The position numbers were made by a program, and so were the translations under genes. This document shows positions 1 to 64,000 of a stretch of 64,000 bases of DNA, one piece after another (position 1 is the stretch's first letter; each line of letters begins with the position of its first letter). Under the pieces are notes generated by a model, which saw nothing but the letters and a program-made list of their open reading frames with translations, did not search any database and was not told where the DNA came from. The stretch is from Oxalobacteraceae bacterium (GTDB taxonomy: Bacteria > Pseudomonadota > Gammaproteobacteria > Burkholderiales > Burkholderiaceae_D). Location: assembly GCA_900299005.1 (NCBI GenBank), contig OMID01000042.1:1-64000 (forward strand), in the 5' to 3' direction.

Positions 1-180
1 GAAGACCCCAAGCGTTGTGGCCGCGCCTGTCAGTTCATCCGACCGGATTACCCGGCACTGGAAATCCAGACCCACGGCCGCAGTCGGTGCATAGGCTGCG
101 AAAGGGTGAGGCAGGCGGGGGCATGGCGGGAATGGGAGCACTCACCGAGCTATCCGAGAATGTTTCCCCTTATTAAATAG
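1..180 (+). CDS. C-terminal part of an unidentified cysteine-containing protein
   Basis: An open frame runs from the window edge to a TAG at 178-180 (59 residues). It has two close Cys pairs, CGRAC near the start and CIGC about 24 residues later, a spacing that would suit an iron-sulfur cluster or zinc site, and ends in an ordinary hydrophilic tail (YPRMFPLIK). The upstream part of the gene is outside the window, so the family cannot be named. A second frame (frame 3) is also open almost as far, so the assignment rests on the Cys pattern only. The TonB receptor downstream is about 220 bp away and is probably a separate transcription unit. Confidence 0.4.
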   Translation, partial: EDPKRCGRACQFIRPDYPALEIQTHGRSRCIGCERVRQAGAWREWEHSPSYPRMFPLIK

Positions 181-362
181 TCAAGCTTGAGGTCTGTCCA
201 CAGATTTCGTGGGCAAGTCTGTGGATAGCCACAGGGGAATTGAATTAAGTAATTGATTTCATTAAGTAAATCGAGTTTGTGTGAAATCAGTTTTCGGTGG
301 AAAAACCCTCCGGTCCGTCAGCTTACTGCAAGAAAAGCTTGCTCATAGATGCAAACATAAAC

Positions 363-381
363 AAGAATGATTCGCATTAAA
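363..381 (+). promoter_or_regulatory. Putative Fur box upstream of the TonB-dependent receptor
   Basis: The core AATGATTCGCATT at 366-378 is an imperfect inverted repeat (AATG...CATT) and matches the right half of the Fur consensus GATAATGATAATCATTATC. It lies 22 bp before the receptor start codon, inside an A/T-rich stretch, the position expected for iron repression. Identified by eye only. Confidence 0.5.
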
Positions 382-400
382 GTAATCCATCAGTTGGGAA

Positions 401-2566
401 ATGACGGCAAAACCGAAACGACGGCAATTTTTCAAGCGGCGTTGGAGCGCATTCCGTGCAGCAAATCGGCTAACGACAGCAAGGGTGTTGGCCCTGACGG
501 CAGCCACACTCTGCGCGCAGGCTGCCGCTCAGATGAGCGCGGAAGAAACGGCCGAACGCAGTCTGCCACGCGTGGACGTGGTTGGCACGGCGACCAGTGC
601 GATCAACAGTCCGGGATCTGCGCAGGTGATCGATGCAGCGACGCTCGAGGAGAGTCGGGTCTTCAATGTCAACGAAGCTTTGCGAAAAGTGCCGGGCTTG
701 CATATTCGCGACGAGGAGGGCGTGGGTCTGCGTCCTAATATCGGGATTCGCGGACAAAACCCCACACGCTCGACGAAAACACTCTTGCTCGAGGACGGAT
801 TGCCGTTGTCGTTTGCACCCTATGGTGACAATGCAAGTTACTACCACCCCCCTATCGATCGCTATGATGCGATCGAGGTCAGCAAGGGCACTCAGGTGAT
901 ACGGTTCGGGCCGCAGACCGCTGGTGGTGTCATCAACTACCTCACACCGATGCCGCAACAGGAGCGTGCCGGTTTTGTAGGGTTGGCTGCTGGCACGCAT
1001 GGTTACCTCAATGGACATGTCATGGCCACCGAGAAGGGTGCCATGCTTGACCTGTATCACAAGGAGTCCGATGGTGCGCGCGAAAACATGCACAGCCGTC
1101 TGGATGACCTGAACTTTAAGTGGGTGGGGCGGTTGAACGACGAGCAGCAAATTACTCTGCGCGCAAGCCATTTCCGCGAGTATTCGCAGCTGACCTATTC
1201 GGGGTTAACGCAGGCCGAGTACGAGGCCAATGCTCGACAGAATCCGTTCAAGCATGATTATTTCGAGGCTAATCGAACGGGGCTGTCTGCAACGCATGAG
1301 TGGAAGCTCAATGCCGAGCGTCGCTTGCTCACCAGCGTGTACGGCGCTTACTTCGATCGCGACTGGTGGCGCCAGGCCTCAAGCTCCGCAGATTGCCGTC
1401 CGGTGAATCTGATGAACTGTCGAGTGGATGGTCGCTTGCGCGCCTACACCACCCTGGGGATTGATGGTCGACTGTTCCAGAGGCACGCAAGCTTTGGTTT
1501 GCCGAATGACCTCGAGCTCGGTGTGAAGCTGCAATCCGAGGTACAGAAACGCCGGCAAGAGCGCTATTCTTCTCTTGCGAACTTCACCAGTGGTTCAGGT
1601 ATGGAAGTCATCGAGCATCAGGAGCGCCGTGCGCAGGCTCTCTCGGCGTTTGCATCCAACCGCACGCAAATCAATGAGCGTCTGGCGATTACGCCCATCG
1701 TGCGCGTCGAGAAGATCCACTACCAGCGCGACCTTTCGCTCACCAGCACGGCGGCAACGCCGACATCTGGTGATGCCAGTTTCACTGAATTTGTACCGGG
1801 CCTTGGTGCCACCTATGAACTAAATGCTAGTTCGCAGCTGTACGGGGGGGTGCACAAAGGCTTTAGTCCGCCGCGGGTCGAGGATGCCATCAACAGCAGT
1901 GGCGGGACGGTAAACCTGAGGGCCGAGCGCAGTGTGAACGCAGAGCTTGGCCTTCGTGCATCGCCGTCCAAAGACTTGCGGTTTGATTTGGCAGTCTTCC
2001 GCAATGATTTCAGCAATCTCGTGCAGGTGGGCAGTATCGCCGGTGGCTCGACCACCTACTCCGAAGGCAAGGCGCTGTTTCAAGGCATGGAATTGGCGGG
2101 GCAAGCGGACCGGCTAAGCGAAGCGGTGGATGGCAATCTGTTTGTGCGGGCAGCATTCACCTGGCTGCCGACGGCTCAACAGAAATCCAGTTTCAATAAT
2201 CCTACCTTGACTGCGCCGGTGGTGAGCCAGGTTGGCAAGCGGCTACCCTACGCGCCGGAGCACTTGCTGACACTAACACTGGGTTATCGCGCTCCTCAGC
2301 GCTGGAACGCGCGGCTTGAGTATGTGCAGGTGAGCCAGCAGTATGCGAGCTTTGACAATGCGGTCGAGCCATCTGCCGATGGACAGAAAGGCCGGATCGA
2401 TGCCCATGGCATCTGGAATGCGGTGCTCAATTACACCATCGGGCAGGCGAATTTTTTTGTGACCGGAAAAAATCTGAGCGACAGCACGTATATCGTTGAT
2501 CGCACTCGAGGCATTCAGGTCGGCATGCCCCGCACACTCCAGTTCGGGATGAAGTATGCGTTCTGA
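401..2566 (+). CDS. TonB-dependent outer-membrane receptor, FecA-like (ferric siderophore/citrate type)
   Basis: 721 residues. An N-terminal export signal (basic stretch, then LTAATLCAQAAAQ) is followed by a plug domain of about 120 residues with the conserved signatures NVNEALRKVPG, IGIRG and LEDGLP, then a 22-strand-type barrel ending in the aromatic residue F of GMKYAF, as in outer-membrane proteins. The plug wording (PNIGIRGQNPTRS, APYGDNASYYHPP) is closest to FecA-type ferric dicitrate and related siderophore receptors. It would import an iron chelate using energy from TonB-ExbBD, which are not in the window. There is no FecIR-type sigma/anti-sigma pair next to it and no clear N-terminal signalling domain. 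A Fur-like site just upstream fits an iron substrate. The exact ligand cannot be read from sequence. Confidence 0.85.
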   Translation: MTAKPKRRQFFKRRWSAFRAANRLTTARVLALTAATLCAQAAAQMSAEETAERSLPRVDVVGTATSAINSPGSAQVIDAATLEESRVFNVNEALRKVPGLHIRDEEGVGLRPNIGIRGQNPTRSTKTLLLEDGLPLSFAPYGDNASYYHPPIDRYDAIEVSKGTQVIRFGPQTAGGVINYLTPMPQQERAGFVGLAAGTHGYLNGHVMATEKGAMLDLYHKESDGARENMHSRLDDLNFKWVGRLNDEQQITLRASHFREYSQLTYSGLTQAEYEANARQNPFKHDYFEANRTGLSATHEWKLNAERRLLTSVYGAYFDRDWWRQASSSADCRPVNLMNCRVDGRLRAYTTLGIDGRLFQRHASFGLPNDLELGVKLQSEVQKRRQERYSSLANFTSGSGMEVIEHQERRAQALSAFASNRTQINERLAITPIVRVEKIHYQRDLSLTSTAATPTSGDASFTEFVPGLGATYELNASSQLYGGVHKGFSPPRVEDAINSSGGTVNLRAERSVNAELGLRASPSKDLRFDLAVFRNDFSNLVQVGSIAGGSTTYSEGKALFQGMELAGQADRLSEAVDGNLFVRAAFTWLPTAQQKSSFNNPTLTAPVVSQVGKRLPYAPEHLLTLTLGYRAPQRWNARLEYVQVSQQYASFDNAVEPSADGQKGRIDAHGIWNAVLNYTIGQANFFVTGKNLSDSTYIVDRTRGIQVGMPRTLQFGMKYAF

Positions 2567-2650
2567 TGAGCACAGGTTCACTGCAGCAGTCCCGTCGCCC
2601 TGCGTCATGTCAATCTCCTCCGCTTGGCGCAGGTGCGACGGGCCGTTTTT

Positions 2651-3313
2651 TCAGCGTCGTCCTTGTCCCTCGGGCAGGGTGTAGGCTCGGTGCCACTCGG
2701 CAGACGAAAAAAATGCATCCTCACGCAGCCAGGCGATCAGCATGTCGGTCGCATCCACACCCCAGAAGCATTGACTCCGGACCACCGCAGTAGGCACACC
2801 GAATACTCCTGCCGCGATGGCAGCGTCCCCGTTCTTGATCAGTTGCTTTTTCACTGTATCCGACGCCAGCGTCTCATGATGGACATTCAGTTCTGCCAGC
2901 AACGCCACCCATGCGTCGGTGTCATCGGGCAGTTGACCGTCTTGCCACACAAAGCGAAACAAACGATCCACTACCTCAGTGGTGTTGCCAAGCGCAATCG
3001 ACAAACGCAGCAATGGTAGAGGATTGAATGGGTGGCGGGGTGGTAATCGCATGGGAATCTGATGACGATGCGCCATCCAAAGGCAATGCGCGTAAGTCCA
3101 GCCACGCTTAGGTGGTATCTCGACCGGGCCGGTATTGTTCCAGTGTTTGAGCAGTCCGGCGAACAGTACCGGGTGCGGAGAGATACGCAGGGATGGCACT
3201 TCGCGTCGCAGACGCTGCCATTGCAGGTAGGCGAAGGGGGAGATGAAATCAAAATACCAGTCGATAGGCGAGCCATCTGAGAGCCCTGTGGCCGAGGCGG
3301 TGGGCTCGCTCAT
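2651..3313 (-). CDS. DsbA/kappa-GST family protein, 2-hydroxychromene-2-carboxylate isomerase-like
   Basis: 220 residues of the thioredoxin-fold family that includes NahD-type 2-hydroxychromene-2-carboxylate isomerase. The signature is the N-terminal YFDFISPFAYL, where SPFA replaces the CXXC of DsbA, and the cis-Pro region FGVPTAVV near residue 170. NahD enzymes act with glutathione in aromatic degradation, but no aromatic-pathway gene is adjacent. Instead this is the last gene of the leftward fccA-fccB operon, starting 3 bp after the stop of a small Cys-rich periplasmic protein. No export signal is visible, so it should act in the cytoplasm. A role in thiol or glutathione-persulfide chemistry is possible, but that is inference from position. 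Confidence 0.75.
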   Translation of the reverse strand: MSEPTASATGLSDGSPIDWYFDFISPFAYLQWQRLRREVPSLRISPHPVLFAGLLKHWNNTGPVEIPPKRGWTYAHCLWMAHRHQIPMRLPPRHPFNPLPLLRLSIALGNTTEVVDRLFRFVWQDGQLPDDTDAWVALLAELNVHHETLASDTVKKQLIKNGDAAIAAGVFGVPTAVVRSQCFWGVDATDMLIAWLREDAFFSSAEWHRAYTLPEGQGRR

Positions 3314-3316
3314 CGC

Positions 3317-3646
3317 TTAATGATTTTCAGGGGGGAGGCAATAGGTCGGCATGTCGCAATCGGTGCATGCGCACTGATTGCGCACGAAAGCCAGGCATTT
3401 GCTGGGACCCCGGGTTTCTATCATGCCTTGCGTGATCGGATTGGTCGGGTTGGCGCATTCTCCCTGCAGTCGGGCTTCCAGCGCGACTTTTTGTTCCTTG
3501 CTGAGAGTGCCAGTGCGCACGGCATGCACGAATTCCATACGCCCGCCATTGTCAATGGCCATCGGATGGTGGATGAATTCGTCAGCAGCCAGGACGCTTG
3601 AACTGATCAGCGCAATCAGAACTGTCGCGAGACGAATTATCGCCAT
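3317..3646 (-). CDS. Small Cys-rich periplasmic protein of the fcc operon
   Basis: 109 residues from the ATG at 3646; longer upstream extensions of the frame overlap fccB and lack a signal. MAIIRLATVLIALISSSVLAA is a clear Sec signal peptide. The mature part has six or so cysteines, concentrated in the tail pattern CLAFVRNQCACTDC followed by YC close to the end. I do not recognise the family. It sits 4 bp after fccB and 3 bp before the kappa-GST-like gene, so it is co-transcribed with flavocytochrome c sulfide dehydrogenase. The clustered Cys residues could bind a metal or form disulfides; there is no heme motif (no CXXCH). Confidence 0.7.
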   Translation of the reverse strand: MAIIRLATVLIALISSSVLAADEFIHHPMAIDNGGRMEFVHAVRTGTLSKEQKVALEARLQGECANPTNPITQGMIETRGPSKCLAFVRNQCACTDCDMPTYCLPPENH

Positions 3647-3650
3647 GGCG

Positions 3651-4919
3651 CTACTCCAGCATGTCGGCCCAGATGCTGCGAGCCCAGGTGTTGGCGTGCC
3701 TTCCCTCGAGCTCGGTGGGCCCGGCAGACAAACCTCCGGATCCCTGAACGACCTTGAAAGTCTGCTCTGCGGCCACGTACTCGTGCACACTGGCGACGTG
3801 GATCACGTGACGATCATCGATATAGCTGTAGCAGGTATTGGTCAGCATGGGCGCAGGGTTGATATCAAGTCCGCTTAGCTGCGCAACCACGGCGGCGGCT
3901 GCCACCTTTGCGTGATTGTTTGCCATGTGGCCGCTCTTGGGCATTAACTGGGCAACCTGTATCGCATCGCCGATCACAAACACATCTTTGGCGACTGCAG
4001 ATTCAAAGCTCTGGTAATTCACACCGCACCAGCGATTGTTTGCCAGGTTGGCCAGCCCTGTCTGAAGGGCGATCTTACCGGCACGCATCTGAGGCAGGGC
4101 GTTGATGACATTGGCTTTCACGTCTTCGTGAACGTCGAATTTGATCAGACCCTCTTTGGGCGAGACCGCAATCGCCTTGTGCTGGTTGCGGTATTCGATG
4201 ATGCCCTTGTACTGCTCTTCCCAGACTTTTTTGAACAGCGCCGGCTTGGACACCACATCCTGGTTCGAATCCAGTACCAGTACCTTGCTCTTTGGTTTGA
4301 AATTCTTGAAGTACCAGGCCACTTGAGAGGCGCGCTCGTAAGGGCCCGGCGGACACCGGAAAGGTGCCTCGGGAATCGTGATCGCGTACACGCCGCCATC
4401 CGGCATGGCCTCTATTTGTCGACGTAGCGCCAGTGTTTCTGGCCCTGCCCTCCAGGCTTGCAATATCTGGCCAGCTGCTTGCGCATCGCTCAGCCCCTCG
4501 ATGCTCGACAGATTCAGGTCAATACCTGGCGACAGCACCAGCTTGTCGTAACCCAGCGTGCTGCCGCTGGCAAGCTTGATGATGCGAGCCTGGGTGTCGA
4601 TCGCCGCTGCCCAATCGCGCACCAGGGTGATGCCGTGGTTTTTTGTCAGCGTGGTGTACGGGCGGCTGATGTCGGCCAGTTTGCGGCTACCACCGATGAC
4701 CAGATTGGAGAGCGGGCAGGAGACGAACTCCTTGTCTGGCTCGATCAGGGTGACGTCCAGTGCGTGATCGGATAACAGGCGGATATATTTCGCTGCGGTG
4801 GCGCCGCCGAAGCCGCCACCGATGACCACCACTTTTGCGCCGCGCATTGCGAATGCTGATACGGGTCCACCAAGCAGTGCCAGTGCACTGCCGGCTTTCA
4901 TAAATTCTCTACGGTCCAC
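3651..4919 (-). CDS. fccB: Sulfide dehydrogenase (flavocytochrome c) flavoprotein subunit
   Basis: 422 residues. The start MDRREFMKAGSALALLGG is a twin-arginine-type signal (RREFMKAG), as in FccB/SoxF. The FAD Rossmann motif VVVIGGGFGGATAA follows at about residue 30, and a second conserved FAD motif, DVFVIGDA, lies near residue 315. Conserved cysteines in CPLSNL and NRWCGVNY fit the redox-active pair of flavocytochrome c, where sulfide attacks. The length matches the family. It oxidises sulfide to polysulfide/sulfur in the periplasm and passes electrons to its cytochrome partner, whose gene lies 10 bp upstream. SoxF is the alternative name for the same family when found in sox clusters; soxCDYZ start only about 1 kb away. 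Confidence 0.9.
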   Translation of the reverse strand: MDRREFMKAGSALALLGGPVSAFAMRGAKVVVIGGGFGGATAAKYIRLLSDHALDVTLIEPDKEFVSCPLSNLVIGGSRKLADISRPYTTLTKNHGITLVRDWAAAIDTQARIIKLASGSTLGYDKLVLSPGIDLNLSSIEGLSDAQAAGQILQAWRAGPETLALRRQIEAMPDGGVYAITIPEAPFRCPPGPYERASQVAWYFKNFKPKSKVLVLDSNQDVVSKPALFKKVWEEQYKGIIEYRNQHKAIAVSPKEGLIKFDVHEDVKANVINALPQMRAGKIALQTGLANLANNRWCGVNYQSFESAVAKDVFVIGDAIQVAQLMPKSGHMANNHAKVAAAAVVAQLSGLDINPAPMLTNTCYSYIDDRHVIHVASVHEYVAAEQTFKVVQGSGGLSAGPTELEGRHANTWARSIWADMLE

Positions 4920-4929
4920 GTCGCCTTCC

Positions 4930-5265
4930 TCAGGGGGTCTGGCTGGCGAAGTATTGGGCCAGCAATCGGATCTGTTCTTCGGAGTAGCCCTTGGCCAGCT
5001 GATGCATGATCGTGGCTGGTCGCTCGCCGGATTTGAAGGCTTTCATCTGGGCTTCAACGTACTCGGCTTTGAGGCCCGCCAGTCTGGGCACGGACGCATC
5101 AGCGACGCCTTTGCCCTGGGTGCCGTGACAATTGGCGCAGGTCGCCGCCAGACTTTGCGTGTAGAGAGGTTGCGGATCAACGGCGAGCGCTGGGCACGCG
5201 GCGCAGAGGGTCAAGACAAATGACACCGCTGCAAAAACGGTTGGTGTGAGTGGGGTGAGCTTCAT
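4930..5265 (-). CDS. fccA: Cytochrome c subunit of flavocytochrome c sulfide dehydrogenase
   Basis: 111 residues with a Sec signal (TVFAAVSFVLTLCAACPALA) and a single heme c site, CANCHGTQG, at about residue 43. A conserved Met in ATIMHQLAKG is a candidate sixth ligand. It is a class I cytochrome of the cytochrome c553 type. It is the first gene of the leftward operon and directly precedes fccB, so it should be the electron-accepting partner. With one heme it resembles the small monoheme FccA of green sulfur bacteria rather than the larger diheme subunit of purple sulfur bacteria. The divergent promoter region (5266-5472) is shared with the rightward small secreted protein and sox genes. Confidence 0.85.
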   Translation of the reverse strand: MKLTPLTPTVFAAVSFVLTLCAACPALAVDPQPLYTQSLAATCANCHGTQGKGVADASVPRLAGLKAEYVEAQMKAFKSGERPATIMHQLAKGYSEEQIRLLAQYFASQTP

Positions 5266-5472
5266 CTGCTATCTCCTGCGGGATGAGCCGCGCGCAGTGA
5301 GGTAGGGCCGTGGCCCGAAAGGTCCAAAAATACGAGCAGGGACGCCTTGCTGCTGGCAGGGCCGACGCGTCTATCCTCGATCGTGCGATGCCGCAATTGT
5401 AACCGTAAAATTTTCGGCTGATATACTAAACCGGACGTCTGAATGATGAATTAATTCCTCGGGGACTTGGCT

Positions 5473-5868
5473 GTGATAAAAAAAATTTCATTAGCACTCG
5501 CGGGCCTCGCAGTGGCGGCGGCGGCACACGCCGACTGGACGCGTGTCGAGCATCCCTCGAAAGAATATGCGCTTTACATCGACAAAGAGACACTGCGTCC
5601 CTCGGGCACCGGCACGGTGCTCCTTTGGCACCTGCTCGACTACACCATCGCTCAGGATTACGACGGCAAAGCGTACTTGTCTCTCAAGGGCGAGACCGAG
5701 TACGACTGCGAGAAGGGTGTTCGGCGTACGCAAATGCACCTGCGACATCAGGATGGCATGGGCAGTAGCCATCTCGTGCATGCGGCCTACAAGCCGGGTC
5801 CATGGGGGCCGCCTCTCGCTGGTACGCACGAACAGACGCTAATGCGGCTCGTCTGCAAAGGCAGCTGA
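5473..5868 (+). CDS. Small secreted Adhesin_E-like protein (copy 1 of 5 in the window)
   Basis: About 131 residues. The GTG at 5473 is preferred over the TTG at 5467 because the GGGG ribosome-binding stretch at 5461-5464 is then at a normal distance. A Sec signal ending AHA is followed by the mature start DWTRVE. Family features shared with four other genes here: Trp at mature position 2, a Y.D segment, a central hydrophobic WHLLDY, the ETEYDC cysteine, and a final Cys (LVCKGS) that would form a disulfide with it. The pattern resembles the surface-adhesin E-like family of short exported proteins of unknown role. It lies 15 bp before soxC and may be co-transcribed. Confidence 0.7.
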   Translation: MIKKISLALAGLAVAAAAHADWTRVEHPSKEYALYIDKETLRPSGTGTVLLWHLLDYTIAQDYDGKAYLSLKGETEYDCEKGVRRTQMHLRHQDGMGSSHLVHAAYKPGPWGPPLAGTHEQTLMRLVCKGS

Positions 5869-5883
5869 CGCGGACGTCCCGAC

Positions 5884-7239
5884 ATGGCCTTGCATGGAAC
5901 ATTCGGACGGATACAGGCCGCGCCGGAAAATTTCATCTCCGATGCGCTGATACAGGACATTCGCTCGCAAGGACTGGATGACGGCCGTCGGCGCTTTCTC
6001 AGGCAGAGCTTCGCTGCAGCGAGTGCGGCGCTGATGTCAGGTGGTGCGCTCGCGGCCGACCCCCCCGGTGGTGACGGCGATCCGGCGATATTGAGCCTGC
6101 CAAAGCACAGCACAAGCCTGGGTCATCCGGTCGCACATCTGCCTTACGGTCAGCCGTCAAAACACGAAGCCAATCTTCAGCGTCGAGAATCTCCCGGTCT
6201 GACTCGTCGACGCGAGAGCAGCATTGCCTTCACACCGCTTCAGGGGCTGTTCGGCATCATCACACCTAGCGGACTTCACTTCGAGCGGCATCATGCGGGT
6301 TGGCATGACATCGATCCTGCGTCGCACCGACTACTGATCAACGGGCTGGTCACCACCCCCAAAGTTTTCAGCGTCGCTGACTTGATGCGATTACCCTCGG
6401 TGTCACGCCTGCATTTCATCGAATGCGGCGCGAATACCGCTATGGACTGGGGTTCACCCGCCGTACCTTCGGTCCAGTACACGCACGGCATGCTGTCCTG
6501 TTGCGAATTCACGGGCGTGCCGCTATCCCTGCTATTGGAAGACTGTGGCATTGACAAGAAAAAAGCGAAATTCATTCTTGCCGAGGGCGCAGATGGTGCC
6601 AGCCTGACGCGTACCATTCCGATCGAGCGCGCACTCGATGATGTCATCGTCGCCTGGGCAATGAATGGCGAGATGCTGCGTCCTGAAAATGGTTATCCGC
6701 TGCGACTTGTCGTGCCGGGTGTGCAGGGCGTATGCTGGGTCAAATGGCTGCGGCGCATCGAAGTGGGTGACGCCGCCTATGCGACGCGCGAAGAGGCCAC
6801 GCAATACATCGACCTGATGCCAGACGGGCTGTCTCGCCAGTACACGCTGATACAGGAATGCAAATCGGTGATCACTACCCCCTCGGGTGGACAACGATTG
6901 CTGGACAAAGGCTTTTTCAACATCACCGGGCTGGCATGGTCGGGCAGGGGTGCGATCGCACGCGTTGACGTCTCCGTCGACGGCGGCAAGCACTGGAGAA
7001 CGGCCCGGCTGGAATCTCCCGTGCTGCCAAAGTGCCTCACGCGTTTCAACATTGATTGGGTGTGGGATGGCAAGCCAGCCATCCTGCAATCTCGTGCAAT
7101 CGATGACACAGGCTATGTGCAACCCAAGATGGCCGAGCTTCGCGCGGTACGTGGTGCGCGCTCGGTTTACCACAACAACGCCATCCAGTCGTGGCGCGTG
7201 GAAGCAGCGGGAGAGGTGGTAAATGTGCAGATATCGTAA
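5884..7239 (+). CDS. soxC: Sulfane dehydrogenase molybdenum subunit SoxC
   Basis: 451 residues of the sulfite oxidase fold. A twin-arginine-like segment RRRFLRQSF lies about 35-40 residues from the chosen start, so the true start might be further in. The molybdenum-ligating Cys is C181 in HFIECGANT; the conserved substrate-site wording YPLRLVVPG and GVCWVKWLRRIEV follows, and the C-terminal dimerisation domain carries DVSVDGGKHW. SoxC with the cytochrome SoxD removes six electrons from sulfane sulfur bound to SoxY, allowing full oxidation of thiosulfate without sulfur globules. soxD overlaps its 3' end by 17 bp, and soxYZ follow. Confidence 0.92.
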   Translation: MALHGTFGRIQAAPENFISDALIQDIRSQGLDDGRRRFLRQSFAAASAALMSGGALAADPPGGDGDPAILSLPKHSTSLGHPVAHLPYGQPSKHEANLQRRESPGLTRRRESSIAFTPLQGLFGIITPSGLHFERHHAGWHDIDPASHRLLINGLVTTPKVFSVADLMRLPSVSRLHFIECGANTAMDWGSPAVPSVQYTHGMLSCCEFTGVPLSLLLEDCGIDKKKAKFILAEGADGASLTRTIPIERALDDVIVAWAMNGEMLRPENGYPLRLVVPGVQGVCWVKWLRRIEVGDAAYATREEATQYIDLMPDGLSRQYTLIQECKSVITTPSGGQRLLDKGFFNITGLAWSGRGAIARVDVSVDGGKHWRTARLESPVLPKCLTRFNIDWVWDGKPAILQSRAIDDTGYVQPKMAELRAVRGARSVYHNNAIQSWRVEAAGEVVNVQIS

Positions 7240-7972
7240 ATCGCTGCGTTCGCTGCTTCTGCTTGGTTTGCTCGCTTGGAACTCACCGGCGTTGGCAGAC
7301 AATTATCCGAACACGGGGCGGCGTGCGACGCCAGCGGAAATCGCGGCGTGGGATACTGACGTGAGACCGGATTTTCGGGGACTGCCTCCCGGATCGGGCA
7401 GCGTGGCGCAGGGCATGAAGCTGTGGGAAGCGAAGTGCGCCAACTGCCACGGGGCATTTGGTGAATCGCCGGCGGCATTCCCGCCGCTGGTGGGTGGCAC
7501 CACGCGTGAAGACATTGCCAGCGGTCGCGTATCCAGCCTGATCGCCGCGACGGAAAACGCCAAAACCACCATGATGAAGCTAGCGACCGTATCGACCCTG
7601 TGGGATTACATTCGTCGTGCGATGCCCTTTGATGCGCCCAAGAGCCTCTCTGTTAACGAAGTCTATGCGGTGACTGCCTACCTGCTCAACCTGGCCGACA
7701 TCGTGCCGGCTGATTTCACGCTTACGGACAAAAATATCCGCGACGCGCAGGCCAAGATGCCCAACCGCGCTGGCATGACGCTCAATCACGGTCTGCGAGA
7801 GATCAATGGCAAACCGGATGTGGCGAGCGAAGCCTGCATGAGCGGGTGCCGGGTCGATGAGGCGTCATTGGTCGTGCTGCCACCCTCAGCGCGGGGCCTC
7901 AACGGCAACCTCGCTGAACAACATCGTGCATGGGGTCCCGTTCGCGGCGTGGATACCGGGGGCCGAAAATAG
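7223..7972 (+). CDS. soxD: Sulfane dehydrogenase cytochrome c subunit SoxD, single-heme form
   Basis: 249 residues; ATG at 7223 behind a GGGAGAGG ribosome-binding site inside the end of soxC. A Sec signal (LLLLGLLAWNSPALA) is followed by one heme site, CANCHGAFG, at about residue 72, and the segment PPLVGG. The Cys pair in EACMSGCRVD near the end corresponds to the conserved linker of longer SoxD proteins, but the protein stops soon after; the second C-terminal heme domain of Paracoccus-type diheme SoxD is absent. It carries electrons from SoxC to the respiratory chain in the periplasm. No frameshift is visible, so this is a natural short form. Confidence 0.88.
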   Translation: MCRYRKSLRSLLLLGLLAWNSPALADNYPNTGRRATPAEIAAWDTDVRPDFRGLPPGSGSVAQGMKLWEAKCANCHGAFGESPAAFPPLVGGTTREDIASGRVSSLIAATENAKTTMMKLATVSTLWDYIRRAMPFDAPKSLSVNEVYAVTAYLLNLADIVPADFTLTDKNIRDAQAKMPNRAGMTLNHGLREINGKPDVASEACMSGCRVDEASLVVLPPSARGLNGNLAEQHRAWGPVRGVDTGGRK

Positions 7973-8080
7973 CGCTGACGACTCTGGCAGCGTGTGCCCT
8001 GCTGCGCTCTCTGCATCGTCGCGATTTCGGTGGCACAATGCCGCCTCGATTCCAGAGAAAAAATTTCAGGGAGACAGCCA

Positions 8081-8650
8081 GTGAATCATAGCCGGCGTGA
8101 CGCCATGCGCATTGCTTCTGCGCTTGCGACTGCCTTCGCTGCCGGTTTGCTCAAACCCTCAGACGTATTCGCCGATGAGGACGACGCAGGCATCGTACGC
8201 CTGGCCGATAACATCCCATGGGGGTCGGACTGGAATGGCGCGGTGTATTCCGCGAAAAGTCTGGAGGCGTTCGTGATTGCGATGAGCGGCGACACGACGA
8301 CACCCAACACCCCGCGCACGGTGGTCGAGCGAGGCAAAGCGCCCGGTTTGTTCGTGGCAAAGTCGGGAGAATTACTGATCGAAGCCCCCGAGTTGGCCGA
8401 AAACGGCACCAACGTGCCGGTGACGATCACCAGCAAGATTCCAAATACGGATTTCATTGCGCTGTTGGCCGATCTTAATCCCAATCCCGTGTGTGTTGGC
8501 TTCCATGTGATGCCCGATAACGACCCTTCGTATTCCGTGCGCATCAAAGTCGCAGAGACCTCCAACCTGATCGCAGTGGCGCGCTCGGGTGGCAAATGGT
8601 TTTATTCACTCCGAGACATTACCGTGATGATAGGGGGCTGCCTTGGGTGA
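8081..8650 (+). CDS. soxY: Sulfur carrier protein SoxY
   Basis: 189 residues from the GTG at 8081, chosen for the AGGGAG ribosome-binding site 7-8 bp upstream and because the protein then begins with a Tat-type signal (SRRDAMRIASALATAF). The carrier cysteine is third from the C-terminus in the tail GGCLG; the usual tail is GGCGG, so the residue after Cys is changed to Leu while the swinging-arm cysteine is kept. Sulfur intermediates are bound to this Cys in the periplasm and processed by the other Sox proteins. It overlaps soxZ, its obligate partner. The 108 bp before the gene, after soxD, hold no other gene. Confidence 0.9.
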   Translation: MNHSRRDAMRIASALATAFAAGLLKPSDVFADEDDAGIVRLADNIPWGSDWNGAVYSAKSLEAFVIAMSGDTTTPNTPRTVVERGKAPGLFVAKSGELLIEAPELAENGTNVPVTITSKIPNTDFIALLADLNPNPVCVGFHVMPDNDPSYSVRIKVAETSNLIAVARSGGKWFYSLRDITVMIGGCLG

Positions 8651-8954
8651 GCCAATGCGCGTACGCGCGGTCAAGAACGGTGAGTTCGTCGAAGTGAAGG
8701 TGCTGATGAAGCACCGCATGCTTAGTCGCCTCTCGTGGGGCCCCGACGGTCGCCTGATACTGCCGCACTTCATCCAGACCGTGCGTGGCACCTGCAACGG
8801 TAGACCGGTGTTGCATGTGAACTTCGGCGGCTCGGTGGCGAGGGACCCTTACTTTTCTTTTAAGTTCAAAGGCGGGAAGTTGGGTGACAAGGTGGTGGTG
8901 AGCTGGGTGGATTCTGATGGCGACACGCGAACGGATGAGACGCTGGTGACCTGA
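8643..8954 (+). CDS. soxZ: Sulfur carrier-associated protein SoxZ
   Basis: 103 residues of an immunoglobulin-like fold that forms the SoxYZ heterodimer. The TTG at 8643 overlaps the end of soxY and gives the family N-terminus M-[small]-x-P-M-R-[VI]-R-A; a GGGGG stretch lies just before it. The next in-frame start is ATG 8655. Recognisable segments are VKVLMKHRM and FGGSVARDPYFSFKF. Translational coupling with soxY supports equal production. No soxXA or soxB is found on either side, so the complete thiosulfate-oxidising complex must rely on genes elsewhere. Confidence 0.9.
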   Translation: MGEPMRVRAVKNGEFVEVKVLMKHRMLSRLSWGPDGRLILPHFIQTVRGTCNGRPVLHVNFGGSVARDPYFSFKFKGGKLGDKVVVSWVDSDGDTRTDETLVT

Positions 8955-9425
8955 AGCTTCATAAGCTTTTCATCGCGAATTATTTTTCATGCGTTGCTCA
9001 TGTATATCTGCTCGTCGAAGGGGTTGAGATCAAGCCCTGAAATAACAAGGGCTTAACGATTGTTGGCGATCGCGCAAGAAAGAATTTTTTGCGCTGCACA
9101 ACAGTGCGCAAAATCTCCAGCAATTACGATGCGTTTGTTTGCACAGATAATGTTGATGAAGTACCAATAATCCCATCCGTGGGCTTTCTTGATTTTGCGA
9201 AATAACGGTGCTATATAGACACAGGCGTAAATTTACAGCCTGAAAAGTGCGAGCATTTCAGGCAATGATTACCAACGCGGATTTATGCGCCCTGCAGCTC
9301 CGCCCCATGGGAAAATGCAGACCAGCGACGTAAGGCATGGTAACAATGCCAATCTGTTGTAAAGAACTAATGAGTAATCATTGGCTTAAGTTGCAGTGAA
9401 ACCAAAAGAAAGAGGAGAGTAGAAC
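8955..9425. other. Intergenic region between soxZ and iorA with two hairpins
   Basis: 471 bp without a convincing gene. Two perfect stems are visible: TTTTGCGC/GCGCAAAA at 9087-9113 and GCCTGAAA/TTTCAGGC at 9238-9263; neither has a following T-run, so they are not standard terminators. A strong ribosome-binding site (AAAGAGGAG) precedes iorA. The region presumably carries the iorAB promoter and perhaps an operator, but no recognised regulator site was found. Confidence 0.5.
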
Positions 9426-9890
9426 ATGGCAATCAGCTTTAATTTGAACGGCTCGACGGTCACCGTCCAGGCCGAGCCGGACACCCCGCTGTTGTGGGTG
9501 ATTCGCGATGAAATCGGCCTGACCGGCACCAAGTTCGGCTGCGGAGCCGCTCTGTGCGGAGCTTGCACAGTGCACCTGAATGGCACGCCGATCCGTTCCT
9601 GCCAGACGCCCGTGTCGGCTGTATCTGGCAAGAAGATTGCCACCGTAGAGTCCCTGTCGACCGACAACTCCCACCCGCTGCAGAAGGCTTGGATCAAGCA
9701 CCAGGTGCCTCAGTGCGGCTATTGCCAATCCGGGCAATTGATGAGTGCCGCAGCACTTCTGGCCAAGAACAAGAATCCCAGCGATGCTGACATCGATAAC
9801 GCGATGACGGGCAACCTTTGCCGCTGCGGTACCTACAACCGCATTCGTGCTGCGATCAAGGATGCTGCCGCAGAGATGCGCCGCGCTTAA
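9426..9890 (+). CDS. iorA: Isoquinoline 1-oxidoreductase-type small subunit, two [2Fe-2S] clusters
   Basis: 154 residues. The N-terminal plant-ferredoxin-like domain has [12 protein letters not shown] with a further Cys at SCQTP, and the C-terminal four-helix domain has CGYCQSGQ and CRCGTY. This is the standard two-cluster small subunit of the xanthine oxidase family. Together with the large subunit 18 bp downstream it forms a two-subunit molybdenum hydroxylase of the isoquinoline 1-oxidoreductase/aldehyde oxidoreductase group, which lacks an FAD subunit and passes electrons to cytochromes. The real substrate (an N-heterocycle or an aldehyde) cannot be told from the sequence. Confidence 0.88.
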
Positions 9891-9908
9891 GGTAGAGGAG
9901 ACATAAAA

Positions 9909-12050
9909 ATGACAACCAATCGTCGCGAATTTCTGAAAACTTCCGCTGCCGCCTCGGGCGTGGCGGTACTGGGAATGTACCTCCCGGGTTTTGGTGGAAA
10001 CGAAGCCAAGGCTGCAGGTTCTCTGCACACTCCGAATGCCTGGGTACACATTTCTGACAACAACGAAATTACCCTGATCTCTCACATGTCCGAGATGGGG
10101 CAAGGTGTGCACACCGCTCTGCCTGCACTGATTGCAGAAGAGCTGGACGTCGACATCAACAAAGTATCCGTCGCCACTGCACCCGCAAACCCGGCCTACG
10201 TGAACGGACTGCTTGGCGCCCAGATTACTGGCGGCTCAACGTCCATTCGTGATGCATGGGAAAAGCTCCGCGTCGGCGGCGCACAAGTGCGCATGATGCT
10301 GATCCAGGCAGCTGCTAACAAGTGGGGCGTGGATGCCTCCACCCTGACCGCCTCCAAAGGCGTTGTATCGGGCGGCGGAAAGAGCGCAACCTATGGTGAG
10401 TTGGCCTCGGCAGCGGCTTCCATCCCGGTTCCCAAGGAAGTAACGCTGAAAGATCCGTCCCAGCACAATGTTGTCGGTAAATCGATTCCGCGTCTTGACG
10501 TGCCCTCCAAGGTCAACGGCACTGCCACTTTTGGTATTGATGCCAAGGTGCCCGGCATGGTTTACGCATCGATTGAGATGTGCCCTGTGATCGGCGGCAA
10601 AGTGGTCGACTTTGATGCCTCCAAGGCCAAGTCGATGCCGGGCGTGATCGACGTCGTCAAGACCAATGATGGTCATGGTACCGATGGTGTTGCCGTTGTG
10701 GCCGAATCGTACTGGCAGGCGCTGCAGGCCCGTCGCAAGGGCTTGAAGGTCAAGTGGGATGAAGGCCCTGTGGCAGGCATCTCCTCCAAGGGCATGTGGG
10801 ATGCGATCAAAGCCGGTCAAAACGACATCAAGCCAATCAAGATCCGCCCTGATCAGGGTGACGCTGCTGGCGCGATCGCCGGTGCGGCGAAAAAAGTCAA
10901 GGCCGCCTATCAGGTGCAGCTGGTGGGTCACCAGCCGCTTGAGCCGATGAACATGATCGCGAATGTCAAAGGCGATTCATGCGAACTTCTCGGCCCGACG
11001 CAGTTCCAGCAAGGCGCTCAGGGTGCCGTTGCAGGTGCCCTCGGCCTCAAGCCCGAGAACGTCACTGTGGCGACAACCTACCTGGGTGGTGGTTTTGGTC
11101 GTCGTGTGTGTATCGACTACTGCGTACAAGCGGCTGTCGTGTCCAAAGCTGTCGGACGTCCCGTGCGCATCCTGTGGACTCGCGAAGACGACATGAAGCA
11201 CGACTTCTACCGTCCTGCAGGTCTGATGCGTCTCGAAGCTGGTCTCGATGCAAACGGCAAGCCGACCGGCATGAAGTTCCAGTTGACTTCGCAATCCATC
11301 ACGCAAGCGTTGTTCGGACTGCCGAAAAACCCCCTGGACCCCTTCATGGTCGAAGCGGCGGTTCCGCTCTACAACGTGGCCAACACATCGCATGACCTGA
11401 TCATCCACGATACGGGTTTCCGCGTCGGCTACCTGCGCGCTGTGTCGCACACCATGAACTGCTTCGCCAACGAATCGTTCATGGACGAGCTGGCACTGGC
11501 AGCTGGCAAAGATCCGGTTCAGTATCGGATGGACTTGATCAGTGAGCCTCGCCTTGCCAACGTGCTCAAGATGGCCGCTGATGCTGCTGGCTGGGGTCGC
11601 AAGCTGCCCAAGGGCCGCGCACTGGGCGTGGCTGTCATGGAGGGCTACGGCACCTACCAGGCGCAAGTCGCTGAAGTGTCTGTCTCCGGCGGCAATGTCA
11701 AGGTGCACAAGGTCTGGGTGGCATGCGATTGCGGTCGCATGGTCAATCCGGAAATCGTCAAGGCGCAGCTTGAGTCCGGCATCATTTATGGCCTCTCGCA
11801 CGCGCTGTACAGCGACATCACGCTGGAAAATGGTCGCGTGCAGCAAAGCAACTTCAACGACTTCCGTGTGATCCGCCAGGCTGAATCCCCCGTGATCAAC
11901 GTCATGCTGGTGAACAGCACCGAGAAGCCCGGTGGTGTTGGCGAGCCTTCGACGTCTGTCGTTGGCCCAGCCGTCGCAAACGCGATCTTCACGGCGACCG
12001 GTCAGCGTATTCGCTCGATGCCATTGGCAAAAGGCCTGAAGTCTGCCTGA
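9909..12050 (+). CDS. iorB: Isoquinoline 1-oxidoreductase-type large molybdopterin subunit
   Basis: 713 residues. A Tat signal (NRREFLKTSAAASG) directs the folded cofactor-loaded enzyme to the periplasm; iorA has no signal and would be carried along. Typical segments are the cofactor-binding MGQGVHTALP, QITGGSTSIRD, the large-domain GGGFGRR and, near the C-terminus, GVGEPSTSVVGPA with the conserved active-site Glu. The length fits single-chain IorB-type subunits. It would hydroxylate an aromatic heterocycle or aldehyde and feed electrons through the IorA clusters to a c-type cytochrome. A strong terminator follows 20 bp after the stop, closing the iorAB operon. Confidence 0.9.
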   Translation: MTTNRREFLKTSAAASGVAVLGMYLPGFGGNEAKAAGSLHTPNAWVHISDNNEITLISHMSEMGQGVHTALPALIAEELDVDINKVSVATAPANPAYVNGLLGAQITGGSTSIRDAWEKLRVGGAQVRMMLIQAAANKWGVDASTLTASKGVVSGGGKSATYGELASAAASIPVPKEVTLKDPSQHNVVGKSIPRLDVPSKVNGTATFGIDAKVPGMVYASIEMCPVIGGKVVDFDASKAKSMPGVIDVVKTNDGHGTDGVAVVAESYWQALQARRKGLKVKWDEGPVAGISSKGMWDAIKAGQNDIKPIKIRPDQGDAAGAIAGAAKKVKAAYQVQLVGHQPLEPMNMIANVKGDSCELLGPTQFQQGAQGAVAGALGLKPENVTVATTYLGGGFGRRVCIDYCVQAAVVSKAVGRPVRILWTREDDMKHDFYRPAGLMRLEAGLDANGKPTGMKFQLTSQSITQALFGLPKNPLDPFMVEAAVPLYNVANTSHDLIIHDTGFRVGYLRAVSHTMNCFANESFMDELALAAGKDPVQYRMDLISEPRLANVLKMAADAAGWGRKLPKGRALGVAVMEGYGTYQAQVAEVSVSGGNVKVHKVWVACDCGRMVNPEIVKAQLESGIIYGLSHALYSDITLENGRVQQSNFNDFRVIRQAESPVINVMLVNSTEKPGGVGEPSTSVVGPAVANAIFTATGQRIRSMPLAKGLKSA

Positions 12051-12069
12051 TGCAGTAGCGCACAGAAAG

Positions 12070-12102
12070 CTCCCTGCCCGCAAGGGCGGGGAGTTTTTTT
12101 TT
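12070..12102 (+). terminator. Rho-independent terminator after iorAB
   Basis: CTCCCTGCCC and GGGCGGGGAG form a G/C-rich stem around a GCAA tetraloop, followed by nine T residues. It lies 20 bp past the iorB stop. Confidence 0.9.
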
Positions 12103-12148
12103 CTGTATTCGCCCTATTCGCAATACCCGAATTCTGAACAGCCTCATC

Positions 12149-13189
12149 ATGGATAGTATCGATCTCGAAGTACTCAAGACCTGCGCCGAGTGGCTCACCG
12201 CCGGCAAGCAATGCGAACTCGTCACCATCACCAAGACCTGGGGATCGAGCCCGCGCCCGGAGGGTGCAACGCTCGGCATTTGCGAGGATGGACATGTGGT
12301 CGGATCGGTATCCGGCGGCTGTATTGAAGATGACCTGATCGACCGCGCGCGTCGTGAAGGATTGAAACGAACAACGCCGGAGGTTGTCACCTACGGCATC
12401 ACCGCTGACGAAGCACATCGTTTCGGTCTGCCCTGTGGCGGCACGATTCAGCTCGTGATCGAGCCCCTTTCCGCGCAAAGCCAGGTGCAGGAATTGATCG
12501 CACGGCTGGCCACAGGAGCGTTGGTCTCCCGTCGGCTTGATCTGCATACCGGCGCCGTGACGCTCGGGCCTGCCAAAGCAGGCATGAGCCTGCAGGTCTC
12601 CGAGACAGCGATGACGACCATTCATGGTCCGCGCTGGAGATTACTCATCATCGGTGCCGGGCAGTTGTCGCGCTTCCTTGCGCAGATCGCCGTCGGCATG
12701 GATTATGCGGTGACGGTGTGTGATCCGCGCGAGGAATATCGCGAGGGCTGGCATGTCGATGGTGTGCAGGTCATCCACGCAATGCCCGATGATCTTGTCA
12801 TGGAGATGCGACTTGATAGCCGCAGTGCTGTCGTGGCGCTCACGCATGATCCCAAGCTGGACGATCTCGCCCTAATGGAGGCGCTGAAATCCGATGCGTT
12901 TTACGTTGGCGCGATTGGTTCGCGCTCGAACGACCGAAAGCGCCGAGAAAGATTGCTTGATTTTGATCTCACGTCCGAACAACTGGACAAGCTGCATGGA
13001 CCCATCGGTATCTACATTGGCAGCAAGACACCGTCGGAGATCGCCATTTCCATTCTGGCAGAAATGACGGCCGTGAAAAACGGCGTGCCTTTGCCGGATG
13101 AGGTCAAGGTGGGCAAGGCAAAAGAATCGGCGAAACTCGACGCCAGTCCCGATGCATGTCTTCTAGATCCGGCGCAGCGTATCGTCTGA
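12149..13189 (+). CDS. xdhC: XdhC/CoxI family molybdenum-enzyme maturation protein
   Basis: 346 residues. The N-terminal XdhC_CoxI domain has the typical TWGSSPRPEGA and GSVSGGCIEDD; the C-terminal Rossmann domain has LIIGAGQLSRFL near residue 170 and VGAIGSRSNDRKRRERL near residue 255. XdhC proteins bind the molybdenum cofactor, help sulfurate it and insert it into xanthine oxidase-family enzymes. Its position just after iorAB makes IorB the likely client, as with PaoD and PaoABC. A terminator separates them, so it probably has its own promoter in the short gap 12103-12148. Confidence 0.88.
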   Translation: MDSIDLEVLKTCAEWLTAGKQCELVTITKTWGSSPRPEGATLGICEDGHVVGSVSGGCIEDDLIDRARREGLKRTTPEVVTYGITADEAHRFGLPCGGTIQLVIEPLSAQSQVQELIARLATGALVSRRLDLHTGAVTLGPAKAGMSLQVSETAMTTIHGPRWRLLIIGAGQLSRFLAQIAVGMDYAVTVCDPREEYREGWHVDGVQVIHAMPDDLVMEMRLDSRSAVVALTHDPKLDDLALMEALKSDAFYVGAIGSRSNDRKRRERLLDFDLTSEQLDKLHGPIGIYIGSKTPSEIAISILAEMTAVKNGVPLPDEVKVGKAKESAKLDASPDACLLDPAQRIV

Positions 13190-13292
13190 GTGCTGTACAG
13201 GGTCGTCAGTGATGTCGCTGCCGGGTGATTGCGGTGAAGGCCAAGCGCCGATTTCCTGACGATTTTTCATCCCGCTTGTCCGCCGACAGATC

Positions 13293-13484
13293 ATGGATCA
13301 CCCACCTCCCGGAAGACCCGACACCCCCTGCGTTGCTGTCTGCTCCACCACTTTCGATGATGTCTGCCGGGGTTGTGGGCGTACCGTTGTCGAGGTTGCC
13401 GAATGGGTGTTCATGTCCGACGAGGATAAAGAAAACATCTGGCAGAGAATCACGGCCGAAGGCTACCCGCGTCGACGCAGCTGA
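13293..13484 (+). CDS. DUF1289 small Cys-containing protein
   Basis: 63 residues starting at ATG 13293. The motif PCVAVCSTTFDDVCRGCGRT with four Cys, followed by EVAEW and a short helix ending IWQRI, is characteristic of DUF1289 proteins, thought to bind a metal or iron-sulfur site. The function is not established. A longer overlapping frame from 13225 is not protein-like. It follows xdhC by about 100 bp and may be a separate unit; the region 13485-13669 after it holds no gene. Confidence 0.8.
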   Translation: MDHPPPGRPDTPCVAVCSTTFDDVCRGCGRTVVEVAEWVFMSDEDKENIWQRITAEGYPRRRS

Positions 13485-13669
13485 GCACTGCCCTCAACGA
13501 GCTTTTGCTCGGAGGGTTGGCGAGCTCTGGCCGGGCCGGCTATGGGTCCCGCATCAATGCCCCATGACCGGAGCTCTGGTCAGTGATCCGCTAAGCGCAT
13601 GTCAGAAGGTCTTGGCAAGAGCAAGCTGAAGAATTATCAATAAAATAATTTATGACAACGGGCAAGCTG

Positions 13670-13687
13670 ATGTAATCTGCCTGTCAT
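13670..13687 (+). promoter_or_regulatory. Pho box for pstCAB-phoU-phoBR
   Basis: Two heptamers, ATGTAAT and CTGTCAT, are separated by exactly 4 bp (CTGC), the 11-bp repeat of the PhoB consensus CTGTCAT-N4-CTGTCAT. The second heptamer is a perfect match. It lies 68 bp before the preferred pstC ATG, with a possible -10 (TAGAGT) about 10 bp after. Confidence 0.75.
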
Positions 13688-13754
13688 ATTCGGTGGCTAG
13701 AGTGCCGGCGTGCCTACCTTTACCAGCCCCTCCCGAGTCGAGGTCTTGCCGACC

Positions 13755-14750
13755 ATGAGTGCCAGCATCCCGGAACGTCCGGCCCCCCTGACCGCGCAGA
13801 CGGGCCTGACGCACGTGGCGAGTTCGGCCAAATGGCAGGATTCCCTGTTTCATGCGCTGACCTTCAGCTTCGCTGCGCTGGTGCTGGCGATCCTGATGGG
13901 TATCGTGATTTCCCTGATACTCGGCGCCTGGCCCGCCTTCGCGCATTTCGGTCCCGGTTTCGTGAACCGCATCGAGTGGGATCCTGTCAATGAGGAATAC
14001 GGTGCGCTGATCGCGATCGCGGGTACGCTGATCACCTCGCTCATCGCTTTGCTGGTCGCTGTCCCCATCAGTTTTGGCATTGCCCTTTTTCTGACCGAGA
14101 TCTGTCCGGTCTGGCTCAAGCGTCCGTCAGGCACTGCTGTGGAATTGCTCGCGGGGATACCCAGCATCATTTACGGGATGTGGGGACTCTTTATATTTGC
14201 GCCGCTCTTTGCCGATCATGTGCAACCCCTGTTGCAGGAGACGCTGGGCGAATTGCCTATCCTTGGCGCGCTGTTCAGCGGCCCGATGATGGGTATCGGT
14301 ATGCTGACCGCCGGGCTGATCCTCTCGGTCATGATTATTCCATTCATCGCATCCGTGATGCGCGATGTGTTCGACACCTGCCCCTCGGTGCTGAAAGAGT
14401 CGGCGTATGCCCTCGGGTGTACCCGCTGGGAGGTGGTGCGCAAGATCGTCTTGCCCTACACGCGCGTTGGTGTTGTGGGTGGGGTGATGCTGGGCCTTGG
14501 GCGGGCGTTGGGCGAGACCATGGCGATCACCTTTGTCATTGGCAATGCACACAAGTTGTCGTGGTCATTGTTTGCTGCGGGTAATAGCATCGCCTCGACG
14601 CTAGCGAATGAATTTGCCGAGGCAGAGGCTGGTTTGCACATGAGCTCCCTGTTCGCGCTTGGCCTGATCCTTTTTGCCATCACATTTATCGTGCTCGCTG
14701 CGGCCAAGCTGATGTTGCTGCAGATGGGCAAGCGCGAGGGGGGTAAATAA
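13755..14750 (+). CDS. pstC: Phosphate ABC transporter permease PstC
   Basis: About 331 residues from ATG 13755; a GTG at 13710 is possible but lies only 22 bp after the Pho box, leaving no room for a leader. Six membrane helices are visible, beginning [20 protein letters not shown], with a large periplasmic segment. The coupling motif [20 protein letters not shown] that contacts the ATPase is present, as is [17 protein letters not shown]. With PstA it forms the membrane channel for high-affinity phosphate uptake. pstS is not in this operon; it lies about 23 kb further on with its own Pho box. Confidence 0.93.
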
Positions 14751-15622
14751 TGTCCGCTGACGTACTACGGTCGGACAACCCGATCTATCGTCGTCGGCTG
14801 CGCTGGCACCGCATCGGTATTTTCCTGTCGGTGGTTGCAATGGCGCTTGGACTGACGGCGCTATTGTGGATACTGGCGGTCTTGCTCATCAATGGGTTGG
14901 GAGCGGTCGATCTGCATATGTTTACGCACACGACGCCAGCGCCCGGCAGTGAGGGCGGTGGCCTCATGAATGCGATTGTGGGCAGCTTGTTGATGGTGGG
15001 GGTGGCGACCGCGATCAGTACACCGATTGGCATCTTCGCCGGTGTCTATCTGGCAGAGTACGGCGAAGAGAGCCGTTTCGCCCAGGTGACGCGCTTCGTA
15101 ACCGATATCATGCTCTCGGCACCATCGATCGTGATTGGCTTGTTCGTGTATGCGATCTACGTCGCCAACACCAAGCACTTTTCCGGTTGGGCGGGCAGCT
15201 TTGCCATAGCCCTCATTGCTATCCCGGTAGTGGTTCGCACGACGGACAATATGTTAGCGCTGGTGCCCAACAGCCTCAGGGAGGCCGCTTTCGCATTGGG
15301 TGCACCGCGCTGGAAAGTCGCCACACTGGTGCGTCTGCGCGCCGTGAGAGCGGGCGTGATGACGGGTGTGCTGCTCGCGGTGGCGCGTATTTCGGGCGAA
15401 ACGGCACCACTATTGTTCACGGCTCTGAATAACCAGTTTTTCAACGCCGACATGAATGCCCCGATGGCCAATTTACCGGTCGTCATTTTCCAGTTTGCGA
15501 TGAGCCCTTACGACAACTGGCGTGAACTCGCTTGGGGTGGCGCCTTGCTGATTACTTTCAGCGTTCTCGGACTGAACATCATTTCCCGCGTGCTGGTTCG
15601 CAGCGGAAAAAATAACGGATAG
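14750..15622 (+). CDS. pstA: Phosphate ABC transporter permease PstA
   Basis: 290 residues; the ATG at 14750 shares one base with the TAA of pstC, so the two permeases are translationally coupled. Six helices, the first IFLSVVAMALGLTALLWILA, and the coupling loop EAAFALGAPRWKVATLVRL are visible. The tail is short and basic (LVRSGKNNG). It pairs with PstC in the membrane and is followed after 12 bp by pstB. Confidence 0.93.
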   Translation: MSADVLRSDNPIYRRRLRWHRIGIFLSVVAMALGLTALLWILAVLLINGLGAVDLHMFTHTTPAPGSEGGGLMNAIVGSLLMVGVATAISTPIGIFAGVYLAEYGEESRFAQVTRFVTDIMLSAPSIVIGLFVYAIYVANTKHFSGWAGSFAIALIAIPVVVRTTDNMLALVPNSLREAAFALGAPRWKVATLVRLRAVRAGVMTGVLLAVARISGETAPLLFTALNNQFFNADMNAPMANLPVVIFQFAMSPYDNWRELAWGGALLITFSVLGLNIISRVLVRSGKNNG

Positions 15623-15634
15623 GAGGGAGGGATC

Positions 15635-16444
15635 ATGATGACCGCCACTCTCGGAACACAGGCATCAGCACCCGGTGCGATCGGCGATGTGCCCGTCACC
15701 ATCAAGGTAGAGGACCTGAATTTCTTTTACGGCAGCTTTCAGGGCCTAAAGCACATTGATCTCGATATCTTCGATAAGAAGGTCACTGCCTTCATTGGTC
15801 CTTCAGGCTGCGGAAAGTCGACGCTGCTGCGTACACTGAACCGGATGTATGACCTGTATCCGGGTCAGCGTGCCGAGGGCTCGATTATCTATAAGGGCAA
15901 GAACATCCTCGATCGTGATGTCGATATCAACGTCTTACGCGCAAAAATCGGCATGGTATTCCAGAAGCCTACGCCGTTCCCGATGTCGATCTATGAAAAC
16001 ATTGCCTTTGGCGTCAGGTTGTACGAGAACCTGTCCAAGGGTGAGATGGATGAGCGCGTCGAATGGGCGCTGAACAAGGCGGCGCTGTGGAGTGAGGTAA
16101 AAGACAAGCTCAACAAGAGCGGACTGTCGCTCTCGGGTGGACAGCAGCAGCGACTGTGCATCGCGCGTGGTGTTGCCGTCAAACCGGATGTGCTGCTGCT
16201 CGATGAGCCAACTTCGGCGTTGGACCCGATCTCTACCGTGAAGATCGAAGAGCTCATCAATGAGCTCAAGGAAGACTACACCATTGCCATCGTCACGCAT
16301 AACATGCAGCAGGCGGCGCGCTGCTCCGACTTCACTGCGTACATGTATCTGGGTGAACTGGTGGAATTTGGCGAGACGGACAAGATCTTCCTGAATCCGG
16401 TGAAAAAAGAAACGCAAGACTATATTACCGGGCGTTTTGGCTGA
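15635..16444 (+). CDS. pstB: Phosphate ABC transporter ATP-binding protein PstB
   Basis: 269 residues. The Walker [10 protein letters not shown] is near residue 55, the family-typical [16 protein letters not shown] near 110, the signature LSGGQQQRL near 168 and Walker [13 protein letters not shown] near 190, with the switch His in [11 protein letters not shown]. The length and order match PstB. An AGGAGGGAGG ribosome-binding site precedes the start. It drives uptake through PstCA and, with PhoU, transmits the phosphate status to PhoR. Confidence 0.95.
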
Positions 16445-16458
16445 TCAAGGAGACTGAC

Positions 16459-17157
16459 ATGACCGAACACTCGTCCCGGCAGTACCAACTCGATCTTGAG
16501 GCGATACGCTCGCGCGTCTTGCAGATGGGCGGGCTGGTAGAAAAGCAATACCATGATGCGATGACTTGTTTTCGCACGCTCAATGTCGCCGAGGCGGAAC
16601 GCATCATTGCGGCCGACATCGAAGTCAACCAGATGGAAGTTGCGCTGGACGATGCCTGCACGCACCTGATCGTCAAGCGCCAGCCGGCCGCAAACGATCT
16701 GCGAACCGTGATGGCGACGATCAAAGTGATCACTGACCTCGAGCGTGTCGGCGATGAGGCCACCAAGATTGCGCGCGCCGCGCATGCCATTCACCAGCGG
16801 GGTCTGGCACCCATCGCCCACGAGGAGGTCGTGCGCGTGATGGCGGCCTCAGCAGGAAAGCAGCTGCACGATGCCCTGGATGCCTTTGCGCGCCTGGATC
16901 AGAAGCAGGCGACGCGCCTGATCGTGGCCGATGAAGAAATCGATCATGAGTACCGCTCGGTGGTGCGCACCGCGATTACCTTCATGATGGAAGATCCCCG
17001 CACCATCTCCAGCGCGCTGGACACCATCTGGGTGGCGAAGGCGATCGAGCGCATTGGCGACCACGCCAAGAACATCGCAGAGTATGTCGTGTACATTGTC
17101 GAGGGCAAGGACATTCGGCACACCGATTACGCAATTTCCCAGCAGGGTAATGGCTAG
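16459..17157 (+). CDS. phoU: Phosphate signalling regulator PhoU
   Basis: 232 residues, all-helical, made of two repeated three-helix bundles with the PhoU metal-site pattern (DLERVGDEATKIAR in the first half, AIERIGDHAKNIAEY in the second). PhoU links PstB to PhoR and silences the Pho regulon when phosphate is plentiful. It follows pstB by 14 bp and overlaps phoB by 8 bp. Confidence 0.95.
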   Translation: MTEHSSRQYQLDLEAIRSRVLQMGGLVEKQYHDAMTCFRTLNVAEAERIIAADIEVNQMEVALDDACTHLIVKRQPAANDLRTVMATIKVITDLERVGDEATKIARAAHAIHQRGLAPIAHEEVVRVMAASAGKQLHDALDAFARLDQKQATRLIVADEEIDHEYRSVVRTAITFMMEDPRTISSALDTIWVAKAIERIGDHAKNIAEYVVYIVEGKDIRHTDYAISQQGNG

Positions 17158-17839
17158 CTCGCGTCCTGCTATCCTCGTGGTCGAAGATGAGCTGGCCATT
17201 GTCGAGCTGGTCAGTTTTGCTCTGAAATCCGCTGGTTGGGAAGTTCACGCCGTACATAACACGGCGGATGCCTGGCAGTATCTTCAGCAACAACGACCGC
17301 AAGTCATGCTGCTCGACCGGATGCTTCCTGACCAGTCAGGTATCAGGCTGTTATCTCGCATCCGGGGAGATCGCCAGTTCAATACGCTGCCCGTCATCAT
17401 GCTCACTGCAAAGAGCATGGAGGAAGACAAGGTCGCGGGTCTTGATCAGGGCGCTGATGATTACATCACCAAGCCCTTCTCACCCAAAGAACTGGTGGCG
17501 CGCATCAAGGCGCTGATACGGCGCAAGGAGCCCGAGCATGCCGAGCTCGAAATGAGCCTTGGGCCCGTCCGGCTCGATCCGGTCAGTTGTCGTGTCTTGG
17601 TCCAAGATCAGCAGATCGAGATCGGGCACGCCGAGTTCAAACTGCTCAAGTTCATGATTGCGCACCCGGAGCGTGTTTTTTCTCGCAGCCAGTTACTCGA
17701 CAAAGTGTGGGGCGATCACGCGGTGCTGGAAGAACGAACCGTGGACGTTCACGTGCTTCGGCTGCGCAAGGCGCTGGGAAGCGCCGATTACCTCGTCAAG
17801 ACCGTTCGTAGTGTAGGCTACATGCTGTCCGAAAAATAA
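17150..17839 (+). CDS. phoB: Phosphate regulon response regulator PhoB
   Basis: 229 residues from ATG 17150, which overlaps the end of phoU; frames that begin earlier lack homology. The receiver domain has the acidic pair in VVEDE, the phospho-acceptor D56 in MLLDRMLPDQSG and the conserved Lys in YITKPFSPKE. The C-terminal winged-helix OmpR-type DNA-binding domain has AEFKLLKFMIAHP and EERTVDVHVLRLRKAL. Phosphorylated PhoB binds Pho boxes, at least four of which are visible in this window. phoR follows after 12 bp. Confidence 0.95.
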   Translation: MASSRPAILVVEDELAIVELVSFALKSAGWEVHAVHNTADAWQYLQQQRPQVMLLDRMLPDQSGIRLLSRIRGDRQFNTLPVIMLTAKSMEEDKVAGLDQGADDYITKPFSPKELVARIKALIRRKEPEHAELEMSLGPVRLDPVSCRVLVQDQQIEIGHAEFKLLKFMIAHPERVFSRSQLLDKVWGDHAVLEERTVDVHVLRLRKALGSADYLVKTVRSVGYMLSEK

Positions 17840-17851
17840 TTCCATTTTTGC

Positions 17852-19156
17852 ATGAGTCCTGCTGCGCTGTTCTGGATCCCGGTGCTGATACGTTTCGCGC
17901 TCATCGGTGGCGCGGGACTTGCCGGCGGCTATGTATGGAACTTCACCGGTGGTCTGGTGGTGGCTTTCGTGGTGCTGCTGGGGCTGGTGATGGTCCAGTT
18001 GCGCTACATGTATCACCTCTCGCGCTGGCTCGATCACCCGGATGAGGTGAAGCTCAAGGATGGCTGGGGTTCGTGGACGGAGATTTTTGCCAAACTGTAC
18101 CGGCTTCGTCGCGATGACCAGAAAAATCGGGCGGAACTGGCCGAGTGGCTCTCACGTTTCCGGTTGGCGATGAGCCAGCTACCCGATGGCGTGGTCATCA
18201 TGGATGATGTGCTCTTCCTTGAATGGTGCAACCCGGTCGCCGAGACCCATTTGCGTCTGAACCTCGACAAAGACAAGGGCATGCGCGTCACCAATCTGAT
18301 TCGCAGCCCCGAGTTCATTGACTACATCATCCTTGCCCGATACGACGAGCCCTTGACGCTAAAGATCGGTGATCGCAAGCTGATCGTCCGGCTGATTCCC
18401 TTCGAAGACAGGCGGCAGATTCTGGTCACCCATGACGTGACCGAATTCGACCGGTTGGAAACCATGCGGCGCGATTTCATTGCGAATGCGTCTCATGAGT
18501 TGCGCACGCCGCTGACCGTGATCAACGGTTTTCTGGAGATTGCCAATGCCGAACCGCACCTTGATCAGCTGACCCGTATGCAGCACCTGAAGCTGATGGC
18601 CGAGCAGGGCAGGCGAATGCAGAATTTGGTAGAAGACATGCTGGTATTGACCCGGTTGGAATCCATCGACTATCCCCTGCGCAAAGAGATCGTCCACGTG
18701 CCAACGCTGCTGGAACAGGTACATGCCGAGGGGCTCGCCTTGTCCGGCGGTCGCCATCAGATCAGCCTGGATATCAATGGACCGGACATCATAGGCGGCA
18801 TGGATGAGCTGCGTAGCGCCTTTGGCAATCTAGTATCAAATGCCGTGCGTTACACGCCCGAGGGCGGAGAGATCCGCATTGAGTGGCGCGTGTCAGCGCA
18901 GGGCCCGGAGTTCTCGGTCAGCGACAGCGGCATCGGTATCAAGCAGGAGCATTTGTCGAGGCTTACGGAGCGCTTTTATCGGGTTGACAAAGGCCGCTCG
19001 CGAGAGACTCAGGGAACCGGTCTTGGGCTGGCGATCGTCAAGCATGTGCTGGCGCGCCATGACGCGCGTCTGAGGATCGACTCCGAGCCCGGCAAAGGCA
19101 GCACGTTCGCGATTCAGTTTCCGGCGTCGGCCGCGGCCCAAGGAGGGTTGGGATGA
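17852..19156 (+). CDS. phoR: Phosphate regulon sensor histidine kinase PhoR
   Basis: 434 residues. Two N-terminal membrane helices (about residues 5-50) with almost no periplasmic loop, a charged linker and a PAS-like domain (about 95-190) precede the kinase core. The H-box has H215 in NASHELRTPLTVI; the N-box is GNLVSNAVRYTPEGG, and the G-boxes are DSGIGIK and GTGLGLAIVKH. The lack of a sensory loop is typical of PhoR, which reads phosphate through PstSCAB-PhoU. Its stop overlaps the start of the next gene in ATGA form. Confidence 0.94.
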   Translation: MSPAALFWIPVLIRFALIGGAGLAGGYVWNFTGGLVVAFVVLLGLVMVQLRYMYHLSRWLDHPDEVKLKDGWGSWTEIFAKLYRLRRDDQKNRAELAEWLSRFRLAMSQLPDGVVIMDDVLFLEWCNPVAETHLRLNLDKDKGMRVTNLIRSPEFIDYIILARYDEPLTLKIGDRKLIVRLIPFEDRRQILVTHDVTEFDRLETMRRDFIANASHELRTPLTVINGFLEIANAEPHLDQLTRMQHLKLMAEQGRRMQNLVEDMLVLTRLESIDYPLRKEIVHVPTLLEQVHAEGLALSGGRHQISLDINGPDIIGGMDELRSAFGNLVSNAVRYTPEGGEIRIEWRVSAQGPEFSVSDSGIGIKQEHLSRLTERFYRVDKGRSRETQGTGLGLAIVKHVLARHDARLRIDSEPGKGSTFAIQFPASAAAQGGLG

Positions 19157-20076
19157 AGATCATCGCACGTATGGCCTGCGTCGCATTGGCGCTGCTAGGG
19201 GCTAAGTCCCAGGCACTGGCAGAAACATTCCGGTTCGTCGCTATTGGCGATGTGCCGTACACCTCTCCGGTGCAGCTTGACCGCCTGATTGAGCGAATCA
19301 ATCCGCTGGATTCGCGCTTCACTATCCATGTGGGGGATATCAAGTCTGGAAGCACGCTGTGCAATGACGAGACTTTCGAGTCCGTGAAGCGTCAGTTCAT
19401 GTCTTTTGAAAAACCGCTGATCTATACGCCGGGTGACAATGAATGGACAGATTGTCACCGCGCCAATAACGGTCCGTATGATCCGCTGGAACGCCTGCAA
19501 AAACTTCGCCAGTTGTTCTTTGCCACCGAGCTTAGCCTCGGTCGTCATCCGGTCGAGCTAGACAGCCAGTCCCAGTCGGAGACATTCAGACAGTTTTCCG
19601 AAAACCGTCGCTGGTACACAAAGGAAGTCAGCTTTGCCACGCTCCATCTAGTGGGCTCGAATAATAATCTTCAGCCAGACTTGCCTTCCTCGATTGAATT
19701 CGGCCACCGCAATGAAGCCACTATCGCGTGGATGCGCAGCACGTTTGCCGAGGCGCGCAAGAGAGGGCATCGCGCCGTGGTTTTCGCGATGCAGGCCGAC
19801 ACCTTTTATCATGATCCTCGCATCAGGGAATCCGGCTTTGCGCTCTGGCTTGAGGCTTTCAGGCAGGAGGCTGTCGCCTGGGGCAAGCCGGTGCTGCTGA
19901 TTCAGGGCGATACTCATCAATTCGTGACGGACCGACCCTTCGCGAAGACGCATCCTGCGGCCTCAAATGTCCTTAGAATGGTTGTGCCGGGCGAGCACGT
20001 CGCTGATGCCGTTGTGATCGACGTCGACACCATGAATGTAGCCGAGCCATTTTCAATACAGCGGCTTCATCGCTAA
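19153..20076 (+). CDS. Secreted metallophosphoesterase-like protein coupled to phoR
   Basis: 307 residues with a Sec signal (MACVALALLGAKSQALA). The mature part opens with a calcineurin-like first motif, FVAIGDVPYT, then HVGDIKSGS and the metal-site motif TPGDNEWTDC, and near the end LIQGDTHQF. These fit the D-x-[HP], GD, GDNE and H motifs of a divergent metallophosphoesterase, although the classical GNHD is GDNE and the first motif lacks the usual His. ATGA overlap with phoR makes it the last gene of the pst-pho operon, so it should be phosphate-starvation induced and act on phosphate esters in the periplasm. The substrate is unknown. Confidence 0.75.
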   Translation: MKIIARMACVALALLGAKSQALAETFRFVAIGDVPYTSPVQLDRLIERINPLDSRFTIHVGDIKSGSTLCNDETFESVKRQFMSFEKPLIYTPGDNEWTDCHRANNGPYDPLERLQKLRQLFFATELSLGRHPVELDSQSQSETFRQFSENRRWYTKEVSFATLHLVGSNNNLQPDLPSSIEFGHRNEATIAWMRSTFAEARKRGHRAVVFAMQADTFYHDPRIRESGFALWLEAFRQEAVAWGKPVLLIQGDTHQFVTDRPFAKTHPAASNVLRMVVPGEHVADAVVIDVDTMNVAEPFSIQRLHR

Positions 20077-20077
20077 A

Positions 20078-20210
20078 GAAGCACTGATGAAATAAATGCC
20101 GCAAGATTTCTTCTTTGGGAAATAGTGGTCAACCTTTGATCTGGCAGGCTCTTGCGTCGCACAGCGATGCTGGCTCGCCATAACATGGGGTGTCTTTAGC
20201 GTCTCTCTCA
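20078..20210 (+). repeat. Dispersed intergenic repeat family 1, copy A
   Basis: It begins one base after the stop codon of the metallophosphoesterase-like gene. It shares with copies B (26257-26387) and C (41234-41362, opposite strand) the order: CCGCAAG, then a CTTTGAT-TGGC stretch, the hairpin core GCGTCGCACAGCGATGC (7-bp stem with one G-T pair and an ACA loop), CTGGCTCGCC, a G-rich run and GTCTCTC. No coding frame is preserved between copies. Confidence 0.8.
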
Positions 20211-20314
20211 ATAATGGCGCGTTGGGTGTGCGAATGTCTTCGATCTTGTGATGTTTATGACGCGAGAAACAATCTCAACAAGCCTTGTCGCCGGCCGCGG
20301 GTAAAATAAGGCTT

Positions 20315-20350
20315 CGAAGCCTGCCTCGTCAGGTCGCTGGCGGCGTTGGC
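20315..20350 (+). repeat. Partial/degenerate end of repeat family 2 (MITE-like)
   Basis: The stretch CTCGTCAGGTCGCTGGCGGCGTTG matches the left end of the element at 38429 (CTCGTTAGGTCGCTGGCGGCGTTG) with one difference. The opposite inverted repeat is not recognisable, so this looks like a decayed or truncated copy. It lies about 100 bp after a family 1 repeat in the 382-bp gap 20077-20458, which otherwise holds nothing recognisable. Confidence 0.55.
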
Positions 20351-20458
20351 GGCGCTGACAGTGGTTCGCCGGACCTCTGTGCCGTCGTTAACGCTGCTGC
20401 CTTGCGACTTATCCAACCGGGTAGCTACGTCATTCAATTTTTTCCAATACATTAGTCC

Positions 20459-20770
20459 ATGAAGTACTTATTCCTTACAGCCTTGTTTTTTGTCGTGCAT
20501 GGGGCAGTGCATGCCGCCCTGCCTCCTGCGGGTGACATTCCCAAAGAGGGAGATTGCCCCTCGGATTACTCAGCCAAGGGAACGCAGTGCGTTCCTGGAG
20601 CCAATGCTCGATTCGCCTTTGTGAAGTACCAGCATTGCCCTGATAGCTATGTTGAGCAAGGCAATTACTGCATTGCCACCCCAGAGTCGAGATTGGCGAT
20701 CCGAAAAGCGGCGATGAGTTGTCCTGCAGGGTTCGAGCCCGTGGGCAATTACTGCATTTCTGAAAAATGA
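20459..20770 (+). CDS. Small secreted protein with three Cys-pair repeats
   Basis: 103 residues with a Sec signal (MKYLFLTALFFVVHGAVHA). The mature part is three copies of a unit CP-x2-[YF]-x4-G-x-[QY]-C: CPSDYSAKGTQC, CPDSYVEQGNYC and CPAGFEPVGNYC, each with two cysteines about 11 residues apart and separated by charged 20-residue linkers. Each unit probably folds as a small disulfide loop. I do not recognise a named family. It stands alone between two repeat-containing gaps. Confidence 0.7.
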   Translation: MKYLFLTALFFVVHGAVHAALPPAGDIPKEGDCPSDYSAKGTQCVPGANARFAFVKYQHCPDSYVEQGNYCIATPESRLAIRKAAMSCPAGFEPVGNYCISEK

Positions 20771-20878
20771 CACGCCGTTTGCTCAGGCAGATTCAAGGTC
20801 GCCTGAAGGATAGGCGAGGGCACCAAGCGGGCTCGACTTGCGTGGAGGCGCCCAACGAGATGGCTAGTCTTGCCAGAA

Positions 20879-21295
20879 TTACAGGCAGATCAATTTGAAA
20901 ATGGATTCCTTTGTGTCTCCGTCTTCGGCGGGTACCCACACGGCATACTGATGATCAAGTATTGAGGGTATGTGAATGCCCATCTCGGTGAAGTCTGCAG
21001 AGGCTCGTAATCTGAGGCGGTGCGAAACGCAGTCGGCTTCCCAGAGAAATTTGGTCGCGCGCCAACCAAACGAGGGTGCCGGGCGTGAGAAGATGATCAA
21101 AGTGGACACTTTTCGAGTATGTCCCTGGACCAGACTTCTGGGATCGTAATAAGAAACGACCGTGACTTCGTGTTCGTGACCTACGGACAGTTCTCGCCAC
21201 TCAGCCTGCGCAAGCGGGCTGAGAACGAGCAGCAAGCCAAAGCTTATCGTCAGAAAAGCCTGGTTGCGAAACGAATGTCGCCAGAGCGATAGCAT
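20879..21295 (-). CDS. Small secreted Adhesin_E-like protein (copy 2 of 5)
   Basis: About 138 residues if started at ATG 21295; an upstream ATG at 21328 is possible and neither has a strong ribosome-binding site. The signal LTISFGLLLVLSPLAQA is followed by EWREL, the same two-residue mature start ([DE]W) as the paralogues. It then has YYDP, a beta-rich middle, WEADC and a C-terminal FKLICL, so the paired cysteines are preserved. It is oriented opposite to its neighbours and is the most divergent of the five. Confidence 0.6.
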   Translation of the reverse strand: MLSLWRHSFRNQAFLTISFGLLLVLSPLAQAEWRELSVGHEHEVTVVSYYDPRSLVQGHTRKVSTLIIFSRPAPSFGWRATKFLWEADCVSHRLRLRASADFTEMGIHIPSILDHQYAVWVPAEDGDTKESIFKLICL

Positions 21296-21390
21296 GATCA
21301 AAAATATACTCAGTGGTCCGCCGATCATATTACCGCTTCTGACGCCAAGGGCATGTCGCGCCAGACCGTGGGCTGCTGCCGGGGCTGAGA

Positions 21391-21798
21391 ATGTTTCAAA
21401 ATATGAAATTAATCGGAGTGGTCGTGAATAACAGATTTTTTGGTATCAAAAATAATGTAAAGATAATCATCGTCGCAGGGATCTTGTCGCAGCCTGGAAT
21501 GGTGTCGTGCGAGACAGCCAGCGTGAATGCACTACTTGCCATACAGCAGAATATCAACACGCAATGTCTCGCCAGAAGTCAGGGGCGCGCCAGAATACTG
21601 TGTCGGTGCGCCGCAGTCGTCGCCACAAAAAAAATAGCGATCGAGGGCCTGGATGCTTTCAACAAAGATGCTCAGGCATGGTCTGATCAAGCCTATGAGT
21701 ATTGCTCCAATAACGAGGATCATGGCTATGTGATGGAGACTGCGCGCTTGTATCAGTCGCAGACCTCTATCGAACAATTCCTGCAACAGCAGAAGTGA
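21391..21798 (+). CDS. Hypothetical secreted protein
   Basis: Up to 135 residues; starts at 21391 or at ATG 21403 are equally possible. A hydrophobic stretch VKIIIVAGILSQPGMVSC near residues 23-40 could be a signal peptide, perhaps a lipoprotein (MVSC). The rest is helical and hydrophilic with five further cysteines (QCLA, LCRC, YEYC). No family recognised. Its codon use looks less G+C-rich than that of neighbouring housekeeping genes. Confidence 0.5.
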   Translation: MFQNMKLIGVVVNNRFFGIKNNVKIIIVAGILSQPGMVSCETASVNALLAIQQNINTQCLARSQGRARILCRCAAVVATKKIAIEGLDAFNKDAQAWSDQAYEYCSNNEDHGYVMETARLYQSQTSIEQFLQQQK

Positions 21799-21868
21799 GA
21801 GGCCTGACCCGCCTGCCTCACGCCTGACCTGCCTGCAAGATTTAGCATACCGTTGAAGAGACTCGTTT

Positions 21869-23461
21869 TTATTGCGTGTGCTCCTTGAAATCCCCGCGCT
21901 CCAGCAGCAGGCGTTTGACGTCCCTCTTTGTTATTTTTCCGTAGCCCGACTTCGGCAAGGCATCCCAGAAGAAGAACTGCTGCGGCCAGCGGTAGCGAGC
22001 GCACCGACCGTCGAGGTACTGCAACAGCTCCGCATCAGTGACAGGATCGCCTGCCAGCTTGCGCACCACGACAGCCACGCCAACCTCGCCCCACTTTCGG
22101 TCGGGCATGCCCACGACGGCAACCTCCGCGACGCCGGCATGGGTCAACAGTACTTCCTCTACCTCACGCGGATACACATTGGATCCCCCCGAGATGTACA
22201 TGTCCGATTCACGGCCGGTGATATACAGCAGACCGCGTTCGTCCAGCCGGCCCAGGTCGCCAGTGTGGAACCAGCCGCCGCGAAGGGCTTTTTCCGTGGC
22301 CTCGGGTTGGTTGTGGTAACCCGAAAATACTGCGGGTCCACGGCAGCAGATTTCACCAATTGTGCCGACCGGCACGGGCTGCATGTCTTGGTCGAGGATG
22401 GCTATTTCCATGCCAACGCGTGGCTTACCGCAGGAGCCAATGTGGGCATGGGGGTCGTTGTCATCAATGGCATGCATGTCGGGCGGGAGCACCGTAATGC
22501 ACCCGGTGACTTCCCCCAAACCAAAGTACTGAACCAATACCTTGCCCAGCTTCTGCAGAGCCAGCTTTTGATCTGCCCGATACATCGGCGCGCCCGCATA
22601 GATCATGTAACGCAATGAACTGTGATCGTAGCGGTCGACGGCAGGATGTTCTACCAGCATTTTGACGATGGTTGGAACCGTGAAGAGATTGGTCACGCGA
22701 TGTTGCTGCACCAGTTGCCAGAACAACTCGGGATCCAACTTCTCGCTCGGCAGCAGCACAGTGGCGGCACCTCGCGCTACATTGAGCAAGGCGTGAATCC
22801 CCGCGCCATGCGACAGGGGCGCCACTGCGATGGAGCAGTCGTTCTCATCCGTGCCTGGAATCAGGTCGGCCAGATGATTGGCTACCACAAAACTCATCTG
22901 GCCATGTGTCAGTACACCTGCTTTGGGCTTGCCAGTGGTGCCCGATGTGTAGAAGAACCAGAGCGGATCATCGTACTCGACGGTCGCGCTCTCGGGTCGG
23001 CTGCCATAGTGACGCTGTACCAGCGCCTCATAGTCATGCTCACCCTCACGGGGCGTTCCTATGCACACGACCTGATGGATCACCGAGGATGCTGCACGAA
23101 CTGCATCCACATGACTACTGAAATTGGCTTCGTAAAGCAGGGCGCGGGCACCGCTGGAAGCCCCGAGGTAGGCCACTTCCGGTGGCGTCAGCCGAAAGTT
23201 GGTCGGCACCCAAACGCAGCCGAGGCGAAACGCAATCCAGCAGCTCTCGAAGAGTTGCAGATTATTGCGGGAATGAACAAGGATCTTGTCACCTTTGCGC
23301 AGCCCTAATTCGCGCAATGCCGCCACCATGGCATCGACTCGGGCGTCGATGTCGCGCCAGCTCCAGCGCTGCTCTCCGAGGATCAGAGCATCGCGTTCGG
23401 GAAACAGCTGCGCAGTCTGGCGCAGCAGCGACCCGAGATTCATGACCTGTGCCGCGTTCAT
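21869..23461 (-). CDS. AMP-binding acyl-CoA synthetase
   Basis: 530 residues of the ANL adenylating superfamily. Visible core motifs are YTSGTTGKPKAG (phosphate-binding loop, about residue 170), YFGLGEVTG, the hinge region HTGDLGRLDERGLLYITGR and the catalytic-Lys region KSGYGKITKRDVK near the C-terminus. It activates a carboxylic acid to the acyl-CoA through an acyl-AMP; chain length and type cannot be predicted. The start overlaps the stop of the thiolase gene upstream by 4 bp, so the two form an operon for degradation or remodelling of some acid. Confidence 0.88.
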   Translation of the reverse strand: MNAAQVMNLGSLLRQTAQLFPERDALILGEQRWSWRDIDARVDAMVAALRELGLRKGDKILVHSRNNLQLFESCWIAFRLGCVWVPTNFRLTPPEVAYLGASSGARALLYEANFSSHVDAVRAASSVIHQVVCIGTPREGEHDYEALVQRHYGSRPESATVEYDDPLWFFYTSGTTGKPKAGVLTHGQMSFVVANHLADLIPGTDENDCSIAVAPLSHGAGIHALLNVARGAATVLLPSEKLDPELFWQLVQQHRVTNLFTVPTIVKMLVEHPAVDRYDHSSLRYMIYAGAPMYRADQKLALQKLGKVLVQYFGLGEVTGCITVLPPDMHAIDDNDPHAHIGSCGKPRVGMEIAILDQDMQPVPVGTIGEICCRGPAVFSGYHNQPEATEKALRGGWFHTGDLGRLDERGLLYITGRESDMYISGGSNVYPREVEEVLLTHAGVAEVAVVGMPDRKWGEVGVAVVVRKLAGDPVTDAELLQYLDGRCARYRWPQQFFFWDALPKSGYGKITKRDVKRLLLERGDFKEHTQ

Positions 23462-24618
23462 GCCGCTTCGAGAATGCTGAGATAGTTCGCGACAGCGGCA
23501 CCCCCCATGTTGAATACCGCGCCCAGAGCTGCGTTGGGAATTTGCATAGCACCCGCCTCGCCGGCCAGCTGCATGGCCAGCATCACATGCTGCGAAACAC
23601 CGGTGGCACCGATAGGATGACCGCGCGACTTTAACCCACCTGAAGGATTCACCGGCAAGAGACCGTCTTTTGTCGTGACTCCGTCGAGAATGACGCGCGC
23701 ACCTTGTCCCTGGGGTGCCAGACCCATGGCCTCATATTCGAGCAGCTCGGCGATAGTGAAGCAGTCATGGGTTTCGACCAGATGCAGATCAGTCAGAGAC
23801 AGATTGGCATCGCGCAGGCCTTGGTTCCAGGCCATGGCCGCACCGACGAATTGCGTTGGATCGCGACGAGACAAAGGCAAGAATTCATTGATCTGCGCTC
23901 GGGCCCGCCAGCGAATTGCCGTGTGGCCGGAGCGCGGTTCCAGCGAGAGCACCAGTGCGGCAGCGCCATCGGAGACCAGTGAGCAATCGGAGCGCTTCAG
24001 CGGTCCGGCGACTACCGGATTTTTATCGGATGCATGACGGCAAAAATCGAAGCCAACGTCGCGACGCATATGTGCATACGGGTTGTCTACGCCGTTACGA
24101 TGGTTTTTCGCGGCGATCGCCGCCAGTGCATCTGACTGATCACCAAAGCGTTCGAAGTAGTTGCGTGCGATGTCACCGAAAATGCCAGCGAATCCGCCCG
24201 GCTGCCCGGCCTCTTCCTTTACATAAGAGCACTTGAGCAGCACATCGCCGATCTGGGCTCCGGGCAAGGTGTTCATCTTTTCGAACCCCACCACCAGCGC
24301 GCGTTTGATCCGGCCACTTTGGAGCGTGTCCAGCGCAGCCCAGATAGCGGCAGAGCCAGTGGCGCAAGCATTCTCAAGGCGCACTGCGGGCGTATGACGG
24401 AATTCAGGCATTGCCACCGCAGCGAGCGAGGCACTGAAATCCTGTGGAACAAAGCCGCCATTGAAAGTGCCCACGAAAATCCCGTCAATCTCCTCGGCGG
24501 TACTACCGGCGCGCTCCAGCGCGGGCTTGACCGCATCCCTGAAGAGCTGCTCAAGATCGGACTGATCAAGTTTTCCGAACTGAGTATGCCCCCAGCCGAT
24601 AATGTGCGGTACAGACAT
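23458..24618 (-). CDS. Thiolase (acetyl-CoA acetyltransferase), SCP2-thiolase-like
   Basis: 386 residues from ATG 24618, supported by AAGGAA just upstream and by the family start MSVPHIIGWGHTQFGKL; the frame is open for 75 further codons upstream but these are not protein-like. The nucleophile Cys lies in ENACATGSAA, and the C-terminal catalytic motif is GGLKSRGHPIGATG, preceded by ETHDCFTIAELLEYEAMGL. This wording is that of the lipid-transfer/SCP-x type of thiolase rather than classical FadA. It cleaves or forms 3-ketoacyl-CoA. It is coupled to the acyl-CoA synthetase gene; no hydratase or dehydrogenase is nearby. Confidence 0.88.
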   Translation of the reverse strand: MSVPHIIGWGHTQFGKLDQSDLEQLFRDAVKPALERAGSTAEEIDGIFVGTFNGGFVPQDFSASLAAVAMPEFRHTPAVRLENACATGSAAIWAALDTLQSGRIKRALVVGFEKMNTLPGAQIGDVLLKCSYVKEEAGQPGGFAGIFGDIARNYFERFGDQSDALAAIAAKNHRNGVDNPYAHMRRDVGFDFCRHASDKNPVVAGPLKRSDCSLVSDGAAALVLSLEPRSGHTAIRWRARAQINEFLPLSRRDPTQFVGAAMAWNQGLRDANLSLTDLHLVETHDCFTIAELLEYEAMGLAPQGQGARVILDGVTTKDGLLPVNPSGGLKSRGHPIGATGVSQHVMLAMQLAGEAGAMQIPNAALGAVFNMGGAAVANYLSILEAA

Positions 24619-24949
24619 GGAAATTCCTTTGCAAGGTAGAAAATAACAGCACGGCGGATCAGCCGCTCGGGGGGGTGGCGCATGAGGATACGTGAATGGC
24701 GTGACATGATAGACCATGGCACGCGCGCAATGCCACGCACGCTCCTCGGCACCAGGATGTTCAAACTGGTTTTGAGTACGTTGGCATCGGTAGGATTGCG
24801 TGGCATGGGCTAGCAGATCATCAGCGCTCGCAGGCAGTGTCACAACCGTCCGCTGTAGAGAAAACGGGTTATTATTCCGAGCAAGTTATTCCTTCCTGAT
24901 TCGAACTTCCACGGGTTATATCGCCCCTGTTTTTGTCGAGCTGTGCATT

Positions 24950-25330
24950 ATGCGATTGATAAGATGCTTCCTGCTCTTCCTCTTGCTGGTGACCGCTGGC
25001 ACTGCTCTGGCAGATTGGCAATTACTTAATCGGCAGGGTGAAACCGCGCTCTACTTTGATCCGCTGACGGTAGTTCGAGGCACGCGGCCACGCGTTTGGG
25101 TTTTGCTCGATTACGGCAAACCGGATGAGTATCAGGACTCCTCGGCTCGCATGCTGCTCGAATCCAATTGCTATGACCGCACACTGCGCATTCGCAGCGC
25201 GGTGTATTACAAGGAACCGATGGCTCGAGGCGACACGACATCGGAATATCAACCCACGCCATGGGAAACGCCTGCTGCGGGCAGCTACCAGGCCGAGGCA
25301 CTATTTTTCTTATGTGGAAAAACTCCCTGA
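24950..25330 (+). CDS. Small secreted Adhesin_E-like protein (copy 3 of 5)
   Basis: 126 residues from ATG 24950, which begins a Sec signal (MRLIRCFLLFLLLVTAGTALA). The mature start is DWQLL, then ALYFDPLTVVRG, WVLLDYGKPDEY, LLESNCYDRTLRIRS, YYKEPMARG, PWETPAAGS and a final LFFLCGK. This is the clearest member of the family and probably keeps the intended fold: a beta sandwich with one disulfide. It is the first of three tandem copies; the next overlaps its 3' end. Confidence 0.72.
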   Translation: MRLIRCFLLFLLLVTAGTALADWQLLNRQGETALYFDPLTVVRGTRPRVWVLLDYGKPDEYQDSSARMLLESNCYDRTLRIRSAVYYKEPMARGDTTSEYQPTPWETPAAGSYQAEALFFLCGKTP

Positions 25331-25743
25331 AAAGCATCGTTTTTCTTGGCTTGCAAATGACGAGTCTGGTGGCATTTGCCGGTGATTGGGTGGGTATTGA
25401 AGTCCCAGATCCGACATCCTCCTCGGCGGGAGAGACGTTTTATGTGGATCCGGATCTGACTCGACGTGGCAGAACACCCGTGATCAATACCTTGAGAAAT
25501 TACCGCGAGCGCAGCGGACGCGGCCATGCCTCTGACAGCATGGTCTGTGAGTTTAATTGCAATCATAGGCTGATTCGCGCAGTTTCAGGCGCTTTCTACT
25601 CTGAGCCCATGGGCAAAGGCAAGGAAGAAAGATGGAATGCGCGTACTCCCTGGGTTCGCCCTGCACCTGGCACCGCACTGGAGCGGGTTTTGAATTACGC
25701 CTGCATGCATTGGGACGATACCCCGGATGATTCAGAACAGTGA
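25312..25743 (+). CDS. Small secreted Adhesin_E-like protein (copy 4 of 5)
   Basis: 143 residues from ATG 25312, which lies inside the end of copy 3 (19-bp overlap). The signal (SIVFLGLQMTSLVAFAG) is followed by DWVGIEV, ETFYVDPDLTRRGR, a longer middle with MVCEFNCNHRLIR, then YSEPMGKGKEERW and LNYACMHW. It has one more Cys than copy 3. The order YxEPMxxG followed by a Trp/Pro-rich loop and a last Cys is shared with copy 3, so they are likely duplicates that have diverged. Confidence 0.7.
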   Translation: MWKNSLKSIVFLGLQMTSLVAFAGDWVGIEVPDPTSSSAGETFYVDPDLTRRGRTPVINTLRNYRERSGRGHASDSMVCEFNCNHRLIRAVSGAFYSEPMGKGKEERWNARTPWVRPAPGTALERVLNYACMHWDDTPDDSEQ

Positions 25744-25780
25744 TCAAGAACTTTCCAGTTTTTTTCCCGACGATGAATTT

Positions 25781-26167
25781 ATGAAAAAACAACCAGTGCT
25801 CGCAGTGATGTTTATGTTGGTATGCCTGTCTGCGCATGCTGAGTGGAAAAAAGTATCTGAGACAATCCGGGCTGATCGCTACGTTGAGACTTCCTCTGTG
25901 CGCACAGAGGGAGACTACCGACGTGCAAAGGAATTATTCAATCTTTACGAGAAACATCCCGACTGGGGAAACCTGTCATTTGTCATTGAGCAGGAATACG
26001 ATTGCCCCGGCCGTCGAACGCGGACTGTCACCGAGACATGGTGGTCCGAGCATTTCGGCAAAGGGAAGGAAATGACGCCCGCTGACTTGTCAGTCTCGCC
26101 GCGCTGGGATCACATTGGCCCTTCCGACTGGAATAGTCCGGTATTGGAGTGGGTATGCAGCCAGTAG
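25781..26167 (+). CDS. Small secreted Adhesin_E-like protein (copy 5 of 5)
   Basis: 128 residues from ATG 25781, which opens a Sec signal (MKKQPVLAVMFMLVCLSAHA); the frame is open from ATG 25727, overlapping copy 4, but that start would bury the signal. The mature protein begins EWKKVSE and continues with IEQEYDC, RTRTVTETWWSEHFGKGKEM and a final LEWVCSQ. Its conserved pair of Cys and the GKGKE segment link it to copy 4. It ends the tandem trio; a family 1 repeat follows after about 90 bp. Confidence 0.68.
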   Translation: MKKQPVLAVMFMLVCLSAHAEWKKVSETIRADRYVETSSVRTEGDYRRAKELFNLYEKHPDWGNLSFVIEQEYDCPGRRTRTVTETWWSEHFGKGKEMTPADLSVSPRWDHIGPSDWNSPVLEWVCSQ

Positions 26168-26256
26168 CGTCTGCTGTGAGGCGCTGCTGTGATGCCTAGG
26201 CGGTGCTGCGGGGGATGCCCAGGATAGGCAGCATCCGGGTATTCGCTTCGGCTAGT

Positions 26257-26387
26257 GAAGCGCTAATGAATTGCATACCGCAAGTCTCTCATGTGAGAAG
26301 TCGCAGGAAGCCTTTGATGTGGCAGGCGCCCGCGTCGCACAGCGATCTGGGCTCGCCATCAGAGGGGGCTTTTTCAGTGTCTCCCTA
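26257..26387 (+). repeat. Dispersed intergenic repeat family 1, copy B
   Basis: Matches copies A and C in order: ACCGCAAG, CCTTTGATGTGGCAGGCGCC, GCGTCGCACAGCGAT, GGGCTCGCCAT, a G run, TTTTTCAGTGTCTCCC. Its right end runs into the stop codon of the leftward di-heme protein gene (26385-26387), so read from that gene it forms the immediate 3' untranslated sequence, as copy C does for sixA. The right half of the small hairpin is changed (GCGATCT). Confidence 0.8.
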
Positions 26388-27797
26388 GAGTGCATGCACG
26401 AAAGCGATCAGTAGATCGCGCTCTTCTTTGGTAAACGCAGCGAATCGGTCCCGCGATTTTTTTGCTTCTCCACCGTGCCAGAGGATAGCCTCAAGTACGC
26501 TTCTGGCGCGCCCATCGTGGAGCAGGTTCATGCTGCCATTCACGCGGCGCGACAAGCCGATACCCCATAGTGGCGCAGTTCGCCAGTCGCGCTCGCCAGC
26601 CGCAAAGTCCGGCCGGCCATCGGCCAGATCCTCACCCATGTCATGCAATAGCAGATCAGTGTAGGGAAAAAAGCTTTTATTTTCGATTGCAGGAAGCAGC
26701 GGGAATTTACCTGTTTTCAGCTCAGCTACATGACAGTGGTTGCAACCTGCCGAGCGAAATAATTTTTCACCATGAATGTACGCTTCGCTTTGCGGCACTG
26801 GTCGGCGGGGTGGTTCCACAGCAGCGAGAAACAGGGTTACTGCGCTCCATGAGGCATCAGCCAGCTCGTGCTTGCCTGTTTGATGCGCCGACAGGCACTG
26901 TGCTTGCACTTTCGGACAATTCTGTGACGGGTAGAGCGAACTGGTGATGCCCATGTCGCCAATGTGCGCGGCGGCGACCTGTTGGCGCAGCCCGGGTTGA
27001 TTGGCCTTCCAACCAAACCGACCCAATCGAATCTGTCCCGTGATGTCATCCCTGACATAGTTGGGTCTGCCGTTCAGGCCGACTGATCGCTGCTGCTCGG
27101 CGATCGCCAGCAGATCAGCTTCGGAGACGGCATCCAGATAACCCATGCCGAAGACCACCGGCGTATTGCGCAGCGAGCGTAAGGTCTCTTTGTCCAGCGG
27201 ACCAAACGCAGGTCTGTTGATCTTGATTTCCGGGCGACGCATCTCGACCACCGTGCCATCGACGAGTGAGGTTTTCACCGCTTGCCAATCAATGCGCAAA
27301 TCACCCTCGCCAATTTGCGGATTACTCAAGGACTCACCGAAAATACTGAATACTTGGAGCTGGTTTCCGTAGTCGGGATGGGGAACGGGTTCTGCCTTGG
27401 AGTCACCCGATGGCAGGGAGAGCCTCACCAACTGCTGAAAAGTGGTTGAATTGCCATCATCGACGGTTCGGCCACGCCCGCCGTTTTCATGACAACCGGC
27501 GCATGAGCGCGCATGAAACGTCGGACCCAGTCCCCATTCGCCATCGATCAAGGGGAAGATTGTCCAGTTGGCCTTGAACTGGCGCATGCCATCCTCAAAG
27601 ACCAGCTTGTCGGCTTCACCAAGACTATCGACGGGCTGCATGAAAATTTGATCACTGGGGATGCATTGCTTCGCGGTCGCACTCCAGAAGCACTCATCAG
27701 CCTCCATTTCCGACATGGCTTGTCGGGCCAGACCCAGGCAGCCGATGACGAGAAGGACGTAGATGAGTGAGCGATAGCGTAAGGAGTGATGCTTCAT
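26385..27797 (-). CDS. Di-heme oxidoreductase-like (DUF1111) c-type cytochrome
   Basis: 470 residues with a signal (SLIYVLLVIGCLGLARQ) and two heme c sites, CAGCHENGG at about residue 99 and CNHCHVAEL at about residue 353. The spacing and the surrounding wording (FHARSCAGCHENGGRG, RTAPLWGIG, FLHDGRA-like NLLHDGRARS near the C-terminus) are those of the DUF1111/DHOR family of periplasmic di-heme proteins, distantly related to MauG-type peroxidases. The reaction is not established. It shares orientation with a TPR gene 142 bp upstream and lies 3 kb from the PQQ dehydrogenase and its cytochrome. Confidence 0.82.
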   Translation of the reverse strand: MKHHSLRYRSLIYVLLVIGCLGLARQAMSEMEADECFWSATAKQCIPSDQIFMQPVDSLGEADKLVFEDGMRQFKANWTIFPLIDGEWGLGPTFHARSCAGCHENGGRGRTVDDGNSTTFQQLVRLSLPSGDSKAEPVPHPDYGNQLQVFSIFGESLSNPQIGEGDLRIDWQAVKTSLVDGTVVEMRRPEIKINRPAFGPLDKETLRSLRNTPVVFGMGYLDAVSEADLLAIAEQQRSVGLNGRPNYVRDDITGQIRLGRFGWKANQPGLRQQVAAAHIGDMGITSSLYPSQNCPKVQAQCLSAHQTGKHELADASWSAVTLFLAAVEPPRRPVPQSEAYIHGEKLFRSAGCNHCHVAELKTGKFPLLPAIENKSFFPYTDLLLHDMGEDLADGRPDFAAGERDWRTAPLWGIGLSRRVNGSMNLLHDGRARSVLEAILWHGGEAKKSRDRFAAFTKEERDLLIAFVHAL

Positions 27798-27939
27798 GAT
27801 GTTGGCTTGGCCGTCGACAGGATATCGTTCGAATTCTTGGCAAAAAAAGTCGTTGAAAAATGAGGCTCAGTTGGAGCACGCTGGAAGATGCAAAGACTCG
27901 ATCGGTGGATGCGTTCGTCTGGGAGGACTCCGTACCTCG

Positions 27940-28410
27940 TCATCGGCCGGGAAGGTATTTTTCTTTGGGAGATGAGGAGAGGGCTCGCAGCAGATCCTGA
28001 TATTCCTCGCAGTCTTTTCCGCAGATTGCTTCGAGTTTTGCCAGATGTTCTCGGGCTTTTTCTGGTTTTCCGGCAGTGATATAGGCTTCCCCAATGTACT
28101 CATGCGTACCCCGGTGATTCGGATCTATGTCTAGAGCTACCCGGTAGTGGTTGAAGGCACTATCAAGATCGCTGGATTTTCTGAACGCATATCCCAAATG
28201 ACTGTGGAGATCGGCGTTTTCAAGACGCTTATTGGCTGCCTTGAAATGCGAAATAGCCAAGTTCCAATCTCGCTGTTCAAGTGCTTTTTTGCCTGCGATG
28301 AAATCCGGATCCTTGCGATTTGCCTCGGGATTGGTCTCCAGTGTTCCACCCAACAGGGTCAGCGATGTGAAACTTAACATCGCCATCAAGATCCATGCTC
28401 GTATTTTCAT
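27940..28410 (-). CDS. Secreted tetratricopeptide-repeat protein
   Basis: 156 residues. A short signal (WILMAMLSFTSLTLLGG) is followed by three TPR units of 34 residues (beginning near ALEQRDWNLAISHFKAA, LENADLHSHLGYAFRK and NHRGTHEYIGEAYITAGK), then a Cys pair in EAICGKDCEEYQDLL. Proteins of this type with the same C-terminal Cys pair often stand next to c-type cytochrome or PQQ enzymes and may help assembly; that is inference. It points away from the PQQ dehydrogenase, leaving the 800-bp region between them with promoters for both directions. Confidence 0.75.
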   Translation of the reverse strand: MKIRAWILMAMLSFTSLTLLGGTLETNPEANRKDPDFIAGKKALEQRDWNLAISHFKAANKRLENADLHSHLGYAFRKSSDLDSAFNHYRVALDIDPNHRGTHEYIGEAYITAGKPEKAREHLAKLEAICGKDCEEYQDLLRALSSSPKEKYLPGR

Positions 28411-29216
28411 AATTCATCCGGGCTTGGGCGAGGCTGAATGAAACCCGTTGTATCGCGAGCCCGAACCGCAGTGCGAAACGAGACCCGTCAGATCAACGGC
28501 TGTGCGATATTTTCTGGCAGTGACAGCGGTCGGTTATTGATTATTCAGCCCTCCCGAAGGGAGCAAAAAGTAGTAACCATATGTTTTTTATAGTCGCCCG
28601 ATACGAAGGCAGTTTAGCATTTTCAATCACGGGTCTGCCTCTGAAAACACGCCTCTTCTCTCCAATCCAGTGGAGGGTTTTACACAGGCAAAGGAAGGTT
28701 TAAACCTTAGCTGAAGGGTCGGGGGTTGAGATTGCGCGGCTAACCTGTTGGTGAGACCGGCGCCGGGTGAGTGCTGATTTGCCGGCTGGCTTGATTAATC
28801 CCGCAGTCCCGGGATTTCGCGAGGTTTGCCCGCGATTCCCGCGGTTACTGACGGCTTCAATTTGCGGTGCCAGGGCATTTATAAACGAATAATCAGGACC
28901 GAAACTCACCGCGCGCCTTTCGTCTGGCATTCAAATATGACTACTTTTGAACAAGATAGTATTTTTTGGTACTTTCGATATCAAAAATAAATAGCTGGTA
29001 AGAGCCGATTGGGCATGTGAACTCGCTCGGTAACGTTGACTTTTTTCGCTCACCCGTCTAGATTCAAGCAAGCAACCGGGTAATTTTTCGGCTCGCGAAA
29101 TAATCAGTTTGCGTGATGGTGTGTGGCGATCTCGTCATTCATCGCTGCGCGGTCTGGTGAACTAAGCGTGAGTAGTCCGGTCGGCTGATCATAATTTTTA
29201 AAAAACTGGGGAGGCA
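28411..29216. other. Long gene-free region upstream of the PQQ dehydrogenase
   Basis: 806 bp with no convincing gene; a 76-codon frame on the minus strand (28700-28930) lacks a ribosome-binding site and protein-like composition. Visible structure: CTCCCGAAGGGAG hairpin near 28550, a perfect 14-bp palindrome AAGGTTTAAACCTT at 28695-28708, and A/T-rich segments at about 28940-29000 and 29185-29205. The dehydrogenase start has a good GGGGAGG ribosome-binding site. It probably holds a long leader or several operators for a regulated gene. Confidence 0.55.
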
Positions 29217-31043
29217 ATGGTGAAGAAATTCCGTAAGTCGGCACTTGCGGTTATCGTACCAGCGCTACTGGGAGCAACGCTTTGGAGTGCTCCCGGTTTT
29301 GCTGGCAACGTGACCACAGATCGATTGATCAATAGCGAAAAAGAACCGGGTAACTGGCTGAACCACCACGGCAACCTGGAAGCGCATCGCTTCTCCGGGC
29401 TTGACCAGATCAACACCAAGAATGTCAAAAACCTCAAGGTTGCCTTTACTTGGGCGATGGGTGACATGCAAGGTGGCGGCAAGGAGGTCATTCAGTTCCA
29501 ATACGCGGGACTCGAAGGAACGCCTGTAGCCGAAGATGGTTTCATGTACATCACCACCGGCTGGGGCTCAGTGACCAAACTCGACACCCGAGGCGGTGTG
29601 CCTCGCATGATCTGGAAATACAGTCCGAATCCCGATCGTGATTACGCAACTACCGTGGCTTGCTGCGGGATTAACAATCGCGGTGCTGCCCTTGCCGGTG
29701 ACATGGTGATCTCTCCCGTGATCGACGGTCGTATCGTTGCCTTGAACAAGACCGATGGCAGCAAGATCTGGGAGGCGCAGGTTGCTGATCCGGGCAAGGG
29801 TGAAGTCATCACCAATGCTCCGCTGATCGTCAAGGACATGGTGGTCACTGGCATGGCTGGTGCGGAATTCGGCGTACGTGGCTGGCTCGAGGCGCTTGAC
29901 CTCAAGACTGGCAAGCGTCGCTGGAGAACCTACACCATCCCTGGTCCCGGCGAGCCCGGCCATGAGACATGGAAGGACAAGCACGGCGCGTGGAAAACAG
30001 GTGGCGGCTCCACATGGGTCACCGGTTCCTACGATCCGGAACTCAATCTGATCATCTGGGGCACGGCCAATCCGGGTCCGGACTGGGATAATGCCTACCG
30101 TCCTGGTGACAACCTGTGGACTGACTCCACGATTGCATTGGATGCAGACACGGGCAAGATCAAGTGGGGCTTCCAGCATACGCCGAATGACCCCTACGAC
30201 TACGACTCTGTCTCCGAAAACACCTTCGTTGACACGCAGGTCAATGGTCAGTTCCGTCGCGTGACCATCCATGCGAACCGTAATGGCTATGTCTACGCCA
30301 ATGACCGCAAGACAGGTGAGCCGCTGTGGTGCACCCAGTTTGTCGACAAGTTGAACTGGTCGGGTGGGCTGGATGCGAAGTGCAAGCCGAAGAGCTACAA
30401 CGCGAAGTCGGATGTCCAGACCTACATGAAGGGTACGGCAGCGCAGCGTGGTACCGCTACCAAGGGTCGTGGCACTATCGATGGCGTGCTGGAGCCGGGT
30501 CACATGGGTGGCAAGAACTGGCCGCCGACGACCTACAGCCCGCAAACCAACATGTACTACATCCCCACGATCGAAGGCTGCAACAAGGCTTTTGCCGAGG
30601 TCACAGTGCCGGGCGCACTCAAGCCTCGCCAGCTGTTCCTGGGTGGCGCGCCTTACTCCACCTTCGAAGATCCGAACTGCGGCCGTATATCTGGTTCGAT
30701 CACGGGTATTGATGTTCGTACTGGCAAAGTCGCCAAGAAAGTCTATACCGAGCATCCTCAGCTCGGTGGACTGCTGACGACGGCGGGTGGCCTGCTGTTC
30801 TCGGGTCATGCTGAAGGCGCTGTGGTGGCTTACGATGCAGCGACTCTGGAAGAGCTGTGGCGCTTCGAGACGGGTTCTGCGATCAATGCGCCGCCAATGT
30901 CCTTCATGGCTGATGGCAAGCAGTACGTTGCTATCGAAGTCGGTCTGGGTGGCGCATGGCCGCAGTGGTTTGTGACCGCAACACCTGAGCTCAAGAGCCA
31001 AGTGCCTAGCAACATTCTGTACGTGTTTGCCCTTGATCGCTGA
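29217..31043 (+). CDS. PQQ-dependent alcohol dehydrogenase, predicted lanthanide type
   Basis: 608 residues with a Sec signal (KSALAVIVPALLGATLWSAPGFAG) and the eight-bladed propeller of the methanol/ethanol dehydrogenase family. Cofactor residues are readable: vicinal Cys149-Cys150 (VACCGIN), Glu217 (GAEFGVRG), Asn285 (GTANPGPDW) and the catalytic Asp328 in YDYDS. Asp330, two residues after the catalytic Asp, is the extra carboxylate that marks lanthanide enzymes (XoxF, ExaF/PedH); calcium enzymes such as MxaF have Ala there. It oxidises a primary alcohol or aldehyde in the periplasm and passes electrons to the cytochrome c encoded 260 bp downstream. XoxF versus ExaF clade membership cannot be settled by eye. 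Confidence 0.9.
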   Translation: MVKKFRKSALAVIVPALLGATLWSAPGFAGNVTTDRLINSEKEPGNWLNHHGNLEAHRFSGLDQINTKNVKNLKVAFTWAMGDMQGGGKEVIQFQYAGLEGTPVAEDGFMYITTGWGSVTKLDTRGGVPRMIWKYSPNPDRDYATTVACCGINNRGAALAGDMVISPVIDGRIVALNKTDGSKIWEAQVADPGKGEVITNAPLIVKDMVVTGMAGAEFGVRGWLEALDLKTGKRRWRTYTIPGPGEPGHETWKDKHGAWKTGGGSTWVTGSYDPELNLIIWGTANPGPDWDNAYRPGDNLWTDSTIALDADTGKIKWGFQHTPNDPYDYDSVSENTFVDTQVNGQFRRVTIHANRNGYVYANDRKTGEPLWCTQFVDKLNWSGGLDAKCKPKSYNAKSDVQTYMKGTAAQRGTATKGRGTIDGVLEPGHMGGKNWPPTTYSPQTNMYYIPTIEGCNKAFAEVTVPGALKPRQLFLGGAPYSTFEDPNCGRISGSITGIDVRTGKVAKKVYTEHPQLGGLLTTAGGLLFSGHAEGAVVAYDAATLEELWRFETGSAINAPPMSFMADGKQYVAIEVGLGGAWPQWFVTATPELKSQVPSNILYVFALDR

Positions 31044-31057
31044 TCAAGGATGAACGA

Positions 31058-31088
31058 ACGGGCTGGCATTCATGCCAGCCCGTTTTTT
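31058..31088 (+). terminator. Rho-independent terminator after the PQQ dehydrogenase
   Basis: Perfectly complementary arms ACGGGCTGGCAT and ATGCCAGCCCGT with a minimal loop, followed by six T. It is 15 bp past the stop, so the downstream cytochrome gene needs read-through or its own promoter. Confidence 0.9.
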
Positions 31089-31106
31089 ATATGACTGAAC
31101 AAAGAT

Positions 31107-31277
31107 AGAACCTATCCCTTTGGGCCATTGATGGCCTCAGAGGGGCGTCCACAATAAGAACCTATCTCGTTAGGATGATGGCACAGCGACGCTGCCGCCA
31201 GCGACCTAACAAGATAGGTTCTCAGTAGCAGCATGCAAGGAGTGCGGCCTTTCCACTGCCCCAAGGGGATAGGTTCT
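31107..31277. mobile_element. MITE-like element, outer copy, interrupted by a second element
   Basis: 171 bp bounded by inverted repeats AGAACCTATCCCTTTGGG (31107-31124) and CCCCAAGGGGATAGGTTCT (31259-31277). Inside lies a complete 66-bp element with related ends (31157-31222). Without that insert the outer element would be 105 bp, the same size as the copy at 38429. It has no coding capacity and no clear target-site duplication. It fills the gap between the PQQ dehydrogenase terminator and the cytochrome gene. Confidence 0.75.
31157..31222. mobile_element. Nested short MITE-like element, family 2
   Basis: 66 bp with ends AGAACCTATCTCGTTAGG (31157-31174) and CCTAACAAGATAGGTTCT (31205-31222), 17 of 18 positions complementary. 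Read on the minus strand, its first 29 bases match the first 29 of the 38429 element with one difference and its other end also matches, so it is an internally deleted form of that element inserted in another member. Confidence 0.8.
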
Positions 31278-31302
31278 GAAAGAAACAAAAAGGGAAGAAG
31301 TA

Positions 31303-31683
31303 ATGAAACGTTTTGATGTACTCACCAAGATCGTTATTCTGGCTGCCGTGTCTGCTGGTTTGTTGTCTGTGTTGCCAACGGCTTCAGCCGATGATGACGA
31401 TCGCCCTATCGTGGTTCCCCGCGGTGGCGGTAAGGTTACATTCACCCAATATTGCACAACCTGTCACATGCCGGATGGTCGGGGTGGGCAGAACGAGGGC
31501 GGCTACGGTGCCGACCTGCGCAAGACGCCGCTGACCGTTGATCAGGTCGTTGTGACCATCACGCATGGGCGTGCGGGCAAAGGTATGCCTGCGTTCAAGG
31601 GTTTGATCGACGATGAAAATATTCGGCTCGTGGCTGAATTTATCAAGACGCCTGCCCCAAGCGGACTCAAGATCGAAAAGTAA
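31303..31683 (+). CDS. Small periplasmic cytochrome c, likely electron acceptor of the PQQ dehydrogenase
   Basis: 126 residues with a signal (ILAAVSAGLLSVLPTASA) and one heme site, CTTCHMPDGRGG, at about residue 51; MPAFKG is a plausible Met ligand. A good AAGGGAAG ribosome-binding site precedes the ATG. PQQ alcohol dehydrogenases hand electrons one at a time to a dedicated small cytochrome c, usually encoded next door, which is the natural reading here. Nested MITE-like elements and a terminator separate the two genes. Confidence 0.85.
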   Translation: MKRFDVLTKIVILAAVSAGLLSVLPTASADDDDRPIVVPRGGGKVTFTQYCTTCHMPDGRGGQNEGGYGADLRKTPLTVDQVVVTITHGRAGKGMPAFKGLIDDENIRLVAEFIKTPAPSGLKIEK

Positions 31684-31821
31684 AGCCGACGCTTTCGCCG
31701 GAAGACGGCCCTGAGGTCAAGGGCGTTTGCACGAGAGACCAAGCTGAGGCCTTGGACGAAGCTGCGGGCATGGCACACGCATCCCTGCAGCTTGTCCGAT
31801 GGCGCTATCAAGCGCGTGCAC

Positions 31822-32310
31822 TTACTTTTTTCTGGCCTCGGCCAGCTGCTGCTCGGTCATTTTAGCGGCGAGGTTGTTTCTCAGTCGCTCGATATCCGTT
31901 CGTTGGTATTGCTCGCCATTGGTCAAGGCCTCATCCAGCCACCGATAAGCCTCAACCAGATTTTTGTGGCTGCCCTGAGATAGCGCGACATAGATGAAGC
32001 GCATCATTCGCTTGCCGTATTTATTCTTTCGATCCAGGAGTTGTCGAGCCAGCGATCTTGCTTCGGTCAGGTCGCCTGATTCTCTTCCCTTGTTGTAGGC
32101 ATCCTGGCAGCGGATGAAGAGCGAAAGGCTCTCGTTCTCGAATGCGCACTCTGCCTCATCGCCGGACATGCATACGAAAGCATCCTCTTCTGCCATGGCC
32201 ACCTGCGGCGCGAAGAGAATCGATGAGCAGATGATCAAGGCAGCTGCCTGCAGGCGCTGACCAAAACGCTTCGGAGCGGACCTGAATGAACGGTTGGCTA
32301 TCATTTTCAC
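31822..32310 (-). CDS. Hypothetical secreted helical protein
   Basis: 162 residues, with a signal (LQAAALIICSSILFAPQVAMA), then a mature part containing three early Cys (FVCMSGDEAECAF, FIRCQDA) and amphipathic helices of Sel1/TPR-like length (EARSLARQLLDRKNKYGKRM, LVEAYRWLDEALTNGE). It may be a single Sel1-like repeat pair. Family not recognised. It is leftward, convergent with the cytochrome gene, and follows an NTF2-like gene of the same orientation by 64 bp. Confidence 0.65.
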   Translation of the reverse strand: MKMIANRSFRSAPKRFGQRLQAAALIICSSILFAPQVAMAEEDAFVCMSGDEAECAFENESLSLFIRCQDAYNKGRESGDLTEARSLARQLLDRKNKYGKRMMRFIYVALSQGSHKNLVEAYRWLDEALTNGEQYQRTDIERLRNNLAAKMTEQQLAEARKK

Positions 32311-32376
32311 AGTGACTTTTATTACGCTGGTTTTATCGTGTCTGGCGCAAGCTCGGGTGGAAGTCGCGATGACTGA

Positions 32377-32874
32377 TCAGTTGAGTTTCAGATCGCCGAC
32401 TAATTTTCCTGCTTTTGCCGGGTCGAAGTAGTACACCACTGAATCAAAACGCCCGCTGGTGCCCATTTCGTAAATACCCACCATCTCGATTCGAACCGAA
32501 TCGCCGGATTTTCGGTGATTCGCTTCCCATGTGAATATCACTGCAGCCGACCGGCCGGCAACGATCATTTTCTTGACGTCGAATTTCGCCTTGAAAGTCT
32601 TGTATTCGTGACCGATGTATTCGCTGAAGTCCTTCTTGCCCGAGACGCTGCCTACCGGAGTGACGCGGCTGACATTATCGGAAAAGTACTTTATCCATGC
32701 CGCTGGATCGTTGTTTTCCATAGAGATGTTGTACTCATCCAGTGCTTGGCGCACGATGGACTCCACCTGCATTTCTACTGCGCCGGCCGCATGGCTGGTG
32801 CGAGGCAAAAGGGTCGCTGTAAATGCCAAGGTGGCAAGTATGCCCAAGAAACATGAGCGGAAAATTCGAAGCAT
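32377..32874 (-). CDS. Exported SnoaL/NTF2-like protein
   Basis: 165 residues from ATG 32874, chosen because GGGGACAG lies just upstream; an ATG seven codons earlier has no such site. The signal (IFRSCFLGILATLAFTATLL) is followed by a cone-shaped NTF2-like domain: an N-terminal helix (VESIVRQALDEYNISMENNDPAAWIKYFSDN), the strand pair FKAKFDVKKMIVAGRSAAVIFTW and VRIEMVGIYEMG. Members include enzymes and binding proteins for small molecules, and no catalytic set can be assigned. Its export and its neighbours suggest a periplasmic role. Confidence 0.68.
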   Translation of the reverse strand: MLRIFRSCFLGILATLAFTATLLPRTSHAAGAVEMQVESIVRQALDEYNISMENNDPAAWIKYFSDNVSRVTPVGSVSGKKDFSEYIGHEYKTFKAKFDVKKMIVAGRSAAVIFTWEANHRKSGDSVRIEMVGIYEMGTSGRFDSVVYYFDPAKAGKLVGDLKLN

Positions 32875-33024
32875 TTTCTGTCCCCAACTCTTCATTCAAA
32901 TAAAAGATTTTACAACACGCCTATTATATTTAATTCGGCAGAAGAGTATCCCCTCTGGCGAGCCAGAGAGCGCAACGTCAATGGATGGGCACGGTGATCA
33001 GGTCTCTCGACGAGAGAGCCATTT

Positions 33025-33348
33025 TTATTCGTGCCACCAACCCTGAAAACAGTGGCGAACTTCGTGTCCCAGGGTATGCATGTTGACTTTTTTGGAAGTG
33101 AATATCACGCAGACATCGTTCTCGAAAAACGAACACGCTTTAAGGTCGAAGCCGAAGGGCGGATAACCCCGCACTTGAGCCTCCCGCTCGCAGGTCACCT
33201 GGATGTTATTCACTGGTATCCAGGTCACCTTGGACGTGCTGTGGATGTTACGGCTGGTATCAAACAGCGCCGAAGGATCATCGCCATCCGTCACTGCGGA
33301 CATGACGGGAAAGGACGGAATCAAAAAAACAAGAGCGAAGAGGCGCAT
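33025..33348 (-). CDS. Small secreted protein with HExxH motif
   Basis: 107 residues from ATG 33348, which begins a Sec signal (MRLFALVFLIPSFPVMSAV); the frame is open 44 codons upstream but that part is not protein-like. Near the C-terminus it has the zinc-binding motif HEVRH within LGHEVRHCFQGWWHE, preceded by VCVIFTSKKVNMHT. HEVRH followed by Cys and a later His could form a metalloprotease-like zinc site, although the protein is very small for a peptidase. Two other Cys (QVTCERE, KACSF, DVCVI) may form disulfides. The function is unknown. Confidence 0.65.
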   Translation of the reverse strand: MRLFALVFLIPSFPVMSAVTDGDDPSALFDTSRNIHSTSKVTWIPVNNIQVTCEREAQVRGYPPFGFDLKACSFFENDVCVIFTSKKVNMHTLGHEVRHCFQGWWHE

Positions 33349-33820
33349 AACACCCGTGAACCATGCGCGGCCCGGATTTACTGTGCTCGGTAGTGGGTTC
33401 CACTCGACCGAGTCGAGATGGAGGTTGGAACACCCATCCCACGCACTTGAAGGTAGTTTGTGCTGCGCAATGCGTTTCATTGGCGCCTCTCTTGGGGAGT
33501 TAACCGCAGCGAATGCGGTAGCCTGCGCTCCTTGAACAGCGGTAGGTTAATGATTAATTAGGGTTTGAAGCTTGGCGATAGGGAAAATAACTCTCGGGGG
33601 CACGAAATGCAAGTCATCCTGAGGTGGCGCTGTATGGAAGCGGTTTCATCTAGAGCCCATCTCGTTGCGCCGCGCAGCTGCCTTACCGACGATTGCCGCG
33701 ATTTTCCCAGGGCGAAGGGGCGCGATTTTAATCAATCGGCACCTCCCGCCCGTGAGGCTTGCGTCGCTGCTCGGACGCCATCAAGACCGCTTGGCCCATT
33801 CCATCGCGCTTTACGCGCAC
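33349..33820. other. Gene-free region before the ABC transporter genes
   Basis: 472 bp between the HExxH gene and the leftward ABC transporter operon end. Frames on the plus strand (for example 33565-33849) have neither a ribosome-binding site nor protein-like composition. No repeat or convincing terminator recognised. Confidence 0.4.
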
Positions 33821-34828
33821 TTATTTCTTCAGGCCGATTCCCTTGTTAACAAACTCATAAACAGCCACTTTTTTCAGATCGACGTCACCTGCCTTGTACA
33901 GGCCGGCTTTTACCATCTGATCATAAAAATCCTCGACTCGCTTTGCGTTCATGGCGCCAATGCCCTTGCTGGAGGCCTCGCCAGACTCCACGATGCCTTG
34001 TGACTTCATCAGTGCCACAGAGGCTTCCATCTCGGCTTCCGTCATTTCAGGGTTGTCTTTCATCATCAGTGCTGCCGCTGATGTGCGGTCGCCATTGAGG
34101 TAATTGGACCAGCCAATAATCGAGGCCGAAACAAACCGCTGAACCAGATCAGGATTATTCTTTACCAAATCGATGCGCGTCTCAATCAGCGTGGAGTACG
34201 TAGAAAATCCATGATCCGCAAGAAGATGGACGACAGGTTTGAATTTTCCCTGCTTTTCCACGTAAATGGGTTCGGCAACCGAGTAGGCCTGCTGAATGGA
34301 TTTATCATTTGCCAGGAACGGTGCCAGGTTATACGTGTACGGCTTGAGAGCCTCGTCGCGGAATCCATGCCGCACTTTCAGCCATTGCCACCAGGTGAAT
34401 TGGGCATCCTTGGCAATGAGAGCAATAGGGGCTTGTTTTAATGCCTCGAATTTTTCATATCCCTTGCCGGGGTGAGCAATGAGAGCCTGCGGATCTTTCT
34501 GAAAGATGGCTGCCACCGCCACGGTCGGGATCTTGTTCTTCACATTATCAAAGCTGTGAAGGAGATTCCCGGTCATCAAAAAATCGATACGGCCTGCGGG
34601 TAGCAAAGGACGATTGTTGACTTGCGGGCCGCCTTGCTGAATGGTGACATCGAGCCCAAATTTTTTGTAGGTGCCATCTGCCAGAGCCTGATAGAAGCCG
34701 CCATGTGCCGCCTGCGCTTTCCAGTTGGTCGCAAAGGTGACCTTGTCATTGGCAAGTACGCCAGCCCCTGTTAGTGTAAGCATCATCAGGAATAAATAAT
34801 TGATGCGTCTTATCCAGTTTCGTGTCAT
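33821..34828 (-). CDS. ABC transporter substrate-binding protein, NMT1/THI5-like
   Basis: 335 residues from ATG 34828, with GGAGAC upstream. A signal (YLFLMMLTLTGAGVLA) precedes a type II binding protein that opens KVTFATNWKAQAAHGGFYQALADGTYKKFGLDVTI, typical of the NMT1/THI5 group (thiamine pyrimidine precursor, riboflavin, nitrate/sulfonate binding proteins). Conserved segments include GRIDFLMTGN and AIFQKDPQALIAHPG. It is the last gene of an operon ATPase-permease-binding protein. The ligand might be a pyrimidine vitamin precursor, but the family is too broad for certainty. Confidence 0.82.
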   Translation of the reverse strand: MTRNWIRRINYLFLMMLTLTGAGVLANDKVTFATNWKAQAAHGGFYQALADGTYKKFGLDVTIQQGGPQVNNRPLLPAGRIDFLMTGNLLHSFDNVKNKIPTVAVAAIFQKDPQALIAHPGKGYEKFEALKQAPIALIAKDAQFTWWQWLKVRHGFRDEALKPYTYNLAPFLANDKSIQQAYSVAEPIYVEKQGKFKPVVHLLADHGFSTYSTLIETRIDLVKNNPDLVQRFVSASIIGWSNYLNGDRTSAAALMMKDNPEMTEAEMEASVALMKSQGIVESGEASSKGIGAMNAKRVEDFYDQMVKAGLYKAGDVDLKKVAVYEFVNKGIGLKK

Positions 34829-34884
34829 GTCATTGTCTCCAAGCTCAGATGATTCACCGTGACGCAAATGTCGTCGATGCAAAG

Positions 34885-35658
34885 TCAGGAAGCGTTTATG
34901 TTGGGATGCCAACGGCCAAGCAGCAGGCGCGACAGCGCGTTGAGCACTGCATAGATCATGATGCCAGTTAATACCAAAAGGCCCAATGCCGCAAACATTT
35001 TAGGGGTGTCAGTGCGAAAACTGGCCTCTAGAATAGCGGATGCCAGCCCTGTCTCATGGCCGGCCACACCTGCCACCATTTCGGCGGTCACTGCACCTAT
35101 CAGGCTCAGTCCTCCGGATATCCTCAAACCGGCCAGAAAATAAGGCATTGCCGAGGGTATCAGCAGCAGACGTAGTCGTTGAAATGGGGTCGCCTGATAG
35201 ATTCGCATCAGGTCAGCGAGTTGCGGATCGGCAGAACGCAAACCGGCGACCGTATTGGACATGATGGGAAAAAAGGCCACTATCCACGCGCAGAGAAGCA
35301 GAGCCGCCGTCGTGCTGCTCACATAGATGAGAATCAGCGGAGCGATCGCAACCACCGGAGTCACTTGCAGCATGACTGCCATGGGCAGTAACACCTGTTC
35401 AAGCTGTCGTGAAAGCGAAAAAAATGACGCCACTACCACGCCAGTCACGCAAGCTAACAGCAGCGAGAAAAGGGTGATCTTCAAGGTAAAGATCCAGCTG
35501 ACCATGAGCGCGCCAAGATTTGCCCACCAGGTGGAAATAATCAGGCTAGGGGGCGGCAATGTGTAGGCCGGGATATTCGCCCAGCGGACTCCGACCTCCC
35601 ACAATAACAGCAGTGCGATGAAAGCAATTGCAGAGACCATGCGATCGATTATTTTCAT
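34885..35658 (-). CDS. ABC transporter permease, taurine/nitrate/thiamine-precursor type
   Basis: 257 residues from ATG 35658, which overlaps the end of the ATPase gene (ATGA). Six helices are visible, starting MVSAIAFIALLLLWEVGV. The coupling motif is RIYQATPFQRLRLLLIPSAMPYFLAGLRIS, as in SsuC/ThiX/RibX permeases. It forms a homodimeric channel served by the flanking genes. Confidence 0.85.
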   Translation of the reverse strand: MKIIDRMVSAIAFIALLLLWEVGVRWANIPAYTLPPPSLIISTWWANLGALMVSWIFTLKITLFSLLLACVTGVVVASFFSLSRQLEQVLLPMAVMLQVTPVVAIAPLILIYVSSTTAALLLCAWIVAFFPIMSNTVAGLRSADPQLADLMRIYQATPFQRLRLLLIPSAMPYFLAGLRISGGLSLIGAVTAEMVAGVAGHETGLASAILEASFRTDTPKMFAALGLLVLTGIMIYAVLNALSRLLLGRWHPNINAS

Positions 35659-36419
35659 CGTGAGGCTGTCTGTCTTGCGTGCGCCGATTCCAGCGCATCG
35701 TGAAGATCCGAACAATATTTTGAGTACATCAGTGATGAACGGAATCCTTGTGTTCTGGGATAATCCTCAGAAATGGTGAAAGAGGCCACTACCCGTCCGG
35801 GTCGAGCACTCATGACGATAATGCGCTGACTGAGAAAAACAGCCTCATACACGTTGTGCGTCACGAACAGTGTCGTCATGCGGCGCTGGTACCACCAATC
35901 GAGAAGTTCGGCGTTGAGACGCTGCCGCGTGATTTCATCCAGCGCAGCGAAGGGTTCATCCATCAGTAACACCTTCGGCTCCGTGATGAGGGCGCGCGCT
36001 ATCGAAGCTCGCATTTTCATGCCGCCCGACAGCTGCGACGGCAAGGATGCTGCGCTATCAGACAAACCGACTGCCGCCAACACCTGGCGTACCGCTTCGC
36101 TGGCTTGCTTGCGCGATATGCCTTGAAGCCTCAGTGGTAACCAGACATTGTCGAACACACTTGCCCAGGGCATGAGCGTGGCGTCCTGAAACACCACCGC
36201 AGTATCGGTGCCGTTGGCGGTCAACGCTAGCGCGGGCGAATTTACGGTTCCCCCGGTAGGTCGATCCAGCCCGGCCAAAAGCCGCAATACGGTGCTTTTG
36301 CCGCAGCCTGATGGGCCCACGATCGAGACAAACTCTCCGGCGTCGACCTTGAGGCTGACGCTATCCAGTGCCAACATCCCCGGCGCAAACTGCTTGGACA
36401 CGTCATCTAGCGAGATCAC
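35655..36419 (-). CDS. ABC transporter ATP-binding protein, SsuB/ThiZ type
   Basis: 254 residues. Walker [10 protein letters not shown] near residue 37, Q-loop VVFQDATLMPW, signature LSGGMKMRASIARAL, Walker B VLLMDEPFAALDEITR and the switch TLFVTHNVYEA are all present. This is the first gene of the transporter operon; its likely promoter lies in 36420-36600. No TPP riboswitch or other vitamin riboswitch was recognised in that leader. Confidence 0.88.
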   Translation of the reverse strand: MISLDDVSKQFAPGMLALDSVSLKVDAGEFVSIVGPSGCGKSTVLRLLAGLDRPTGGTVNSPALALTANGTDTAVVFQDATLMPWASVFDNVWLPLRLQGISRKQASEAVRQVLAAVGLSDSAASLPSQLSGGMKMRASIARALITEPKVLLMDEPFAALDEITRQRLNAELLDWWYQRRMTTLFVTHNVYEAVFLSQRIIVMSARPGRVVASFTISEDYPRTQGFRSSLMYSKYCSDLHDALESAHARQTASR

Positions 36420-36630
36420 AGAGAGCCCTGAAATGTTTTAAAAATAGAAATGATCCGATCGCCGGGTGAAACACCGACATGACGTTGCCGTCTTTTTGCA
36501 CGGGCAAATCACTCTGGCCAAGGCGCAGGCTACTACGTTTTAACCAGCTCGAACAACATGTCGCTGGTGGTGTTGGGGACGTCTTGCCTTAGGTCGGTAG
36601 GGTGTGCGATGCCTCCGCCTGGCCAGCGAC

Positions 36631-36658
36631 CGCATCGTTTCGCGATGCGCATTTTTTT
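36631..36658 (+). terminator. Orphan Rho-independent terminator on the plus strand
   Basis: Arms CGCATCG and CGATGCG around a TTTCG loop, followed by CATTTTTTT. It lies in the 334-bp gap 36420-36753 between two leftward genes and no plus-strand protein gene precedes it, so it may end a small RNA. The gap otherwise shows only one more hairpin (TTGCC...GGGCAA near 36484-36507). Confidence 0.55.
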
Positions 36659-36753
36659 CAGAGCTGATAAGGAAGCGGGCGGCATCACCTCAGGTGTGCG
36701 CATGAATGAGAGCGGTCGTAACCGATCTTGACGCTACCCTCCCAGAGCTTCCT

Positions 36754-37269
36754 TCAGGTGGGATTGAGCAAGGCCCAGCGCTCATGGTCGCGCCACTCGC
36801 CATTTTTTTTGAGGAATTTCGGGCTAAAACCTTCTTTTTGAAATCCGCAGCTTTTCGCCAGGCGGCGTGATGCCCGATTTTCGGGCTGTATGTTGGCCTC
36901 CAACCGATGCAGTTTCAGCTTGCCGAACGCGATGCCAATCACTTCTTTGAGTGCTTCGGTCATCAGGCCCTTCCGACCATGTCCTGCAAAACCATAGTAG
37001 ATCACATACGCATTGCAGAAATTTCCCATGAAAATATCATGTAATTCGATGACGCCTGCAAGCTCATCCGAGTCGCAACGACGGACGAGGAATGCCAGGT
37101 TGTCTGAGGTGTTCATTTCGGCGACGTATCGCCGAAACGCTTTAGGGGTACGCGGCGCAGTGATCCAATCCCGATGCAGTTCGCGACTTGCCCGTGATGC
37201 GGCGAGAAAATCATCTTCGTCGCGCAGATGCACTTGGCTCAGATAGAGCTGCGGTGTAATTTTTCTCAT
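36754..37269 (-). CDS. GNAT acetyltransferase, RimJ/RimL-like
   Basis: 171 residues from ATG 37269, selected for the GAGAGGA ribosome-binding site 6 bp upstream. The acetyl-CoA loop is in GFAGHGRKGLMTEALKEVI, followed by LKLHRLEANIQPENRASRRLAKSCGF, the usual C-terminal signature of ribosomal-protein or antibiotic N-acetyltransferases of the RimJ/RimL group. The substrate amine is unknown. It stands apart from the ABC transporter and pstS, with terminators on both sides. Confidence 0.82.
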   Translation of the reverse strand: MRKITPQLYLSQVHLRDEDDFLAASRASRELHRDWITAPRTPKAFRRYVAEMNTSDNLAFLVRRCDSDELAGVIELHDIFMGNFCNAYVIYYGFAGHGRKGLMTEALKEVIGIAFGKLKLHRLEANIQPENRASRRLAKSCGFQKEGFSPKFLKKNGEWRDHERWALLNPT

Positions 37270-37317
37270 CGAATTCCTCTCGATCATTCGTCTTGCCAGC
37301 ATGGTAGCTGACGACAT

Positions 37318-37350
37318 AAAAAAAATGCCCGCGTTATCGCGGGCATTTTA
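37318..37350 (-). terminator. Bidirectional terminator between pstS and the GNAT gene
   Basis: Arms ATGCCCGCG and CGCGGGCAT with a TTAT loop, flanked by seven A on the left (T-run for the minus strand) and TTTTA on the right. It lies 20 bp past the pstS stop. Confidence 0.85.
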
Positions 37351-37365
37351 TCGGTTAGGAATCGT

Positions 37366-38415
37366 TTACCAGATTGCCTTGCCGTTCGCATCTTTCAGGT
37401 TGGCTTTCCAGCTCTCCTGAATCAGTTTGACAGTCCCTGCGGGCATCGGCACGTAGTCGAGCTCAGTTGCCATGCCAGCGCCGTTCTTGTAGGCCCAGTC
37501 GAAGAATTTCAACACCGCGCGACCCGTCAAGGCTTCTGGCTGAGCCTTGTGCATCAGGATGAACGAGGCACCTGTCGCAGGCCAGCTGTTTTTACCGGCT
37601 TGGTTCGTAAGCACCACGCCCATGCCGGGCGTACCTGCCCAGTCAGCGCTCGACGCGGCGGACTTGAAGGTCTCATCATCGGGCAGAACAAATTCACCAT
37701 CCCGGTTTTTCAGCTGGGCGAAAGCGATTTTATTTTTCTTGGCGTAGGCATATTCCACGTAGCCGAACGCTCCCTTGACGCGCTGGACGTTGGCAGCGAC
37801 ACCCTCGTTGCCCTTGCCACCGACGCCAGTTGGCCATTTAACGGCGGTGCCGGAACCCACGGTATTCTTGAAATCAGCGTTTGCCTTGGAAAGGTAATCG
37901 GTCCACAGGAAGGTAGTGCCGGAGCCGTCAGCGCGGTGAACCACCGTGATGTTCAGACTTGGCAGAGTCACGCCCGTGTTCAGCGCAGCGATTTCGGGTG
38001 CATTCCATTTGGTGATCTTGCCGAGGTGGATGCCGGCAATAACCTCAGCCGTCAGCTTCAGCTGACCTGGCGCAATGCCGTCCAGATTAAAGACGGGAAC
38101 CACGCCGCCGATGATGGCGGGGAATTGAATCAGGCCTTCCTTCTCCAGCTCGTCCGCCTTGAGTGGCATGTCCGACGCACCGAAATCCACGGTCTTGGCC
38201 TTGATCTGGCGGATACCGCCGCCTGATCCGATGGACTGATAGTTCAGCCCAATGCCGGTCGCGGCTTTGTAAGCCTCGGCCCACTTGGAATAAATCGGGT
38301 ACGGGAAGGTGGCGCCAGCACCCGTCAGGTCGGCGGCCTCAACGGACAGGCACATGGCCAGCCCTGCGGCGAAAGCGGTAATACCTTTCAGAATTTGCTT
38401 GCTACGCATAGTCAC
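37366..38415 (-). CDS. pstS: Phosphate ABC transporter substrate-binding protein PstS
   Basis: 349 residues with a Sec signal (GITAFAAGLAMCLSVEAA) and the mature start LTGAGATFPYPIYSKW, the classical PstS signature. Phosphate-contacting segments are SIGSGGGIRQI, DFGASDMPL and VHRADGSGTTF. It captures phosphate in the periplasm for PstCAB, whose genes lie 23 kb away. An AGGAGT ribosome-binding site lies 4 bp before the ATG, immediately beyond which a 104-bp MITE-like element (38429-38532) separates the coding region from the Pho box at 38579-38596. Confidence 0.95.
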   Translation of the reverse strand: MTMRSKQILKGITAFAAGLAMCLSVEAADLTGAGATFPYPIYSKWAEAYKAATGIGLNYQSIGSGGGIRQIKAKTVDFGASDMPLKADELEKEGLIQFPAIIGGVVPVFNLDGIAPGQLKLTAEVIAGIHLGKITKWNAPEIAALNTGVTLPSLNITVVHRADGSGTTFLWTDYLSKANADFKNTVGSGTAVKWPTGVGGKGNEGVAANVQRVKGAFGYVEYAYAKKNKIAFAQLKNRDGEFVLPDDETFKSAASSADWAGTPGMGVVLTNQAGKNSWPATGASFILMHKAQPEALTGRAVLKFFDWAYKNGAGMATELDYVPMPAGTVKLIQESWKANLKDANGKAIW

Positions 38416-38428
38416 TCCTGTTGTGCTT

Positions 38429-38532
38429 AGAACCTATCTCGTTAGGTCGCTGGCGGCGTTGCCCCTACCTTGCCGCACAGTTGGCATGTCTGCGGTATTG
38501 TGGCATTGCCATCAAGCTAACGAGATAGGTTC
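38429..38532. mobile_element. MITE-like element of repeat family 2 in the pstS leader
   Basis: 104 bp with inverted ends AGAACCTATCTCGTTAG (38429-38445) and CTAACGAGATAGGTTC (38517-38532), a perfect match over 16 bp. The interior is non-coding. Its left end is 14 bp upstream of the pstS ATG and just beyond the ribosome-binding site. A degenerate full-length relative is at 41364-41469 and a shortened one at 31157-31222. No obvious target-site duplication flanks it. Confidence 0.85.
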
Positions 38533-38578
38533 GTGGTGGGTTGTACAAAAATTTATGGTGAGACTGTAGAGGGCGCAT

Positions 38579-38596
38579 GTGTCAGCTGTATGACAG
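38579..38596 (-). promoter_or_regulatory. Pho box for pstS
   Basis: On the minus strand: CTGTCAT-ACAG-CTGACAC, two heptamers 4 bp apart, the first a perfect match to the PhoB consensus. A TACAGT -10 candidate follows 10 bp later, as in PhoB-activated promoters that lack a -35. Confidence 0.8.
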
Positions 38597-38617
38597 GATT
38601 TTCAGTTTGAAAATTTC

Positions 38618-38635
38618 CTGTAATGATGTTGTCAC
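38618..38635 (+). promoter_or_regulatory. Pho box for ppk-sixA
   Basis: CTGTAAT-GATG-TTGTCAC, two heptamers 4 bp apart, each one mismatch or two from CTGTCAT. A TATAAG -10 candidate lies 8 bp after it. It is back-to-back with the pstS Pho box, 22 bp apart, so PhoB may activate both directions from one region. Confidence 0.7.
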
Positions 38636-38657
38636 CGGCGTTTTATAAGCTTGGCAC

Positions 38658-40775
38658 ATGACAGGGAATCGACATAGCAAATCGATAAGCATGGCGCATG
38701 CAGATGCGCCCATGGCGGGCCGAAATGCGCCGTTGGCGCTACTGACGCCGCTGAATCGAGAGTTATCGCTGCTGGCGTTCAATTGGCGTGTGCTCGCACA
38801 GGCGCAGGACGAGAACACCCCCTTGCTGGAGCGTCTGAAGTTCCTGTGCATCGTCAGCAGCAATCTCGACGAGTTCTTCGAAGTTCGAATCGCCAGCCTG
38901 ATGGCCAGGGAGCGCGAGGGAAGTCAGACTGACCGTCCTCTTGTACCGCCGGGGTTTGAGCTGGTGGGTCCGGCCGCACAGGCGCTCGTGCAGGCGCAGT
39001 ACTCGACACTCAATGACGAGATCCTTCCAGCGCTGGCAAAACAAGGTATTCATCTGCGACGCCACGTCGACCGCAATGAGGTGCAGCGAGCCTGGGTGAG
39101 GGGGTATTTTGATCGGGAGGTTCGGCCACTGCTCACGCCTATTGTCCTGGATCCTTCGCACCCATTTCCCCAGATAGTCAACAAGAGCTTGAATTTCATC
39201 GTCGAGCTCGGGGGCAAAGATGCGTACGGAAGGGGTACCTCAATCGCAGTCATTAAGGCACCCCGCGTGCTGCCGCGGATCATACGACTCCCTTCGGCAT
39301 CGTCGGGTGCTGAGGACGAGTACTGCCTGCTGTCATCCGTGATACATGCGCATATTGAAGATCTTTTCCCCGGACGCCAGGTGATCAGTTATTCTCAATT
39401 CCGTGTCACTCGTGATAGCGATCTGTGGGTCGATGAAGAAGAAGTAAAGAACTTGCGGCAGGCTCTGAAGGGCGAATTGCAGACACGTCATTTCGGTTTT
39501 GCTGTCCGGCTGGAGGTTGCCGAGAATTGTCCGCAGAATCTTTCGCAATTCTTGCTAGATCAGTTCACTATCGCGCCGGAATTTCTTTACCGGGTTAATG
39601 GTCCGGTGAACATGGTTCGTCTGAACGAACTGGTTGATCTGGCCTCCGAACCCGAATTCCGATTTGCGCCATTCACCCCCAAGCTTTCAGTGCAGCTAGA
39701 CGACGGCGATCTATTCGCAGAGATCGCGCGGAATGATATCTTGCTTCATCACCCCTACCAGTCATTCCAGCCTGTGATCGATTTCATCCGCAGCGCCGCG
39801 ACAGACCCGGCCGTCGTAGCGATCAAGCAGACTATCTACCGCACTGGCATGAACTCCGAGCTGATGGAGGCGCTGATCGCTGCAGCGCAGAACCGTAAAG
39901 AAGTGACGGTAGTTGTGGAACTGATGGCGCGTTTTGATGAAGAGGCCAACATCAACTGGGCGGATCGGCTCGAAAAGGTCGGCGCGCAAGTCGTTTACGG
40001 GGTGGTGGGTCTGAAGACACACGCCAAGATGGCATTGGTGATACGACGCGAATCCGGCAAGTTGCGATATTACGCGCACATGGGCACTGGTAATTATCAT
40101 CCCTCGACCACCAAGTTTTACACCGACTTCGGTTTGCTCACGGCCAACCCGGTGCTGGGCAGAGAGGTAAACGAAGTTTTCATCAGCCTGACCAGTCTGG
40201 CCAAGCCGCGAAAGCTGCAGCACCTGTGGGTGGCACCCTTCGACCTGCAGCGCGAACTGGTAAGGGCGATTCGCAATGAGACACGCATCGCCCGCGAAGG
40301 GGGTGTCGGGCAGATCATCGCCAAGATGAATGCGCTGCTTGATGATTCCATCATCGAGGCACTGTATGAAGCTTCACAGGCTGGTGTCAAGATCGAGCTG
40401 ATCGTTCGTGGGGCATGCTCATTGCGTCCGGGTGTCCCCGGCTTATCAGACAATATTCGGGTGCGGTCCATCGTTGGACGTTTTCTGGAACACAGTCGCA
40501 TCTTCAACTTCCTCAGCGAAGGCGCAAATGAGGTTTATCTGGCCAGTGCAGACTGGATGAACCGGAATCTTTTCCGACGAATCGAGATCGCTTTTCCGGT
40601 GTTTGATGAAGCCCTGAAAAAGCGCGTGATTCAGGAAGGTTTGCAACCTTATCTCAGGGACAACCAGCATGCATGGGAGCTGAGTGCCAATGGCGAGTAC
40701 CATCGTCGCAAGCCCCGCGTGGGGCAGCAGCCATTTAGTGCGCAGCAGCACCTGATCACTACTCTGGGGGCATGA
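38658..40775 (+). CDS. ppk: Polyphosphate kinase 1
   Basis: 705 residues from ATG 38658; ATG 38691 is equally plausible because a Pho-type promoter just upstream would otherwise give almost no leader. The N-terminal domain has LLAFNWRVL and NLDEFFEVR. The phosphorylated-His region HMGTGNYHPSTTKFYTDFG is near residue 475, and the second catalytic-domain motif is LRPGVPGLSDNIRVRSIVGRFLEHSRI. It reversibly builds polyphosphate from ATP. It is coupled to sixA through ATGA and faces pstS across opposed Pho boxes, so phosphate limitation should induce it. Confidence 0.95.
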   Translation: MTGNRHSKSISMAHADAPMAGRNAPLALLTPLNRELSLLAFNWRVLAQAQDENTPLLERLKFLCIVSSNLDEFFEVRIASLMAREREGSQTDRPLVPPGFELVGPAAQALVQAQYSTLNDEILPALAKQGIHLRRHVDRNEVQRAWVRGYFDREVRPLLTPIVLDPSHPFPQIVNKSLNFIVELGGKDAYGRGTSIAVIKAPRVLPRIIRLPSASSGAEDEYCLLSSVIHAHIEDLFPGRQVISYSQFRVTRDSDLWVDEEEVKNLRQALKGELQTRHFGFAVRLEVAENCPQNLSQFLLDQFTIAPEFLYRVNGPVNMVRLNELVDLASEPEFRFAPFTPKLSVQLDDGDLFAEIARNDILLHHPYQSFQPVIDFIRSAATDPAVVAIKQTIYRTGMNSELMEALIAAAQNRKEVTVVVELMARFDEEANINWADRLEKVGAQVVYGVVGLKTHAKMALVIRRESGKLRYYAHMGTGNYHPSTTKFYTDFGLLTANPVLGREVNEVFISLTSLAKPRKLQHLWVAPFDLQRELVRAIRNETRIAREGGVGQIIAKMNALLDDSIIEALYEASQAGVKIELIVRGACSLRPGVPGLSDNIRVRSIVGRFLEHSRIFNFLSEGANEVYLASADWMNRNLFRRIEIAFPVFDEALKKRVIQEGLQPYLRDNQHAWELSANGEYHRRKPRVGQQPFSAQQHLITTLGA

Positions 40776-41233
40776 TGGAACTGATACTCTGGCGTCACGC
40801 ACAGGCGCACGCCGGCGAGCCCGATGAAGGGCGCGAGCTGACACCACAGGGACGCAAGCAGGCTGCGCGCATGGGCGCCTGGCTGGATCGCGCTTTGCCG
40901 AGCGGCTGCAAGATCTTGTGCAGCCCGACGGCGAGAACAGTGCAGACAGTAGAAGCGCTGGGACGAAAGTACAAGATCGTGCCCGCGATCGGCCCGTCGG
41001 CCTCAGCGCTGGAGGTGCTCAATGCAGTCAGCTGGCCTGATGCAAAGACGCCGGTGATGGTGGTGGGTCATCAGCCCTGGCTGGGGCAGGTGGCGTCTCT
41101 GCTGTTGAGTGGCACAGAGCAGGACTGGACCATCAAAAAATCCAATGCGTGGTGGATTTCGAGCCGCCAGCGCGAGGGAAGCAAGGAATTATTTCTCAAA
41201 GCAGTGCTGGCGCCCGAGTTTTTTAATGACTAG
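40772..41233 (+). CDS. sixA: Phosphohistidine phosphatase SixA family protein
   Basis: 153 residues of the histidine phosphatase superfamily. The catalytic motif is LWRHAQAH at the N-terminus, with CSPTARTVQT and the second His in VVGHQPWLG. SixA removes phosphate from phosphohistidine in phosphorelay proteins such as ArcB or the nitrogen PTS. It is frequently encoded after ppk in betaproteobacteria, and its ATGA overlap with ppk here indicates co-translation; whether the target is phospho-Ppk or another protein is unknown. A family 1 repeat starts directly after its stop. Confidence 0.85.
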   Translation: MMELILWRHAQAHAGEPDEGRELTPQGRKQAARMGAWLDRALPSGCKILCSPTARTVQTVEALGRKYKIVPAIGPSASALEVLNAVSWPDAKTPVMVVGHQPWLGQVASLLLSGTEQDWTIKKSNAWWISSRQREGSKELFLKAVLAPEFFND

Positions 41234-41362
41234 GATGCTTGGGGAGACGCTGAAGAAAACCCCAGGTGTTGGCGAGCCAGCATCGCTGTGCGACGCAGGC
41301 GCCAGCCACATCAAAGGCTTGCAGCGATTTCCCAAAGGAGAAGTCTTGCGACGTTTAATTCG
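41234..41362 (-). repeat. Dispersed intergenic repeat family 1, copy C
   Basis: Read on the minus strand it matches copies A and B: CGCAAGAC, CTTTGGGAAAT (as in A), GCCTTTGATGTGGC, GCGTCGCACAGCGATGCTGG, CTCGCCA, GGGGTTTTCTTCAGCGTCTCC. It starts on the first base after the sixA TAG, the same end that abuts the stop codon at copy B. The hairpin GCGTCGC-ACA-GCGATGC is intact. Confidence 0.82.
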
Positions 41363-41363
41363 T

Positions 41364-41469
41364 CCTGACTCATCTCGTCAGGCCAATCTCGGTGTTGCCA
41401 ATACCTTGTCGTTCATCTGTACTGTCCGCGGTATTGTCGCCTTGCCGTCAAGCTAACTAGCTAGGTTTC
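41364..41469. mobile_element. Degenerate MITE-like element of repeat family 2
   Basis: About 105 bp aligning along its length with the 38429 element: CTCGTCAGG near the left end, then TACCTTG, GCGGTATTGTCGCCTTGCCG and TCAAGCTAACTAGCTAGGTTT at the right. The inverted ends have decayed. It directly adjoins a family 1 repeat. Confidence 0.7.
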
Positions 41470-41515
41470 ACGCTCGACAGCCCCTCGTGTGCACGGCGCC
41501 TGGCCTTGATGAAGC

Positions 41516-41914
41516 TCATGCCGCCAGCGCTGCTGCGGCCAATTCACCGCGCTCTAGCGCCTTGCGCACCACCTTGTCCGGCTTGAACAAATCAATCAGT
41601 GCGTCGATCAGTCCTGACGCTTTGTGGCTGTTATCCATCGAGTAATTACATACATAAACATCGAGGGTTACTGCGACTAGCTCCGGCCAGGTATGGATGG
41701 CCAGATGTGATTCAGCAAGCAATACAGTGCCCGTGACCCCACCCGAGTCTTTGCCACTGGCCGCTGGAAATTCAAAAAAGACGTCGCTGACCGCCGTTAA
41801 TCCACTCAACTCGACAAGCGTCAGGCAAGTGCTGCGCAATGTGGAGGCGTCCGTCATCAGGCCGCGATTCATGCGGCAACCGGCGATGTCAGCAGTGAGA
41901 TGAAGTCCTTGCAT
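41516..41914 (-). CDS. speD: S-adenosylmethionine decarboxylase proenzyme
   Basis: 132 residues from ATG 41914 behind GAGGAA. The self-cleavage site that makes the pyruvoyl group is the Ser of LAESHLAIHTWPE near residue 65, and the conserved Cys lies in VYVCNYS. The short length fits the class 1B bacterial and archaeal enzyme. It supplies decarboxylated SAM for spermidine synthesis; speE is not adjacent. The next gene upstream in the same direction encodes a Lys/Ala-rich protein. Confidence 0.9.
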   Translation of the reverse strand: MQGLHLTADIAGCRMNRGLMTDASTLRSTCLTLVELSGLTAVSDVFFEFPAASGKDSGGVTGTVLLAESHLAIHTWPELVAVTLDVYVCNYSMDNSHKASGLIDALIDLFKPDKVVRKALERGELAAAALAA

Positions 41915-41990
41915 TTCGAATTCCTCGTTGAATAAGAAAAGGCAACCTACCCGGTATTGCGACACCGGGGAAAGGAGCTCGGGAACGGGT

Positions 41991-42365
41991 TTATTTGTGT
42001 TTCTTTGGACGTCCGGTTTTTACCGGCTGAAGAGTTTGCTGCGCTTCCTTGAGCTCTGATGTCGTCAACTCATAGGCTAATGCGATACCGATACGGATGA
42101 GCTCGCTTTTCTTGATTTCAAAACCTGCCTCAAGGCAGATCTTTTTTGTTTCGGCCAGAAGCGCGTACTCATCCTCAGGGATGGTGAAGCTATCCCGGAT
42201 CAAACGCGCGTGCTTGTGCTTGGCCGGTTGAGATTTACTACTGTCTTTCTGCTTGGATGACGTGGAGTTTCCTGAAGCAGCGGCCTTTCTGGCAGCGGGC
42301 ATCTTACTAGAACGACGTGCGCCTGCAATCTTTTTTGCAGCCGTCTTCTTGGGTGTGTCCGACAT
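41991..42365 (-). CDS. Lys/Ala-rich protein with a possible ribbon-helix-helix-like tail
   Basis: 124 residues from ATG 42365. The first 55 are a histone H1-like run of Lys, Ala and Ser (TPKKTAAKKIAGARRSSK and similar), which would bind nucleic acid without structure. The C-terminal part, RDSFTIPEDEYALLAETKK followed by FEIKKSELIRIGIALA, has a short strand and two helices resembling a ribbon-helix-helix repressor. It ends in basic GRPKKHK. No named family; a nucleoid-associated or regulatory role is inference. It lies 76 bp upstream of speD in the same direction. Confidence 0.65.
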   Translation of the reverse strand: MSDTPKKTAAKKIAGARRSSKMPAARKAAASGNSTSSKQKDSSKSQPAKHKHARLIRDSFTIPEDEYALLAETKKICLEAGFEIKKSELIRIGIALAYELTTSELKEAQQTLQPVKTGRPKKHK

Positions 42366-42734
42366 GGTCATGCTCCACAAGGCTCGGTACTTAAATTTAA
42401 TATAAACAGTTTATACGGTATTTTTATTTTTATCTACAATAGTGACGACGCGCCGGGACTGAGGAGTGTTGTTGTATGGCAACACGCGAGCAGCAATTAC
42501 TTCCCCGGTCAGCGGGGGCGTGCGCTTATGGCGACTCGTGCGCTTCATTTGCAAAAATGAAAAAATAGCAATCGCACTATCGCTCAGAGGCGGGCAAGTC
42601 GGTCGCCCAAGGGCGTCATTCCAGTGCGTCTTCGAGCGAAATTCATGGCCGCAGGGGCCGTGCGTTCAGAGTGCTCGAACGAGCAGAATGGTCATCTGCA
42701 GCAGCGTGTGGCAGACGCTGTGTTGTTCGTTAGT
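42366..42734. other. Gene-free region between two leftward units
   Basis: 369 bp. A/T-rich near 42390-42440, which probably holds the promoter for the Lys/Ala-rich protein gene and speD. A plus-strand frame (42466-42741) is not protein-like. No terminator with a clear T-run was seen for the lipid operon that ends at 42735. Confidence 0.4.
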
Positions 42735-43223
42735 TTATTGATTGGGCTGGCTGTAAGACAGTGACATCAGCCACAGCCCCAGCGGCGTGAATATCCAGTA
42801 CTCGACTGGGGCACCCCACAGCCAGTGCTTGTGCCAGCCTGCCTGCGTCTTTTCAAAGCGTGCGAGACCGAACGCCGGATTCAGCAAAAACCACAGAAAA
42901 TCTTCCACCACCCAAAAAAGCATGATGCAGGCGATGACCCGCAACTCCGCGTGCCATGTGTAGTTGGCGTTAAACACCATAGGAAAATGAAACATCAGCG
43001 CGACCAGAGAAAACGCCCACGCGTGGTAGCCCGTCATTGCGCGCCCACCCCAAAGCAAATCCAGCAGCCAGTGATGCTCTATCCGCCAAGTGGGCAGATT
43101 CTCAGCCCAGCCGGCATCACCTTCGATCGCGATTTCCAGCTTGGCGAAAAAAAACGCCAGAGAGACTACCCCGAGCAAGGTGATGGTGACAGGAGTGAAC
43201 ACGTGACTCACGTGGGTAATCAT
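42735..43223 (-). CDS. Unknown four-helix membrane protein of the lipid-remodelling operon
   Basis: 162 residues. Four hydrophobic helices: VTITLLGVVSLAFFFAKLEI, WAFSLVALMFHFPMVF, LRVIACIMLFWVVEDFLWFL and YWIFTPLGLWLMSLS. Between them lie many His, Trp and acidic residues (RIEHHWLLDLLWGG, NYTWHAELR, VVEDFLWF, WHKHWLWGAPVEYW), more than a passive membrane anchor needs, so a metal site or lipid-active site is possible. No family recognised. The start overlaps the glycosyltransferase stop as ATGA, making it the last gene of the olsB-plcP-glycosyltransferase operon under a Pho box. A role in phosphorus-free membrane lipid synthesis is inferred from position only. Confidence 0.75.
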   Translation of the reverse strand: MITHVSHVFTPVTITLLGVVSLAFFFAKLEIAIEGDAGWAENLPTWRIEHHWLLDLLWGGRAMTGYHAWAFSLVALMFHFPMVFNANYTWHAELRVIACIMLFWVVEDFLWFLLNPAFGLARFEKTQAGWHKHWLWGAPVEYWIFTPLGLWLMSLSYSQPNQ

Positions 43224-44455
43224 CGTGACATACTTTTTTGCACGTGCTGCAAGACCCGATGTGCGGCATGAGGTTGGGCTAACAAGGATGTTTTTGAGTG
43301 CATTTCTCGTAATGCCTCCGGATCGCTCAGTAAGCGACGCAAACGATAGATCAGTGTTGCCTCATCGTCGGCGCGTTGGGCAACCCCTTCCTGCAGTAGC
43401 AGGGTGGCATTCCGTTCTTCCTGGCCAGGTATCGGATTGATCAGCAGCATAGGCAGGCCCATCACCAGACACTCAGAGGTGCTCAGCCCGCCGGGTTTGG
43501 TAATAACAAGATCTGCGCAGGCCATCAGTTCAGGGACTTGGTCGGTATAACCGACAGGCACGAGTCGTCCATCACAAAAGCAGCTCAGTGATACGAGCTC
43601 ATCAAACAGGGTCTGGTTGCGTCCGGTCATCACGATCAATTGCGTCAATGGGTCGATAGCCAGTAGAGAAGCAATCAGCTTTTTATTCATGCCAATACCA
43701 GCGCCACCACCCATCAGCAACAAGGTGGTCCGGTTCGGATCCAGACCACGCATTGCGCTGCAGTGTTCGCGCCGAGTTGGTTGCGAGAAGCCTGGCATGA
43801 CGGGGATACCCGTGACGACGATACGCGACTCGTCGATGCCTGCGGCAAGCAGACGGTAGGCTAGCTCCTCGTTTGCAACAAAATAACCGGTAACACCCTG
43901 ATGTAACCACATCTGGTGCAAATCAAAATCGGTCACCACGACCCACACCGGGCACTGCAGTCGTCCACGATGTACGGCATCTGAGAGGAGCTCTGCCGGT
44001 AAGAAATGCGTGCAGATGATCGCGTCCGGAGCAAATGCTGCGATCTCGATAAACAGTGCTCGCGTACAAACGCGTTGGATCAAGCGGCGAAGTCGGCCAC
44101 TCAGGCTGTTCGTGGGTTCGCGGTCGGTCCTGCGATATAGCCAGCCCCAGGCCTCAGGTAGTCCACTGGCCAGTGTCAGATACAGATCTGTATAGATTTT
44201 TCTGAACCAAGCGGGTACCCGCTGCATCAAGTCGCGATGACGCAGAGACATATCAGGATAATGCTGCTGCGCGTGAGCACACAGGGCCTCTGCGGCGCGC
44301 ACATGCCCACTACCCGCTGAGACTGAAACGACCAGAATTTTTTTTGTACCGCTGACTGAGCAGTCGTTGAGTGACTGAGTCACACGGGGCGCTGCAGTCA
44401 CGTGAAAAGCGGGCGTTGCAGCGCGTAGCCGAACCTTCAGGCGAGTTCCGGACAA
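43220..44455 (-). CDS. Diacylglycerol glycosyltransferase, MGDG synthase-like (GT28)
   Basis: Up to 411 residues. The TTG at 44455 has AAGGAA 8 bp upstream and overlaps the plcP end; GTG 44383 is an alternative. The N-terminal MGDG-synthase domain has VVSVSAGSGHVRAAEAL and VVTDFDLHQMWLHQGVTGYFV. The C-terminal GT28 domain has MGGGAGIGMNKK and the sugar-nucleotide site LVITKPGGLSTSECLVMGLP. Relatives make mono- or diglycosyl-diacylglycerol in plastids and Gram-positive bacteria. Placed directly after plcP, whose product releases diacylglycerol, it should cap that lipid with a sugar to replace phospholipids. Sugar donor and linkage are unknown. Confidence 0.85.
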   Translation of the reverse strand: MSGTRLKVRLRAATPAFHVTAAPRVTQSLNDCSVSGTKKILVVSVSAGSGHVRAAEALCAHAQQHYPDMSLRHRDLMQRVPAWFRKIYTDLYLTLASGLPEAWGWLYRRTDREPTNSLSGRLRRLIQRVCTRALFIEIAAFAPDAIICTHFLPAELLSDAVHRGRLQCPVWVVVTDFDLHQMWLHQGVTGYFVANEELAYRLLAAGIDESRIVVTGIPVMPGFSQPTRREHCSAMRGLDPNRTTLLLMGGGAGIGMNKKLIASLLAIDPLTQLIVMTGRNQTLFDELVSLSCFCDGRLVPVGYTDQVPELMACADLVITKPGGLSTSECLVMGLPMLLINPIPGQEERNATLLLQEGVAQRADDEATLIYRLRRLLSDPEALREMHSKTSLLAQPHAAHRVLQHVQKSMSR

Positions 44456-45297
44456 AATACCGATTCCTTTTTCACGAATTGCGCCTTCTCCCAGCGCAGC
44501 ATGATGTCATGCCAATCGACCAAGTGAAGTTCGCCAATCTCATCTTCTACCAGCGCTGAGAGGCTCTCGACCCAGTCGCCGTCATTGCAATAGAGAATAC
44601 CGTTGATGTCGCGTATCTCGGCTTTGTGGATATGACCGCAAATCACACCATCCACGCCTTGTTTACGTGCCTCGGTAGCCAGCGCATCTTCGAACGAGGT
44701 GATGTAGCTGACCGCATTTTTGACCTTAAGCTTCAGATATTGCGATAGCGACCAGTAGGGTAGGCCGGCGCGGGCACGCCAGCCGTTGTAGACCTGATTG
44801 AATTTCAGGATCATCGTGTACAGGGAGTCGCCAACGTAGGCGAGCCACTTCGCACAGGCGATGACACCGTCAAACCGGTCGCCGTGAAGTACCAGCATGC
44901 GTTTACCTTTGGCAGTGACATGAACGTGCTCATCACGTATCTTGATACCGCCAAAGTCAAGGCCGATGAACTGACGAACCATCTCATCATGGTTACCTGG
45001 CACAAAAATTACCTGAGTCCCTTTCTTTGCTTTTTTTAGCACCAGCTGAACAACATCATTGTGTGTTTGATGCCAGTACCACCGTCGCTTGAGCTGCCAG
45101 CCGTCGACAATATCGCCGACGAGATAAAGCTTATCTGATTCCGTGGCTTTCAGAAATTCCAGTAGGCGTTTTGCCTGACAACCGCTGGTGCCGAGGTGAA
45201 CGTCAGATATCCAGATAGTGCGGAAGCGAAGAGGGCGAGGTTTTTTGATCAGCGATTTTGATAATTTCTCAAAGCTGAAAGATTCCCGAGAGTTCAT
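44437..45297 (-). CDS. plcP: PlcP-type phospholipase C (calcineurin-like metallophosphoesterase)
   Basis: 286 residues from ATG 45297 (ATGA overlap with olsB). Metallophosphoesterase motifs are in order: IWISDVHLGTSGCQAKRLLE, YLVGDIVDGW, FVPGNHDEMVR, LVLHGDRFD and VICGHIHKAEI. The wording DGWQLKRRWYWHQTHNDVVQ and YWSLSQYLKLKVKNAV is that of the PlcP family, usually annotated as UDP-2,3-diacylglucosamine diphosphatase but shown in Sinorhizobium and marine bacteria to degrade phosphatidylcholine/-ethanolamine/-glycerol to diacylglycerol under phosphate starvation. True LpxH is shorter (about 240 residues). No signal; it acts on the inner face of the cytoplasmic membrane. The Pho box and glycosyltransferase partner support PlcP over LpxH. 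Confidence 0.85.
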   Translation of the reverse strand: MNSRESFSFEKLSKSLIKKPRPLRFRTIWISDVHLGTSGCQAKRLLEFLKATESDKLYLVGDIVDGWQLKRRWYWHQTHNDVVQLVLKKAKKGTQVIFVPGNHDEMVRQFIGLDFGGIKIRDEHVHVTAKGKRMLVLHGDRFDGVIACAKWLAYVGDSLYTMILKFNQVYNGWRARAGLPYWSLSQYLKLKVKNAVSYITSFEDALATEARKQGVDGVICGHIHKAEIRDINGILYCNDGDWVESLSALVEDEIGELHLVDWHDIMLRWEKAQFVKKESVFCPELA

Positions 45298-46061
45298 GCG
45301 GGCTCGAACTCCTTGAGATAGTGCCGCGCGTAGCGGCTGTCGAGCCGGGATAAGGGCAGCATCATGAATAGATCGGCACTGTGGAAATCCGGATCCCATG
45401 CGGGTTCACCACAAATCCAGGCACCGCTGCGCAGATAGCCTTTAATCAATGCCGGTACTTGCAGGTCTTCGGAGAGAGGATCATCGTGCAACGGGAAGGG
45501 CAAACGGGGCGTTACCCGATATTCTGACGGACTGAGATTTTCTTTTGCCAGCTGACGGTAGAGAGCGTTGATCGTATATCCGCCGTCGGCCAGACTGACG
45601 CTGGCACAGCCGATCAGGAACTCGGCTTTCTCGCGTCGCATGCAGGCCGCCAATCCGGCCCACAGCATCAGGATCACGCCGCCGCTACGGTAGTCCGGAT
45701 GGATGCAGGCGCGACCAGCTTCGATGATGCGTGGTCGGAGATGGGCCAGACGACTGAGGTCGAATTCTTTTTCGGCGTAGAAGGCTCGCGCTTCTGTCAG
45801 GGTACTCGGCGTGAGAACACGGTAAGTGCCAACGACTTCAAGGGTTCTGGTGTCTCGGACAATCAGATGATCACAAATTTCATCAAATTCGTCCTGCTCC
45901 AGACCTTCATGATTTTTCAGTGTCTCCAGACCCATCGCCTCGACGAAGACTTTGTAGCGAAGGCGCTGCACTTCGCGTATTTCCTCGGGGGTGCTGGCAA
46001 GGCTGAGACTGAGTTTAGGGAAGCTGGCCGTAGAATCGGCGCCGACTGCCATCACTCGCAT
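45294..46061 (-). CDS. olsB: Ornithine-lipid N-acyltransferase OlsB-like
   Basis: 255 residues from ATG 46061, with AAAGAGGAG upstream. A GNAT-fold acyltransferase: QRLRYKVFVEAMG near residue 30, DHLIVRD, EAGRACIHPDYRSGGVILMLWAG, FLIGCAS, then the C-terminal PALIKGYLRSGAWICGEPAWDPDF and DLFMMLPLSRLDSRYARHY. This layout is that of OlsB, which transfers a 3-hydroxyacyl chain from ACP to ornithine; the product becomes phosphorus-free ornithine lipid after OlsA action. OlsA is not in the window. Other GNAT N-acyl-amino acid synthases look similar, so the amino acid is not certain. First gene of the operon, 56 bp after a three-heptamer Pho box. Confidence 0.82.
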   Translation of the reverse strand: MRVMAVGADSTASFPKLSLSLASTPEEIREVQRLRYKVFVEAMGLETLKNHEGLEQDEFDEICDHLIVRDTRTLEVVGTYRVLTPSTLTEARAFYAEKEFDLSRLAHLRPRIIEAGRACIHPDYRSGGVILMLWAGLAACMRREKAEFLIGCASVSLADGGYTINALYRQLAKENLSPSEYRVTPRLPFPLHDDPLSEDLQVPALIKGYLRSGAWICGEPAWDPDFHSADLFMMLPLSRLDSRYARHYLKEFEPA

Positions 46062-46116
46062 TGCTGCTCCTCTTTGTAATGATGCGCAAAGAGTAAGCCT
46101 GCAATACTGCAAGCTG

Positions 46117-46145
46117 ATGACAATCCGATGTCGGTTTCGTTACAG
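46117..46145 (-). promoter_or_regulatory. Three-heptamer Pho box for the olsB-plcP-glycosyltransferase operon
   Basis: Minus strand: CTGTAAC-GAAA-CCGACAT-CGGA-TTGTCAT, three heptamers on an exact 11-bp period, each 5-6 of 7 to CTGTCAT. A TATTGC -10 candidate follows 10 bp later. It lies in the 97-bp gap between the phoX stop and olsB. Confidence 0.78.
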
Positions 46146-46158
46146 CAAGCGCATGCAA

Positions 46159-48345
46159 TCAAGTCCAGTCTGCGCCAATTGGCCCGCCATCGTCACGGGT
46201 GATCACAATGGTGGCCGAGCGCGGCCTGGCATTGCCGCCGGCTGGCCAGTGGCTGAGATAGGTGTCGGGCCGTGTGATATCGAAGCCTTGATCGTTGGTG
46301 GTTTCACCCGGATGTTGGATATTCACGAATAACGCGCGGCCATCCGGTGTCTCGGTGATGCCGGTGATTTCGCAATCAACTGGCCCCACCAGAAAGCGTC
46401 GCAAGCGCTCATCCCCTGGCGCAGCACCCACGTAGGTCGCTATTTTGCTTTCCTTGCCGTTGTCGTTGTTGACGACTTCCTTGCGGACGCCGTCGCCGAC
46501 CTGGCCTGGGATCGCGGCCAGCAGCATGCAATTGGTTTTGTCTCGGTATGCATGGTCATCGGTCTCCACCCACAGTAGGCCGCTGCGGGCAAACCACAGG
46601 CCATCGGGACTGGAGAAGTCATTGTCGGCCGATAGTCCCGAAAGATTGATGTTGTCGCGATCGGCCGTTGAACGTGCTGCGAACAGAAACACATCCCATT
46701 GGAAATGCGTCGCTGATCCCTTGCCATCTTTCTCGGCCCAGCGAATGATGTGGCCATTCGCATTGCCTTTCTGCGCAATACCGTTCTTGGGATCATTGTA
46801 GAAACGCGGGTTCGCTGCATCAACCTTGTCCAGCGCGCGCGATGGATTGTAGGTGAGCGTCATGTACACCTCGCCGTTGGCCGGATTGACCGCGCCCCAT
46901 TCGGGGCGATCCATTTTGGTTGCACCCAGTGCGTCGGCCGCCAGACGCGCATTGATCAAGACATCTGCCTGATCAGCGAAGCTGTAGGGGGTGTGGGTGC
47001 GGTCGAGCCCGCTCTGCCCGTGCTTGAGCTCGAGCCAGTCGCCGCTGCCATCGGCATTGAAACGTGCCACATAGAGCTTGCCATCATTGAGATATTTGTC
47101 GCCTGCGATCATCCCGCGACCCATATCTCGCGGATCCCAAAGCGCATTCGACACATATTTGTAGATGTATTCGTGACGCGAGTCACAGCCCATGTACCAC
47201 ACCAGCGGCTGGCCGGGAATAACGAGGCCCGGCCATGCGCCTTCATGCGCAAAGCGTCCCAGTGCAGTGCGTTTTTTCGGGGTTGACTGCGGATTGAATG
47301 GATCGATCTCAACAACCCAACCGAAGGTATTCGGGCCGTTTCGGTAATCATCGCTGCCATCTCGGGAGCTTCCCTGCACTGAGGCGTCCCAGCGTCCAAA
47401 GCGGTTGTCGCTAGTGTCTTGCTGTACAGTCTCCCAGAGATGCCAGCTCCGTGCACCGATTCCATAGCGCTTGAACGAAGTCAGCTCTTTGGGGCTACGC
47501 TTGCTGTCATCCGAGGCGTGACGGCTGAAAAAAAAGGCCCAGTTTTCCTCACAGGTGAGATAGGTGCCCCACGGCGTATGGCCGTTGGAGCAATTGTTCA
47601 GCGTGCCACGGGTGCGGCTACCGTCAGTGGCGTATTTTGTGACCATCATGCGGCTGCGCGCCGCGGGGCCATCGAATTCCATCTCGGTGAGTGTGGTGAT
47701 GCGGCGATTCAAACGCGATCCGCGATTGACCTCGAATCCTCTTGGCCCTTTTCTTACCTCGACGATCGATACACCCATCCCCAGCATTTCTTTCAGCACT
47801 TCGCCGTCGACAGTACGCTTGTTGTCGACGATGGTCTGCCCGGTCGGATGCAGGAAGGCGGCAGTGACGTTTTCATGGTTCACACACAGCAGTCCCTGCT
47901 CCGATACGGTGGGATTCCAGCTACCGCTCTTGTTCATGCCGAAAAAATGCATGCCATCGTTATGGTCGCCCGCGCGGCGGTTGAAGCTCTCAGGGGAGTC
48001 GGTGCCATCATTCGCATAATCAGGCACATCTGCGGCGATCGGGTCCCCGGTTTGCAGCACGACCCGGTATGAGTAACCTGCTGCCAGCGAGACGCGATCG
48101 GCCGTGCTCTTGGCCACAGCCGTAAAATTTAATTTCAGGCGTCGCGACGCGGCTTGAGTGTCCCCGGAGGCATTCAAGAGCAAGCTACTGCCGCCGAGGT
48201 ACATGGCCGCCGCCGCGCCGAACGAGCCTTTGAGCAGTTCGCGACGCGATAGTCGGGCCGTGAGGATCTGAGTGAATTCGGGGTTGCTGGACGTATTCTC
48301 GGTGTCGTTCAGCGCGTCATTCGCCAGGCCTGGCTCGGGGTTCAT
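46159..48345 (-). CDS. phoX: Alkaline phosphatase PhoX (DUF839 family)
   Basis: 728 residues from ATG 48345, which has GGAG 6 bp upstream; ATG 48357 is four codons earlier. A Tat signal is present (LSRRELLKGSFGAAAAMYLGG). The mature protein is a large beta-propeller with the PhoX/DUF839 wording: VNHENVTAAFLHP, MGVSIVEVRKG, CSNGHTPWGTYLTCEENW, EGAWPGLVIPGQPLVWYMGCDSRHEY, SSPDGLWFARSGLLWVETDD and near the end DCEITGITETPDGRALFVNIQHPGE. PhoX binds calcium and iron and releases phosphate from organic phosphomonoesters in the periplasm. No clear Pho box was found before it; a weak one-heptamer match (ATGTCAT) lies about 100 bp upstream. Confidence 0.92.
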   Translation of the reverse strand: MNPEPGLANDALNDTENTSSNPEFTQILTARLSRRELLKGSFGAAAAMYLGGSSLLLNASGDTQAASRRLKLNFTAVAKSTADRVSLAAGYSYRVVLQTGDPIAADVPDYANDGTDSPESFNRRAGDHNDGMHFFGMNKSGSWNPTVSEQGLLCVNHENVTAAFLHPTGQTIVDNKRTVDGEVLKEMLGMGVSIVEVRKGPRGFEVNRGSRLNRRITTLTEMEFDGPAARSRMMVTKYATDGSRTRGTLNNCSNGHTPWGTYLTCEENWAFFFSRHASDDSKRSPKELTSFKRYGIGARSWHLWETVQQDTSDNRFGRWDASVQGSSRDGSDDYRNGPNTFGWVVEIDPFNPQSTPKKRTALGRFAHEGAWPGLVIPGQPLVWYMGCDSRHEYIYKYVSNALWDPRDMGRGMIAGDKYLNDGKLYVARFNADGSGDWLELKHGQSGLDRTHTPYSFADQADVLINARLAADALGATKMDRPEWGAVNPANGEVYMTLTYNPSRALDKVDAANPRFYNDPKNGIAQKGNANGHIIRWAEKDGKGSATHFQWDVFLFAARSTADRDNINLSGLSADNDFSSPDGLWFARSGLLWVETDDHAYRDKTNCMLLAAIPGQVGDGVRKEVVNNDNGKESKIATYVGAAPGDERLRRFLVGPVDCEITGITETPDGRALFVNIQHPGETTNDQGFDITRPDTYLSHWPAGGNARPRSATIVITRDDGGPIGADWT

Positions 48346-48459
48346 CTGCTTCTCCATGAGTGAAGGTTTTCGCTGATCAGATCAGACGAATGTTAAACCA
48401 TCATGAATGATGGGATGGGCTGTCATCGGCAGGCAATATTCCTCGGATAGGCTCATGAC

Positions 48460-49167
48460 ATGAAAGTGCCGATAACTTGTTTTACTGTGGTGCTGATGAT
48501 GGTCACAGATCATGCCTGGGGCGCTCGACCCTTCGTGACCGATGATGCCCGGCTCACCACAGCGGGTAGCTGTCAGCTGGAGACCTGGGCTCGCTTCTAT
48601 GACAGCGGCAGGGAGGTATGGGCGCTCCCCGCCTGCAACCCCACGGGAAATTTTGAACTGACGGTCGGTGGAGGCCGTGCCCTGTACGACGCGCAACGCC
48701 AAAGCCCCAACAGCGATGATGTCTTTCAGGTCAAGACACTGTTGCGCAAGCTGGAGACGAATGATTTTGGTCTGGGGGTGGCTGTAGGCACGGTGAGGCA
48801 CCCATCAGTGAATCCAGGCCCTAATTTGTTGGGTAACACTTATGTTTATCTGCCTTTGTCTGTGTCGCTCGCCGAGAGTCGTTATGTAGTCCACGTCAAC
48901 ACCGGCTGGCTACGTGAACGGGTGACCAACCATAACGTCGTGACCTGGGGCGTTGGCACGGAGTGGAATGTCAGCGAGCGCATGACCTGGATGGCCGAGG
49001 CTTTCGGAGACAGCCACCCCAACACCTACTGGCAGGCGGGCGGGCGTTTTTCCCTGATTCCTCAACTGCTGCAGGTCGACGCTACCCTTGGACAAAGCGC
49101 AAACGGTAATCACGCCAGCCGTTGGATATCGTTTGGCATCAGATTGACGCCGGCGAGCTTCTTCTGA
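48460..49167 (+). CDS. Predicted outer-membrane beta-barrel protein of unknown function
   Basis: 235 residues with a short signal (CFTVVLMMVTDHAWGA). The mature part opens RPFVTDDARLTTAGSCQLETW, a phrase shared by small hypothetical barrel proteins annotated as transporters, and alternates polar/hydrophobic strands with turns such as NVVTWGVGTEWNVSERM, ending in Phe-Phe. A CTGTCAT heptamer lies 34 bp upstream but has no partner at the right distance. It diverges from phoX and converges with ppx; a porin role in phosphate-ester uptake would be speculation. Confidence 0.65.
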   Translation: MKVPITCFTVVLMMVTDHAWGARPFVTDDARLTTAGSCQLETWARFYDSGREVWALPACNPTGNFELTVGGGRALYDAQRQSPNSDDVFQVKTLLRKLETNDFGLGVAVGTVRHPSVNPGPNLLGNTYVYLPLSVSLAESRYVVHVNTGWLRERVTNHNVVTWGVGTEWNVSERMTWMAEAFGDSHPNTYWQAGGRFSLIPQLLQVDATLGQSANGNHASRWISFGIRLTPASFF

Positions 49168-49185
49168 GAGCGAGCGACGATCTGC

Positions 49186-50640
49186 TCAGTGGTTCCTGAT
49201 GGTCATCAGGATGTCAATCTCTGCCCATGCGGCTTCTTCTTTGACCAGCCAGTGAATCAGGGTGGGATGTTGTCGAGCGATCTGTGCAGGCAGATCGAGC
49301 TCGATCTTTTGTCTCATCTTCAGTCGAACCGGCTGCTCGTTCAAGTCGATGCGGGAGTGGCTAAAGAGTATCCCCAGCCTCAGCGCGAGGATGGCTTTTG
49401 CCATATCAGGCAGTGCAATCGCGTCAGATACCTTGCGCAGATTTCCCTTCTGCGAGAGCAGCAAAATACTGAGAATGTGCTGCTCCTGTTTGGTGAATCC
49501 TGGCAGATCGGCGTTGAGGGCCAGATAGGCACCATGCTTGTGGAAGCCGCTATGCGAGACCGACATTCCGACCTCATGCATACAAGCGGCCCACCCCAGC
49601 AGCTTATCGTAGTGTTCGCTCTCAGGCTGAAGTAGCGCGTGCAGCGCAAGACTATTTTGCTTCACCCGGTTGGCACGTGTCTGGTTGACCCCAAATTTTC
49701 TGGCAAATTCTTTGACCGAGTCGCGTCGCCGGTCACGGCTGCTGCGGCGCAGGTGCAGATCCCACAATACGCCCATGCGCAAGCCGGCCTCGATGGCGTG
49801 CATCTCCCTTATTCCCAGTTCTTCGCACAGTCCTATCAGCACTGGCAAACCGCCGAGCACGACGGCGATGCGATCCGGTTTGATCCCGACGAGATCGATG
49901 TGACTGGCGCGACCGCAAGAGAGCAGATAATCTCGCAGCGCGCGCAGGTTCTTGAGAGACAGGCTGCCATCGCCAAGCTCGTTGGTTGCGATGAGGTCGG
50001 CCAGTGTGCGAATCGTGCCGGAGGAACCCAAGGCGATTGTCCACAGCCGGGGGAAAAATGCGTCGAGGCGGTCCTCGAACACACTGCGCGCACGAAGCAC
50101 TGCTCCGGCAAATGCAGATTCCGTGATTCTGTCTCCCCCGAAGAATTCGAGGGCGGTTTTGACCGTGCCTATGCCGAAGGATTCGACTTGCTCAATGTGG
50201 TTGCCATGGCCGAGTACCAGTTCGGTTGAACCACCGCCAATATCGACTACCAGCCGCCGTTCGCCAGCATCGTCCAGCGAACTGGCAACCCCCAGGTAGA
50301 TCAGCCGACCTTCTTCTTCTCCCGAGAGGATTTCGATGGGACATCCGATGGCTTTCTCTGCCAGTGGAAGAAAACTGTCGCGGTTTTTCGCGATGCGTAG
50401 TGTGTTGGTGCCCACCACACGAACGGCCGAGAGCGGCTGAGAGTGGAGTATTTCACCAAAGCGGCGCAGGCAAGCGAGGGCGGTGTCCATCGCGGCTGCG
50501 GTCAGGTTGCCACGCTTGTCGAGTCCTGCCCCCAACCTCACGGGTTCCCTTGCAGTTTTCAGTATTCTGATGCGCTCGCCATCGAAATGTCCGATGTGCA
50601 AACGAAAACTGTTCGATCCGAGATCGACGGCTGCGAGCAT
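49186..50640 (-). CDS. ppx: Exopolyphosphatase (Ppx/GppA family)
   Basis: 484 residues. Actin-like ASKHA motifs: AVDLGSNSFRLHIG at the N-terminus, SGEEEGRLIYLG with the catalytic Glu, VVDIGGGSTELVLG, and the C-terminal HD-type helical domain (MHEVGMSVSHSGFHKHGAYL). Length and the extra C-terminal domain match Ppx rather than the shorter archaeal-type enzyme; GppA activity on pppGpp cannot be excluded. It removes terminal phosphate from polyphosphate and thus opposes ppk, 9 kb away. The gap to the next gene (50641-50969) has no recognised Pho box. Confidence 0.92.
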   Translation of the reverse strand: MLAAVDLGSNSFRLHIGHFDGERIRILKTAREPVRLGAGLDKRGNLTAAAMDTALACLRRFGEILHSQPLSAVRVVGTNTLRIAKNRDSFLPLAEKAIGCPIEILSGEEEGRLIYLGVASSLDDAGERRLVVDIGGGSTELVLGHGNHIEQVESFGIGTVKTALEFFGGDRITESAFAGAVLRARSVFEDRLDAFFPRLWTIALGSSGTIRTLADLIATNELGDGSLSLKNLRALRDYLLSCGRASHIDLVGIKPDRIAVVLGGLPVLIGLCEELGIREMHAIEAGLRMGVLWDLHLRRSSRDRRRDSVKEFARKFGVNQTRANRVKQNSLALHALLQPESEHYDKLLGWAACMHEVGMSVSHSGFHKHGAYLALNADLPGFTKQEQHILSILLLSQKGNLRKVSDAIALPDMAKAILALRLGILFSHSRIDLNEQPVRLKMRQKIELDLPAQIARQHPTLIHWLVKEEAAWAEIDILMTIRNH

Positions 50641-50969
50641 GATTATGAGTTCAAACGTGACGGCGCCAAGCCGTGGAGGTTAACAGTAAACTATCTTTTG
50701 ATAACGCGTGTGTGACCATTGAATGTACCGTTCTCACACGACCGAGATTGTAAGGGGGCTGCCTTAAAGCTGGAAGAAACTTGATCCGATACAATAGCTC
50801 GGTCCCTGATGAAGGACGCACTGATTTATCAAAAACTGCCATCTGCCTTCTCTGGCACACGGCGACCAGCCCTTGATTTAACGGGCTAAGGCGTCGTCCA
50901 GCGATGCGGGTTCGTCATTCACGGGTTTTATTCAGCGGTTCTTCAGCACCTTCTCGCTGCTCGATCATC

Positions 50970-52016
50970 ATGCGTTTTTTCTGCGTTTTGTTCTTCAGCC
51001 TGGTCATTTTATCCGGCTGCCAGACCGTTCCTCCTGCACCCAGCGCGCCACCGCGCAGTGCCGACACGTCCCGCGATCAGGCGCGAGTGCCCACCATTCC
51101 CGAGGCTGCCCCGGTCGTCACTGCGCCCGAGGCTCCGGCGGTGACCGCGCCGGAAGCTCCGGTGCTCAACGCGCCCGAAGCCCCGGTGGTCGTGACGCCG
51201 CCGGTGGTCACGCCTTCCGTACCCCGACCGGTGAGAATCGGCCTGGCACTTGGCGGTGGTGCAGCGCGCGGTTTTGCTCACATTGGCGTGATCAAGGTAC
51301 TGGAGGCCAACGGCATTTTTCCGGAGATTGTTGCCGGTACCAGCGCGGGTAGCTTGGTCGGCGCGCTCTACGCTGCGGGAAACAACGGCAGCCATTTGCA
51401 GAAGCTGGCCATGGAGATGGATGAGGCGGCCATCTCCGACTGGTCAGTGCCTTTTTTCTCCAATTCCTCCGGCGTATTCAAGGGTGAGGGTTTGCAGCAA
51501 TTCGTGAACCGCGCCGTCCATCAGCAGCCCATTGAAAAACTCAAACTGCAGTTTGGCGCCGTTGCCACGGATTTGAAATCGGGTCAGCCGATTCTTTTCA
51601 GGCGCGGAAATACCGGTGCCGCCGTACGTGCATCTTCAGCCGTACCGGGCGTGTTTCATCCGGTCAGAATCGGACAGACGGATTATGTCGATGGCGGGCT
51701 GGTATCGCCAGTGCCGGTGAGTTTTGCGCGCAAGATGGGTGCCGATTTTGTCATTGCGGTGAATATCTCTGCGCAACCCGACGCGCAGCCGGCGTCATCG
51801 ACCTTCGAGGTGCTGCTGCAGACCTTTGCCATCATGGGTCAGAGTTTGAATCAGTATGAATTGAAACAGGCCGATGTCGTGATCCGTCCCGAATTGGCGA
51901 CCATGAAGGGCAATGACTTCAACGGTCGTGGCACGGCCATTATGGCCGGCGAGAAGGCGGCGCTGGCAGTACTGAATGAAATACGGCAGAAGCTGAAAGT
52001 CCGGCGAGGCCAGTGA
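50970..52016 (+). CDS. Patatin-like phospholipase lipoprotein, RssA-like
   Basis: 348 residues from ATG 50970, which starts a lipoprotein signal with lipobox LSGC (MRFFCVLFFSLVILSGC); an earlier in-frame ATG at 50904 would hide it. Next is a Pro/Ala linker of three near-repeats built on APEAP. The patatin domain follows: oxyanion loop LALGGGAARGFAHIGV, nucleophile elbow GTSAGS and catalytic Asp in YVDGGLVSP. It should hydrolyse acyl esters at the envelope. It is convergent with the NlpC/P60 gene. Confidence 0.88.
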   Translation: MRFFCVLFFSLVILSGCQTVPPAPSAPPRSADTSRDQARVPTIPEAAPVVTAPEAPAVTAPEAPVLNAPEAPVVVTPPVVTPSVPRPVRIGLALGGGAARGFAHIGVIKVLEANGIFPEIVAGTSAGSLVGALYAAGNNGSHLQKLAMEMDEAAISDWSVPFFSNSSGVFKGEGLQQFVNRAVHQQPIEKLKLQFGAVATDLKSGQPILFRRGNTGAAVRASSAVPGVFHPVRIGQTDYVDGGLVSPVPVSFARKMGADFVIAVNISAQPDAQPASSTFEVLLQTFAIMGQSLNQYELKQADVVIRPELATMKGNDFNGRGTAIMAGEKAALAVLNEIRQKLKVRRGQ

Positions 52017-52033
52017 GCCTTCGCATGTTCGGC

Positions 52034-52618
52034 TCAGCGGGATGGATTGTCTATGGCATCGTTGGTGTCGATGCGGCGTGCGCCATTGAAGCGCGCTTTC
52101 CAGTAGGCTAGATCCAGGCTCTCGATGCGCACAGCACCGCCGGAGGAGGGCGCGTGGATAAACTTGTTATCACCCAGGTAGATGCCTACATGCGAGAACG
52201 TGCGCCGTAGGGTATTGAAGAACACCAGATCGCCGGGCTGCAGGTCTTTTTTCTCAACGGTCTCACCCATCTTGCTGATTTCAACCGAGGTGCGCGGCAG
52301 CTCCGTGCCGTGCGCCTCGCGGAATACATAACGAACCAGGCCGCTGCAGTCCAAACCATTTTCGGGGGAGCTGCCGCCGCGGCGGTAATGGATGCCGATC
52401 AGTGACATGGCCTCGACCGCCAGACGCGCGGCTTTGTCGGTGAAACTGGAGAAGGTGCTGACGAGGAAGTTGGGCTCTTCGACCTCAGCGGCCGGCACCG
52501 TTGCCGGGGCCAACAGTGACAGAGCAGCGGCGAGCACTACCGAGAGCGCCGTGCTCGGTAGACCGGCGCGCCGGGAAGGGGATTGGCAATGACGATGCAA
52601 TTCAGACAAAAGCTTCAC
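52034..52618 (-). CDS. NlpC/P60 family cell-wall endopeptidase
   Basis: 194 residues with a signal (LPSTALSVVLAAALSLLAPATVPA). The catalytic triad is readable: Cys in GLDCSGLVRYVF near residue 90, His in FSHVGIYLG, and a polar third residue (His) in KFIHAPSSGG. The N-terminal part is short, without SH3 domains. Such enzymes cleave D-Glu/meso-diaminopimelate bonds in peptidoglycan stem peptides; this one resembles small Spr/YafL-type hydrolases. Confidence 0.88.
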   Translation of the reverse strand: MKLLSELHRHCQSPSRRAGLPSTALSVVLAAALSLLAPATVPAAEVEEPNFLVSTFSSFTDKAARLAVEAMSLIGIHYRRGGSSPENGLDCSGLVRYVFREAHGTELPRTSVEISKMGETVEKKDLQPGDLVFFNTLRRTFSHVGIYLGDNKFIHAPSSGGAVRIESLDLAYWKARFNGARRIDTNDAIDNPSR

Positions 52619-52788
52619 TTTGACAAAACCAAGACTGCCGCAATGTAAGCGATGACTGGCCCGATGTCAAAAGCCGCCCGAGGGTTGTCCCTTGGAGTTT
52701 GCCTCGGCGGGCAGTCGGGCCTGTTGGCATTCGCTTGCAAAAAGTTGTCGTACAATCCAGCCTTTTTTGAACACAGGAGAGATGTCTC

Positions 52789-53196
52789 ATGCGGTCAAAA
52801 CAGGCACTGACACTTGCTGACGTGAAGAAGATCGCTGCTGCCGCTGAAGCAGAGGCCGTCGCGAATAAATGGGCTGTGACGATTGCCATCGTTGATGACG
52901 GCGGCCACCTGCTCTGGCTTCAACGACTGGATGGGGCAGCGGCAGTGTCCGCTTCCATTGCGCCATCGAAGGCGCGCACCGCCGCGCTGGGGCAGCGCGA
53001 GACAAAGATTTACGAAGACGTGATCAATAATGGCCGTTACTCGTTCCTGTCGGCGCCCAATCTCGATGGTTTGCTCGAGGGCGGTGTCCCTATCGTGACG
53101 GGTGGTGATTGCGTGGGCGCTGTCGGTGTTTCGGGCGTGAAATCCAATGAAGACGCGCAGATCGCCAAGGCGGGCATTGCCGCACTCGGTCTGTAA
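52789..53196 (+). CDS. GlcG/HbpS family heme-degrading/binding domain protein
   Basis: 135 residues covering one complete GlcG/HbpS (DUF336) domain: LTLADVKKIAAAAEAEA, VTIAIVDDGGHLLWLQRLDGA, APSKARTAA and the Gly-rich end GGVPIVTGGDCVGAVGVSG. The family includes glycolate-operon GlcG, heme-binding HbpS and cobalamin-related PduO C-terminal domains. No export signal is visible, and no glycolate genes lie nearby, so its ligand is unknown. Confidence 0.85.
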   Translation: MRSKQALTLADVKKIAAAAEAEAVANKWAVTIAIVDDGGHLLWLQRLDGAAAVSASIAPSKARTAALGQRETKIYEDVINNGRYSFLSAPNLDGLLEGGVPIVTGGDCVGAVGVSGVKSNEDAQIAKAGIAALGL

Positions 53197-53411
53197 GTCA
53201 ACACTTCCCGTGCGGGCGTGGCTGCTCCCCGAGTTGCCCGGGGTAAGCGCTTGGCGATATAATTGCAAGGTTTAACCATTGACCCCGCCGCCCGCGCACA
53301 CCACCTTCCATCACATTCTGGTACGCCTGGATTCTGCTCGCCCGCGATGCGCGTGAGCCGGTAAACGAACACCAGGATCCAGCCGCGGCGGTAACAACTC
53401 AGGAGTTACCT

Positions 53412-54566
53412 TTGCCGCTATTTTCAACGGCCAAAACCCACCCGGCCATCCTTGCGCTCGCAGATGGCACGATTTTCAGAGGAATTTCCATTGGCGCCGC
53501 CGGCCACACCAGTGGCGAGGTTGTTTTCAATACAGCAATGACGGGATATCAGGAAATCCTGACCGACCCCAGTTACAGCCGCCAGATCGTCACACTGACT
53601 TATCCCCACATCGGCAATACCGGCGTTAACCCTGAGGATGTGGAATCAGAGCGGGTTCATGCCGCCGGCCTGATCATTCGCGACCTGCCCTTGCTGATGT
53701 CGAATTTCCGAGCTACGAAGAGCCTGCCGGACTACCTCAACGCCGAGGTCATTGTTGCGATCGCCGGCATCGACACCCGCAAACTGACACGCCTGTTGCG
53801 AGAGAAGGGTGCCCAAAATGGCGCCATCGTCGCCGGCGACAACGCCAGTGACGGGACGGCACTGGAACTGGCCAGGTCTTTCCCCGGGCTCTCAGGGATG
53901 GATCTTGCCAAGGTGGTGTCCACCAAGTCGTCCTACCAGTGGACCCAGACCGAATGGGAATTGGGTAGGGGCTACGGGGAGCAGACCGCCCCGACCCTCC
54001 ATGTCGTTGCTTTCGACTATGGCGTGAAGTACAACATCCTGCGCATGCTCGCCTCGCGCGGCTGCCGGGTGACCGTGCTGCCTGCCCAAGCGAGCGCCGC
54101 CGATGCGCTTGCGCTGAATCCGGACGGCATCTTTTTGTCCAACGGCCCTGGCGATCCTCAGCCCTGTGATTACGCAATCGCGGCGTCGCGCGAACTGATC
54201 GACAAAGGCCTGCCGACTTTCGGTATCTGTCTCGGTCATCAGATCATGGCGCTGGCTTCCGGTGCGAAGACCATCAAGATGAAATTCGGTCACCACGGCG
54301 CAAACCATCCGGTGCAAGATCTCGACACCCGGAAGGTCATGATCACCTCGCAGAACCATGGTTTTGCGGTCGATCCCGACACCCTGCCGTCCAACTGCCG
54401 CATCACGCACGTCTCCTTGTTCGATGGCTCACTGCAAGGCTTTGAGCGAACTGATCGCCCGGCCTTCTGCTTCCAAGGTCACCCCGAAGCATCGCCGGGA
54501 CCGCACGATATCGCCCCTTTGTTTGATCGCTTCGTGGCGATGATGGAGAAAAACGCCCATGGCTAA
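53412..54566 (+). CDS. carA: Carbamoyl-phosphate synthase small subunit
   Basis: 384 residues from TTG 53412 with AGGAG 7 bp upstream. The N-terminal domain begins [17 protein letters not shown]; the C-terminal class I glutamine amidotransferase has GPGDPQPCD, the nucleophile Cys in [13 protein letters not shown] and the His/Glu pair in [12 protein letters not shown]. It delivers ammonia from glutamine to CarB for pyrimidine and arginine synthesis. It overlaps carB by 8 bp. The upstream 215 bp may contain an attenuator, but none was recognised. Confidence 0.96.
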
Positions 54567-57500
54567 GCGCACCGATATCAAAAAAATTCTCATCATCGGC
54601 GCTGGCCCTATCGTCATTGGCCAGGCCTGTGAATTCGATTACTCCGGCGCGCAGGCTTGCAAGGCGCTGCGCGAGGAGGGTTACAAGGTCATTCTGGTCA
54701 ACAGTAATCCGGCGACCATCATGACCGATCCCGAGATGGCCGATGTTACCTACATCGAACCCATTACATGGCAGGTCGTGGAGCGCATCATTGACAAAGA
54801 ACGGCCTGATGCGATTCTGCCGACCATGGGTGGGCAGACCGCGCTGAATTGCGCGCTCGATCTATGGCGTCATGGCGTACTGGACAAATACCGTTGCGAA
54901 CTCATCGGCGCAACGCCCGAGGCGATCGACAAGGCAGAAGACCGACAGAAATTCAAAGAGGCGATGACCAAAATCGGCCTGGGCTCTGCACGTTCCGGCA
55001 TTGCGCACTCGATGGAGGAGGCCTGGGCCGTGCAAAAGCAGGTGGGTTTCCCCACCATCATCCGTCCGTCGTTCACGATGGGCGGCTCGGGCGGCGGTAT
55101 TGCCTACAACGCCGAAGAATTCGAAGCCATCTGCAAGCGTGGCCTTGAGGCTTCGCCCACCCATGAGCTGCTCATTGAAGAGTCTCTGCTCGGCTGGAAA
55201 GAATTCGAGATGGAAGTCGTGCGTGACCGTCACGACAATTGCATCATTGTATGCTCGATCGAGAACCTTGATCCCATGGGTGTTCACACCGGGGACTCCA
55301 TCACGGTGGCACCTGCCCAGACGCTGACGGACAAGGAATACCAGATCATGCGCAATGCATCACTGGCGGTGCTGCGTGAGATTGGCGTGGATACCGGTGG
55401 CTCGAACGTTCAGTTTGCGGTAAACCCGAAGGATGGTCGCATGATCGTCATCGAGATGAATCCACGGGTATCACGTTCATCCGCGCTTGCCTCCAAGGCG
55501 ACAGGTTTCCCGATCGCAAAAGTCGCGGCCAAGCTTGCCGTGGGGTTCACGCTTGACGAGTTGCGCAACGAGATCACTGGCGGCGCCACGCCGGCGTCGT
55601 TCGAGCCCTCGATCGATTATGTGGTCACCAAGATTCCCCGGTTTGCTTTCGAAAAATTCCCGGCAGCAGACAGCCATCTCACGACGCAAATGAAGTCCGT
55701 GGGTGAGGTCATGGCGATCGGCCGCACCTTTCAGGAGTCCTTCCAGAAGGCCCTGCGCGGTCTCGAAGTGGGTGTCGATGGCCTGAATGAAAAGACCACC
55801 GATCGCGAGACTATTGAAGAAGAACTCGGCGAGCCTGGGCCGGAGCGCATCTGGTATGTCGGCGATGCTTTTGCGAAGGGCTTCACCATGGAGGAAGTCC
55901 ATCAGCTGACGAGGATCGATCCCTGGTTTCTGGCGCAGATCAAGGAGATCGTGGATATCGAACTCTGGCTGGAGAAGCAGACCGTTGCCGCGCTCGATAA
56001 AGACACTTTGCTGGCGCTTAAGCGCAAAGGTTTCTCCGATCGCCGGCTGGCCAAGCTGCTCAAAGTGGACGATCGCGAGATCCGCAAGCTGCGTCGCATG
56101 CTGAATGTGCGCCCGGTGTACAAGCGTGTTGACACCTGCGCGGGCGAATTCGCGACCGGTACCGCGTACATGTACTCCACCTATGAAGAAGAGTGCGAGT
56201 CGCACCCGACTGCGCGCAAGAAAATCATGGTGCTGGGTGGCGGTCCGAATCGCATCGGTCAGGGTATCGAATTCGATTATTGCTGCGTGCATGCGGCTTT
56301 CGCCATGCGTGAAGATGGCTATGAGACGATCATGGTCAATTGCAATCCCGAGACAGTCTCTACTGACTATGACACCTCGGATCGCCTATATTTCGAGCCC
56401 TTGACTCTGGAAGACGTGCTCGAGATCGTCGACAAGGAAAAACCGGTCGGCGTCATCGTTCAGTACGGCGGGCAGACGCCGCTGAAACTCGCGCTCGACC
56501 TCGAAGCGAATGGCGTGCCCATCATTGGCACCTCGCCTGACATGATTGATGCCGCGGAAGACCGTGAGCGTTTCCAGAAGCTGCTCAATGAACTCGGTCT
56601 TCGACAGCCACCAAACCGTACCGCGCGTACCGAGGAAGAAGCGCTCGCGCTCGCGCAGGAAATCGGTTACCCGCTGGTGGTCCGTCCCTCTTACGTGCTG
56701 GGCGGGCGCGCGATGGAGATCGTCCACGAGCAGCGCGACCTTGAGCGTTACATGCGTGAAGCTGTCAAAGTATCCAATGATTCTCCCGTCTTGCTCGACC
56801 GCTTCCTCAACGACGCGATCGAAGTGGATGTCGATTGCCTCTCCGATGGCAAGCGCACCTTCATCGGGGGCGTGATGGAGCATATTGAACAGGCGGGCGT
56901 GCATTCCGGTGATTCAGCTTGCTCGCTGCCACCGTATTCGCTGGCCAAAGAAACCATCGATAAGCTCAAGCATCAGACGGCACAGATGGCCAAGGGTCTG
57001 AATGTGGTCGGTCTTATGAACGTGCAATTCGCCATCCAACGGCAAGAAATCAATGGCACTACCGAAGATGTGGTGTATGTGCTGGAGGTCAACCCGCGTG
57101 CCTCACGCACAGTGCCCTACGTGTCCAAGGCCACCGGCCTTCAACTGGCTAAAATTGCAGCGCGCTGCATGGTCGGCCAGTCGCTGGACAGTCAGGGTAT
57201 TGGCAGTGAGGTCGAGCCGCCTTATTTCAGCGTGAAGGAGGCGGTATTCCCCTTCGTAAAATTCCCCGGCGTCGATACCATCCTTGGTCCCGAAATGAAA
57301 TCCACGGGTGAAGTCATGGGGGTTGGCCGCACCTTCGGCGAGGCTTTCGTCAAATCGCAACTGGGTGCCAGTGTGCGCCTGCCAAAATCGGGCAAAGTGT
57401 TTTTGTCAGTGAAGAACAGTGACAAGCCGCGCGCCGTCGAGATTGCACGTGATCTGGTGAAGATCGGATTTACCGTCGTGGCCACCAAGGGCACTGCCGC

Positions 57501-57789
57501 AGCCATTGCGGATGCTGGCGTCACGGTGGAAATCGTCAACAAGGTTGCCGAGGGTCGTCCGCATATCGTCGATATGATCAAGAATAACGAGATTGCGCTA
57601 GTCATCAACACGGTTGAAGAGAAACGCAATGCGATCAACGATTCACGAACGATTCGTACCTCGGCACTGGCGTCACGAGTGACCACCTATACGACGATTG
57701 CGGGCGCGGAAGCGGCCGTCGAGGGTATGGCGCATCTGAGTGAGCTGCATGTCTATGATTTGCAGGGCATGCACGCATCTCTGCAGTAA
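54559..57789 (+). CDS. carB: Carbamoyl-phosphate synthase large subunit
   Basis: 1076 residues, the normal full length. Two homologous ATP-grasp halves: the first opens [24 protein letters not shown] with [16 protein letters not shown], the second [23 protein letters not shown] with [14 protein letters not shown]. The C-terminal MGS-type allosteric domain (from about residue 935) has [15 protein letters not shown] and [14 protein letters not shown]. It makes carbamoyl phosphate from bicarbonate, ammonia and two ATP. A strong terminator follows. Confidence 0.97.
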
Positions 57790-57820
57790 TTTGGTTTAAA
57801 CTTCCCATCGTGGGGTCATG

Positions 57821-57858
57821 CACAGAGGCTGCGCGCTAAACGCAGCCTCTGTGTTTTT
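57821..57858 (+). terminator. Rho-independent terminator after carAB
   Basis: 13-bp perfect arms CACAGAGGCTGCG/CGCAGCCTCTGTG with a 7-nt loop, then five T. It lies 21 bp before greA, so greA either has its own promoter in this space or depends on read-through. Confidence 0.9.
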
Positions 57859-57879
57859 CAATTTGCCGAAGAAAATATC

Positions 57880-58356
57880 ATGAGCACAGTACCTATCACC
57901 GTCCACGGCGCGCAACTGCTTAAAGATGAGCTCCAGCGTCTGAAACATGTCGAACGACCGGCTGTGATCAATGCCATTTCAGAAGCGCGTGCGCAAGGTG
58001 ATCTATCCGAGAATGCCGAGTACGACGCCGCCAAGGAGCGTCAGAGCTTTATTGAAGGTCGAATCGCCGAGCTGGAGGGTAAGCTGTCTGCCGCGCAGAT
58101 TATCGATCCTGCGCTGCTTGATGCCGATGGACGGGTCGTGTTCGCGGCAACGGTCACGCTCGAGGACCTCGAATCCGGCGATGAGGTGACATATCAAATC
58201 GTAGGCGATGATGAGGCTGATTTGAAGCAGTCGAAAATTTCTATCAGCTCGCCCATAGCGCGCGCACTGATTGGCAAGTATGCGGGCGACGAGGTCGAGG
58301 TGCAGGCGCCCGGTGGCGTGCGCGAGTACGAGATCATCGAAGTCAAATACATCTGA
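57880..58356 (+). CDS. greA: Transcription elongation factor GreA
   Basis: 158 residues. An N-terminal coiled coil (LKDELQRLKHVERPAVINAISEARAQGDLSENAEYDAAKERQSF region) carries the tip acidic pair of the DLSENAEYDAAKE motif that reaches the polymerase active site, and the C-terminal FKBP-like domain ends with SPIARALIGKYAGDEV. It stimulates cleavage of backtracked RNA. A DUF4149 gene follows after 12 bp. Confidence 0.95.
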   Translation: MSTVPITVHGAQLLKDELQRLKHVERPAVINAISEARAQGDLSENAEYDAAKERQSFIEGRIAELEGKLSAAQIIDPALLDADGRVVFAATVTLEDLESGDEVTYQIVGDDEADLKQSKISISSPIARALIGKYAGDEVEVQAPGGVREYEIIEVKYI

Positions 58357-58368
58357 GCCGCAAGCGCG

Positions 58369-58833
58369 ATGCGGGCCTATCTGATCAGACTCGCGCGCAC
58401 GCTGCTGGTGACCCTCTGGGCGGGTAGTCTCTGGACAGTGGGTTACCTGATCGCACCCGTGCTCTTTGCGACGCTCGCTGATCGCCGTTTGGCAGGCACC
58501 ATAGCTGGCAGCTTATTCCGGGCAGAGGCATGGCTATCCGTGGCCTGCGGGCTGCTGTTGCTGACCATTTTCAGAGCCGAACCCAATCGCATATTGCGCA
58601 ACAATGGTTCACGACTGGTGATCGGTATGCTGTTGTGCGTATTGATCGGTTACTTTGCGCTCCAGCCTTTCATGGCCGAGATACGGGCAGCCGAGGCAGC
58701 GTCAGGGGGTGTGATGAACGATGCAATGCGCACGCGCTTTGGCCTGTTGCATGGCATTGCCAGTGTCGTCTACCTCATTCAGAGCTTGCTGGCGGCAGTG
58801 CTGGTGTGGCGTTCATGCGCTGAGCAGGGGTAG
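58369..58833 (+). CDS. DUF4149 membrane protein
   Basis: 154 residues with four helices: LLVTLWAGSLWTVGYLIAPVLF, LSVACGLLLLTIF, LVIGMLLCVLIGYFALQPFM and GIASVVYLIQSLLAAVLVW. The start WAGSLWTVGYLIAPVLFATL is the DUF4149 signature. Members lie beside greA in many betaproteobacteria; no function is established. The next 262 bp hold no convincing gene. Confidence 0.85.
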   Translation: MRAYLIRLARTLLVTLWAGSLWTVGYLIAPVLFATLADRRLAGTIAGSLFRAEAWLSVACGLLLLTIFRAEPNRILRNNGSRLVIGMLLCVLIGYFALQPFMAEIRAAEAASGGVMNDAMRTRFGLLHGIASVVYLIQSLLAAVLVWRSCAEQG

Positions 58834-59095
58834 TGATCACCGCGTTCGTGCCAGGATTACTTTTCATGTGGCTGCCGACAGAGAAAATAGTAGCCAGATA
58901 AATGCTTGATCCGGGCTTGAAATAAATCGTCGTCGATTCTGGCGTACAGACACGAAAGGGATAGTGCCGCTCGATGATGCCCTTGAGGCTGACCACTGGG
59001 TTGATCAGCGAGAGATTTTCAGCCGCATCCCGTCTCGGGCAGTGGTCAATGCAGATGAGCTGTTTGCTCGGGAGTTGGCGATATTCAGTGCGCAC

Positions 59096-59560
59096 TCAAT
59101 CGACCAGCGCCCGCTTTTTCTTGCTGGTTTGTCGGACTTTTGCCCGTTTGACGTTCCCGCCTGCGGTCACCCTTTCATTGCCCTTGACGAGGAGTTTCTT
59201 GATGGTGGGTTTTTTGCTCGGATTCGTCTTGATGATCACCACGTCCCGCAAGCCTTTTCCGCGGCCAGGCTTGGGTTCCTTGAGTTTCTCTTTCTTGGGG
59301 CGATAAATCACCAGCAGTTTGCCGATGTGCTGCACGGGCGCGGCATCGAGTTTTTCGCAGATGGTCTCGTAATGACTGATGCGCTCGTCGCGGTCATCAC
59401 CGAGAACGCGAACCTTGATCAGGCCATGCGCATTCAGACTGGCCTCAATTTCCTTGAGCACAGCGGCTGTCAGACCGCTGTCGCCGATCATCACCACTGG
59501 ATCAAGGGCGTGGGCTTCGGAGCGGAGTGCGCTGCGCTCGGCGGGAGTCAGTGTCAACAT
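59096..59560 (-). CDS. yhbY: YhbY/CRS1-type RNA-binding ribosome assembly protein
   Basis: 154 residues from ATG 59560, with GGAAG upstream. The first 95 residues are the CRM/YhbY domain: LTPAERSALRSEAHALDPVVMIG, LNAHGLIKVRV and QHIGKLLVIYR. The C-terminal 60 residues are a Lys/Arg-rich extension, longer than the E. coli protein, likely disordered and rRNA-binding. It binds the pre-50S particle. It diverges from rlmE, with start codons 31 bp apart. Confidence 0.9.
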   Translation of the reverse strand: MLTLTPAERSALRSEAHALDPVVMIGDSGLTAAVLKEIEASLNAHGLIKVRVLGDDRDERISHYETICEKLDAAPVQHIGKLLVIYRPKKEKLKEPKPGRGKGLRDVVIIKTNPSKKPTIKKLLVKGNERVTAGGNVKRAKVRQTSKKKRALVD

Positions 59561-59591
59561 GAGTTTCTTCCAAAACCGGTATTCTACGTGA

Positions 59592-60236
59592 ATGGCAAAG
59601 AACAAACTGAACAAGAACTGGTTGCATGATCACATCAACGATCCTTATGTGAAGCTGGCCCAGAAGGAAGGCTATCGGGCGCGCGCTGCCTACAAGCTGA
59701 AAGAAATTGATGAGGAAGAAAAACTCATCAAACCCGGTCAGGTGATTGTCGATCTGGGCAGCACGCCCGGTAGCTGGAGCCAGTACGTCAGGCGCAAGCT
59801 GGCAGGCAAGGAAGGCGGGGGCATCCACGGCGTGATCGTCGCCTTGGACATGCTGGAGATGGAGCCTGTGGCAGACGTCACCTTCATTCAGGGCGACTTC
59901 CGGGAGACTGAGGTGCTGGCGCAGTTGGCGGGCGTTCTGGACGGGCGCCAGGTCGACCTCGTGCTTTCGGACATGGCGCCCAATTTGTCAGGCATTGCCG
60001 CCACTGATGCTGCCCGTGTCGAGGATATAATCGATTTGGCAATAGATTTTGCCCGCCACCACCTGAAACCTTCAGGATGCCTGCTCGTCAAATGTTTTAA
60101 TGCCAGTGGATATACCCAGATCGTCGAAAAATTCCGTCAGGAGTTCAAATCGGTCAGCCCCAAGAAGCCCAAGGCTAGCCGCGACAAGTCTTCCGAGGTG
60201 TTCCTGCTCGGTCGCGGGGTGCGCAACCCGGTATGA
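59592..60236 (+). CDS. rlmE: 23S rRNA 2'-O-methyltransferase RlmE (FtsJ/RrmJ)
   Basis: 214 residues. The SAM-binding motif is [13 protein letters not shown] near residue 55; the K-D-K-E catalytic tetrad is supported by [12 protein letters not shown] (Lys), [10 protein letters not shown] (Asp), [10 protein letters not shown] (Lys) and the late SSEVFLL (Glu). It methylates U2552 of 23S rRNA in the late 50S particle. ftsH follows 211 bp later, the usual order. Confidence 0.95.
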
Positions 60237-60447
60237 TGTCGGCCCCTCGGCCCGAGCCGCCCAGTGACTTGCGGTGGGCGTCGCCAAGTGCAGTTCAGCC
60301 TCTTCAATACTTGAAAAATCAGGGATTTAGCCTCAGATCCTTGCTGGCAAGTCAAGGTTATTACGAGTAGAATTTACTCGCGTCATACAGGATTGCAAAA
60401 AGGCGGCCAGACAGGCGGCCCGTGCCAGTCCGCAGGAAGGAGTTTTA

Positions 60448-62328
<1,881 letters not shown>

Positions 62329-62358
62329 AGCCGAAGCGACCTGAGTGATAAGTCCGAG

Positions 62359-62391
62359 CGGGGTGAGGAGTGATCCTCACCCCGTTTGTTT
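62359..62391 (+). terminator. Rho-independent terminator after ftsH
   Basis: Arms CGGGGTGAGGA and TCCTCACCCCG with a GTGA loop, then TTTGTTT. Confidence 0.88.
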
Positions 62392-62426
62392 AAGATCTCT
62401 ACGCACGTACTTGCTTTCCTAGTTTT

Positions 62427-63314
62427 GTGACCGATTTTTCTCTCCATACGCTTCGGTGCGGTCGATATCGGCTAGTGATTGACGGCCCCTCCTTCCGTCC
62501 GCTGGTCATGGGGGTGCTCAATGTCACACCGGATTCATTCTCTGACGGTGGGCGTTTTTCGTCACTCGATACTGCCATCACGCAGGCCGAGCACATGATT
62601 GAATCGGGGGTTGACATCATCGATATTGGCGGGGAGTCCACCCGTCCCGGGGCGCCACCCGTACCCGTCGAAGAAGAGCTCAAGCGGGTCATGCCTGTTA
62701 TTTACGCACTTCGCGATGCGGGAAAACCATTATCGATTGATACCCGTCGACCCGAAGTGATGCGCGAGGCCATTGAGGCAGGCGCAGACATGATCAACGA
62801 CATCAACGGATTTCGCGCCGAGGGCAGTTTACGCCTGCTCAGAGACAGCGATTGCGCGTTATGTATCATGCACATGCAGGGCGAGCCGCAGACTATGCAA
62901 CAGGCCCCTCATTACGTGGACGTGTTCGGCGAAGTCAGTCATTTTCTGATGCAGCGTTGTGAGGAGGCGCTGGCATCAGGTATCAGCCGCCAGCGTTTGT
63001 GCATCGATCCCGGCTTCGGTTTTGGCAAGACGCTTGATCACAACCTGACTCTGCTGTCTCGTCTGGGGGAGATGCAGTCGGTCGTGGGCATGCCTTTGCT
63101 CGCGGGCTTGTCGCGCAAATCCATGATTGGCAAGCTGACCGGCAAGCCTGCCGCAGAGCGTGTGGCGGGCAGCTTGGCAGCAGTGTTGTTTGCAGTGCAG
63201 CAGGGGGCGCGTATCGTGCGTGTGCATGATGTGGCCGACACTGTGGATGCACTGGCCGTCTGGCAGGCTGCAAGCAGTGCAGCGCAAAGAAACACAGAAC
63301 GATTAACGCAATAA
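62427..63314 (+). CDS. folP: Dihydropteroate synthase
   Basis: 295 residues from GTG 62427; the true start is uncertain by a few codons. Pterin-binding TIM-barrel motifs are VMGVLNVTPDSFSDGG, IDIGGESTRPGAPP, DMINDINGFR, IMHMQG and CIDPGFGFGKTLDHNL. It joins dihydropterin pyrophosphate to p-aminobenzoate for folate and is the sulfonamide target. glmM follows 9 bp later, the conserved ftsH-folP-glmM order. Confidence 0.95.
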   Translation: MTDFSLHTLRCGRYRLVIDGPSFRPLVMGVLNVTPDSFSDGGRFSSLDTAITQAEHMIESGVDIIDIGGESTRPGAPPVPVEEELKRVMPVIYALRDAGKPLSIDTRRPEVMREAIEAGADMINDINGFRAEGSLRLLRDSDCALCIMHMQGEPQTMQQAPHYVDVFGEVSHFLMQRCEEALASGISRQRLCIDPGFGFGKTLDHNLTLLSRLGEMQSVVGMPLLAGLSRKSMIGKLTGKPAAERVAGSLAAVLFAVQQGARIVRVHDVADTVDALAVWQAASSAAQRNTERLTQ

Positions 63315-63323
63315 CAGGACATC

Positions 63324-64000
63324 ATGGCAAGAAAATATTTCGGTACCGATGGCATACGCGGCAGCGTCGGCAGTTTGCCGATCACGCCCGATTTCGTGAT
63401 GCGACTTGGTTATGCTGCCGGCAAGGTGCTGGCGCGCAGCGAAGCACCGGGCACAGGCCGTCCAACTGTTCTGATCGGAAAAGACACGCGCATTTCCGGC
63501 TACATGCTCGAGGCCGCACTTGAAGCAGGGCTCACTGCAGCGGGTGTAGATGTGAAGCTGGCCGGACCTGTGCCGACCCCCGCAGTCGCCTACCTGACCA
63601 GAGCGCTGAGATTGTCCGCGGGTGTGGTGCTCTCTGCATCGCATAATCCTTATCAGGACAATGGCATCAAGTTTTTTTCAGCGCAAGGCAACAAACTGCC
63701 TGATGCAGTCGAACTGGAGATCGAGGCTACGCTGGAGCAAGCGATGGCATGCGTGAGTTCTGACAAACTTGGCCGCGCAAAACGCATCGACGATGCCCGT
63801 GGTCGGTACATCGAATTCTGCAAGAGTACTTTCCCCGGCGAACTCGATTTGCGCGGCATGAAGCTGGTGGTCGATTGCGCTCATGGCGCGGCCTATCACA
63901 TCGCGCCAGATGTGTTCCATGAGCTTGGCGCCGAGGTAACGGCTATCGGCAATCAGCCCAATGGTTTCAATATCAACGAGGGCTGTGGTGCAACGGCGCC
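63324..64000 (+). CDS. glmM: Phosphoglucosamine mutase (5' part, cut by the window end)
   Basis: About 225 residues from ATG 63324, then the window ends. The start [16 protein letters not shown] and the active-site Ser loop [16 protein letters not shown] (phosphoserine near residue 103) identify GlmM, which interconverts glucosamine-6- and -1-phosphate for UDP-GlcNAc synthesis. The frame is open to the last base with no anomaly. Confidence 0.95.

Follow-up and report, generated by a model that had tools for sequence, protein, structure and literature searches.

A conserved four-helix membrane protein linked to a GT28 glycosyltransferase in a probable Pho-controlled lipid operon, and its possible role in glycolipid translocation

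What does a small membrane protein that belongs to no named family do at the end of an operon of lipid genes? The question is raised by a contig of an Oxalobacteraceae bacterium, of which we analyzed a stretch of 64,000 nucleotides (OMID01000042.1, positions 1 to 64,000; the window). Four minus-strand genes spanning 46061-42735 encode, in reading order, an OlsB-like protein, a PlcP-like protein, a glycosyltransferase (GT28) and the membrane protein, which we call MEM (Table 1). Stop and start codons overlap by 4 nt at both the olsB/plcP and the GT28/MEM junctions, and plcP and the GT28 gene overlap by 19 nt only if the TTG at 44455 is the true start. This start gives a GT28 of 411 amino acids; in-frame GTG codons at 44401 and 44383 are alternatives. 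The genes pstS, phoX and ppx lie in the neighborhood of the operon. A reading made from the sequence only had described four overlapping leftward genes behind Pho heptamers, and the gene coordinates and repeats bear out this description. Taken by itself, the interpretation of the four genes as a PhoB-controlled operon that replaces membrane lipids is very likely correct.

Table 1. Coordinates of the operon and of neighboring features in the window.
Feature	Position	Strand	Evidence and remarks
OlsB-like GNAT acyltransferase	45294..46061	-	255 aa; Pfam Acetyltransf_5, NCBIfam OlsB
PlcP-type phospholipase C (metallophosphoesterase), predicted	44437..45297	-	286 aa; Pfam Metallophos, P. aeruginosa identity
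MGDG-synthase/UgtP-type (GT28) diacylglycerol glycosyltransferase, Pfam level	43220..44455	-	Pfam MGDG_synth, Glyco_tran_28_C; phmmer to 9wde, 4wyi
MEM, four-helix membrane protein without named family	42735..43223	-	162 aa; AlphaFold2 model; GT28 linkage
PhoX alkaline phosphatase, upstream of operon (context)	46159..48357	-	Pfam PhoX, 450.4 bits
AGAGGAG ribosome-binding site	46067..46073	-	Sequence; precedes ATG 46061
Three Pho heptamers, predicted PhoB-binding site	46117..46145	-	Score 16/21; conserved in relatives
-10-like element TACTCT	46090..46095	-	Sequence; similar in relatives

The heptamers upstream of olsB read CTGTAAC, CCGACAT and TTGTCAT, and 4-bp spacers set them on a period of 11 bp. 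When both strands were scanned with CTGTCAT, which we took as the Pho heptamer consensus, the score of this triple was the joint best in the window, shared with one other place (13659, plus strand). A Pho block at about the same distance was detected at p<=0.05 upstream of 11 of 12 related operons that begin with olsB-plcP, and a site at this threshold precedes 7 of 57 units led by the GT28 gene. This test took in 80 of 85 upstream regions, since the remaining five lay too close to the end of a contig or lacked the required match; loci L047-L049, in which another gene lies between PlcP and GT28, were counted as GT28-led. Inspection by eye of the 12 olsB-led regions located TACGCT or TACTCT at about equal position in 9, and TANNNT in all of them. 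The operon is thus preceded by an 11-bp direct repeat that is kept in relatives, and this predicted PhoB site suggests that it is probably under Pho control.

The first three genes could be assigned with differing precision. The OlsB-like protein is the sole Acetyltransf_5 match in the genome (122.7 bits), and it reaches 157.6 bits against the NCBIfam OlsB equivalog NF052554, below the cut-off of 350. We therefore kept the name to OlsB-like, with support at the Pfam level only; the protein would catalyze the first step of ornithine-lipid synthesis. A search for an OlsA partner showed that one of the two PF01553 proteins of the genome is nearest to the OlsA models, at 125.7 bits versus a cut-off of 300. 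The PlcP assignment is well supported by sequence comparison. The protein matches Metallophos with 50.4 bits and is 53.6% identical over 84% to a P. aeruginosa protein whose gene comes immediately before that of a glycosyltransferase and overlaps it by 4 nt. This pair is probably the published PA3219-PA3218 (PMC8528852). Membership in PlcP was judged by whether a related metallophosphoesterase is encoded before a lipid glycosyltransferase, as is the case here, and phospholipase C activity is predicted. GT28 exceeds the cut-offs of both MGDG_synth (95.6 bits; cut-off 25) and Glyco_tran_28_C (38.2 bits; cut-off 22). It has a Pfam domain in common with B. subtilis UgtP, which MGDG_synth also matches, and with plant MGD1. 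Searches with phmmer returned the processive diacylglycerol glucosyltransferase 9wde and MGD1 (4wyi), placing the plant enzyme among the closest solved structures. Unlike a UgtP-type synthase, GT28 scores below the cut-off of the diglucosyl-diacylglycerol synthase equivalog NF010135 (212.9 versus 500 bits), and the MGDG/UgtP-like label therefore holds at the Pfam level only.

These assignments support the earlier proposal of a lipid-remodeling operon that joins OlsB-like, PlcP and MGDG/UgtP-type proteins, with Pho control probable. The further claim that the combination is unusual needs correction: PlcP adjoining a non-Agt glycosyltransferase has been described for plcP types 3 and 5 (PMC4796936) and for type Ia methanotrophs (PMC9239053), and both PhoB routes are known in Agrobacterium, at separate loci. 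In the PlcP-Agt renovation of P. aeruginosa, Methylosinus and marine bacteria, phosphate shortage induces the replacement of phospholipids by glycolipids, and plcP directly precedes the glycosyltransferase gene as in the window (PMC8528852, PMC9239053, PMC4796936). The window differs from the systems in the available text of these papers in having a GT28/MGDG-type enzyme for Agt, an OlsB-like gene in the operon and MEM as the fourth gene. Agrobacterium tumefaciens has ornithine-lipid, glycolipid and PlcP routes, and Pho boxes are predicted before its olsB and pgt genes (PMC3972451). Its olsB (atu0344) and plcP (atu1649) lie at separate loci, both routes being under PhoB, whereas the window has one operon; MEM is not mentioned in the available sections of that description (PMC3972451). 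Our literature search for a plcP-olsB operon with a Pho box returned one review, the same source, with the two genes at separate loci. In Acinetobacter baumannii, olsB is under a predicted Pho box, and olsA is unlinked and not regulated by phosphate; unlike for the window, no olsB-plcP operon is described in the portion of that paper at hand (PMC11828411). The new point is MEM and its linkage to GT28.

MEM has no match in Pfam, NCBIfam, PHROGs or PDB sequences. Weak similarities were discounted, namely to an NCBIfam carnitine antiporter (E 0.0013, one of 18 members), small_EYxxD of NCBIfam (E 0.27, two of 18 members), Pfam DUF760 (E 0.06, one of 18 members) and, from a profile search of the PDB, to EngB (E 1.5). 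A viral or mobile origin was also rejected, as no relative was present in viral_contigs and no PHROGs family matched; only four relatives are on plasmid records, all from Burkholderia or Caballeronia. Literature searches for MEM-like partners and for GT28 in Burkholderia found no paper on MEM. The AlphaFold2 model contains four helices (mean pLDDT 87, pTM 0.83) and is weakest in loop 1, with block means of 65-66 for residues 41-60. The best Foldseek match of the model in the PDB had an E value of 0.87, and structural comparison over 88 chains gave a best Z of 4.1 (YetJ, SSU processome, connexins, others); none of these matches was convincing. Among 60 sequences 41 columns are invariant; of these, 23 fall in loops 1 and 3, and the majority of the rest adjoin these loops, in and beside which invariant Glu, Asp, His, Arg, Asn, Tyr and Trp residues are found. 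Arg95 is invariant yet lies toward loop 2, off the conserved cluster, and His131 is not strictly kept, being Gln in one relative (L096). Conservation, model and family searches agree with the earlier view of a conserved His/Trp-rich membrane protein that has four helices and falls into no named family. Both termini and loop 2 have a higher density of Lys and Arg than loops 1 and 3; the bias is modest, loop 3 still having 2.5 Lys+Arg per 28 residues. This charge distribution suggests that loops 1 and 3 probably face the periplasm.

The neighborhoods of MEM identify its partner. Two peptide patterns found 335 loci within the window's phylum, of which the best 80 were surveyed; these lean toward close relatives, one assembly contributes three copies (L047-L049), and several contigs end inside the neighborhood. 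Order, class and phylum names were inferred from named relatives. In 79 of these best 80 of 335 loci the gene immediately upstream of MEM encodes GT28, so MEM is not found mainly away from lipid genes, the outcome that would have counted against the sequence-only reading. The remaining locus (L062) has no GT28 near MEM, but its genome encodes one elsewhere. That reading had also tied MEM to plcP and PhoB, a view that could not be upheld. Among the best 80 of 335 loci, PlcP of the window kind is present in 28, a DSP-type gene in 19, and 31 have GT28-MEM without PlcP, OlsB or DSP in the flanks searched; 52 of the 79 GT28-MEM loci are without such a PlcP nearby. Together with the proportion of GT28-led units that have a Pho site, these counts led us to reject the idea that MEM is specific to PhoB or PlcP, since most of the GT28-MEM pairs seen have neither. 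The partner of MEM is the glycosyltransferase. In the window's order, MEM was present in 11 of 300 genomes, all 11 of which carry the glycosyltransferase (PF06925), adjacent by coordinates (Fisher p about 1e-14, the genomes not being independent). Likewise, all 23 MEM genomes among 56 relatives carry PF06925.

The linkage is not absolute. Genome G222 (completeness 100%) encodes a divergent MEM relative that is 47% identical to the window MEM, with core residues kept, and has no match to PF06925 at all; basic MEM activity therefore cannot need GT28. Searching 289 genomes of its class for MEM found only G222 itself; a short match in G660 (E 0.0075) was left uncounted. Conversely, 10 of 21 PF06925-positive genomes of the window's order (four of the ten with partial, weak matches only) are without MEM, and GT28 enzymes therefore do not generally need it. 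In a midpoint-rooted GT28 tree, the MEM-less L117, L118 and L120 branch outside the group that holds all MEM rows, and the MEM-less L119, L121 and L122 are nested inside it, like losses. Two of the GT28s outside the group have an APP1 phosphatidate phosphatase gene alongside, and only the APP1 protein of L120 begins with a signal-like stretch. Of 21 DSP-type phosphatase-like proteins 15 were read, 14 of them with an export-like N-terminus, and the protein that takes the place of PlcP at some loci is probably exported. The genes beside GT28 vary among PlcP, DSP type and APP1, so the neighbors of the enzyme remain of a lipid-related type although the particular gene differs. Distances correlate for MEM and GT28 (r 0.66, n=58), for MEM and PlcP (0.42, 24 loci) and for MEM and OlsB (0.88, 13 loci); given the higher value for OlsB, the first correlation is not special and does not single out GT28. 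An apparent GT28-MEM fusion in L101 was discarded, as the GT28 similarity lies in two separate stretches and frames and the joint reading frame looks artefactual. On balance, MEM is likely to be a functional partner of GT28.

The sequence-only reading had proposed a lipid-modifying or lipid-flipping component, and neither homology nor a fold match separates the two. As to what this partner does, we tentatively favor translocation of the GT28 product across the membrane, given the linkage and co-occurrence with GT28, the conservation on the predicted periplasmic side and flippase precedents. In C. difficile HexSDF, the predicted MGDG-synthase-type HexS likewise shares its operon with a membrane protein, HexF, a proposed flippase of the HexS glycolipid (PMC10128005). 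HexF is MprF-like, whereas no Pfam match ties MEM to MprF, and unlike for the window, neither phosphate control nor PlcP is described in the available text (PMC10128005). GtrA/GtcA proteins resemble MEM as small four-helix membrane proteins that act with a glycosyltransferase, and are proposed to flip lipid-linked sugars; the carrier is C55-P rather than diacylglycerol (PMC7389260). They have no profile similarity to MEM, and membership of MEM in GtrA was rejected (no Pfam match; HHalign probability 0.3% against 12 GtrA sequences). Translocation has against it the MEM of G222 without GT28, GT28 enzymes without MEM, the modest charge bias, the position of Arg95 off the conserved cluster, the distance correlation with GT28 that is not special and the missing match to a transporter fold.

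It is somewhat unlikely that MEM is instead a membrane enzyme that alters the head group of the glycolipid on the periplasmic side, for example by acylation, hydrolysis or transfer. The invariant residues of loops 1 and 3 do resemble a catalytic or sugar-binding site, and the phosphatase-like third gene of the DSP loci mostly encodes an export-like N-terminus; MEM matches no known enzyme family or fold, however, and His131 is replaced by Gln in L096. A mere anchor or activator that keeps the peripheral GT28 at the membrane is improbable: strict adjacency to GT28 and a 4-nt gene overlap, present in 33 of the 58 loci in which it was measured, are as in complex subunits, but the most conserved residues lie on the predicted periplasmic side, away from the cytoplasmic enzyme, and each protein occurs without the other in the genomes described above. 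Less probable still is a membrane-embedded lipid phosphatase or lipase that supplies diacylglycerol to GT28. The recurrence of phosphatase and phospholipase genes in GT28 units makes such supply seem important, and the loci without PlcP, OlsB or DSP would leave room for it; this activity would be redundant beside PlcP or the DSP-type gene, and the Pfam searches with MEM returned no lipid phosphatase family such as PAP2. There is a very slight chance that MEM has some other role.

We infer the following scheme for substrates, orientation and roles. Under phosphate starvation PlcP would cut phospholipid head groups, leaving diacylglycerol, which GT28 would glycosylate at the cytoplasmic face. 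OlsB would begin ornithine-lipid synthesis, and an OlsA-like enzyme encoded at another locus would complete it. If it is a translocator, MEM, as the dedicated membrane partner of GT28, would take glycosyl-diacylglycerol to the periplasmic leaflet, with the sugar head bound by acidic, His and Trp residues that are conserved in its two large loops.

The word flippase does not occur in PMC8528852, PMC9239053, PMC3972451 or PMC4796936, and these PlcP papers leave unexplained how glycolipids are transferred to the outer leaflet or outer membrane of starved Gram-negative bacteria. MEM, being small, conserved and linked to a single glycolipid enzyme, is a direct and testable candidate for this transfer, and it is probably a component of glycolipid biology that has gone unstudied. 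In the loci surveyed, one enzyme-membrane protein pair is joined to differing phosphatase or phospholipase genes. MEM may, again tentatively, found a new Gram-negative translocator family for diacylglycerol glycolipids, in which an ancestral GT28-MEM pair would, depending on the lineage, have come under Pho control together with PlcP or have gained an exported phosphatase as a neighbor.

The four leftward genes described in the sequence-only reading, which encode an OlsB-like protein, a PlcP-like protein, a GT28 glycosyltransferase and a four-helix membrane protein (MEM, 162 residues), are present in the window. The OlsB-like and PlcP-like frames overlap by 4 nt, as do those of the glycosyltransferase and MEM; the PlcP/glycosyltransferase overlap is 19 nt if TTG at 44455 is the start. 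As annotated from sequence, the operon is surrounded by phosphate genes (see table). A similar island on a Mitsuaria plasmid encodes a protein related to PlcP (65% identity), with genes annotated as ppk1 and Ppx/GppA after it. Genes for a SpeD-type S-adenosylmethionine decarboxylase and for a 129-aa protein with no match in Pfam or NCBIfam follow the operon closely in the same orientation (41516-42380).

Phosphate-related genes of the window and GT28 loci lacking MEM that adjoin APP1 genes
Feature	Sequence	Coordinates	Strand or position	Basis
pstS	window	37366-38415		Pfam/NCBIfam
705-aa protein, presumably polyphosphate kinase	window	38658-40775		
PhoX	window	46159-48357	minus, directly upstream of operon	Pfam/NCBIfam
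Ppx/GppA protein	window	49186-50640		Pfam/NCBIfam
APP1-adjoined GT28 locus	L118	7425-8288		
APP1-adjoined GT28 locus	L120	4701-5675		

A protein encoded on a P. aeruginosa plasmid shared 53.6% identity over 84% with the PlcP-like protein, and its gene overlaps the following glycosyltransferase gene by 4 nt; a passage of PMC8528852 places agt1 (PA3218) immediately downstream of PA3219 in P. aeruginosa. The glycosyltransferase exceeded the Pfam cut-offs for MGDG_synth and the GT28 C-terminal domain, did not reach an NCBI equivalog cut-off, and was closest among solved structures to processive diacylglycerol glucosyltransferase 9wde and MGD1 4wyi. The OlsB-like protein, the only Acetyltransf_5 match in the genome, passed that Pfam cut-off and fell short of the NCBIfam OlsB equivalog cut-off. 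Two PF01553 acyltransferases are encoded in the genome; one, on a separate contig, is nearest the OlsA models though below cut-off. Separate olsB and olsA loci would be no obstacle, since a passage of PMC11828411 reports the same split in A. baumannii, with Pho-induced olsB and an unlinked olsA lacking phosphate regulation.

Upstream of the operon, three heptamers with an exact 11-bp period (46145-46117) match CTGTCAT, which we took as the Pho consensus for scoring, at 16 of 21 positions, the highest score on either strand of the 64-kb window, equalled by one other site at 13659. The best upstream site of each locus was compared with 200 random stretches from the same locus. It reached p<=0.05 in 11 of 12 olsB-plcP-GT-MEM operons, the window included; the sole failing operon, L029 (p 0.07), by eye still carries a block resembling the others where one would be expected. 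Counted by the script, the start of the site is -85 in nine of these 12 operons (in the window, 84 nt ahead of the ATG) and -86 or -87 in another two. Sites passed in 5/9 plcP-led operons, 7/57 GT-led units and 1/2 MEM-only loci. Collimonas accounts for three of the seven GT-led units (L067 and L078 with the site at -39, L095 with it elsewhere), and L113 has a comparable site at -39 (p 0.06). By these pass rates, phosphate control belongs mainly to the PlcP-containing form and not to the GT28-MEM pair as such. The interval separating pstS from the divergently oriented 705-aa gene contains, at 38560-38690, several Pho-like heptamers that overlap one another on both strands, and is a probable shared PhoB region.

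We found 335 MEM relatives in GTDB genomes and used the best 80 of 335 as loci. In 79 of these 80 the gene directly upstream of MEM, in the same orientation, is GT28; L062, the remaining locus, comes from a genome in which a GT28 gene lies elsewhere. Within the fetched flanks, 28 loci contain a PlcP relative of >60% identity; OlsB accompanies it in 14 of them on the same strand and in five on the opposite strand, and nine are without OlsB. Of the other loci, 19 have a DSP-type phosphatase downstream, one has a more distant paralogue of plcP, and 32 have none of these within the fetched flanks. Among 300 genomes of the order, all 11 with MEM were among the 21 with PF06925, the GT28 profile, at adjacent coordinates; among 56 relatives, all 23 were among the 24. 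MEM was present in 5 of 397 genomes of the phylum. One genome, G222 (completeness 100%), has MEM and no PF06925 match; its divergent relative (L112, 8115-8564) adjoins an M50-type peptidase gene and keeps the core residues.

The DSP-type phosphatase gene follows GT28-MEM in Burkholderia and Caballeronia loci (L110, 10449-11739); two of the Caballeronia loci, L110 and L111, have a YdcF/DUF218 gene there as well. The L110 phosphatase matches tyrosine-phosphatase families. In the 15 of 21 DSP-type proteins examined, the HCx5R motif was found in all and a hydrophobic N-terminal segment in 14; the phosphatase is probably exported. APP1 phosphatidate phosphatase adjoins GT28 in two of six fetched loci without MEM (L118 and L120), and immediately upstream in L118 is a Wadjet JetD gene. 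Noviherbaspirillum autotrophicum has the order PlcP, GT4, GT28, MEM; the region occurs three times in the assembly (L047, L048, L049) with identical GT28 rows, perhaps through true amplification or an assembly effect. In Luteibacter, a gammaproteobacterium, polyphosphate kinase and exopolyphosphatase genes, as read from sequence, flank the pair. A midpoint-rooted GT28 tree (89 rows; some long branches, joins unsure) placed three MEM-less GT28s outside and three within the MEM-bearing group, and required three changes for PlcP linkage, five for DSP linkage and four for lack of MEM.

The window MEM had no match in Pfam, NCBIfam, PHROGs or PDB sequence searches, and family-wide scans gave weak, scattered matches only. 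Alignment of 60 sequences revealed 41 invariant columns, 16 in loop 1 and seven in loop 3; the others are mostly at helix ends beside these loops (E30, E34, G65-A68, E107, D108, L110-F112, Y142, W143), with R95, F78, F103 and W104 away from them. An AlphaFold2 model from a 60-row alignment (pLDDT 87, pTM 0.83) has helices at 2-34, 65-84, 90-114 and 140-156, loop 1 being the least certain inner part; Foldseek and VIA-align found no convincing fold match. Lys+Arg are denser in the N-terminus, loop 2 and the C-terminus (1.22 per 11.3, 1.78 per 14 and 1.7 per 8.9 residues, respectively) than in loops 1 and 3 (2.18 per 34 and 2.5 per 28), a modest difference from which loops 1 and 3 are presumed periplasmic by the positive-inside rule.

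As established for these families, PlcP yields diacylglycerol, to which GT28 adds sugar, and OlsB with OlsA makes ornithine lipid. For MEM we tentatively infer a flippase-like step: it forms an old two-gene unit with GT28, its conserved residues are presumed periplasmic, and there are parallels in known pairs. Passages of PMC10128005 (HexS-HexF) and PMC7389260 (GtrA/GtcA) describe lipid glycosyltransferases paired with proposed flippases. MEM is not homologous to GtrA as far as tested, and it lacks a Pfam match that would relate it to MprF-type HexF. Its invariant residues, which include acidic, His and aromatic ones, would also suit an enzyme, and for this reason we regard a catalytic role as a possible, somewhat less likely alternative.

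Passages of PMC4796936 and PMC9239053 already describe PlcP alongside glycosyltransferases distinct from Agt. A joint olsB and plcP operon was not found in a targeted literature search or in the olsB passages of PMC9239053 and PMC3972451; a search for publications on MEM, a nameless family and hard to search for, returned none. The olsB-plcP-GT28-MEM operon is a variant on the already known PlcP-glycosyltransferase theme, and MEM is an uncharacterised family, whose basic activity the L112 relative could disclose.
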